Positions 1 to 33,567 of a DNA stretch of 33,567 nt are shown here, piece by piece (the stretch's first letter is position 1; every line of letters starts with the position of its first letter). The notes beneath the pieces were generated by a model. That model was not told where the DNA came from and did not search any database. It saw nothing but the letters and a program-made list of their open reading frames with translations. Source of the DNA: Dehalococcoidia bacterium (GTDB lineage Bacteria > Chloroflexota > Dehalococcoidia > SHYD01 > SHYC01); contig SHYC01000004.1 in assembly GCA_009693005.1 (NCBI GenBank), positions 1 to 33,567 of the forward strand, given 5' to 3'. Both the position numbers and the translations under genes were made by a program.

Positions 1-366
1 CGCGCCGATCGCCTTTCGGGCGGCAACATACAACGCATGATAATTGGGCGTGCTATAGCACGGAATCCGCAGGTCTTGATTGCCAGCTACCCAACCCAGG
101 GTCTGGACATCGTGACCATACGCCGGCTGATCTCGATACTGCTGCAGCTGCGCGATGAGGGAGTCAGCATTCTATATTTTTCAGAGGACCTGTCGGAACT
201 CTATGAGGTGTCGGACCAGTTGCTCGTTGTGACTCACGGACGCCTCCTTGGCCCGTTCGACCCAGCCGAGGTAGCGGCTTATGATATAGCGGGCATGATG
301 GTAGCCGGCGAAAACTACCACCTATCACGAGGTCTGTCTGACACAGTAGGAGTGCGTCATGAGTAA
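1..366 (+). CDS. ABC transporter ATP-binding protein, C-terminal part (nucleoside/BMP-type importer)
   Basis: This is the end of a cytoplasmic ATPase that powers an importer; the 5' part lies outside the window. The open frame continues upstream of the first ATG at 37. The first visible residues, RADRLSGGNIQR, are an ABC signature motif of the LSGGN type found in the sugar/nucleoside ATPases that have two fused nucleotide-binding domains. Further on, ILYFSEDLSELYEVSDQLLV is the switch region; the usual switch His is replaced (FSED instead of STHD/SHD), which is common in the second domain of these fused ATPases. The Walker B region also looks degenerate (VLIASYPTQGLDI), again typical of that half. 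The stop overlaps the start of the next permease by 8 nt, so the two are translationally coupled. The link to a BMP-type importer rests on the next three genes. Confidence 0.9.
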   Translation, partial: RADRLSGGNIQRMIIGRAIARNPQVLIASYPTQGLDIVTIRRLISILLQLRDEGVSILYFSEDLSELYEVSDQLLVVTHGRLLGPFDPAEVAAYDIAGMMVAGENYHLSRGLSDTVGVRHE

Positions 367-1417
367 TATCGCCACCTTCTTACGAGGCAGCCACCCACGG
401 CTGAGAACCAGTCTCAGGCCTGCCCTGATCACAACGCTCAGCGCGGTGATAGTGCCGCTGTGTTTGTTTTCCGTGTTTTTGATGATGGCCGGCGTCGCCC
501 CTCTCGATGCGTTTCGAGCGATGCTACAAAGTTCGCTCGGCTCATCATACGGGATAGGAGAGGTGCTCGTGAGAGCGGCTCCTTTTGCGCTCACGGCCCT
601 GGCTACGGCGATCCCGGCCCGTGCCGGCTTGCTGAACGTCGGCGCGGAAGGGCAGCTCGTAGTTGGAGCTCTTGGTGCAGCGGCTGCGTCTGCACTGCTA
701 AAGGACATAGGGATTGTTGGATTGCCTGTCCTGATTCTCGCAGGAATTATAGGCGGGGCAGCCTGGGCAGGCCTGGCAGCGGTTCTTCGGACCAAGCTGC
801 AGCTGAACGAGACCATCAGCACGTTGCTTCTGAACTACGTGGCATATCTGCTGGTCGCACATATTTTGCAGGGTCCTCTGAGAGACCCGGCGTCATTCAA
901 CTGGCCCTTCTCGCCGCCGATCCCTGACGGTATGAGGTTCCCAGTCTTGTTCGATTCAAGGGTACATCTTGGGTTGCTAATTGCGCCCGTGGCGGCCATA
1001 ATATTCGCGCTGGCGCTTTGGCGTACGTATTGGGGCCTGAACCTAAGAGTCACCGGAGGCAACCCGCAGGCTGCCCGGCGGGCGGGTATCGACGTAGCAA
1101 AGACTTATCTGACGGTGATGCTTATCGCGGGCGCAATGGCAGGACTGGCCGGAGTGCTGCAGGTAGTTGGTGTCGAAGGGCGTCTTCGCCCCAGCACGGG
1201 CGTAGGCTTTGGTTACTCCGGATTCCTGGCTGCATGGATGGTTAGTCATCATCCTCTTTGGCTACTGGGATCATCACTACTGCTGGCCGCGATTGTGGTG
1301 AGTGGTGACGCCCTACAAATTACCTCCGGCCTACCATCATCAACAGTTGGCATTCTCACCGCATTGGTGCTGTTGGGCGTGCTCGCCCGAGGTCACAGCC
1401 AGGGCGTGAGGTTGTAA
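359..1417 (+). CDS. ABC transporter permease, nucleoside-type (YufP/NupP-like)
   Basis: This 352-residue inner-membrane permease forms half of the channel of a BMP-dependent importer. Many hydrophobic segments are visible, and the family core is recognisable: ARAGLLNVGAEGQLVVGALG near residues 88-107, then LNETISTLLLNYVAYLL near 149-165. The length matches the YufP/RbsC-like family. Its ATG lies inside the last codons of the ATPase gene, and the next permease begins 1 nt after its stop, so this is clearly one operon. Relatives import purine nucleosides or similar compounds. The real substrate here cannot be read from the sequence; the downstream amidohydrolases argue for a small nitrogen-rich molecule. 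Confidence 0.92.
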   Translation: MSNIATFLRGSHPRLRTSLRPALITTLSAVIVPLCLFSVFLMMAGVAPLDAFRAMLQSSLGSSYGIGEVLVRAAPFALTALATAIPARAGLLNVGAEGQLVVGALGAAAASALLKDIGIVGLPVLILAGIIGGAAWAGLAAVLRTKLQLNETISTLLLNYVAYLLVAHILQGPLRDPASFNWPFSPPIPDGMRFPVLFDSRVHLGLLIAPVAAIIFALALWRTYWGLNLRVTGGNPQAARRAGIDVAKTYLTVMLIAGAMAGLAGVLQVVGVEGRLRPSTGVGFGYSGFLAAWMVSHHPLWLLGSSLLLAAIVVSGDALQITSGLPSSTVGILTALVLLGVLARGHSQGVRL

Positions 1418-1418
1418 T

Positions 1419-2333
1419 ATGCTACCGATAATAATCGCCGTTCTGAGCGGCGCAATCCGATCTGGGACAGCGGTCCTCTTCGCTTGTTTGGGTGAAATAA
1501 TCGCTGAACGCGCCGGGGTGGTTAACCTCGGCACGGAGGGATGTATGCTCATCGGAGCGCTGGGAGCTTTCGCTGCCACTGCGATGACCGGAAATCCTTT
1601 CCTCGGAGCCTTTGTGGGCGGGTTGTGTGGAGCATCGCTGGCTGCAGTCCATGCCTACGTAGCCGTAATTCGCCGCGGAAATCAACTCGCCTCCGGTCTG
1701 GCGATTACCATTCTGGGGCTGGGCGTGACCTCTTTTTTCGGTAGATCATTTGTGGCCACTCAGATCAATGGGATGAATAGCATTTCGATTGCAGGTCTTT
1801 CCGATCTGCCGATTCTAGGACCAATATTATTCCAGCATGACGCGTTGACCTACCTTGCCGCATTCTTGGCTCCCGGAATTTGGTTCGTCCTGTATCGTAC
1901 TCGCTGGGGACTAATGCTTCGGGCCACAGGAGAACGCCAGGATGTTGTTTACTCCGTAGGATTAAGCCCAACGCTTATCCGATGTCTGGCGGTGATATGT
2001 GGTGGTTTTCTGGCCGGGCTCGGCGGCGCTCAGCTTTCGGTAGCGTACACATTGAATTGGGTCGAAAACATGACCCAGGGCCGTGGGTACGTCGCGGTGG
2101 CCCTGGTGATTTTCTCTTCATGGTCACCACTTACAGCGGTCGCCGGAAGCTACCTGTTTGGCGGCGCACTCTCGCTGCAGCTCGCACTGCAAGCTCGGGG
2201 CGTCGGCGCTTCTCCCTTCTTGATGTCTGCGATTCCCTACTTAGTCACACTCGCCGTTCTGGTACTGGTTGGGCGAAGGCGTCGCCAGGCCATGCCTGAT
2301 GAACTGAGAGCTGTCTTTGAAAGGGGCGGATAA
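1419..2333 (+). CDS. ABC transporter permease, nucleoside-type (YufQ/NupQ-like)
   Basis: This is the second channel subunit, 304 residues, paired with the preceding permease. It carries the family signature ERAGVVNLGTEGCMLIGALG near residues 30-49, the counterpart of the motif in the first permease, and has about eight to nine hydrophobic segments. The ATG follows the previous stop by a single base. Its coding end runs past the spurious upstream ATG of the lipoprotein gene, but the likely true GTG start of that gene lies 22 nt downstream. The two-permease, one-ATPase, one-BMP layout is diagnostic of the nucleoside/BMP importer group. The substrate is not determined. Confidence 0.92.
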   Translation: MLPIIIAVLSGAIRSGTAVLFACLGEIIAERAGVVNLGTEGCMLIGALGAFAATAMTGNPFLGAFVGGLCGASLAAVHAYVAVIRRGNQLASGLAITILGLGVTSFFGRSFVATQINGMNSISIAGLSDLPILGPILFQHDALTYLAAFLAPGIWFVLYRTRWGLMLRATGERQDVVYSVGLSPTLIRCLAVICGGFLAGLGGAQLSVAYTLNWVENMTQGRGYVAVALVIFSSWSPLTAVAGSYLFGGALSLQLALQARGVGASPFLMSAIPYLVTLAVLVLVGRRRRQAMPDELRAVFERGG

Positions 2334-2355
2334 TAAAATATATGGAGGTATTCTT

Positions 2356-3495
2356 GTGAGGATAAACTCACGGTTAGTTGTAATGGCGGTAATGCTCATC
2401 GGGTCACTGATGTTAGCAGCCTGCGGTTCGCCGGCCGCGGCGCCGGCTGGATCAAAAGATGCGGCGGCGCCGGCCAGCGCAGTAACAACGGTTGGGTTCC
2501 TCTTTGTAGGCCCCAAGGATGACTTTGGGTACAATCAGGCCGCTTATCTCGGTAGCACCGGGATGGAGAAGGAACTCGGCTCAAAAGTCAAGGTAATTCG
2601 GGCTGAGAATGTTCCGGAAACGGAAGAAGCCGAGCGCGTGATGGAAAGCATGATTCAGCAGGGAGCGAAAGTCATTTTCCCGACCTCGTACGGACATTTG
2701 GACCCGGCGCTTAACGTCGCCAAACGGCATCCGGAGGTCACCTTCATTCACCAGGGCGGCTTGAAGACCTCGAGTAACTTAGGTACATACTTCGGAAACA
2801 TTTTTGAAGAGGTGTACCTCGGCGGCGTAACAGCCGGCAAAATGACCAAAACCAATAAGCTTGGATTCATCGCTTCCTTCCCGATTCCCCAAGTGTTGGA
2901 AAATATTAATGCGTTTGAACTTGGTGCGAAATCAGTTAATCCGAACGCCACCACATCTGTAGTGTTTACCGCAAACTGGTGCGATCCGGGTAAACAGGCC
3001 GAGGCGGCCAATAACCTTATTGCGCAGGGCGTGGACGTGTTGACGCAGCATCAAGATTGCACCAAGACAATAGTCGAGGCCGCCGAGCGCAAGGGTATCA
3101 TGTCCGTCGGGTATCATGCCGACGCCTCTTCGCTGGCTCCAAAAGGTTGGCTGACAGGCTCCGTTTGGAACTGGAGTCCACTATACACCCAAGAAGTGCA
3201 GGCCGTACTGGACGGCAAATGGAAAGAAGGTCCCCTTGCCGGTAAGTATCGGGTTGGCATGAAGGAAGGGGCCGTTAAGCTCGCTCCTTTTGGCTCCTCG
3301 GTTCCGGCCGACGTGCAGGCCCTAGTAAAACAGAAGGAGCAAGACATCATGAGCGGGAAACTGGCGCCGTTTGCCGGGCCGATTAAGGACCAAAGCGGCG
3401 CGGTGAAGATTGCAGCCGGCGTGAATCCAACTGTTGACCAGCTTGAGACAACCGACTATTTGGTTGAGGGCGTTGTTGGAAGTATTCCCCGTTAG
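2356..3495 (+). CDS. BMP/PnrA-family substrate-binding lipoprotein
   Basis: This is the extracytoplasmic binding protein of the importer. I chose GTG 2356 because a good ribosome site (GGAGG, 2344-2348) sits 7 nt upstream and the protein then begins with a normal lipoprotein signal: basic residues, a hydrophobic stretch and the lipobox LMLAAC. The in-frame ATG at 2317 would add 13 odd residues and overlap the permease. The body has BMP-family landmarks: TVGFLFVGPKDDFGYNQA near the start of the mature domain, an IFPTSYG segment, AGKMTKTNKLGFIASFPIP, and a VGYHADAS strand late in the protein. Family members bind nucleosides or oxidised purine-like compounds. The length of 379 residues is usual. 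It is followed after 12 nt by the first hydrolase gene. Confidence 0.93.
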   Translation: MRINSRLVVMAVMLIGSLMLAACGSPAAAPAGSKDAAAPASAVTTVGFLFVGPKDDFGYNQAAYLGSTGMEKELGSKVKVIRAENVPETEEAERVMESMIQQGAKVIFPTSYGHLDPALNVAKRHPEVTFIHQGGLKTSSNLGTYFGNIFEEVYLGGVTAGKMTKTNKLGFIASFPIPQVLENINAFELGAKSVNPNATTSVVFTANWCDPGKQAEAANNLIAQGVDVLTQHQDCTKTIVEAAERKGIMSVGYHADASSLAPKGWLTGSVWNWSPLYTQEVQAVLDGKWKEGPLAGKYRVGMKEGAVKLAPFGSSVPADVQALVKQKEQDIMSGKLAPFAGPIKDQSGAVKIAAGVNPTVDQLETTDYLVEGVVGSIPR

Positions 3496-3507
3496 CGGAG
3501 AGAACCG

Positions 3508-4098
3508 GTGTTGATCGAAGCCGTCCCTTACCCTTGGCCGTACGACGGATTTGCTGCGGTGGAGAATACGGCGCTGGTGTTGGTCGCCCCGCAGATAGCC
3601 TTTACCTGGATGGACCCAGCCGGTCGAGTCGTGAGCGCTTGTGAGACAATATCAGAGGCGGCTGCCAGGGCAGGAATGGCGCAATGTATCATCCGTCTGG
3701 GGCGTACGGCAGTGACGCCCCAGCGGATGCCCGGTCTTCCCGCTCCGGGGTCATACGGGTGGGAATATACATCCAACTTTGAAATATCAGGTCGTAGTCT
3801 CGTAATAGACGCGCCGGCGCTAGACGGCTTTTACGCTACCGGCTTGGACTCAGCTCTCCGGGTTCGGCGGATCACTCATCTGGTGTTCGCTGGCTTCGGA
3901 ACCGAAACTATGGTACATTCCACACTGCGGTCCGCCAACGATCGCGGCTTCGAGTGCTTGGTATTGTCGGATGCGTGCGCCGATGTAAGTCCCGACCTTC
4001 ATCATGCGGCGTTGAGCTCTATCATGATGTCCGGTGGTATTTTCGGCGCTTATGCAGAAAGTCAAGCGTTCCTGGCCGGCTTGAATCAACGACCGTAG
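3508..4098 (+). CDS. Isochorismatase-fold protein lacking all catalytic residues (pseudo-hydrolase)
   Basis: The fold is that of a cysteine hydrolase: compare RITHLVFAGFGTETMVHSTL and [16 protein letters not shown] with the same regions of the active paralogue at 4199. All three members of the Asp-Lys-Cys triad are changed. LVIDxQ became LVAPQ (Ala27 for Asp), [13 protein letters not shown] became IDAPALDGFYATG (Ala102 for Lys), and TTDVCVHTT became GTETMVHST (Met135 for Cys). The substrate-binding Gln of the MQGGVFG motif is Ser (SGGIFG). It is also about 33 residues shorter, lacking the GHxPDL...RSQRIGAG segment. The reading frame is clean and the family core is preserved, so it looks maintained rather than decaying. 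I infer a structural or regulatory partner of the neighbouring hydrolase. Start GTG 3508 has GGAG at 3497-3500. Confidence 0.88.
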   Translation: MLIEAVPYPWPYDGFAAVENTALVLVAPQIAFTWMDPAGRVVSACETISEAAARAGMAQCIIRLGRTAVTPQRMPGLPAPGSYGWEYTSNFEISGRSLVIDAPALDGFYATGLDSALRVRRITHLVFAGFGTETMVHSTLRSANDRGFECLVLSDACADVSPDLHHAALSSIMMSGGIFGAYAESQAFLAGLNQRP

Positions 4099-4125
4099 GA
4101 TCACGACAACGCAAGGAGGGTATTA

Positions 4126-4212
4126 TTGAGGGCCTCCTGTGTGGATGGTGCCGGGTACGCCGATCAGTCAGATCAATATGAATGGAAGGACTTTGAGGAT
4201 GACCACTATTAA
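4126..4212 (+). CDS. Possible 28-residue acidic leader ORF overlapping the hydrolase start
   Basis: A very strong ribosome site (AAGGAGGG, 4113-4120) precedes not the hydrolase ATG but a TTG at 4126, which opens a 28-codon frame ending TAA at 4210-4212. The predicted peptide is rich in Asp, Glu and Tyr (it ends [11 protein letters not shown]). Its stop lies 14 nt inside the hydrolase gene, the arrangement expected for translational coupling. It resembles nothing I recognise. Alternatively the strong site belongs to a longer hydrolase beginning at GTG 4139, but that would add 20 residues not seen in relatives. Confidence is low. Confidence 0.3.
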
Positions 4213-4888
4213 AGTGCAAGGCGACCCATATGACTGGCCCTTTGATGGTGGCTTGGACGTTGCCGGCACTGCTCTAATAAGTATCGACTGGCAGACTGAC
4301 TTTTGTGGCCCTGGTGGATATGTGGATGCCATGGGATATGACCTCAGCCTGACACGTGCCGGCATTGAGCCTACAAGGGACTTAATGCAAGCATGGCGGG
4401 CTCGCGGCGGACTCGTAATCCATACACGTGAGGGACATAAGCCTGACCTTTCTGACTGTCCCCCTAACAAGCTTTGGAGGTCGCAGCGCATAGGCGCAGG
4501 CATTGGTGATCCGGGGCCGTGCGGCCGGATTCTAATCCGTGGGGAGAAAGGCTGGGAAATCATCCCTGAGCTAGCGCCTTTGCCCGGTGAATTTATCATC
4601 GACAAACCCGGCAAGGGCGCTTTCTATGCAACCGACTTTGAACTGGTCCTGCATAATCATGGGATTACGCATCTTATCATTACGGGGATCACTACTGACG
4701 TGTGCGTGCACACGACAATGCGTGAGGCAAACGACAGGGGTTTCGAATGCTTGCTGGTCGAGGACTGCACGGGAGCCACAGACTATGGGAATTATCTGGC
4801 GGCGGTCAAGATGGTGAAGATGCAGGGTGGGGTCTTTGGGTCCGTAAGTTCGTCGGACAAGATCATAAAGGCACTCGGCGCAGAGTAA
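4199..4888 (+). CDS. Cysteine hydrolase, isochorismatase family, biuret-hydrolase-like
   Basis: This 229-residue cytoplasmic amidohydrolase has an intact triad: Asp30 ([10 protein letters not shown]), Lys136 ([14 protein letters not shown]) and Cys169 (TTDVCVHTT). Gln209 in [13 protein letters not shown] is conserved. The stretches [29 protein letters not shown] and [11 protein letters not shown] match what I remember of the Rhizobium biuret hydrolase BiuH clade closely, more than RutB or nicotinamidase. BiuH cleaves biuret to allophanate and ammonia; triuret hydrolases belong to the same clade, so the substrate stays open. I chose ATG 4199 (GGAAGGA 8 nt upstream, length equal to the family). 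Its stop overlaps the next start as TAATG, coupling it to the amidase that could take the following deamidation step. Confidence 0.9.
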
Positions 4889-6330
4889 TGCAAGAACCGA
4901 GCATCGTTCACAACAACTTTCGAGCGGCAAGGGACTACATCAATAACCTGGCATTCACCAATCCGGATTTGAACCTGGCGGTCAACCTGTCACCGGCGTA
5001 TTACAAGAAACCAAGGATCAAACCTAGCACAGTTCCCTTTGCCGCTCCCATAGCTCAGATGGTTGAGGGTTTTGTTAACCGTCAACATACGGTTGAGCAA
5101 GTTATACTCGAATCTATTGCAGCGGCCAAAGCAAATGCCGACCTGAAAGGCGTCGTCTATTTGGATGAAGACGGCGCGATCTCGGCTGCTCGTGCCAGCG
5201 ACGCCGCGCTGCGAGACGGTAAGCTCTCCGGCCCGCTGCACGGTATTCCAATTACGGTCAAAGATATCATGCATGTTGCAGGAATGCCCACGCGGGCGGG
5301 TTCTCTTGCCTACAACCAGATTGCCTCAATCGACGCCACTGCAGTAGCCCGCCTGCGTGCTGCGGGCGCTATCATTCTTGCAAAAGTGGCGACTCACGAG
5401 TTTGCGCTGGGAGTAACTACACCTCAAGCCAAGAACCCGTGGGACCCAAAGCGAATACCCGGAGGCTCGAGCGGAGGGTCCGCTATTGCGCTCGTAAAGG
5501 GCATCGGCATGGGATCGTTAGGGACTGATACTCGCGCCTCGATCAGGGTGCCATCCGCTCTATCTGGAGTCGTCGGTTTCAAAGCGACGTTCGGCAACGT
5601 GGATACAGCCGGTGTGGTTACCCTGTCATGGACAATGGACCACGTTGCCCCCATGGCGACAAACTCAGCCGACGCCGCTCTTCTAATGGACGTGATATCA
5701 AATAAACCGAAAGGTCTGTCAGGTTACGTGGGCGCTAAGGTCGATGGGCTGCGCATCGGTGTGCCCGACGCCGCCTTCGAAGACGCAGACCCCGATGTGG
5801 CCGCGGTCGTAGAAAGAGCCATCAAGTCAATTGGAGAGCTTGGGGGAATCATCATACCGGTCCGGCAGCCAACCAGGAGCCAACTGGAACTGGCAAATCT
5901 GGCAGGACTGATAGTGAGCCGGTGCGAAGCCCTGGCATATCACCGCAGCATCGGTACCGATCTGAGCAAGTGCTGGGATGAGACACGAGAGCAGCTTGAA
6001 GAAGCTATGGAGATTCCTGCATCTGAGTACCTGGCGGCACAGCGCTCACGCTCTGCATTAATTGCCGATATGCTCTCGTTGTTTGAAGATGTCGATGCGC
6101 TGGCAATGCCGACCAGCCTGGTTACCGCTCCACTCATTCCGGAAGCCCAGCAATATCTAATGACACTGGCCCGCAACTGCATTCCATGGAGTTTCGTTGG
6201 ATTCCCCTCGATTTCAGTACCCTGTAAAGAACTGGTGAATGGACTTCCGGTGGGTCTGCAAATTGTCGCTCCCCCGCAACATGAGGCCGTGTTGGTAGGA
6301 TTAGCCACCGCTTATGAACGATACTACTAA
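4888..6330 (+). CDS. Amidase-signature hydrolase
   Basis: This 480-residue amidase-signature enzyme hydrolyses an amide with a Ser-cisSer-Lys triad. Lys125 (GIPITVKDIMH), cis-Ser194 (PGGSSGGSA) and nucleophile Ser218 are all present, with the 69 and 24 residue spacings of malonamidase E2. The nucleophile loop is unusual: GTDTRASIRVPS instead of the common DTGGSIRxP, which changes the oxyanion-hole neighbours. The protein lacks the extra C-terminal domain of full allophanate hydrolase AtzF, so it is closer in size to AtzE-type or generic amidases. The start ATG overlaps the hydrolase stop (TAATG); a longer frame from 4747 only reads through the preceding gene. A plausible role is hydrolysing the product of the biuret-like step, which is inference from context. 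Confidence 0.9.
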   Translation: MQEPSIVHNNFRAARDYINNLAFTNPDLNLAVNLSPAYYKKPRIKPSTVPFAAPIAQMVEGFVNRQHTVEQVILESIAAAKANADLKGVVYLDEDGAISAARASDAALRDGKLSGPLHGIPITVKDIMHVAGMPTRAGSLAYNQIASIDATAVARLRAAGAIILAKVATHEFALGVTTPQAKNPWDPKRIPGGSSGGSAIALVKGIGMGSLGTDTRASIRVPSALSGVVGFKATFGNVDTAGVVTLSWTMDHVAPMATNSADAALLMDVISNKPKGLSGYVGAKVDGLRIGVPDAAFEDADPDVAAVVERAIKSIGELGGIIIPVRQPTRSQLELANLAGLIVSRCEALAYHRSIGTDLSKCWDETREQLEEAMEIPASEYLAAQRSRSALIADMLSLFEDVDALAMPTSLVTAPLIPEAQQYLMTLARNCIPWSFVGFPSISVPCKELVNGLPVGLQIVAPPQHEAVLVGLATAYERYY

Positions 6331-6757
6331 CAGTACGTCATCAGTTACGCAGGCTAACAAGGCGATCGTGCTGCAAATCTATGAGAGGATTTTGACTCAT
6401 GGTGAGCTGCAGTTAGCCGGTGAGGTTTTCGCCCCGGATATTGTCGACCACCGAAAATTCCCCGGACTGGCGAACGGCCTTGAGAATGTCCTGGCAGGTG
6501 CGCGGGTTAATCGAGAAGCCTTTCCGGATATGCGGTTTACTGTGGAAGCTTTAGTAGCCGAGGAGGACCTCGTGATGGCCCGATGGGTAATGCATGGTAC
6601 ATTCCTCGGAGAGTTCATGGGCAGGCAGCCCACCGGAACGTCCGTTGAATGGCGAGGGATCACACAATTTCGGCTGACCAACGGTAAGGTCGTGGAACGG
6701 TGGCTTTACGCCGATGAACTGCAATTGCTCGGTAACGGCGATTCAACGACGCTGTGA
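6314..6757 (+). CDS. SnoaL-like (NTF2-fold) protein
   Basis: This 147-residue protein has the pattern of the SnoaL/ester-cyclase group: an N-terminal helix (KAIVLQIYERILTHGE), then DIVDHRKFPG, a FPDMRFTVEALVAEEDLV strand pair, RWVMHGTFLGEFMGRQPTG and the final strands FRLTNGKVVERWLYAD. The acidic and His positions typical of small-ligand NTF2-fold proteins are present. It overlaps the amidase end by 17 nt and closes the operon. In atrazine/cyanuric-acid degraders another NTF2-like protein, AtzH, acts on a carboxylated urea intermediate. That is a suggestive parallel only, since this sequence looks like the SnoaL branch rather than AtzH. No terminator with a U-tract is visible before the convergent mreC. 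Confidence 0.88.
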   Translation: MNDTTNSTSSVTQANKAIVLQIYERILTHGELQLAGEVFAPDIVDHRKFPGLANGLENVLAGARVNREAFPDMRFTVEALVAEEDLVMARWVMHGTFLGEFMGRQPTGTSVEWRGITQFRLTNGKVVERWLYADELQLLGNGDSTTL

Positions 6758-6772
6758 TCGTCGTCACAGTTA

Positions 6773-7606
6773 CTACCTGCCTGACTGAACTCCATCCAGA
6801 CTTACGGCCGGGTTGTAGTCCAGGATAACCAGCACCTCTTCAAGAGACTCCAACGGGACCGCGAGCCTGACATTTACGTCCTTGAACAAGTACATGTCTT
6901 TGCTGACAACGTCTGCTACCTGGCCTATGACTATATTCTTTGGCAGGCCACCGCCCAGTCCGGATGTGAGAACGACGTCGCCGGCCTTGATATCGGCGTC
7001 CTGTCTCACAAACTCCATGGACAGCTCGGAAGAGCCTATTCCAACCACAACACCCTCTGCTCTCGACCGGCTGATAATTGCATCCACGGCGCTCGAAGGA
7101 TCGGTAAGAAGCGTGATCTTGGAGGTATTATTGTAGACCTGCGTTACCTTCCCCACCAGACCGTTGGAGGCTACAACCACCGCGCCCTGCCTAACAGAAT
7201 CATGTGCGCCCTTATTCACGACCAAAGACTTGGTCAGGTTGTTTTGACCTCGACCTATGACCGTCGCAACCGCGTATTCTCGTCCAGGGTTATTCTTCTG
7301 ATATTCCAGGATGGCCCTCAGCCGCTGGTTTTCCAGATCCACCTCCTGCATCTGGGCCATCAGGTTGTTCAGTCTGACCACATCGTCCTTCAGGCTCTTG
7401 TTCTCCTGCTCGAGATAGCCGATGCGTCTGATGCTCTCTGCGAATCCGGAGACTATCCGGCTAACCAGGCTCATTCCTTCCTGCAGCGGAGAAACAGCCT
7501 CTACCCCCGCAGCTTCGACCGAAGCCATTGGGCCTGCGCCGGAAACGAAGCCACTGAACAGAAGACCTGCTGCCAGAATGGAAACTACGAACCATGGTCT
7601 TTTCAA
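6773..7606 (-). CDS. mreC: Rod shape-determining protein MreC
   Basis: MreC is an envelope-side scaffold of the elongation machinery. The 277 residues show an N-terminal membrane anchor (VVSILAAGLLFSGF), a coiled coil around residues 60-105 (ENKSLKDDVVRLNNLMAQMQ), and the two-barrel MreC domain with AVATVIGRGQNN, GAVVVASNGLVGKVTQV and LLTDPSSAVDAIISRSRAEG. The start is a TTG at 7606 with AGGA 10 nt upstream; a nearby ATG is out of frame and stops at once. It lies 51 nt downstream of mreB and is probably transcribed with it. No mreD, PBP2 or rodA gene follows; the operon instead meets the convergent SnoaL gene. Confidence 0.95.
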   Translation of the reverse strand: MKRPWFVVSILAAGLLFSGFVSGAGPMASVEAAGVEAVSPLQEGMSLVSRIVSGFAESIRRIGYLEQENKSLKDDVVRLNNLMAQMQEVDLENQRLRAILEYQKNNPGREYAVATVIGRGQNNLTKSLVVNKGAHDSVRQGAVVVASNGLVGKVTQVYNNTSKITLLTDPSSAVDAIISRSRAEGVVVGIGSSELSMEFVRQDADIKAGDVVLTSGLGGGLPKNIVIGQVADVVSKDMYLFKDVNVRLAVPLESLEEVLVILDYNPAVSLDGVQSGR

Positions 7607-7657
7607 GACATTTACTTCCTGTTAGGCTTGACCAGCCTCAACACTAGCGTGCGGGGT

Positions 7658-8719
7658 TTAACGCGGAGGTTTCCTCTGGCTGAGCGAGGCCAAAAGAGGA
7701 CTGTCTTTATCTAGATTCTTGAGCATTTCTGCCGTTCCTCTCACGACACACGACAGCGGATCGTCTGCTATGGTGACCGGAAAGTGAGTGTCATGTGAAA
7801 TTCGCTGGTCAAGGCCCTCCAGCAAGGCGCCGCCGCCAGCCAGCACAATTCCACGGCCTATCAAGTCTGCTATCAGTTCAGGAGGCGTGAGCTCGATAGT
7901 GCTGCGAACAGCGTTAACAATTGCGTTTATTGATCCGGATAACGCGTCCCGTATCTCTATGCTGCTGATAGTAACCACTCTTGGCAGTCCGGTAACCAAG
8001 TCTCTGCCCTTTAGCTCCGCCTGTCGCTCTTCTTTTAGCGGGTAAGCAGAGCCTATTTTCATTTTTATATCCTCTGCCGTCCGCTCCCCTACGAGAAGGT
8101 TGTGGCTTTGCCGCGCATAGTCAATTATATCCTGGTCCATCTCGTCTCCGGCGGTCCTGAGACTGATACTGGCCACTATGCCGCCAAGAGAGATGACTGC
8201 CACCTCTGTGGTACCGCCACCGATGTCCACTATCATGCTGCCGCTGGCCTCCCTAACAGGAAGGCCAGCGCCTATAGCCGCCGCCAAAGGCTCCTCGATG
8301 AGAAAGCAAGCTCTGGCGCCGGCGTTTAACGCGGCATCATGTACGGCTCTCCGCTCTACCTCGGTAACACCGCTGGGAATTCCAACGACCAGCCTTGGTC
8401 TATGGATCGAAAACCCATTCCGTCCGTGCGCCTTGTTGATAAAATAGTGGAGCATCCGTTCGGTAGTGTCGAAGTCCGAAATCACGCCATCCCGTAGGGG
8501 CCTAATGGCCACTATTCTGGCAGGCGTACGGCCCACCATCTGCTTTGCTTCAAAACCAATAGCGTGTATCTTCTTAGTCAGCTTGTCTATAGCAACAACT
8601 GAGGGTTCATTTATGACAATGTCTTTACCCTTAACCATAACCAGGGTGTTTGCAGTGCCAAGATCGATACCAATATCATAAGAAAAAAATCCAAGTATGG
8701 TATCTATAGGGTTAAACAA
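7658..8719 (-). CDS. mreB: Rod shape-determining protein MreB
   Basis: MreB is an actin-like ATPase that guides cell-wall elongation beneath the membrane. The 353 residues contain phosphate-1 loop IGIDLGTANTLVMVKG, NEPSVVAID, connect region VVGIPSGVTEVERRAVHDAA, EEPLAAAIGAGLPV, phosphate-2 IVDIGGGTTEVAVISLGGI, the GERTAEDIKMKIGSAYP segment and the adenosine motif RGIVLAGGGALLEGLD. The start is TTG 8719 with GGGAG 7 nt upstream. The N terminus MFNPIDTILGFFSYDIG has the short amphipathic type of extension that anchors MreB to the membrane. A TATAAT-like -10 lies on this strand at 8793-8788, but I see no -35 box at proper spacing. Confidence 0.97.
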   Translation of the reverse strand: MFNPIDTILGFFSYDIGIDLGTANTLVMVKGKDIVINEPSVVAIDKLTKKIHAIGFEAKQMVGRTPARIVAIRPLRDGVISDFDTTERMLHYFINKAHGRNGFSIHRPRLVVGIPSGVTEVERRAVHDAALNAGARACFLIEEPLAAAIGAGLPVREASGSMIVDIGGGTTEVAVISLGGIVASISLRTAGDEMDQDIIDYARQSHNLLVGERTAEDIKMKIGSAYPLKEERQAELKGRDLVTGLPRVVTISSIEIRDALSGSINAIVNAVRSTIELTPPELIADLIGRGIVLAGGGALLEGLDQRISHDTHFPVTIADDPLSCVVRGTAEMLKNLDKDSPLLASLSQRKPPR

Positions 8720-8993
8720 GGGCTAACTCCCGATCAATACGTAGTGCTACTCCCAGACCTCCTGGACGCCCAGCGATTATCGTACTAATTATAACATAAA
8801 GAGTTACTGTCCACGGCTGCTACCAAGTGTGACGAATGGATGACTCATGCACCGTGGCCTTGGCGGATCGGATCGTGGAAAAAGAAGGATGAAGGCAGGT
8901 ATACTGATGACGTGCCAACATTATATTGATCATGTATTGTCAGCGTCGAAGGCACCGGCAATTCCTCGATAATCTCATAAGTAAAGAAGGGCC

Positions 8994-9854
8994 ATGTCCA
9001 AGATCATCACTATGCTCACAGACTTCGGAGAATCGGACGGATATGTGGCATCCATGAAGGGGGTAGTCCTTGTTATAGACCCATCTGCAACTTTGGTGGA
9101 CATCACGCATCAAATCAGGCCGCAAGATGTTATGGCGGCGGCCTTTGTCATCGATACGGCATACTCTTACTTTCCGAAGGGGACTATTCACGTAGTGGTG
9201 GTAGACCCGGGAGTCGGCAGCAACCGCAGCGCTCTCCTGGTCTGCGTTCCGGACTACTGCTTTGTAGCTCCCGACAATGGCGTACTTACAAACGTGGTTT
9301 CTAGATGGCTGCCAACAGTTGGACCACCTTTCCTGAGCGTGGTCGAAACGGAGGATAAAAGAAGTCTCCACAGAGTAGAACTGCCTCATGGATCACCAAT
9401 CTCTATTTACCGCCTTACAGATGAGCGTTACTTCCTTCGCGCAGTCAGCCAGACTTTCCACGGCAGGGATATATTCGCCCCGGTGGCCGCCCACGTAAGC
9501 AGGGGAATACCGCCGGAGGATATTGGCGAGCGAATAAATCACATCCACCTGTTTAGCCTGCCCGTACCCCAAAGTAACGGCGACCTCATAACCGCGGAGG
9601 TGATCCACATTGACCGCTTTGGAAACATGATTACCAACCTGCTGCCTCCGGAGATAGCAGGGGAGATCACGACTGTCGCTGTCGCCGGGCACGTCATCTC
9701 CGGGCTAAGCAAATCTTACCTTGATGGTGGGGACCTCCTGGCGATAATAGGCAGCAGCGGCCGACTGGAGATAGCCGCCAGGAACGGCAGCGCCGCAGCT
9801 GTTCTGGGTCTGGGTGTTGGAGCTAAGGTAGAGGTGAGGGTGCAGCGCAAGTAA
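8994..9854 (+). CDS. SAM hydroxide adenosyltransferase family protein (DUF62)
   Basis: The family hydrolyses S-adenosylmethionine to adenosine and methionine, using water where the related fluorinase and chlorinase use halide. The 286 residues begin IITMLTDFGESDGYVASMKG, the nucleoside-binding start. The Asp-Arg-His set of the hydrolases is visible as Asp71 and Arg78 (VVDPGVGSNR) and His156 (TFHGRDIFAPVAAH). APDNGVL and DRFGNMITNL are further family motifs. The spacing from Asp to His is about 85 residues rather than about 60, owing to an insertion around residues 105-135. Start ATG 8994 has AGAAGG upstream. The gene stands alone, convergent to the glycosyltransferase gene, so its physiological role is not indicated by context. 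Confidence 0.93.
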   Translation: MSKIITMLTDFGESDGYVASMKGVVLVIDPSATLVDITHQIRPQDVMAAAFVIDTAYSYFPKGTIHVVVVDPGVGSNRSALLVCVPDYCFVAPDNGVLTNVVSRWLPTVGPPFLSVVETEDKRSLHRVELPHGSPISIYRLTDERYFLRAVSQTFHGRDIFAPVAAHVSRGIPPEDIGERINHIHLFSLPVPQSNGDLITAEVIHIDRFGNMITNLLPPEIAGEITTVAVAGHVISGLSKSYLDGGDLLAIIGSSGRLEIAARNGSAAAVLGLGVGAKVEVRVQRK

Positions 9855-9867
9855 TGATTGGGACCCG

Positions 9868-10866
9868 CTAGCGTTCTTGAGCTTTAAGAGTCTTCCGATA
9901 TTTCCATCGCCAGATCAGGCCCACAGGATAGCCCGCCATTTTCGCGATGTCTCCGGTCAAGCGTATGACCGGCACCCACGACAACGCTGAAATCTGTTCT
10001 TTTCTTGATGCCTGCCTCAAATATGGCAACAGGCGCGCGTAGGGACGATAAAGGTGGACAGCGCCTCCCAACAACAGCACGGGCCAAAGTGCCTTCCAGC
10101 ACAGGCCAAAGGCGACGGTCGATAAGGCGTAGCCATAAGACAGATAGCGGATAAGATGGCGCTTGGTCCACAAATTGGCTTTACCGTCGCCCCGGGCATA
10201 ACGATAGTACTGCTTGAAAAAGCTCTTCAGGTCGTTCCTGGGGCGGAAATAGACTAGGGCTTCAGGACACCACACGAAAGGCACTCCGGCCTCTTTCAAT
10301 CGCGTGTCGAATACCAGGTCCTCGCAATAGTCCAGCCACGCCGGATAACCGCCTGCCACTCTCCACGCCTCTTTGGAGAAGGCCACAGAACGACTTGAGG
10401 GCAGGAATCTTTGGCCGTCTATGTCCCGCACATTGGGGATGACAGTGGCGCCCATAGCCAGCTCAAAGACGGTCCGAGCGTCCGGCACGAAGAAGCCGCA
10501 CGCCACCAGCAGAGGAGAATCATTGTGATCATGGAAAGGCTTCAGCAAGCTCTCCAGCCAGGTGGGACTGAGCCTCACGCCCGCATCCGTCGCCGCGATG
10601 ATCTCGCAGTCCGTGCTGGTGATGGCCAGATTACGGCCCTGGGATATATTGGCCCCGGGCGCCTCGATCAGCCGCAAGGGCAGCCGCTCCGAATAGCTTT
10701 GCACTATAGAAACAGTGGTGTCAGAGCTTCCGCCGTCCACCAGCACCACCTCATCCGGCTGCCTGGTCTGTTGCAGGATAGACTCCAGCAACGCTCCGAC
10801 GCTGTCCTCTTCGTTGAGAACTGTTGCGATTAGCGCGACCCTTTTTTGTATCCTCTGTCTTCCCAA
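9868..10866 (-). CDS. Family 2 glycosyltransferase
   Basis: The 332 residues include a GT-A type family 2 domain: VALIATVLNEEDSVGALLES, then DEVVLVDGGSSDTTVSIVQ, GANISQGRNLAI and the metal-binding-like ATDAGVRL near residues 92-99. SKEAWRVAGGYPAWLDYCED fits the acceptor region. Hydrophobic stretches late in the protein (ALSTVAFGLCWKALWPVLLL) suggest membrane attachment. Such enzymes move a sugar from a nucleotide donor to a lipid or polysaccharide acceptor. No canonical ATG exists between the upstream in-frame stop and the domain, so TTG 10866 is the best start. It follows the glycoside hydrolase gene by 31 nt on the same strand, which suggests a shared role in making or trimming an exopolysaccharide. 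Confidence 0.9.
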   Translation of the reverse strand: MGRQRIQKRVALIATVLNEEDSVGALLESILQQTRQPDEVVLVDGGSSDTTVSIVQSYSERLPLRLIEAPGANISQGRNLAITSTDCEIIAATDAGVRLSPTWLESLLKPFHDHNDSPLLVACGFFVPDARTVFELAMGATVIPNVRDIDGQRFLPSSRSVAFSKEAWRVAGGYPAWLDYCEDLVFDTRLKEAGVPFVWCPEALVYFRPRNDLKSFFKQYYRYARGDGKANLWTKRHLIRYLSYGYALSTVAFGLCWKALWPVLLLGGAVHLYRPYARLLPYLRQASRKEQISALSWVPVIRLTGDIAKMAGYPVGLIWRWKYRKTLKAQER

Positions 10867-10897
10867 ATTGACTAATCCCGTAAATCTTCTCTAGCCG

Positions 10898-12589
10898 CTA
10901 GCGCGACCCCTGGCCTACGCTTTGCTTGATGACTAACCATCCCATAAATATAGAAACCAGGAGCAGGCCTAACCCGAAAACTCCTTGCCCTATGGAGTCC
11001 CTGCGGCTGTCCACTACCAACGCATCTACCGAGACCTCACCGTCTCCCCGCACCTGCAGCTTCACGCTATGCTCCCGTACCTCAAGGCCGGTGGCTAGGG
11101 AAACCTCTGTATTCTGCTTTTCATTGCTCTTCAGGCTTACGCAGGGGTCTTGACGAACGCCATCTATCTCGACACAGAAGGTACCAGCCCCAGGGCCTTT
11201 TTCCGTCAGCAGGCTTAGTGACGAGCCCTTGAAGGTAAAGCTAAGCGAGTCGCCGGAAGCGCTGCCGACCATCTTGCGCCCTAACTCTGCGTTGCTGTCT
11301 GTTTCGGCAAGCAAGCCGCCGCTGTATCTTAAGGCCCAATTGTCCTCCTGGCGCCTGCCGTAATGGAGGACTGCCGGAGCGTTCGCCACATCTTTATAGG
11401 CGTAATAGACCGGACGGGGAGTGAAGTCCGGGTCTACCATTCTGAAGTAGAAGTTGAGGTCGCCCCGGCTTTCATCGGACACTCTCCTGAAGTGCCAGTA
11501 AAACGCTACCCCTATCCAGGGCCACTCCTCCTGAATCCGTTCGTATGCGGTGGCGGTATACCGCGCCTGCCGCTCTTCGTCCACCCGGCCGTGGACCGCC
11601 GTGGCAGGAAAGTCTATGGGCAGCGCGCTCCAACCCAGCTCCGAAACCCAGATCGATTTGTTGGCGTCCCCATTCTTCACCATAATATCGCGAATTAGCT
11701 GGACGCGGGAGAAGTTGACCTGCTCCGGCGACACTCGTCGGTTGCCTGGCCCCGTCCACAGTCCATAAGCCTGAGCGGATAGAATATCAAAATAGCTCGC
11801 GGCACCGGCGTCGTACATCTTCTGAAGATAAGTGAGATCGCTCTCGTTGTTGCCGTCGGGCGTCCCCAGGGTGGGCGCAAGAGCTGCAGAAAGCACCACC
11901 ACGTCCGGATTCGCCTCTTTCGCCTTTCTATAGCCCTCCTTCAGCAGTTCTGTATATGCGCCGGCATCCGGCGGCTCTCCCCATTCGTCATACAGGTTTG
12001 GCTCGTTCCAGATCTGGACATAGCCTACCTGCCCTTTGTACCGCTTCACGAAGGCGTACACGAAGTCCCCATAGTCCTCGATCTTTCGAGGGCGAGCGTC
12101 ACTGGCTTTGGAGTCTATGCGCGCCCAGAGCGGAGGGAGGTCTAACCGGGCGACCACCTTTAGCCCGTACTCGTTGGCCAGGGCGACAATAAGATCGTAA
12201 TGTTTCCATGAGCTTCCCGGTGGGTCGCCAAACTTGCCTTTGCCATCTCTTTCGATAATTATCCAGGGCGTCTGCTGCCTTATCCAACGGACGCCGGCAT
12301 CCCGCAGCATCTCCATGCTCCGCCTTATCTTACCTTCCTCTACCTCTTGCTCAAAGAAGGTATTGGCCCCATAAGGACTATAACTGGCGTTAGAGACCGG
12401 GACGAGATCTGCGGTATCCAACTGCCTTCTGGGAAGGGAAAGGAGCAGGCCCTTCAACTGCTGGTAGGTTTCCCTCTCGCCGGTATTTCTCTCAAGCCAT
12501 GAAGCTGCTGCAGGGCTGGACAAAAGAGCTACAGAAGAGATAATAACTAGAATCGCGAGGGCAAGTGCTATCTTACGCTCTTTGAACAT
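10898..12589 (-). CDS. Membrane-attached secreted glycoside hydrolase (GH39/GH5-like TIM barrel)
   Basis: The 563-residue protein starts with a signal or anchor helix (IALALAILVIISSVALLSSP) and ends with another hydrophobic helix (GVFGLGLLLVSIFMGWLVI) and a short basic tail, so the bulk probably lies outside the membrane. The barrel carries both retaining-hydrolase glutamates: acid/base Glu196 in IWNEPN and nucleophile Glu317 in WVSELGW. Strand motifs such as WIRQQTPWIIIE and LKVVARLDLPPLWA support a clan GH-A enzyme resembling PslG-type exopolysaccharide hydrolases. A beta-rich C-terminal domain follows (residues about 400-530). Upstream of a glycosyltransferase gene, it may trim a surface polysaccharide during export or biofilm turnover. 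The substrate is not predictable. Confidence 0.88.
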   Translation of the reverse strand: MFKERKIALALAILVIISSVALLSSPAAASWLERNTGERETYQQLKGLLLSLPRRQLDTADLVPVSNASYSPYGANTFFEQEVEEGKIRRSMEMLRDAGVRWIRQQTPWIIIERDGKGKFGDPPGSSWKHYDLIVALANEYGLKVVARLDLPPLWARIDSKASDARPRKIEDYGDFVYAFVKRYKGQVGYVQIWNEPNLYDEWGEPPDAGAYTELLKEGYRKAKEANPDVVVLSAALAPTLGTPDGNNESDLTYLQKMYDAGAASYFDILSAQAYGLWTGPGNRRVSPEQVNFSRVQLIRDIMVKNGDANKSIWVSELGWSALPIDFPATAVHGRVDEERQARYTATAYERIQEEWPWIGVAFYWHFRRVSDESRGDLNFYFRMVDPDFTPRPVYYAYKDVANAPAVLHYGRRQEDNWALRYSGGLLAETDSNAELGRKMVGSASGDSLSFTFKGSSLSLLTEKGPGAGTFCVEIDGVRQDPCVSLKSNEKQNTEVSLATGLEVREHSVKLQVRGDGEVSVDALVVDSRRDSIGQGVFGLGLLLVSIFMGWLVIKQSVGQGSR

Positions 12590-12824
12590 ACTTTAATTGG
12601 TTTACTCTAACCAGAAGTATCCTAATCCTAGGCTGACACGTCTCGTGTGTCAATTTATCGCTGTCGACTATCATAGAAACGAGCGCATCTTAACGGCTAT
12701 AATATTCCCATACACCCTAAGGTAGCGACTATATTGACGTCATGCCTCACCGGGCAAACGTTTCTGCTATGTATGGGCAGGTACTGGTCCAAACACCAAT
12801 AAGCCGAACTGAAATTAAGGTGAT

Positions 12825-13751
12825 ATGAGCGCGCCACTAGATACCGTATTGGAGAACCATAGACTAAAGCAACTCCTAAACAACGGTGCAGTCGTTTTGG
12901 CCATAAGGACGGCTAAGAGCTTTGGAGACCATGATTGTCCCCACATAGCCGCCGGCCTGGCGTACTATTCGTTCTTCTCCGTTTTTCCCCTGACCCTTGC
13001 CCTTATAGCCATGTTCAGCCTAATTGCAGACCCGGAAACTGTGCAGCGGGGCATCGTACGCGCGATAGGAGCATACCTGCCGGGTTCCGCAGATTTTGTG
13101 GCCGAGAACATAAGGACCGTCCTGGAGAACAGGGGCTCTGCAGGAATAATAGCCATCGCGAGCCTCCTGTGGTCAGCTTCCGCCTTCTTCGAGGCGCTGC
13201 AGAAATCTATAAACCGCGCCTGGGACGTAAAAAAGGACAGGTCGTTTATGGGGCAAAAAGTGGTTGAATTCGCTACCCTGCTCGCAGCAGCGGCGCTGTT
13301 GTTCATATCCCTTAGCTTTACCTTTATATCTCTCCGTGTACAAGAGTTGATAAGCGTGTATCTCGGGACAGGGGCAAGCTTTTTCGACCCGATGATCTTG
13401 TCACGACCTCTGACAGTTCTCAATCTTGTCCTGAACCTGCTGCCCATCCCAATTGCATTTTTCATATTCCTGGCCCTCTACCGCTTCATTCCCAATACGA
13501 CCGTACGGGTTACCGATGTTTGGATGGGAGCTCTGGTCGCTGCCATGCTGTTCGAGACCGCGAAGTGGGGCTTTGTATGGTACTTGAGCAATTTAGCGAG
13601 CTATAACCTGGTGTACGGCTCACTCGCTTCGGTCATCGTGCTGTTATTCTGGGCCTATATCTCCGCAGTCATTCTTCTGCTGGGGGCCGAAATGGCCTCG
13701 GCGTATTCCAAGCTCTTTGGGAGTCAGAAGCCGCACGATAGTGGTCAATGA
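12825..13751 (+). CDS. YihY/BrkB family membrane protein
   Basis: This 308-residue integral membrane protein is of the YihY/virulence factor BrkB family, whose exact role is unsettled (envelope function or transport). Seen are the family start DCPHIAAGLAYYSFFSVFPLTLALIAM, ALQKSINRAWDVKKDR in the middle, and the end ASYNLVYGSLASVIVLLFWAYISAVILLLGAEM. About six hydrophobic segments are evident. Ribosome site AAGGTGAT lies immediately upstream of ATG 12825. The next gene begins 9 nt after its stop, so the two are likely co-transcribed. It is divergent from the glycoside hydrolase gene across a gap of 235 nt, in which I see no convincing promoter pair. Confidence 0.93.
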   Translation: MSAPLDTVLENHRLKQLLNNGAVVLAIRTAKSFGDHDCPHIAAGLAYYSFFSVFPLTLALIAMFSLIADPETVQRGIVRAIGAYLPGSADFVAENIRTVLENRGSAGIIAIASLLWSASAFFEALQKSINRAWDVKKDRSFMGQKVVEFATLLAAAALLFISLSFTFISLRVQELISVYLGTGASFFDPMILSRPLTVLNLVLNLLPIPIAFFIFLALYRFIPNTTVRVTDVWMGALVAAMLFETAKWGFVWYLSNLASYNLVYGSLASVIVLLFWAYISAVILLLGAEMASAYSKLFGSQKPHDSGQ

Positions 13752-13760
13752 AGGGCCATA

Positions 13761-14594
13761 GTGACAAAACCATTCTTTATGTTAAGGAGTCCGATGCTGC
13801 CACTCTTGGATAACCTAGACAAACTGGAGCCGTTCCTATCAGCTGGCAGGCCAGCGCTTATGACAGCCATAAACGGCGCCATAAGACACATGGGAGAGGA
13901 GGACATGGAGGACACTATCACCGATCGGTGCCGGCGCCTTTTAGAACAGCTAACGGCGAGGCTGTCCCTGGTAGCGGTAATGACCGGAGGCACGGCCGAG
14001 CGGGCGAGAGAAATGGTTGGTGTCGACGGGATTGTGTATATAGGAAACCACGGACTTGAACGATGGTCGTCCGAGGGGACGATGTACTGGGGTGGGGTTC
14101 AGATGTATACGGAGAGCATCCCGGGTGTCCTGGCCTCTCTACAGGCGAGGTTGAACCTAGACGGGATAACATACGAAGACAACGGCATCTCGGCATCAAT
14201 CTGTTATAGGAACGCGCAAAACACGCAGCTAGCCAGAAACAAGATCGTCGAAGCGCTCTCCGGAGCTCAGAAACAAGGTCTGACCGTAAGGGAGGGCCCA
14301 ATGTTCGTGGAGCTGCGACCGGACGTACCAATGAACGAAAGGCTAGCCGTTATGTCTCTAATGGAAGAGCACAATATAAACGCAGGCGTCTGCCTAGGAG
14401 ACGGCATCACCGATGTAGACAGCTTTAACGGGATGCGCCGCTGGGCATTGGAGAGAAGGCGCTTTGGAGCGACTATAGCCGTTTTAAGCCGGGATGCCCC
14501 TGAAGCGCTTAAGGGCGGAGCACACTATTACCTTAATGGCGTCGACGCCGTAGAGGACTTCCTTGGCTGGCTGGTGCAGAACGTAAAGAATTGA
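13761..14594 (+). CDS. Trehalose-phosphatase-like HAD protein with destroyed catalytic motif I
   Basis: The scaffold is that of the trehalose-6-phosphatase (OtsB) HAD family: IGNHGLERW (94-102), EGPMFVELRP (178-187) and motif IV GDGITDVDSF (213-222) are all in place, and 277 residues is a normal length. Motif I, normally DxDGT, reads TAINGAI: Ala36 replaces the nucleophile Asp, Asn38 the acid/base Asp and Ala40 the Thr. The motif III Lys of the usual NKGxAL segment also looks lost (MNERLAV). The reading frame is intact. I infer a non-phosphatase role such as binding or regulation. GTG 13761 follows the YihY gene by 9 nt, and its stop codon lies inside the -35 box of the next promoter. No trehalose-phosphate synthase gene is nearby. 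Confidence 0.85.
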   Translation: MTKPFFMLRSPMLPLLDNLDKLEPFLSAGRPALMTAINGAIRHMGEEDMEDTITDRCRRLLEQLTARLSLVAVMTGGTAERAREMVGVDGIVYIGNHGLERWSSEGTMYWGGVQMYTESIPGVLASLQARLNLDGITYEDNGISASICYRNAQNTQLARNKIVEALSGAQKQGLTVREGPMFVELRPDVPMNERLAVMSLMEEHNINAGVCLGDGITDVDSFNGMRRWALERRRFGATIAVLSRDAPEALKGGAHYYLNGVDAVEDFLGWLVQNVKN

Positions 14595-14620
14595 CAACCG
14601 TCAGTTGGTTGTGGTATAAC
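14591..14620 (+). promoter_or_regulatory. Sigma70-type promoter P1 for lipoprotein genes 1-2
   Basis: A perfect TTGACA (14591-14596) and TATAAC (14615-14620) are separated by 18 bp. The -35 box overlaps the stop codon of the preceding gene. Between the boxes lies an inverted repeat, ACAACC (14594-14599) and GGTTGT (14607-14612) with a 7-nt spacer, which could be an operator. The sequence after the -10 (CCAAGTAATATATT) nearly repeats that of P2. Confidence 0.75.
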
Positions 14621-14635
14621 CAAGTAATATATTCT

Positions 14636-14658
14636 GGACATGAAGTCCTTTTATGTCC
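14636..14658 (+). other. Leader 1: two mutually exclusive hairpins near the 5' end
   Basis: GGAC (14636-14639) can pair with GTCC (14645-14648) followed by TTTT (14649-14652), a small terminator-like hairpin. Alternatively GGACAT (14636-14641) can pair with ATGTCC (14653-14658). The two structures share the same left arm, so only one can form at a time. This is an attenuator-like arrangement just after the expected transcription start, but the stems are short. Confidence 0.35.
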
Positions 14659-14719
14659 TGACTAAGTGAACGACTTCAACAGCCGGACAACGTCTGCAAG
14701 GAGCATGGGAGGTGTGCTT

Positions 14720-14737
14720 ATGATAGGAGCAGCCTAG
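14720..14737 (+). CDS. Leader 1 mini-ORF (MIGAA)
   Basis: ATG-ATA-GGA-GCA-GCC-TAG is preceded by GGGAGG (14707-14712) with an ideal 7-nt gap. It sits 100 nt after the -10 box and 162 nt before the lipoprotein start. Similar mini-ORFs occur in the other two leaders at matching positions, which is the main reason to take it seriously. The peptide may have no function itself; translation of it could control the leader. Confidence 0.35.
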   Translation: MIGAA

Positions 14738-14898
14738 TAGATGGCCGCGGTAATCAGCCCTTTGACTCTATATCTACCACAACCTGGTTCTTGCAAATAA
14801 AAATGCAGAATTAAAGCTCAGCGCTCGCCACACGAGCTGCTTGAAAAGAAGTCCTCTATTGTGAAGAGGTTTGTAGCAGGGATGAATGGAGATGACCA

Positions 14899-16653
14899 AT
14901 GAAGCATAAATCTGACAGCCTAACCGTTATGGGTAGCAGGGTTTTCTATATACTAATGGGACTATGCAGTCTTCTCATCGCAGCAGCCTGTGGCCCATCG
15001 GCTACGCAAGCGCCCTCGGGAGGCCAAGATGCCGGGCAGCCACCCCAGGCCGGCTCTCAACGTCCCCAGAGCGGGGGAACATTGAGATTGATGGGTGGCG
15101 GATATGTAACTTACGGTACCGTAGATATCAACAGGAACAACACCGGCGCCCCGAACGGCTTTGTCGGCCAGTCAGTCAACCAGGTGGTGAAGCGGGAGCT
15201 CGCATCCGGAAAATACGAGATCGTTCCTGACCTCGCCGAGTCCTGGCAGGTGTCACCGGACGGTCTCACCTACACCTTCAAACTCCGTAAAGGCGTTAAG
15301 TTTCAGAACGTCCCTCCAGTCAACGGCCGTGAGTTCACCGCCGACGACGTGGAGTACATGATCAAGCGCACCAGCGCCGACCCGGAGATAGTGCCGGCTA
15401 AGTGGAAAGAGCTCTTCATTAGACGCTCGGACTTTACCAGCATCTCCTCCCTCACAAAACCCGACAAGTACACAGTGGTCATAAAATTGAAGCAGATCGA
15501 CGCCGTCTTCATGCACAACATGGCCACCCTGGGAACTGCGGTCGTGCCCCACGAGCTAATAGAGGAGAACCCGGACAAGCTTATCCAGGACAAGATAATA
15601 GGCACCGGCCCGTTCATCTGTAAGGAGTATGTCCCGGATGTGAGACAGTACTGTGACCGCAATCCGGATTACTGGAGGAAGGACGAATTCGGCACCCAGC
15701 TACCTTATCTGGACAGGCTGGAGAAGAACTTCTACGGGGGTTCAGATACGTCCGCAGCTGTCGCGGCCTTTCTCTCTGGTCAGATCGATACCTTGGCCTA
15801 TAACATTGGTGGCCCAACCTTGACCGACGCCGACATTAGCACGGTCATGAAGCAGATGAAGGATAAGGTCTATGTGATCAATAGCTCTAGCGGACAGTTT
15901 AGCCACCTCAGGTTCAACGCTGCCCGCGCGCCTTTCGACAACGTAAAAATGAGAAAAGCAGTCTATCTGGCCATAGACCGCCAGCAGATCATAGACTCTA
16001 TTGTCCCCGGCGGTGGTGAAATCACCGGTCTCGTTCCCCCTGCCCTCGCGGGTCAAGGCGCTCAGACGGTCGACGAGCTTATGAAGATGCCGGGCTACCG
16101 CCAGCCCAAGGACCAGGACATTGCCGAAGCCAAGCGGCTGGTCAAAGAGGCCGGTTACGAGGGAGTTACCGTGGAGATGAACACCTCCGGCGCCACGGCC
16201 ACCTCGGCTGACCTGGCAGCTCTAGTGAAAGAGCAGCTTGCCAAAGTAGGGATCAACGTCAAGGTAAAGCTCACCGCCAACTATCAGGACCATCTTAATG
16301 AGATGCTGGCAGACAAATTCCAGTTGACTTGGACTGGGCATGGGGCGTCGCCAGACCCGGACGAATATATCTACAAGCACTTCAATACCGATGGGGCCCG
16401 GAACTACTACAAGTTCTCTGATCCCAAGTGGGACCAGGTCTCGGCAAAACAGAGGTTTGCAGTAACGACGGAGGAGCGCACTAAGGCGATAAAAGAGGCC
16501 CTGGCCTTGCACTCCGAGATTGCGCCCAACGCGCCGATATACAGCAGCCTGAATCAGGACATCTACCGCAACTACACGCACGGTTTTGGCAAGCCCGTTC
16601 AACCTTATGATGGGAGAAACAACTTTGACCTGTACTGGATGGAGAAGCACTAG
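14899..16653 (+). CDS. Family 5 extracellular solute-binding lipoprotein, copy 1
   Basis: This 584-residue lipoprotein is of the oligopeptide/dipeptide/nickel-binding family (SBP_bac_5). After the signal a lipobox (LIAAACGPS) fixes the lipid-bearing Cys, followed by a low-complexity Ser/Pro/Gln linker. Family motifs are ELASGKYEIVPDLAESWQVS, PDGLTYTFKLRKGVKF, FTADDVEYMIKR, IIGTGPFICKEYVPDVR and RNPDYW. A Cys pair (ICKEY...YCDRN) is shared with copies 3 and 4. It would capture a peptide or similar ligand outside the cell for the DppB/C-like permeases encoded downstream. It is expressed from P1 after a leader of about 280 nt. The end of the protein (residues about 460-483) lies in a 71-bp block identical at DNA level to copy 3. 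Confidence 0.95.
   Translation: MKHKSDSLTVMGSRVFYILMGLCSLLIAAACGPSATQAPSGGQDAGQPPQAGSQRPQSGGTLRLMGGGYVTYGTVDINRNNTGAPNGFVGQSVNQVVKRELASGKYEIVPDLAESWQVSPDGLTYTFKLRKGVKFQNVPPVNGREFTADDVEYMIKRTSADPEIVPAKWKELFIRRSDFTSISSLTKPDKYTVVIKLKQIDAVFMHNMATLGTAVVPHELIEENPDKLIQDKIIGTGPFICKEYVPDVRQYCDRNPDYWRKDEFGTQLPYLDRLEKNFYGGSDTSAAVAAFLSGQIDTLAYNIGGPTLTDADISTVMKQMKDKVYVINSSSGQFSHLRFNAARAPFDNVKMRKAVYLAIDRQQIIDSIVPGGGEITGLVPPALAGQGAQTVDELMKMPGYRQPKDQDIAEAKRLVKEAGYEGVTVEMNTSGATATSADLAALVKEQLAKVGINVKVKLTANYQDHLNEMLADKFQLTWTGHGASPDPDEYIYKHFNTDGARNYYKFSDPKWDQVSAKQRFAVTTEERTKAIKEALALHSEIAPNAPIYSSLNQDIYRNYTHGFGKPVQPYDGRNNFDLYWMEKH
16276..16346 (+). repeat. 71-bp block identical to 20214-20284 (copy in lipoprotein 1)
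   Basis: This stretch, starting GCCAACTATCAGG and ending GGGCATGGGGC, is identical base for base to the matching part of lipoprotein gene 3, while sequence directly before and after differs in many silent positions. Copy 4 codes for nearly the same residues here with different codons. The pattern points to recent gene conversion. Confidence 0.9.
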
Positions 16654-16738
16654 GCTATATAACAAAATGCAATTCTCTATATATTACGGGTGTAAGAAGC
16701 TTTGCAAGTATCGTGCCAGGGATAGGATGAGATAAGCA

Positions 16739-18457
16739 ATGGAGTTCCAGCCTGGGAAGAGTTTTTTGTGTTTATTACTAGGACTATGTGGCGTGCTAAT
16801 TGTGGCCTGCGGTCCATCGGGCACACCAGCGCAACCTGCGGGGCAGGGCGCCAAGCCAGCCACCGAAGCCCAACCAGAACGAGGCGGTACTTTGCGACTG
16901 CTGGCCGCGGGGCACTTAAATTATGGGACGACGGACCCACACAGGTCTCCCTTCGGTCCCATACCCTTTTCTGGACAGTCTACAAACAAGGTGCTCAAAC
17001 GCAACATAATGTCCGGCAACTACGAGATCATCCCCGAGCTTGCGGAGAGTTGGGATGCAGCGCCCGATGGCATGAGCTATACTTTTAGACTGCACAAGGG
17101 TGTGAAGTTCCACAATGTGCCACCAGTGAATGGTAGAGAGTTCACTGCCGATGACGTGGAGTACATGATACGGCGTATTAGCGCCGACCCGGAGATAGTA
17201 CCGGCTAAGTGGGTCCCCTTTTTTGTCAAGCGCAGCGACTTTGTGAACGTGGCTGGGTTCGAGAAACCAGACAAGTACACTATCGTTGTGAAAATGAAAA
17301 AGCCCGACCCCACCTTCCTCCACAACATGGCTAACAACAGTGCCGTTATCCTTCCGCATGAGCTAATAGAGGAGAATCCAGAGAAGCTGGTCCAGGACAA
17401 GATAATTGGCACGGGACCCTTCATGCACAAAGAGTATGTGCCCGATGTCAGGCATGTAGTTGAGCGCAATCCCGACTACTGGAAGAAGGATGAGCGGGGC
17501 GTCCAACTGCCGTACCTTGATAAGCTAGTTAAGGACTATTACTCATCCAGGGGTGCCGACGTTGCAGCATCCGTGGCTGCGTTCCTCTCTGGCCAGATAG
17601 ACGCCCTGGCTGCCATAGGTGGCGGGAACAACCTTAACAGTGCCGACATAGAGACAGTAATGAGGCAGATGGGGGACAAATCCTATGCTACCTCCAGCCC
17701 TGGCTACGGTGTTTTCCACCTGAGATTCAACACCAAGCGGCCCCCCTTTGATAATGTAAAGATGAGGCGCGCCGTGACACTGGCCCTGGACCGGGAGCAG
17801 ATAAAATCAGCTCTCTCGGCCCCCTCGACACTGAGCGGCTTCATCCCTCCGCTCCTCGCCGAAGGCGGGGCCCAAACCGTGGAAAACCTCCTCAAGTTGC
17901 CCGGCTACCGGGAGCCGAAAGAACAGGATATTGCGGAAGCCAAGAAGCTGGTGCGGGAAGCTGGTTTTGATGGCGTCGCTGTGGGAGTTCACTTTCATAA
18001 CCCAGACTGGGTTGACTCAGCATCCATAATCAAGGAGCAGTTAGGGCGGATCGGAATTAATGTAAGCATAACAATTAACGCCAGTTCTGAGGTTAGTATA
18101 GCCAACATGGAGGCCAACAAGTTCGAGATGATGCTATGGAGCCAAGCCTTCGATGGGGAGATTGGTGAGTACGTCTATTCCCATTTCCACACCAAGGGGT
18201 CCAGGAATTACTACAAGTTCTCTGACCCCAATTGGGACGACCTAGCTGAGAAGCAGAGGGCTGCGGTTAACTTAGAGGAGAGAAAGAAGATAATTAAAGA
18301 GGTTATTGCCTATCAAGTGGATATAGTGCCCAATGCCCCTATATCAAGCGGCTTGACTAGGAGCATCTATCGCAGCTATACACACGGCTTTGGAACGCCG
18401 GTCAATTCGGGCGACGCCAGTCAGAACACTGATGTGTACTGGGTGGACAAGCACTAG
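16739..18457 (+). CDS. Family 5 extracellular solute-binding lipoprotein, copy 2 (most divergent)
   Basis: This 572-residue paralogue of the neighbouring lipoproteins has lipobox LIVACGPS and the same core motifs (FTADDVEYMIRR, IIGTGPFMHKEYVPDVR, RNPDYWKKDERG). It is the most divergent copy: the two Cys shared by the other three are both replaced (FMHKEY for FICKEY, HVVERN for QYCDRN), and the ligand-side segment near residues 395-440 differs strongly (VAVGVHFHNPDWVDSAS instead of VTVEMNTSGATATSAD). I infer a different ligand range. There is no own promoter in the 85-nt gap after copy 1, so it is probably transcribed from P1 and ended by the terminator at 18493-18524. The ribosome site is weak (AGGATGAG region). 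Confidence 0.94.
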   Translation: MEFQPGKSFLCLLLGLCGVLIVACGPSGTPAQPAGQGAKPATEAQPERGGTLRLLAAGHLNYGTTDPHRSPFGPIPFSGQSTNKVLKRNIMSGNYEIIPELAESWDAAPDGMSYTFRLHKGVKFHNVPPVNGREFTADDVEYMIRRISADPEIVPAKWVPFFVKRSDFVNVAGFEKPDKYTIVVKMKKPDPTFLHNMANNSAVILPHELIEENPEKLVQDKIIGTGPFMHKEYVPDVRHVVERNPDYWKKDERGVQLPYLDKLVKDYYSSRGADVAASVAAFLSGQIDALAAIGGGNNLNSADIETVMRQMGDKSYATSSPGYGVFHLRFNTKRPPFDNVKMRRAVTLALDREQIKSALSAPSTLSGFIPPLLAEGGAQTVENLLKLPGYREPKEQDIAEAKKLVREAGFDGVAVGVHFHNPDWVDSASIIKEQLGRIGINVSITINASSEVSIANMEANKFEMMLWSQAFDGEIGEYVYSHFHTKGSRNYYKFSDPNWDDLAEKQRAAVNLEERKKIIKEVIAYQVDIVPNAPISSGLTRSIYRSYTHGFGTPVNSGDASQNTDVYWVDKH

Positions 18458-18492
18458 GCTATACGCTCAAAGATATGCTTTGGCCCTTATCG

Positions 18493-18524
18493 GGGGCGCC
18501 TGTATAAGGCGCCCCTCCTTTTTT
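18493..18524 (+). terminator. Intrinsic terminator after lipoprotein gene 2
   Basis: GGGGCGCC (18493-18500) and GGCGCCCC (18508-18515) form a perfect 8-bp GC stem with a 7-nt loop, followed by TCC and six T (18519-18524). It separates the copy 1-2 transcript from promoter P2, which begins 12 nt further on. Confidence 0.9.
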
Positions 18525-18535
18525 ATGTATATTTA

Positions 18536-18564
18536 TTGACAATCCATTATGTCTAAGGTATAAC
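18536..18564 (+). promoter_or_regulatory. Sigma70-type promoter P2 for lipoprotein gene 3
   Basis: TTGACA (18536-18541), a 17-bp spacer and TATAAC (18559-18564). The region after the -10 (CCATCTAATATATT) matches P1 almost base for base, so the two promoters share ancestry or a regulator. It starts immediately after the terminator of the previous unit. Confidence 0.8.
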
Positions 18565-18593
18565 CATCTAATATATTATGAATAGGGTATATC

Positions 18594-18626
18594 GAAGCTT
18601 TCTTTTATGGCAACATAAGCGGCTTC
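18594..18626 (+). other. Leader 2: 5' hairpin with GCAA tetraloop
   Basis: TTATG (18605-18609) and CATAA (18614-18618) close a GCAA loop, a stable GNRA type. An outer stem GAAGC (18594-18598) and GCTTC (18622-18626) extends it. It begins about 25 nt after the expected transcription start, comparable to the hairpins of leaders 1 and 3. Confidence 0.4.
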
Positions 18627-18676
18627 ACAGGTCGTTACCAATCTACCGTTATTATAAGCCAGGAGGGTTCAGAAAT

Positions 18677-18691
18677 ATGCGAGTGACTTGA
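18677..18691 (+). CDS. Leader 2 mini-ORF (MRVT)
   Basis: ATG-CGA-GTG-ACT-TGA follows the very strong ribosome site AGGAGGG (18661-18667) with a 9-nt gap. It lies 113 nt after the -10 box and 164 nt before the lipoprotein ATG, matching the geometry of leaders 1 and 3. The strong ribosome site without a long frame behind it is hard to explain otherwise. Confidence 0.4.
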   Translation: MRVT

Positions 18692-18854
18692 GCAACAGGA
18701 CCGCAGACGCCCACATTGCTATTCCAACCAAACCATCTTCGTTGACAAAACTCAGGAATTGCGGCAGACCCAATGCGCACACGGAGTTGTTTCAATACAG
18801 GCCATTAGCGGGCAGGGAGATTATTCAGGAAGTTAAAAGGAGTCGACCAAATAA

Positions 18855-20591
18855 ATGCAGCATCAATTTAATAGAACAAGGTTTTTCTATATATTACTTG
18901 GGCTATGCAGCCTTCTTATCGCGGCGGCCTGCGGTCCCTCGGCAACCCAAGCGCCGTCCGGCACGCAGGGTGGGGCGCAGCCGCCAACTACCTCCGACAA
19001 GCCCCAGAAGGGTGGAATATTGAAGCTGATGGGTGGCGGTTACGTCTCCTACGGCACCACCGACGCTCACAGAGCTTCCTTCGGCCCTCCCACGGGCTTC
19101 TCAGCCCAGTCTGTCAACCAGGTTGTCAAGCGCAACCTCATGTCCGGCAAATACGAGATCATTCCCGAGCTTGCTGAAAGCTGGACACAATCACCCGACG
19201 GCCTCACTTATACCTTCAAGCTCCAGAAGGGCGTCAAGTTCCAGAACCTGCCGCCTGTCAATGGTAGAGAGTTCACCTCAGACGACGTGGAGTACATGAT
19301 CAAGCGCATTAGCGCCGATCCGGCCATCGTCCTTGAGAAATGGACTCAGCTTTTCACCCGGCGCTCCGATTTCACCTCCATATCATCTATTGAGAAGCCG
19401 GACAAATACACGATTATCGTAAAGATGAAGCAGCCCGATGCTGTATTCATGCACAATTTGGCAACAATCGGCTCCATTATCGTTCCCAAAGAAATGATAG
19501 ATGAAAACCCGGACAAGCTAATACAGGACAAGATAATAGGCACTGGTCCCTTCATCTGTAAAGAGTATGTCCCCGATGTAAGGCACTACTGCGACCGCAA
19601 TCCTGACTACTGGAAGAAAGATGCGGATGGAGTACAGCTGCCTTACTTTGACAGACTGGAGAAGAACTTCTACAGCGGCGGGGATACTTCCGGTGCGGTT
19701 GCAGCCTTCCTCTCCAGCCAGACCGACGTGCTGGCAGGCTCTATCGCAAGCTTCTCTCTCACTGATGCAGACATTAAAACCGTGATGAACCAGATGAAAG
19801 ACAAGGCGTACATGATCGCCAACTCCGGCAGCAACTTCTCACATCTCAGAATCAATGCTACTCGGGCTCCGTTCAACAACGTCAAGATGCGTCAGGCAGT
19901 GAATCTTGCGATTGACCGCCAGCAAATAATAGACTCGACTGTTCCGGGAGGCGCGGAACTCAGCGGAATCGTCCCGCCCGCTCTGTCGGATGGCGGCGCA
20001 CAGACAGGAGACGAGCTTATGAAGCTTCCCGGCTACAGACCGCAGAAAGACCAGGACATCGCTGAGGCAAAGAAGCTGGTGAAGGATGCAGGCTTCGAGG
20101 GCGTCACTATAGAGATGAACACCTCGGGTGGCACAGCAACTAGCGCCGACCAGGCTTCCCTTGTTAAGCAGCAGCTAGCCAAAATAGGGATTACAGTAAA
20201 CATAAAACTGACTGCCAACTATCAGGACCATCTTAATGAGATGCTGGCAGACAAATTCCAGTTGACTTGGACTGGGCATGGGGCTTCTCCTGACTTTGAT
20301 GAATACATATATAAGCATCTCCACTCCAAGGGCGCGAGGAACTATTACAAGTTTTCCGATCCCAAGTGGGACCAGTTGGCTGATAAGCAGAGATTCGCAG
20401 CCAACCTTGAAGAGCGCAAGAAAGCCGTCAAAGAAGCTGTTGCGTATCACGAAGAGATTGTTCCCAATGTCATCTTGTATGCAAGCTTGAACCAGAGCAT
20501 ATACCGGAACTACACCCACGGCTGGGGAAAGCCGGTGCAACCTTATGACGGTTTGACCTCTTTTGACGAGTACTGGATGGAGAAGCGCTAG
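18855..20591 (+). CDS. Family 5 extracellular solute-binding lipoprotein, copy 3
   Basis: This 578-residue lipoprotein is close to copies 1 and 4. The lipobox is LLIAAACGPS, followed by a short Gly/Ser/Pro linker. Motifs are NLMSGKYEIIPELAESW, FTSDDVEYMIKRISADP, GTGPFICKEYVPDVRHYCDR and RNPDYWKKDADGVQLPY. The SGGTATSAD segment near residue 420 is shared with copies 1 and 4, suggesting a similar ligand pocket. It has its own promoter P2 and leader. AAGGAG (18838-18843) lies 11 nt before ATG 18855, a slightly long gap; no better start exists because the lipoprotein signal begins directly afterwards. It contains the second copy of the 71-bp identical block. Confidence 0.95.
   Translation: MQHQFNRTRFFYILLGLCSLLIAAACGPSATQAPSGTQGGAQPPTTSDKPQKGGILKLMGGGYVSYGTTDAHRASFGPPTGFSAQSVNQVVKRNLMSGKYEIIPELAESWTQSPDGLTYTFKLQKGVKFQNLPPVNGREFTSDDVEYMIKRISADPAIVLEKWTQLFTRRSDFTSISSIEKPDKYTIIVKMKQPDAVFMHNLATIGSIIVPKEMIDENPDKLIQDKIIGTGPFICKEYVPDVRHYCDRNPDYWKKDADGVQLPYFDRLEKNFYSGGDTSGAVAAFLSSQTDVLAGSIASFSLTDADIKTVMNQMKDKAYMIANSGSNFSHLRINATRAPFNNVKMRQAVNLAIDRQQIIDSTVPGGAELSGIVPPALSDGGAQTGDELMKLPGYRPQKDQDIAEAKKLVKDAGFEGVTIEMNTSGGTATSADQASLVKQQLAKIGITVNIKLTANYQDHLNEMLADKFQLTWTGHGASPDFDEYIYKHLHSKGARNYYKFSDPKWDQLADKQRFAANLEERKKAVKEAVAYHEEIVPNVILYASLNQSIYRNYTHGWGKPVQPYDGLTSFDEYWMEKR
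20214..20284 (+). repeat. 71-bp block identical to 16276-16346 (copy in lipoprotein 3)
   Basis: This is the partner of the block in lipoprotein gene 1. Flanks differ at once: CTGCC versus CCGCC before the block and TTCTCC versus GTCGCC after it. The direction of copying cannot be told from the window. Confidence 0.9.
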
Positions 20592-20628
20592 GACAAAGGC
20601 TTGTAACAACGTAGAGTACAATCTACTA

Positions 20629-20658
20629 TTGACATCGACCTGAAATTTGGAGTATAAC
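20629..20658 (+). promoter_or_regulatory. Sigma70-type promoter P3 for lipoprotein gene 4
   Basis: TTGACA (20629-20634), 18-bp spacer and TATAAC (20653-20658), the same box pair as P1 and P2. The sequence beyond the -10 (CTAACCACC) differs from the other two after the first base, so the shared part here is the boxes only. Confidence 0.75.
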
Positions 20659-20680
20659 CTAACCACCGACTAATAAAACC

Positions 20681-20716
20681 TAACTTCTCCCTTACCAAAT
20701 AGTAAGGGAGAAGTTA
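20681..20716 (+). other. Leader 3: perfect 15-bp hairpin near the 5' end
   Basis: Positions 20681-20695 and 20702-20716 are perfectly complementary around the 6-nt loop CAAATA. No T-run follows, so it is not a normal terminator. Starting about 15 nt after the expected transcript start, it could stabilise the RNA 5' end, or be the target of a processing enzyme or an RNA-binding protein. Confidence 0.7.
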
Positions 20717-20756
20717 TAAGCTGAACATGGAGTTCCGCTCAGGAGGAAAGGGAGAA

Positions 20757-20771
20757 GTGTTAATAACGTAG
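20757..20771 (+). CDS. Leader 3 mini-ORF (MLIT)
   Basis: GTG-TTA-ATA-ACG-TAG follows AGGAGG (20741-20746) with a 10-nt gap and lies 99 nt after the -10 box. An in-frame ATG at 20727 would give a 14-codon version (starting MEFRSGGK), but it has no ribosome site at good distance. That longer version begins with the same ten bases, ATGGAGTTCC, as lipoprotein gene 2, so it might be a relic of a duplicated gene start. Confidence 0.35.
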   Translation: MLIT

Positions 20772-20775
20772 TGCT

Positions 20776-20811
20776 GAGTAGGCTAACTGTTAGGCCGCAG
20801 CTAGCCTACTC
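20776..20811 (+). other. Leader 3: second hairpin after the mini-ORF
   Basis: GAGTAGGCTA (20776-20785) and TAGCCTACTC (20802-20811) are perfect 10-bp complements with a 16-nt loop. The hairpin starts 5 nt after the mini-ORF stop, so ribosomes on the mini-ORF would cover its left arm. No T-run follows. Confidence 0.6.
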
Positions 20812-20938
20812 ATGTGCGTTAGTCTCTCTTAAGCCCGTAGATATCATCAAGTAAACATCGTTTAACCGTTGAATTTTCCTAGAGTTGCTATTGAGACTAT
20901 AAAAGGGGACCTGCTGTAGAGAATAGGAGGGGATGTTA

Positions 20939-22693
20939 ATGTTCCAGACTTGTAGTGAGCCTGGCCGAACTAAAGGAAAAGCTGCCCTGGTATGGGCATA
21001 TCTCGCTGCAAGCGCTCTGCTGCTGGCAGCCTGCGGTCCATCGGCAACACAAACACCATCCGGAACCCAAAGTGAACAGCCACCACAGGCTCAAGGACAG
21101 CCGCAGCGTGGTGGAGCATTCCGCGTTATGGTTTCGGGATATGTGTCCTACGGAACAGTAGACGCTCACCGCGCCTCATTTAGCCCACCGGTCGGTTTCG
21201 CCGGCCAATCCGTTAATCAGATTGTCAAACGCAACCTCAATTCCGGCAAGTATGATATCATTCCAGACCTGGCAGAAAGCTGGCAGGTCTCTCCGGACGG
21301 GCTTACCTACACTTTCAAGCTCCACAAAGGCGTCAAGTTCCAGAACGTCCCTCCGGTCAACGGCAGAGAGTTCACCTCAGACGACGTGGAGTATATGATA
21401 AAGCGCATCAGCGCAGACCCATCGATAGTGCTCGACAAATGGAAGGACCTGTTCACCAGGCGCAGTGATTTTACCAGCGTCGCCAGCATCGAGAAGCCGG
21501 ACAAGTACACCGTAGTAGTTAGGATGAAGCAGCCTGATGCAGTCTTCATGCATAACATGGCCACTATCGGCACGATCATCGTGCCCAAAGAGATGATAGA
21601 TGAAAACCCGGACAGGCTTATCCAGGACAAGATCATAGGCACCGGTCCTTTTATCTGTAAGGAATATGTGCCGGACGTCAGACAGTACTGCGACCGCAAT
21701 CCGGACTACTGGAAGAAGGATGAAAATGGCACTCAACTACCCTATCTGGACAGGCTGGAGAAGAATTTCTATAGCGGGGGCGATACTTCTGGGGCCATTG
21801 CTGCCTTCCTGGCGGGCCAGATCGAAGCGCTGGCTGGTCAAGGTGGTGGTCCACCGTCCCTAACCGATGCAGACATAACTACGATAACGAAGCAGATGGG
21901 CGATAAGGCCTACTTGATCACCAGTTCCGGTGGAAATTTCGGACATATCAGGATCAACGCCAAGCGTCCGCCTTTCGACAATGTAAAGATGAGAAGGGCC
22001 GTTTATCTGGCAATAGACCGGCAGCAGATCATCGATTCGACCAATCGGGGTGGCGCGGAGATCAGCGCCCTTATTCCGCCAGCCCTCGCAGGAGGCGGTG
22101 CGCAGTCGGTGGATGACTTGTTGAAGCTGCCGGGCTATCGCCAGCCCAAGGACCAGGATATCGCCGAGGCCAAGAGGCTGGTCAAGGAGGCCGGTTACGA
22201 TGGAGCCACGATAGATATGAACACATCGGGCAGCACAGCAGTAATCGCAGATCTGGCAGCCCTTATTAAGGAGCAGCTAGGCAAAGCAGGTATAAATGTC
22301 AACGTAAAGCTGACAGCTAACTATCAGGACCATCTGAACGAGATGCTGGCCGACAAGTTTAACCTTACTTACACGGGCCATGGCGCCTCCCCTGACCCTG
22401 ACGAGTATATCTACAAGCACTTCGCTACCAAAGGAGCCAGGAACTACTACAAGTTCTCTGACCCCAAGTGGGACCAGCTCGCTGAGAAGCAGAGGGCTGC
22501 GGTTACTGACGAGGAGCGCAAAAAGGCGGTGCAGGAGGCTGTAGCGTACCACGCTGAAGTGGCGCCCTCTGTTCCCTTGTCTGCCACCTACAATCAGTTC
22601 TTTTACCGTTCTTACACTCACGGTTTTGGCAAGCCAGTGCAGAACGTTGATGGCAGCGCCTACTTCGATGTCTACTGGATGGACAAGCGCTAG
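20939..22693 (+). CDS. Family 5 extracellular solute-binding lipoprotein, copy 4
   Basis: This paralogue of about 584 residues has an atypical, longer signal region (MFQTCSEPGRTKGKAALVWA) before the lipobox LLLAACGPS. I prefer ATG 20939: the ribosome site AGGAGGGG (20925-20932) touches the alternative ATG at 20933 but is well spaced for this one. Core motifs are as in copies 1 and 3 (FTSDDVEYMIKRISADP, FICKEYVPDVRQYCDRN, NTSGSTAVIADLAA). It has its own promoter P3 and leader. The 77-nt gap to the permease gene contains no terminator, so gene 4 and both permeases are probably one transcript, making this copy the likely default partner of the transporter. Confidence 0.94.
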   Translation: MFQTCSEPGRTKGKAALVWAYLAASALLLAACGPSATQTPSGTQSEQPPQAQGQPQRGGAFRVMVSGYVSYGTVDAHRASFSPPVGFAGQSVNQIVKRNLNSGKYDIIPDLAESWQVSPDGLTYTFKLHKGVKFQNVPPVNGREFTSDDVEYMIKRISADPSIVLDKWKDLFTRRSDFTSVASIEKPDKYTVVVRMKQPDAVFMHNMATIGTIIVPKEMIDENPDRLIQDKIIGTGPFICKEYVPDVRQYCDRNPDYWKKDENGTQLPYLDRLEKNFYSGGDTSGAIAAFLAGQIEALAGQGGGPPSLTDADITTITKQMGDKAYLITSSGGNFGHIRINAKRPPFDNVKMRRAVYLAIDRQQIIDSTNRGGAEISALIPPALAGGGAQSVDDLLKLPGYRQPKDQDIAEAKRLVKEAGYDGATIDMNTSGSTAVIADLAALIKEQLGKAGINVNVKLTANYQDHLNEMLADKFNLTYTGHGASPDPDEYIYKHFATKGARNYYKFSDPKWDQLAEKQRAAVTDEERKKAVQEAVAYHAEVAPSVPLSATYNQFFYRSYTHGFGKPVQNVDGSAYFDVYWMDKR

Positions 22694-22770
22694 GAGCAAA
22701 GGTCCACCAAGATGGAAGGCAGACTATCGCCTACCGCCGGGAAGACTAAATCTACAGTAAGGAGGTATAT

Positions 22771-23718
22771 ATGACGAGGTTTATCGTACGCAGACTATTA
22801 ATGCTCATTCCGGTGCTTTTAGGTGTCAGCCTCCTTATATTCACGCTGATGCGGGTTGTGCCCACAGACGTAGCAGCAATGATGCTGGGGGAGAACGTAT
22901 CTACAGAGACCCTGGCCAGCCTTCGGAAGGACCTTGGACTGGACAAACCGATCCCGCTCCAATATTTCGAATGGATCAGCAACGTCGTGAGGGGTGACCT
23001 GGGGCGCTCTATCTGGTTGCCAGACAAAACGGTGACCGAACGACTTTTGCAGCGCTTGCCAGTTACCTTTGAGCTGGCCCTAATAGCCACCTCGGTGGGC
23101 ATAATATCCGGCATATCCTTTGGTGTGCTGGCAGCAGTCCGCCAGGATACCTGGGTGGACAATGTGGCGCGGGCCGTAGGCATCATTGGCCTGGCGGCTC
23201 CGAGCTTCTGGATAGCTACGATAGTAATTCTCTTTCCAGCTATTTTCTGGGGCTGGTCTATTCCAGCAGCCTACGTGGATCTTACGGAGAACCCGGGCAA
23301 CCATCTAATGAAGATCGTGCCGGCGGCGTTGGTATTGGGCTTTTCACTTACCGCTACCGTAATGCGTTATAGCCGTACCACCCTGCTTGAGGTGCTGCGT
23401 CAAGACTATGTAAGGACCGCACGCGCGAAGGGTCTGACCGAAAGAGTTGTCATTTACCGCCATGCGTTGAAAAACGCTCTGATACCTGTGGTAACCATAT
23501 CCGGCCAGGCGTTCGCGAGGCAGCTCGGCGGTACCGTGATCATAGAGACAGTGTTCAATATCCCTGGCGTTGGCCTTCTCATGATAGGCGCAATAACCGC
23601 CAGGGACTATAACATGGTCCAGGGGGGAATTCTAATCCTGGCCCTCTTCCTCGCTTTCTCTAACCTTGTAGTGGACGTACTATACGCTGTATTGGATCCG
23701 CGGATACGCTACAGCTAG
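22771..23718 (+). CDS. ABC transporter permease, DppB/OppB-like
   Basis: This 315-residue inner-membrane permease is of the dipeptide/oligopeptide/nickel importer family. It starts with the family hallmark TRFIVRRLLMLIPVLLGVSLLIF, then a periplasmic segment (LGLDKPIPLQYFEWISNVVRGDLGRS). The EAA loop that contacts the ATPase reads YVRTARAKGLTERVVIYRHALKNALIPVV (residues about 212-240). ETVFNIPGVG follows, then the C-terminal LVVDVLYAVLDPRIRYS. The ribosome site AAGGAGG is ideally placed before ATG 22771. It serves the upstream lipoproteins together with the next gene. The ATPase subunits (DppD/DppF type) are not in the window and must be encoded elsewhere. Confidence 0.96.
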   Translation: MTRFIVRRLLMLIPVLLGVSLLIFTLMRVVPTDVAAMMLGENVSTETLASLRKDLGLDKPIPLQYFEWISNVVRGDLGRSIWLPDKTVTERLLQRLPVTFELALIATSVGIISGISFGVLAAVRQDTWVDNVARAVGIIGLAAPSFWIATIVILFPAIFWGWSIPAAYVDLTENPGNHLMKIVPAALVLGFSLTATVMRYSRTTLLEVLRQDYVRTARAKGLTERVVIYRHALKNALIPVVTISGQAFARQLGGTVIIETVFNIPGVGLLMIGAITARDYNMVQGGILILALFLAFSNLVVDVLYAVLDPRIRYS

Positions 23719-23772
23719 GCCAATAATGTTTTTGGACACCGACAGAATACGATTAGAGGGGGGGTATTTATA

Positions 23773-24681
23773 ATGAGTGCACAAGGACCAATAAGCCACA
23801 CAGCAGGAGAAATTGCGGTGGTGCTGCGGCCTAAGCAGCCTGCGATAATCCAATTCATGAAGCGTCTGATGCACAAGCCGCTCGGCTTCATATCATTCCT
23901 AATCATCCTCGGAGTAGTATTCTGTGCCCTCTTCGCGGATATCGTAGCGCCCTACGATCCGGACTTGACGGACCGGACTGCTACTCTGGTCGCTCCTAAT
24001 GTGGCGCATCCTCTGGGTACTGATCCGCTCGGAAGGGATGTTCTCAGCCGTATCATCTACGGGGCAAGAATATCCCTGTTTATTGGTATTCTGGCAACCG
24101 GCACTAACGTCATCCTGGGGGCGACCATAGGCATGATCGCCGGTTACTACGGTGGTAGGCTAGGCATGATAATCATGCGATGTATGGACGTTGTCATGGC
24201 CATTCCTCTCATTATCCTGGCGATTGTGATGGTAGGGATTTTGGGGCCATCCACCAAGAATGTGATCTTGGCCATCATTGTGGTGGGCACGCCATCCGTG
24301 GCCAGAGTAACCGAGGGCATAGTGCTTTCGGTGAGCAAGAACGTCTATGTGGACGGGGGCAAAGCTATCGGCGCCACGGACTTCAGAATCCTTTTCCGCT
24401 ATATCCTGCCAAACATATTGCATGTCACGATGGTGCAATTCTCCATCGGTATGGGCTTCAATATTCTCACTGAGTCCAGCTTGAGCTTCCTGGGGCTAGG
24501 CTCTCCACCGCCGACTCCCACATGGGGCCAGATGCTGAGCGGCAGCGGAAGAAGATACTTCGCCCTGGCGCCTTGGCTAGCAATATGGCCGGGGTTGGCA
24601 ATAACCCTGGTAGTCTACTCATACAACATGCTCGGCGACGCTTTGAGAGACCTGCTGGACCCAAGAATGCGAGGCTCGTAA
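23773..24681 (+). CDS. ABC transporter permease, DppC/OppC-like
   Basis: This 302-residue partner permease has a cytoplasmic N-terminal extension of about 35 residues, then a first membrane helix (LGFISFLIILGVVFCALFADIVAPYDP). The family motif HPLGTDPLGRDVLSRIIYGARISLFIG follows at about residues 77-103. The EAA loop is YVDGGKAIGATDFRILFRYILPN, and the end is the usual YNMLGDALRDLLDPRMRGS. It follows its partner by 54 nt; AGAGGGGGGG lies upstream of the ATG. With no ATPase genes after it, the cassette is incomplete, which fits a cell in which several permease pairs share ATPases; that part is inference. Confidence 0.96.
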   Translation: MSAQGPISHTAGEIAVVLRPKQPAIIQFMKRLMHKPLGFISFLIILGVVFCALFADIVAPYDPDLTDRTATLVAPNVAHPLGTDPLGRDVLSRIIYGARISLFIGILATGTNVILGATIGMIAGYYGGRLGMIIMRCMDVVMAIPLIILAIVMVGILGPSTKNVILAIIVVGTPSVARVTEGIVLSVSKNVYVDGGKAIGATDFRILFRYILPNILHVTMVQFSIGMGFNILTESSLSFLGLGSPPPTPTWGQMLSGSGRRYFALAPWLAIWPGLAITLVVYSYNMLGDALRDLLDPRMRGS

Positions 24682-24766
24682 AAAGCGCGCTTCTACGTGA
24701 TACTTCGATTGCACAGGGTGAGCGGTTGGAACCTAATCGTCCGCTCCTGGTGATACCGCCTGGCCT

Positions 24767-24794
24767 GTAGGGGCGCAAGGGCTTGCGCCCCTAC
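24767..24794. repeat. 28-nt near-perfect palindrome (hairpin repeat)
   Basis: GTAGGGGCGCAAG (24767-24779) is followed after two bases by its exact complement (24782-24794). This form of GTAGGGGC...GCCCCTAC hairpin is typical of dispersed repeats in Chloroflexota and cyanobacteria, as I recall. No T-run follows, so it is a poor terminator, though it may protect the 3' end of the permease transcript. Confidence 0.75.
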
Positions 24795-24972
24795 TAATGT
24801 TCAAACCGTGGTTGCCAAGACATGAAACAGGCGCTGCTGCGCGTCATATCCGCCGGCCTAAATGCCGGGACCTCAGACTACCGTCCAGGTCAGCCGTTCA
24901 CCGCGGCGGTATTACCCGATGATCTGAAACTATGCGCGGCTAAAAAGTAAAGAACTCGAGATGTGAGATTAT
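24795..24972 (+). other. Intergenic stretch with one weak small ORF
   Basis: Between the palindrome and the next gene I see only a 42-codon frame at 24822-24950 (starts MKQALLRVISAGLNAG, ends CAAKK). It has no ribosome site at useful distance and no recognisable similarity. No promoter boxes stand out. Treat it as probably non-coding. Confidence 0.4.
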
Positions 24973-25680
24973 ATGCCATCCGCACACGAAAACGTCGCAG
25001 TTGACGGCAGCAGCATGACTACGTACGTGAGCACACCAGAGGGCGAGGGACCTTTCCCAGCTGTCGTTGTAATACAGCATGCCAGCGGTGTAGACGACTT
25101 CATTCGCAGCTTCGTAGACAGGCTGGCGAACGAGGGCTACGTGGCCGCAGCCCCAAATCTCTATCATCGTGAGGAACCTGGAACAGCGGATGACGCTATG
25201 GGCCGTATGGGCAGGCTGAGGGACTCGAACATCGTCAAAGACGTCAACGCATGCGTCCGGCATCTGGGCGCACAGAGCAACGTCCGATCGGATAGGGTGG
25301 GCATCACCGGATTCTGCATGGGAGGACGGGTTGCATACCTCATGCCCTCGATGAACACAGCGCTAAAAGCCTCGGTGGTCTTTTACGGCGGCAACACCAC
25401 GGAGCGCTGGGGAGAGTCGCCGGCGCCCTTCGAGCTCACCTCAAAGATCAGCTGTCCGATAATGGGGCTCTTCGGCGATGAAGACGGGAACCCATCGCCG
25501 GCGGATGTCAAAAGGATAGAAGTGGAGCTTACAAAGCACGGGGTGACCCACGAGTTCCACTCCTATTCCGGCGCCGGCCACGGCTTCATGGGCACCGGAC
25601 GACCCTCATACAGAGAGGGCGCCGCAACCACTGCCTGGGCCAAAACCCTGGGGTGGTTCCAAAAATATCTGAAAAGCTGA
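24973..25680 (+). CDS. Dienelactone hydrolase family protein
   Basis: This 235-residue alpha/beta hydrolase uses a cysteine nucleophile. The triad is visible: Cys115 in ITGFCMGGRV, an Asp in MGLFGDEDGNPSP, and a His in SGAGHGFMG. The N-terminal strand PFPAVVVIQHASGVDDFIRSFVDRLANEGYVAAAPNLYHR carries the family fold and the conserved PNLYHR. Classical members open dienelactones in chloroaromatic breakdown, but most genomic homologues have unknown ester substrates and no degradation genes accompany it here. ATG 24973 has only a weak ribosome site. It may be co-transcribed with the small gene 18 nt downstream. Confidence 0.93.
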   Translation: MPSAHENVAVDGSSMTTYVSTPEGEGPFPAVVVIQHASGVDDFIRSFVDRLANEGYVAAAPNLYHREEPGTADDAMGRMGRLRDSNIVKDVNACVRHLGAQSNVRSDRVGITGFCMGGRVAYLMPSMNTALKASVVFYGGNTTERWGESPAPFELTSKISCPIMGLFGDEDGNPSPADVKRIEVELTKHGVTHEFHSYSGAGHGFMGTGRPSYREGAATTAWAKTLGWFQKYLKS

Positions 25681-25698
25681 CAAGTCAGGTATTATCTA

Positions 25699-25998
25699 AT
25701 GACGGAGGCACACAAGCATAACGGCCCGACTTTCAAGCTGGTAGTCATCCGGCAAAAAGACCGGGTCGTAGGTAAAGACATCGAACTGGCGCTAACAACA
25801 AGAGTCGGAGAGGACAGCGTATTGCGCCTCTCCGACTCTGGCTTCTTGGTACACACACAACTTGAGCCAATGGAGATCAGGGACTGGCTAAAAAGCCACT
25901 TCTCAATGGAAGAGCAACTACTAGTGGTAGAGTTCGAGAGATGGTCCGGCTTCGGAGAGTCCGAAGCCTGGAAATGGCTGCTCTGGCGCGGCCACTAG
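25699..25998 (+). CDS. Hypothetical small protein
   Basis: I do not recognise this 99-residue protein. It is soluble, with no signal or membrane segment, and has a mixed beta/alpha pattern: strand TFKLVVIRQKD, strand ALTTRVGED, SVLRLSDSGFLVHTQL, helix EIRDWLKSHF, strand LLVVEFERW, ending in a Trp-rich tail EAWKWLLWRGH. It starts 18 nt after the dienelactone hydrolase gene and is probably in its transcript. The reading frame shows normal local codon use, which supports a real gene. Confidence 0.7.
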   Translation: MTEAHKHNGPTFKLVVIRQKDRVVGKDIELALTTRVGEDSVLRLSDSGFLVHTQLEPMEIRDWLKSHFSMEEQLLVVEFERWSGFGESEAWKWLLWRGH

Positions 25999-26067
25999 CA
26001 CTGGCTTGTCTTCCTGTGGTCTCCCAAGGCGACCGAAGACTCTGTGTGGCCGAAGAGGGAATTTATT

Positions 26068-26144
26068 TGGTAGCGCATAGGGGATTCGAACCCCTGATCT
26101 CCGCCTTGAGAGGGCGGCGTCCTGGGCCGCTAGACGAATGCGCC
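26068..26144 (-). tRNA. tRNA-Glu (anticodon CUC)
   Basis: On the minus strand the RNA begins GGCGCATTCGTCTAGCGG and ends ATGCGCTACCA. The anticodon arm is CCGCC-CTCTCAA-GGCGG with CTC at the anticodon, and the T arm AGGGG-TTCGAAT-CCCCT is perfect. The acceptor stem pairs with G-U at the first position. The CGTCTAGCGGCCCAGGACG D-arm region is typical of Glu tRNAs. CCA is encoded in the DNA (26068-26070). Confidence 0.95.
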
Positions 26145-26263
26145 ACACGTATTATTTATAACACATATCCTAAGTTTTTGCATCGTTATTTAGTTAGACA
26201 AGCGTGATAAGCCTCCGCAGTAACTATTCCCGGAAATTCATATTCTGCTAACAGCCTCCGTTA

Positions 26264-26292
26264 TTGACAGCTATGACTATCAGCAGTATGAG
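26264..26292 (+). promoter_or_regulatory. Possible promoter of the isomerase gene
   Basis: TTGACA (26264-26269), 17-bp spacer and a partial -10 TATGAG (26287-26292). Transcription would begin within a few bases of ATG 26302, leaving almost no leader, so either the gene is leaderless from here or this is a chance match. Confidence 0.4.
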
Positions 26293-26301
26293 GAACCTTA
26301 G

Positions 26302-26748
26302 ATGCGTCTCGCAATTGGCAGCGATGAAAAGTGCAGCCTGACTGACGCCGTGGTGGAGTACCTGAAGAGTCTGGGCCACGAGCTGGACCTTTTAGGCCCG
26401 CTGGCCGGCGAACCACTGGCCTGGCCCGATGTCGCAATAAACGTCGCCCAGAGAATATCAGAAGGAAAGTGCGAGCAAGGAATTCTGTTCTGCTGGACTG
26501 GGACAGGGGTGAGCATCGCAGCCAACAAAGTGCCGGGCGTCAGGGCTGCGCTGTGTACCGATGCGGAAACGGCTCGAGGGGCTCGCAAGTGGAACGACGC
26601 CAACGTCCTCTGCATTGGGTTGCGCCTTATCTCGGAAACTGTGGCCAGGGAAGTCCTGGATGCCTGGTTCAGTGCTCATCCCGACCCGAGCGAGGCCGCA
26701 AATATTCAGAAGGTCCGTGAGCTGGATTTGGGGAAGCCGGGAAGCTAA
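26302..26748 (+). CDS. RpiB/LacA/LacB family sugar-phosphate isomerase
   Basis: This 148-residue isomerase resembles ribose-5-phosphate isomerase B. The phosphate/anion loop and nucleotide-like core GVSIAANKVPGVRAALCTDAETA is conserved, and the catalytic Cys is present (ILFCWTGTG). Several usual RpiB residues differ: GSDHAG is GSDEKC, CGTGIG is CWTGTG and REHNDANV is RKWNDANV, so the ring-opening His is replaced. As I recall, the same CWTGTG/RxWND pattern occurs in a distinct subgroup of unknown substrate. It therefore probably isomerises a different sugar phosphate or derivative and should not be equated with RpiB. It is convergent with terC. The start has GAGG upstream. Confidence 0.88.
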   Translation: MRLAIGSDEKCSLTDAVVEYLKSLGHELDLLGPLAGEPLAWPDVAINVAQRISEGKCEQGILFCWTGTGVSIAANKVPGVRAALCTDAETARGARKWNDANVLCIGLRLISETVAREVLDAWFSAHPDPSEAANIQKVRELDLGKPGS

Positions 26749-26828
26749 GTCTGAATGCGCCCGCAGGGAACCTTGCGCGGACAACGCAGCAGCGATTCTC
26801 GAGTCAATCACAGTCAACGGGGGGTTCT

Positions 26829-27554
26829 TTATTCCCGTTCCTGCCTGACCTCTCCAGGCTCACTTTCGTAGGACTGGTGCAGATGGACCGGCCGGGTGGC
26901 CGGTTGCATCCGCATGTTTAGCAGCTCGACGAGAACCGAGAACGCCATCGCGAAGTAGATATATCCCTTGTCCACGTGCCGTCCTGTTCCCTCTACCACC
27001 AGCATGACCCCGATGAGCAATAAGAATGAGAGCGCAAGGATCTTAATCGTTGGATGGCGCTCCACGAAGTCACTTAGGGCGCCGGCGGCGAACAGCATTA
27101 CTCCGACAGCGATCACAATCGCCGCGACCATTATTGGCAATTGATTAGACATGCCGACTGCCGTGATCACTGAATCGAGGGAGAACACCATATCCAGCAG
27201 TATTATCTGGATAATGATTGCACCGAAGGCTGCCGTGCGCCCCACAGTTCCCGACGTATGTTCACTGCCCTCCAGTCGCTCGTGTATCTCCATCGTAGCT
27301 TTGTATATCAGGAACAGGCCGCCACCAAGAAGGATCAGGTCTCGTCCGGACACGTCATGTCCAAATGCTGTTAAGATCGGTGCAGTGAGGCCCATGACCC
27401 AGGAGATGGTAAGCAAGAGAGCGATCCGCATTACCATTGCAAGGCTGAGGCCCACCGTCCGAGCCAAGTCTCTCTGTTCTTGGGGCAATCTAGCAGTCAT
27501 GATGGAAATGAAGATGATGTTGTCCAGCCCCAGGACAATCTCCATAACGGTCAA
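26829..27554 (-). CDS. TerC family integral membrane protein
   Basis: This 241-residue membrane protein is of the TerC/YkoY group, linked to metal-ion (Mn) efflux and tellurium resistance. Seen are the family motifs EIVLGLDNIIFISI near the start and LLDMVFSLDSVITAVGM in the middle, each with an acidic residue inside a membrane helix, and the end YFAMAFSVLVELLNMR. The start is doubtful. TTG 27554 has no ribosome site and would cut the first membrane helix. In-frame residues upstream (SLFTADALAALVT) fit the family N terminus, but no ATG, GTG or TTG lies before the in-frame stop, leaving only a CTG. The true start may be non-standard. Confidence 0.88.
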   Translation of the reverse strand: MTVMEIVLGLDNIIFISIMTARLPQEQRDLARTVGLSLAMVMRIALLLTISWVMGLTAPILTAFGHDVSGRDLILLGGGLFLIYKATMEIHERLEGSEHTSGTVGRTAAFGAIIIQIILLDMVFSLDSVITAVGMSNQLPIMVAAIVIAVGVMLFAAGALSDFVERHPTIKILALSFLLLIGVMLVVEGTGRHVDKGYIYFAMAFSVLVELLNMRMQPATRPVHLHQSYESEPGEVRQERE

Positions 27555-27629
27555 GGTTACAAGCGCCGCGAGAGCGTCAGCCGTGAATAAACTATCCCTT
27601 GAACCTCTATCCTGACCTAAGAGCAGATG

Positions 27630-28046
27630 CTAAATATCGTTTCTAACCGCCTCAATGCCTTCAGCGCAAACGCCCAGGGGCCGCCAGGGGCAGGAAGGGC
27701 ACGTAAGCGCCAGATCAGAGGGCTTCATTCGCTCCGCCACCATCTTCTTTACACGACTCCACTCCACCAGTGTGCCGGAGGCTACGCCAAGCCACTTCAG
27801 GACTCTCAGATCATGGTCTCTGACCCTCGCTTCAGAGTCAAGCCGCCCACTGTGGCCGCAGCTATCACCAACACGTCCCGGAGCAGCCAGGCAGATATCG
27901 TCCGGCCCGTCCACAATCTCGATGGACGGATCGTGCGAGTCCCGCAGTTGGGCCACTACCTCGGCCATGTTATCTATGAAGCTCTGCGAATACCCCATGC
28001 CCTTGAAACCAAGGACGCAGAGCAGATGGTGGCCTCTCAGCTTCAC
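27630..28046 (-). CDS. DUF1284 family cysteine-rich protein
   Basis: This 138-residue protein starts with the DUF1284 signature LRGHHLLCVLGFKGMGYSQS and contains a Cys-rich second half (CGHSG, then LTCPSCPWRPLGVC), which suggests an iron-sulfur or zinc site. The function of the family is unknown. It starts 2 nt after the stop of the MBL hydrolase gene on the same strand, so the two are co-translated. The length is typical of the family. Confidence 0.88.
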   Translation of the reverse strand: MKLRGHHLLCVLGFKGMGYSQSFIDNMAEVVAQLRDSHDPSIEIVDGPDDICLAAPGRVGDSCGHSGRLDSEARVRDHDLRVLKWLGVASGTLVEWSRVKKMVAERMKPSDLALTCPSCPWRPLGVCAEGIEAVRNDI

Positions 28047-28048
28047 CG

Positions 28049-29206
28049 CTATGCCCTCCCGGCCACCCGGTCATCAATCAGCGAGTAGAAGATATTCCCA
28101 TCCCTGCTTTCAACCTTAACGCTTCCCGATTCCTCCAAGATATCCAGGTGCCCAATTACCTCGGCCATCGCAGGAATCAATGCAAACGCCCTCAGAGCGG
28201 GAAAAACATGCGGCATGATTTCGAACGGTCGGTATCGACCCTCCACCACTGCTTCCAATACCTTTTCACTCCTGCGGTCGTGGTGATGCTCCAGCCGTTC
28301 CACCGAAGCAGGTAGATCGTATATCTCTTCTTCATGCGCCGGTAGGACTCTTTTTGCATTTAGGTCGAGCACTTTCCTCAGCGAACGCAGGTACTCCGGA
28401 AGGCTGTGGAAGCGCTTTTCGGAGTCTTCATCGTGAAAGTGTATCCCTGGGTTGGGGGTTATCCTTTTCAAGATATGGTCGCCGGTAAAAACTGCGCCGC
28501 TGGCTTCGTGATAAAAGCAGCAGTGTCCGGGTGTGTGTCCGGGCGTGTGTACAGCCCTTAGGGTCGCGTCGCCCAGGGACATATCTTCATCATCCTCAAA
28601 GGTAAAGTCAGGGACGAAATTCACTCCACCTACCGGAAGCTCTCCGTGGCCCCCCGTGTGAACATGGCCCTTATGCTGAAAGTGAGGGGACTCCTCCTCG
28701 GGATGAGCCTCTTTGTAAGAATGAGCTGATAATGCCTCAAGACGTATAGCATAGTCAGGTGCGGGGCCAAACAAAGGCTCGGCTTGCCTCCAATTCTTGG
28801 GCCAAATGTCGCCTCTACGAGCGCCGGAATAGAACCACTCCAGCATGGTTTCCGGCACTCCGGAAGCGATCATAAGATCGTGCATGTTCCGGCGGTTGAG
28901 GGTTCTTTTGGACTGGTTGTAGCTGAGATAGGCCGCGTCTTCACGGTGAATAGCTATTTTCGCGCCGGAGGCGTTTCTCACCCTCTCAGCAAGTCCGCTG
29001 TGGTCGGAGTGGCTGTGTGTGAGAAGCACCAGCCTGGCATCAGATACATCATGCCCCAACTCTTTAAGACCTTTGACAAGCGCCTCCCACAGCGCGTCGG
29101 AGTTAGTGCCGGTATCGATTAAGATTAAACCCTGGTCGGTATCAATGGGATAACAGTTTGTCGACCCGACCTTCACCGGCTCAAGGGCAACCATGTCTTG
29201 TACCAT
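28049..29206 (-). CDS. MBL-fold metallo-hydrolase (LACTB2-like)
   Basis: This 385-residue metal-dependent hydrolase has the metallo-beta-lactamase fold. The metal site HSHSDH (64-69) and later HTPGHTPGHCCF and FTGDHIL are all present. GLILIDTGTN precedes them. A helical C-terminal part (RSLRKVLDL...LPAHEEEIYD...RLEHHHDRRSEKVLEAVVEG) followed by a winged-helix-like end resembles LACTB2-type and acyl/glutathione-thioester hydrolases. I chose ATG 29206 because GGAG lies 8 nt upstream and residues before it look non-native; a frame from 29338 would add 44 residues. A DUF1284 gene is coupled downstream. The substrate is unknown. Confidence 0.92.
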   Translation of the reverse strand: MVQDMVALEPVKVGSTNCYPIDTDQGLILIDTGTNSDALWEALVKGLKELGHDVSDARLVLLTHSHSDHSGLAERVRNASGAKIAIHREDAAYLSYNQSKRTLNRRNMHDLMIASGVPETMLEWFYSGARRGDIWPKNWRQAEPLFGPAPDYAIRLEALSAHSYKEAHPEEESPHFQHKGHVHTGGHGELPVGGVNFVPDFTFEDDEDMSLGDATLRAVHTPGHTPGHCCFYHEASGAVFTGDHILKRITPNPGIHFHDEDSEKRFHSLPEYLRSLRKVLDLNAKRVLPAHEEEIYDLPASVERLEHHHDRRSEKVLEAVVEGRYRPFEIMPHVFPALRAFALIPAMAEVIGHLDILEESGSVKVESRDGNIFYSLIDDRVAGRA

Positions 29207-29469
29207 AAACAGTTCTCCAAACAATCGCAGTTTTATTGATTTGGTCTTCCGCACATTGGGCGTGGGGGGGAGACCTACCCTAAAGACACAATGCATCCTT
29301 TGACTAACGAGGATGCCTATGAAATAATTACTAACCAAACCAGTATATCATAAGTACTCAAGGGCAAAGCAGCGAAGCAGAAGAGGGTAAAAGACTGACG
29401 CAGATGGTTCACCATGGTCTTACCGAATCAATCGGCGTGAGCTACCCGCCCGTACGTGATCTGTTCCAG

Positions 29470-29475
29470 TATAAT
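29470..29475 (+). promoter_or_regulatory. -10 box before the HNH-DGQHR gene
   Basis: A perfect TATAAT lies 21 nt upstream of ATG 29497, followed by AAGG and a G-run close to the ATG. No -35 match is seen at 16-18 bp. Its position supports ATG 29497, not the later TTG, as the original gene start. Confidence 0.5.
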
Positions 29476-29496
29476 TAGTAAGAAGGTTGGGGGAAA

Positions 29497-31011
29497 ATGG
29501 CCATCACATTGAAGCGTCAACTCACGGGTCCTTAGAAAGTACAGATCCTTAGCCAGCATGGGCGAATTTGTTTCGCCACGGGTCATGCCATATCCCCAGA
29601 GGATCAACTCCATTTCGAACATATTTTGGCGTGGACCGATGGAGGTCCTACCGAACTTAATAATATTGCACCAATGTGCCAAGTTCATAATCAAGCAAAA
29701 GGAACTCTTCCGTTAGGTGATTTTAGAGTCAAACTGCGCCTAGATAAGTTCTTCGCTTCAGGCGATCGTCTAACTCTCAAACATTTGCTTCGGTTCCTCA
29801 AAGAGGAAAAAGATATTACCGGCTTCGGGCATCACATCGTCAGCAGCATTTATGAAGAGAAAGTGCAGATTGATTCTGCATCCGGCAAGAACAGCTACAT
29901 CCTGTATACCTGCCCGACCACTGGTTGGCAATACTTCTATGCCACCCTACCGGTCGACCTTCTAGACAGTGACGACGAAGAAGACAATAACGTTGGTCTC
30001 CAGCCTCGATTCCTGATTCAAGACAAGGTTTTCGAACTTTTTCGACACTTCCAACGTCATCCGGTACTGCAGCCGGCGATTGGACGTATACACAATGATC
30101 GCATTCTTCTTTTCGATGGTCAGCATAAGGTTGCTGCACTCCTATGGAATGGTCGAAAGGAATACGAGTGTAAAATTTACCTTTCCCCTGATCTCCGCCT
30201 GTTAAATCAAACTAATATTGCCGCTCATGATAAGTACTCCCAAACACGTTTTTACTCCTCTGTGATGGTGATGAAGTTAGGCAGCGAGTTCGGCATGGAC
30301 TTTAAAACCTACACGAATAGCGAAGATGACGGGGTTAAGAGTGAGGCAGGCTTCATGAGATTTCTCAGCAATGATGCTAATCAGGCGCTATCAAAAGGGG
30401 AGCGCAATAAGCGCTTCCGAAGTTATCTCTACAATTCTGTGTTACAAAACCCAGACAATAGAATAACACGTTTGGTGTCTAGCGGGAACCGAAGCACTGA
30501 TGATAAGCCTCTGACGCTGGATATGCTGAGCAAATCGATTTTCTCGTCATTTCTTTATACAGAGCCTGTCGAAGATGATATGGCATCCGATAAATACAAA
30601 CGGGACAAAGAGATAGCTAATGTAGTTGCCCTAATGAATATGCTCGATGATTTGGCATTGGTTGGATGGAACTCTAAGGCCGGAGCAAATGATGAATATC
30701 AGAGACGCTTGAAGAGATTATTTGCTTCCAAATCGATCATGGCTTGGTCTGAACTGCTGAGCAGTGCTGTATGTGGAGAGCTAAAGTTGGTTGATAAAGA
30801 TGACCAAGCCCGCCCATTTTATCGAGAATTATTGCAGAACGATCTAGATGACATCAAAATGGTAGTAGAGAGGCTGATAAACTGGAAGTTGTGGAGTTCG
30901 GTCGCCAACAGTGATATCGATCGCACGTTATCGGATAACAAGAGCGCGGTTAAGGATTGGATGCGAGCGCACGGACTAACTGCGGGTTATCTTATGGGTG
31001 CTCCTGAGTGA
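29497..31011 (+). pseudogene. HNH endonuclease-DGQHR domain protein interrupted by one in-frame amber codon
   Basis: The frame from ATG 29497 reads MAITLKRQLTGP, then TAG (29533-29535), then continues open for 491 more codons. Right after the TAG comes a clear HNH start (QHGRICFATGHAI, then FEHILAWTDGGPTELNNIAP and MCQVHNQAKG): His42, Asn55/56 and His64 in full-length numbering. Further on IGRIHNDRILLFDGQHKVAA (about 197-216) is the DGQHR motif of DndB/ParB-like proteins. The C-terminal 250 residues are unrecognised. As I remember the family, an acidic residue stands where TAG is now, fitting GAG to TAG. Starting at TTG 29626 would remove the first catalytic His, so only readthrough yields a full nuclease. 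Lower GC than its neighbours suggests transfer. A defence role is inference. Confidence 0.75.
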
Positions 31012-31030
31012 TATCTGAAAGGACGTAGAC

Positions 31031-32119
31031 TTGGAACATGGTGTACAAATGCCTTCAGTAGAAAGCGAAATGATAATAAGAGTACCAAGAGACGCCCTCC
31101 ACAGCTTCGCCGTAAACGCGTTCTGCTATTACGGCGTACCTGATGACGATGCTAGGATCGCGGCCGATGTCCTTTTGGAGTCGGACCTGAGAGGGATAGA
31201 GTCCCACGGCGTGCCACGATTAGAGCAGTTCTACCTGGCCAGGCTCAGGGACGGCAGGATAAATCCCACGCCACAGATAAAAGTCCTCCATGAGTCACCC
31301 TCTACCGCGCTGGTGGACGCCGACGGCGGCCTGGGCATGGTAACCGGCTTCAGGTCCATGAAGATAGCCATAGAGAAGGCCAAAGTGAGCGGCACGGGGT
31401 TTGTGAGCGTGACAAACGCCAGGCACTTCGGCATCGCCGGGTATTACAGCTCCATGGCGTTGGAAGAGGATATGATCGGCATCGCGATGTGCAACACCAG
31501 CGCGATAATGGTGCCAACTTTTGGAAGGGACGCTAAAGTTGGGACTAATGCTTTTAGCGTTGCAGCCCCCAGCGCAGATGGAAGGCATTTCATTTTGGAT
31601 ATGGCTACGTCCACAGTCTCGGCGGGAAAATTTGAGGTGGCGGCCAGAAAAGGCCAGCCGGTCCCTATAGGCTGGGCAGGCGATGCCGATGGCGTGCCTA
31701 CCACCGACCCCAGCGCCGCAAGAGACGCCCGACATTATTCTCCCCTAGGCGGAGCGCCGGAGATGAGCAGCCACAAGGGATACGGCCTGGGTGTCGTTGT
31801 GGACATACTTTGCGGAATCCTCTCCGGTGTAGGCCCGTCGGCTGCGCTGGTATCCGGAAGCGGTGTCGGCCACTTCTTCGGCGCGATCAGGGTAGACGGC
31901 TTCCGCGACCCGGCAGAGTTTAGAGCTATGATGACCGAGATGATGAACGACCTGCGCAGCACCAGGCCCGCCGACGGCTACGAAAGAGTATACGTGGCCG
32001 GAGACCGGGAACATCAGGCCAAAGAAGAGCGCCTCAGGCTGGGGATCCCGCTGTATCCGGACGTGGTAGAGTCTATCCGGCGGGTAAGCTTAGAGCTTGG
32101 GATAGAGTCGCCGGTGTAG
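31031..32119 (+). CDS. Malate/L-lactate dehydrogenase family oxidoreductase
   Basis: This 362-residue NAD(P)-dependent dehydrogenase is of the Ldh_2 family (malate, ureidoglycolate, 2,3-diketogulonate and similar substrates), unrelated to classical LDH. Motifs are LLESDLRGIESHGVPRLEQF (residues about 48-67), DGGLGMVTGF, the catalytic His in TNARHFGIAGYYS, GTNAFSVAAP, and the late MSSHKGYGLGVVVDILCGILSG. The start is TTG 31031 with AAAGGA 8 nt upstream; ATG 31049 is an alternative seven codons in. GC content and codon use match the core genome rather than the AT-richer gene before it. The substrate cannot be chosen from sequence alone. Confidence 0.92.
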   Translation: MEHGVQMPSVESEMIIRVPRDALHSFAVNAFCYYGVPDDDARIAADVLLESDLRGIESHGVPRLEQFYLARLRDGRINPTPQIKVLHESPSTALVDADGGLGMVTGFRSMKIAIEKAKVSGTGFVSVTNARHFGIAGYYSSMALEEDMIGIAMCNTSAIMVPTFGRDAKVGTNAFSVAAPSADGRHFILDMATSTVSAGKFEVAARKGQPVPIGWAGDADGVPTTDPSAARDARHYSPLGGAPEMSSHKGYGLGVVVDILCGILSGVGPSAALVSGSGVGHFFGAIRVDGFRDPAEFRAMMTEMMNDLRSTRPADGYERVYVAGDREHQAKEERLRLGIPLYPDVVESIRRVSLELGIESPV

Positions 32120-32137
32120 GCGCCCATATTCATGAGT

Positions 32138-32146
32138 TGATATAAT
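32138..32146 (+). promoter_or_regulatory. Extended -10 promoter of the MNT-HEPN pair (leaderless)
   Basis: TGATATAAT is a perfect extended -10 (TGnTATAAT). Its last base lies only 6 nt before ATG 32153, so transcription should start at or next to the ATG, giving a leaderless antitoxin mRNA. Confidence 0.65.
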
Positions 32147-32152
32147 TGGGTC

Positions 32153-32440
32153 ATGAGAGACCCCTTAGAACAAATTAAAAAGAAAGCTCTACCGATTCTG
32201 AAAGAAGCGGGCGTAACTCGCTCTTCTATTTTTGGTTCATACGTGCATGGGGAGAATACCGAAGATAGTGATATTGATATACTTATAGAGTTTCCCCGCG
32301 GCAACAGTTTCTTTGATCTGGCAGAGCTACAGCTTCAGCTGGAACAAGCACTGGGCAAAAAAGTAGACATACTGACGTATAACTCCATACATCCCCTACT
32401 CAAGGAAATTATTCTGAACGAGCAGGTAAGGATTCTCTAA
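32153..32440 (+). CDS. mntA: MntA-type minimal nucleotidyltransferase antitoxin
   Basis: This 95-residue nucleotidyltransferase has the exact GSX10DXD motif: Gly28-Ser29 and Asp40-x-Asp42 (FGSYVHGENTEDSDIDILIE). In MntA/HepT systems this protein neutralises the HEPN ribonuclease toxin by adding AMP units to a Tyr in the toxin motif. A third acidic strand follows (KKVDILTYN). The toxin gene lies 16 nt downstream on the same strand. A leaderless start is likely from the extended -10 box. All catalytic residues look intact, in contrast to the damaged toxin gene. The AT-rich composition differs from the dehydrogenase before it. Confidence 0.92.
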   Translation: MRDPLEQIKKKALPILKEAGVTRSSIFGSYVHGENTEDSDIDILIEFPRGNSFFDLAELQLQLEQALGKKVDILTYNSIHPLLKEIILNEQVRIL

Positions 32441-32456
32441 TCGAAACTATTAATTC

Positions 32457-32796
32457 ATGAAGAAAGATCCTGTTATTTTTCTGAAGCACATTCTGGAGAG
32501 CATTCAAGACGTCGAACGATATATTGGAGATGCTTCCCAGGATGATTTTAATAATAACAAAGAAAAACAAGACGCGGTAGTAAGAAGGCTTGAGATTATC
32601 GGCGAGGCGGTGAGGAATTTGCCTGAAGATTCTAAACAGTCTCATCCGGAAGTTGCCTGGCACGAACCAGTAGCAATGAGAAATATCCTCATTCATGAGT
32701 ATTATTGGGATTGATCTAAACATAGTTTGGGATACAGCTACTCAGACCATGCCAGAGTTCAGAGAGCAGATTCGGAATCTACCAGAATCAAAATAG
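32457..32796 (+). pseudogene. HEPN toxin (HepT-like, DUF86) with C-terminal frameshift
   Basis: The first 85 codons encode a HEPN domain ending in MRNILIHEYYWD then TGA (32712-32714). The RX4HXY toxin motif is present (Arg75, His80, Tyr82), Tyr82 being the residue the antitoxin modifies. Directly after it the missing family tail continues in another frame: IDLNIVWDTATQTMPEFREQ and on to SK-TAG at 32794-32796. Removing one T within TATTATTGGG (about 32702-32709) restores HEYYGIDLNIVW, as in intact relatives of about 112 residues. So a single-base insertion cuts off about 30 residues. It could be a real inactivating mutation or a sequencing error. A truncated toxin still carrying the motif would be made. 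Confidence 0.85.
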
Positions 32797-32843
32797 CAAC
32801 AGAAATCCTACCGGTAGCTGAACATTCTCACTTAATCATGCCT

Positions 32844-33350
32844 TCACTTAGGCATAATGCCCTTCAGATAATCGATCTGCCCCCAGTGCTCGTGTTCGTG
32901 GCCTATGCGCGGCATGAGGTAGGTGGCAATGGATGTGTCGGGCATATCCGGCATGGTAACCAGGAGCTTCTCGTCGGTAGCGGCCCACAGGTATCCCAGA
33001 GTCGCCTCTCGGACCCCGTTGTAGTAAGCGATGGCCTGCTCCAAGGATGGCGCGTTGAATGAGTTCACCTGCTCCGGCGTGAAGCCGAAACCTGTAGCCT
33101 CCGGGTCGAGGCCTATCCGCTGATGCCAGCCCTCGGACTGCCATATCTGCGGTACGCCCCGGATGCGCTCCTGTAAGTGGTAGTCCTCTCTGCGGGACAT
33201 GTGCCATAACAGAAACCCAATTGGGTTCCCCAGACTCTGGCCGGGTAGCCAGGTTAGCTGCTCTTCCGTGAATTCGCTGATGGTCTCCAGGGTGCGCTTT
33301 TGGAGCCGCTCAAGCTCGGACAGGAGCAAGTCGCGAATAATTTCAGCCAT
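32844..33350 (-). CDS. DinB family protein
   Basis: This 168-residue four-helix bundle protein is of the DinB/YfiT superfamily. The metal-binding His residues are visible in LLWHMSRRED near residue 50 and in the C-terminal RIGHEHEHWGQIDYLKGIM. Members include thiol-dependent transferases and many proteins of unknown activity. ATG 33350 is supported by GGAGG about 5 nt upstream (minus strand; CCTCC at 33357-33361). The length is typical of the family. It faces the HEPN toxin gene convergently across a 47-nt gap. Confidence 0.9.
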   Translation of the reverse strand: MAEIIRDLLLSELERLQKRTLETISEFTEEQLTWLPGQSLGNPIGFLLWHMSRREDYHLQERIRGVPQIWQSEGWHQRIGLDPEATGFGFTPEQVNSFNAPSLEQAIAYYNGVREATLGYLWAATDEKLLVTMPDMPDTSIATYLMPRIGHEHEHWGQIDYLKGIMPK

Positions 33351-33446
33351 TACAGTCCTCCAGTTTTAACGATTAGGGCGACACACGCCACCATCTGATA
33401 AATAGCCTAACACCGCGCTTGGGCTTGCCCCGATCTCACGGACATC

Positions 33447-33452
33447 TATAAT
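33447..33452 (+). promoter_or_regulatory. -10 box before the transposase
   Basis: TATAAT lies 30 nt upstream of ATG 33483 and is followed by AAAGGA at a suitable distance. No clear -35 box is seen. The left terminal repeat of the element should lie in this region, but without the right end I cannot define it. Confidence 0.4.
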
Positions 33453-33482
33453 AGTGGGTGAAGACCCAGAAAGGATGTCGAG

Positions 33483-33567
33483 ATGGAATCTAGAGAGAGT
33501 AGGCATCGGCGCACGTTTACGCCGGAGTACAAGGCAGAGGTGGTTGATCTGTGTCGCAGCAGCGGCA
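33483..33567 (+). mobile_element. IS3-family transposase OrfA, 5' end only
   Basis: The first 28 codons are seen before the window ends. The residues RRTFTPEYKAEVVDLCRSSG match the N-terminal helix-turn-helix start of IS3-type OrfA transposases (RRxFTxEFKxxAVxL pattern). The ribosome site AAAGGA is upstream. Whether OrfB and the terminal repeats are intact cannot be known here. An element at this position fits the accessory character of the preceding 4 kb. Confidence 0.85.

Follow-up and report, generated by a model that had tools for sequence, protein, structure and literature searches.

The window, the whole 33,567-nucleotide stretch of Dehalococcoidia DNA that was analysed, harbors four tandem SBP_bac_5 (family 5) solute-binding lipoprotein genes followed by OppB-type and OppC-type permease genes, and genes 1 and 3 of this array share an exact tract of 71 bp. 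The features are as follows.

14899 to 16653, + strand: gene 1, SBP_bac_5 solute-binding lipoprotein, 584 aa (Pfam PF00496, E = 2.5e-79; AAC lipobox in the alignment)
16276 to 16346, + strand: gene 1 tract, 71 bp, 71/71 identity to 20214-20284, sharp edges
16739 to 18457, + strand: gene 2, SBP_bac_5 lipoprotein, 572 aa (PF00496, E = 1.3e-69)
18855 to 20591, + strand: gene 3, SBP_bac_5 lipoprotein, 578 aa (PF00496, E = 2.9e-74)
20214 to 20284, + strand: gene 3 tract, 71 bp, 71/71 identity to 16276-16346, sharp edges
20933 to 22693, + strand: gene 4, SBP_bac_5 lipoprotein, 586 aa (PF00496, E = 1.5e-72)
22771 to 23718, + strand: OppB/DppB-type permease (PF00528, E = 4.1e-36; PF19300)
23773 to 24681, + strand: OppC/DppC-type permease (PF00528, E = 2.5e-29; PF12911)

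Genes 1-4 score 235-268 bits against PF00496 (gathering cutoff 32.4), and inspection of the alignment by eye revealed in all four copies a hydrophobic N-terminal stretch and, behind it, a lipobox (AAC or VAC, then GPS). The presence of PF00496 in the four genes and of BPD_transp_1 in the permeases likens the locus to DppA/OppA-type family 5 systems with OppB/OppC, from which it differs in placing four binding proteins ahead of one permease pair and in that none of the genes tested reached an NCBIfam equivalog cutoff. The gene directly after the permease pair encodes a dienelactone hydrolase, not an ATPase. Gene 2 is the most diverged copy of the array (57% to gene 1 at the amino acid level), and a strong terminator-like stem lies on its 3' side at 18492-18516, because of which genes 3 and 4 may, judging from the sequence, be transcribed apart from genes 1 and 2. 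Positions 20681-20716, in the spacer between genes 3 and 4, form a near-perfect 36-bp inverted repeat that occurs once in the assembly; on the minus strand it runs into T-rich sequence. The final 149 bp of the window (33419-33567) are also found at the end of another contig, C24, and contain the start of an open reading frame that looks transposase-like by eye, a fragment that lacks a Pfam match; a few shared repeats of this kind terminate many contigs. Contig C24 additionally carries a 40-bp perfect palindrome (L043:4571-4610).

The tract is ungapped, lies in the same reading frame in both genes and occupies the corresponding place in their codon alignment, where it spans 23 codons and 2 bases; the sequence-only reading, which had reported identity at all 71 positions, was thus exact. 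The second-longest exact match between genes 1 and 3 measures 28 bp. In the 36-bp blocks adjoining the tract on both sides, 21-28 of 36 bases are identical; identity falls abruptly, with no gradient, to ~70% (67-75% next to the tract), and over the whole genes the pair shows 71.5% DNA identity and 75% protein identity. Codons with the same residue and a degenerate third position agree in only 50% of cases across the gene, and synonymous sites are therefore near saturation. The flanks and the rest of the genes are diverged, as that reading had also held, and the flanks retain the older divergence, which delimits a bounded tract of the sort by which ectopic conversion is recognized.

The window belongs to a fragmented metagenome bin of 1.77 Mb in 146 contigs (74% complete), and in this assembled genome 100% matches to the tract occur in genes 1 and 3 only. 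The other copies in the bin match it at 79% (gene 4), 84% over a partial alignment (contig C9) and 75% (contig C32). Gene 4 encodes 21 of the 23 tract residues of gene 1 with other codons, as had been proposed from the sequence; 12 of its 15 differing sites are third positions, its residue changes are Q to N and W to Y, and it also has in common with the tract a 17-bp core at the 5' end. The copy on contig C9 (L037:8981-10717) is a close paralogue of gene 1 (75% at the amino acid level) with one in-frame TAG, and that on contig C32 (L038:691-2402), also a close paralogue, is broken by a change of frame close to a short A run; each reflects either gene decay or a fault in the assembly.

The identity of the tract exceeds what chance and protein constraint can produce. 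In a GENECONV-type global permutation covering all pairs among six close paralogues, an analysis that the sequence-only reading had proposed, 0 of 2,000 permutations were as extreme at all sites (score 31.5 against a permuted maximum of 15.9) and again 0 of 2,000 at third positions (18.5 against 15.5), and P was 0.005 when the test was restricted most strictly, to third positions of codons whose residue is the same in four copies. When amino acid identity was held fixed and codon agreement was drawn at the rate measured outside the tract, the 100,000 simulations produced runs of at most 19 codons, compared with the 23 observed, and the probability of the tract, given its amino acid identity, is about 6.5e-8. 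Chance is ruled out by the permutation and the simulation together. A control stretch from the same gene pair has 27 identical residues and only 17 identical codons; since the 23-codon run lies beyond the simulations and this stretch shows that conserved protein does not bring codon identity with it, protein constraint is no explanation of the tract.

Strong protein conservation of the region could be taken to favor selection at the nucleotide level, on codon use, RNA structure or a binding site, as the force holding the two stretches identical. Copies 4, C9 and C32 nonetheless differ from the tract at 15, 19 and 18 sites, 12-13 of them third positions, with residues nearly unchanged, RNA folding of the tract is average (z = -0.06) and an Rfam scan of it gave no family match. 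Codon constraint, the alternative that had been named beside conversion at the outset, is thereby contradicted, and we regard selection of this kind as scarcely credible.

When the 17 SBP_bac_5 sequences of the window and six other contigs were compared in all 136 pairwise combinations, genes 1 and 3 gave the sole clear tract, the next pairs having uncorrected P values of 0.015-0.04, as expected from 136 tests. Two candidates were examined and rejected: a 53-bp exact match between two solute-binding protein genes of contig C4, which loses significance when the high synonymous similarity of that gene pair (0.72) is taken into account (P = 0.035 before correction for 136 pairs), and a run shared by genes 2 and 4, for which P was 0.0165 at all sites but 0.73 at third positions. 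With only one clear tract among the 136 pairs, the array shows a single event in place of continuing homogenisation; concerted evolution is also disfavored by how strongly the other copies have diverged at synonymous sites. The earlier statement that the array is recombining was therefore too strong, the other 135 of 136 pairs lacking a comparable tract. It is most improbable that the array belongs to a genome-wide binding-protein repertoire reshuffled by short-patch recombination that alters pocket residues, for instance the Trp common to genes 1 and 3, and thereby substrate range in this uncultured lineage. The small genome holds at least 15 SBP_bac_5 family members, with further arrays on contig C113 (L039; six genes, the last short) and contig C4 (L040; three genes). 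A single-protein scan of genome contigs found no close relatives, an alignment scan returned relatives of only ~25-35% identity, the best outside match being a Chloroflexi bin, a hint at that phylum, and among 393 genomes of the class a single outside match passed the strict cutoff, at 37% identity. As these scans brought up no close relatives beyond this genome, the close copies may represent a lineage-specific expansion.

In a bin of 146 contigs and 74% completeness, in which many contigs break in repeats, an assembly artefact deserves attention, whereby read mis-placement or gap filling would have put the tract of one gene into the other. In a sample of 109 contig ends, sequence is often shared between ends, and the shared stretches mostly reach ~150 bp from the end and rarely further. 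Contigs that ran a read's length into a repeat before breaking off would give this pattern, so the reads were probably about 150 bases long. Such reads would span a 71-bp repeat plus unique flank. A repeat misjoin, moreover, would delete or swap whole flanks, whereas genes 1, 2 and 3 are complete and in order on one contig, and the other close copies, with 15-19 differences per 71 bp, differ too much for consensus smoothing. An artefact is thus unlikely.

The codon usage of the tract bears on its source. A first codon-usage ratio suggested gene-3-like usage, a separation that disappeared after leave-out calibration; in the leave-out test, over 23 codons, usage in the tract is unusual for both genes and falls in the lower 0.2% tail of each. 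This would suit a third source that gave the tract to both genes, either a paralogue missing from the bin, which may lack 26% of the genome, or another strain whose DNA entered by transformation, and DprA is present. Two events would then be required where one otherwise suffices, the codon signal is based on 23 codons, and ComEC was not found in the bin; we consider this origin very unlikely, more so than an assembly artefact. MutS and UvrC were found along with DprA, and RecA, like ComEC, was not; the missing RecA and ComEC say little, because the bin is only 74% complete.

The identity of the tract, its uniqueness, the permutation and the simulation make gene conversion between genes 1 and 3, as the sequence-only reading had suggested, the best explanation, and we hold with considerable confidence that a single, recent, short ectopic (intrachromosomal, non-reciprocal) conversion made the tract. 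Direct support for conversion consists of the exact shared tract, its sharp edges, the excess over chance and protein constraint, and the absence of the tract elsewhere in the assembly. In such an event a strand of gene 1 or gene 3, which lie 3.9 kb apart, would pair with the other gene, and about 71 bp of the paired strand's sequence would be copied in or retained, leaving one gene rewritten with a piece of its partner. Pairing might begin in a short patch of ancestral identity, perhaps the 17-bp core shared with gene 4, since short perfect-match patches of this kind exist in the region, and the cell's general recombination or repair machinery would presumably carry out the copying. A flank-affinity likelihood for the direction of transfer, with copies 4, C9 and C32 as outgroups, gave a summed lnLR between -0.84 and 0.33; like the calibrated codon usage, it does not tell donor from recipient.

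Recombination below 97% identity is classed as homeologous, perfect matches of 23-90 bp are needed in E. coli, and mismatches strongly lower recombination (PMC3758752). Genes 1 and 3 lie far below the usual identity range for efficient homologous recombination, and the event must therefore be rare, which agrees with the detection of just one. A sub-case of the conversion reading, whose likelihood is contained within that of the whole, is RecA-independent short-patch replacement in place of RecA-mediated conversion, through annealing of single-stranded DNA at the replication fork or through template switching. The short tract, its sharp edges and flanks that are ~70% identical, where RecA-type recombination is inefficient (PMC3758752), are consistent with this route, and intragenomic short-segment substitutions have been reported (Harms et al. 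2016, as cited in PMC8116780). The flanks are nevertheless homologous, so that homology-based pairing is possible, and one genome cannot tell the two routes apart; we entertain short-patch replacement tentatively, as the less likely of them.

Conversion among paralogous genes is an ordinary, well-documented process in bacteria; only the low identity of the partners (~72%) is slightly unusual. In Mycobacterium tuberculosis, conversions between paralogues have a median length of 101 bp with an interquartile range of 33-244 bp (PMC13061034), within which 71 bp falls. Tracts there are likewise short and set among dense paralogue differences, whereas many events were recorded there in 151 genomes of known ancestry and here one event in one genome, between paralogues that are 71.5% identical. 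The tuf genes of Salmonella offer a parallel in non-reciprocal copying between two chromosomal gene copies, but they are kept near-identical by RecA-dependent conversion (PMC5485169); the solute-binding protein genes described here are near synonymous saturation, and conversion has therefore not preserved their similarity. In Helicobacter pylori transformation, microimports have mean lengths of 48-56 bp (PMC9426483) and are similarly patches of tens of bases with original sequence on either side; they derive, however, from foreign DNA at the same locus, whereas here two loci of one genome match (UvrC is present). In B. subtilis, transfers of <100 bp are described (PMC13344027), and the 71-bp tract is in line with all of these lengths. 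Programmed segmental conversion of the pilE/pilS or vlsE type, marked by silent cassettes, an expression locus and numerous mosaic variants, does not describe this locus: the array has four full-length open genes, and the 136 pairs in the genome gave one tract.

At the protein level the exchange appears to have changed little. It had been proposed that conversion keeps part of the ligand-binding lobe uniform, a claim not supported here, as genes 1 and 4 share 21 of 23 tract residues without sharing the DNA. The Trp in the motif TWTGHGA of genes 1 and 3 is replaced by Tyr in gene 4 and in the copies on contigs C9 and C32, and is the only tract residue that distinguishes in this way; because this one Trp alone sets genes 1 and 3 apart from three close copies, the tract looks nearly neutral, with an effect on at most a few residues, most visibly the shared Trp. 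The TWTGHGA segment aligns with the W(T/S)G..GDPD segment of dipeptide- and heme-binding proteins, its relatives of solved structure. In DppA, an Asp of that segment contacts the ligand amine, and the residue aligned to it here appears to be His, so the tract may touch the binding site. Structure prediction from a four-sequence alignment reached a mean pLDDT of 34.9, and placement in the pocket consequently rests on the sequence alignment.

The locus is a clear example of paralogues exchanging a short tract at only ~72% identity, less than efficient recombination usually requires, and it warns that trees built from parts of these solute-binding protein genes could mislead.
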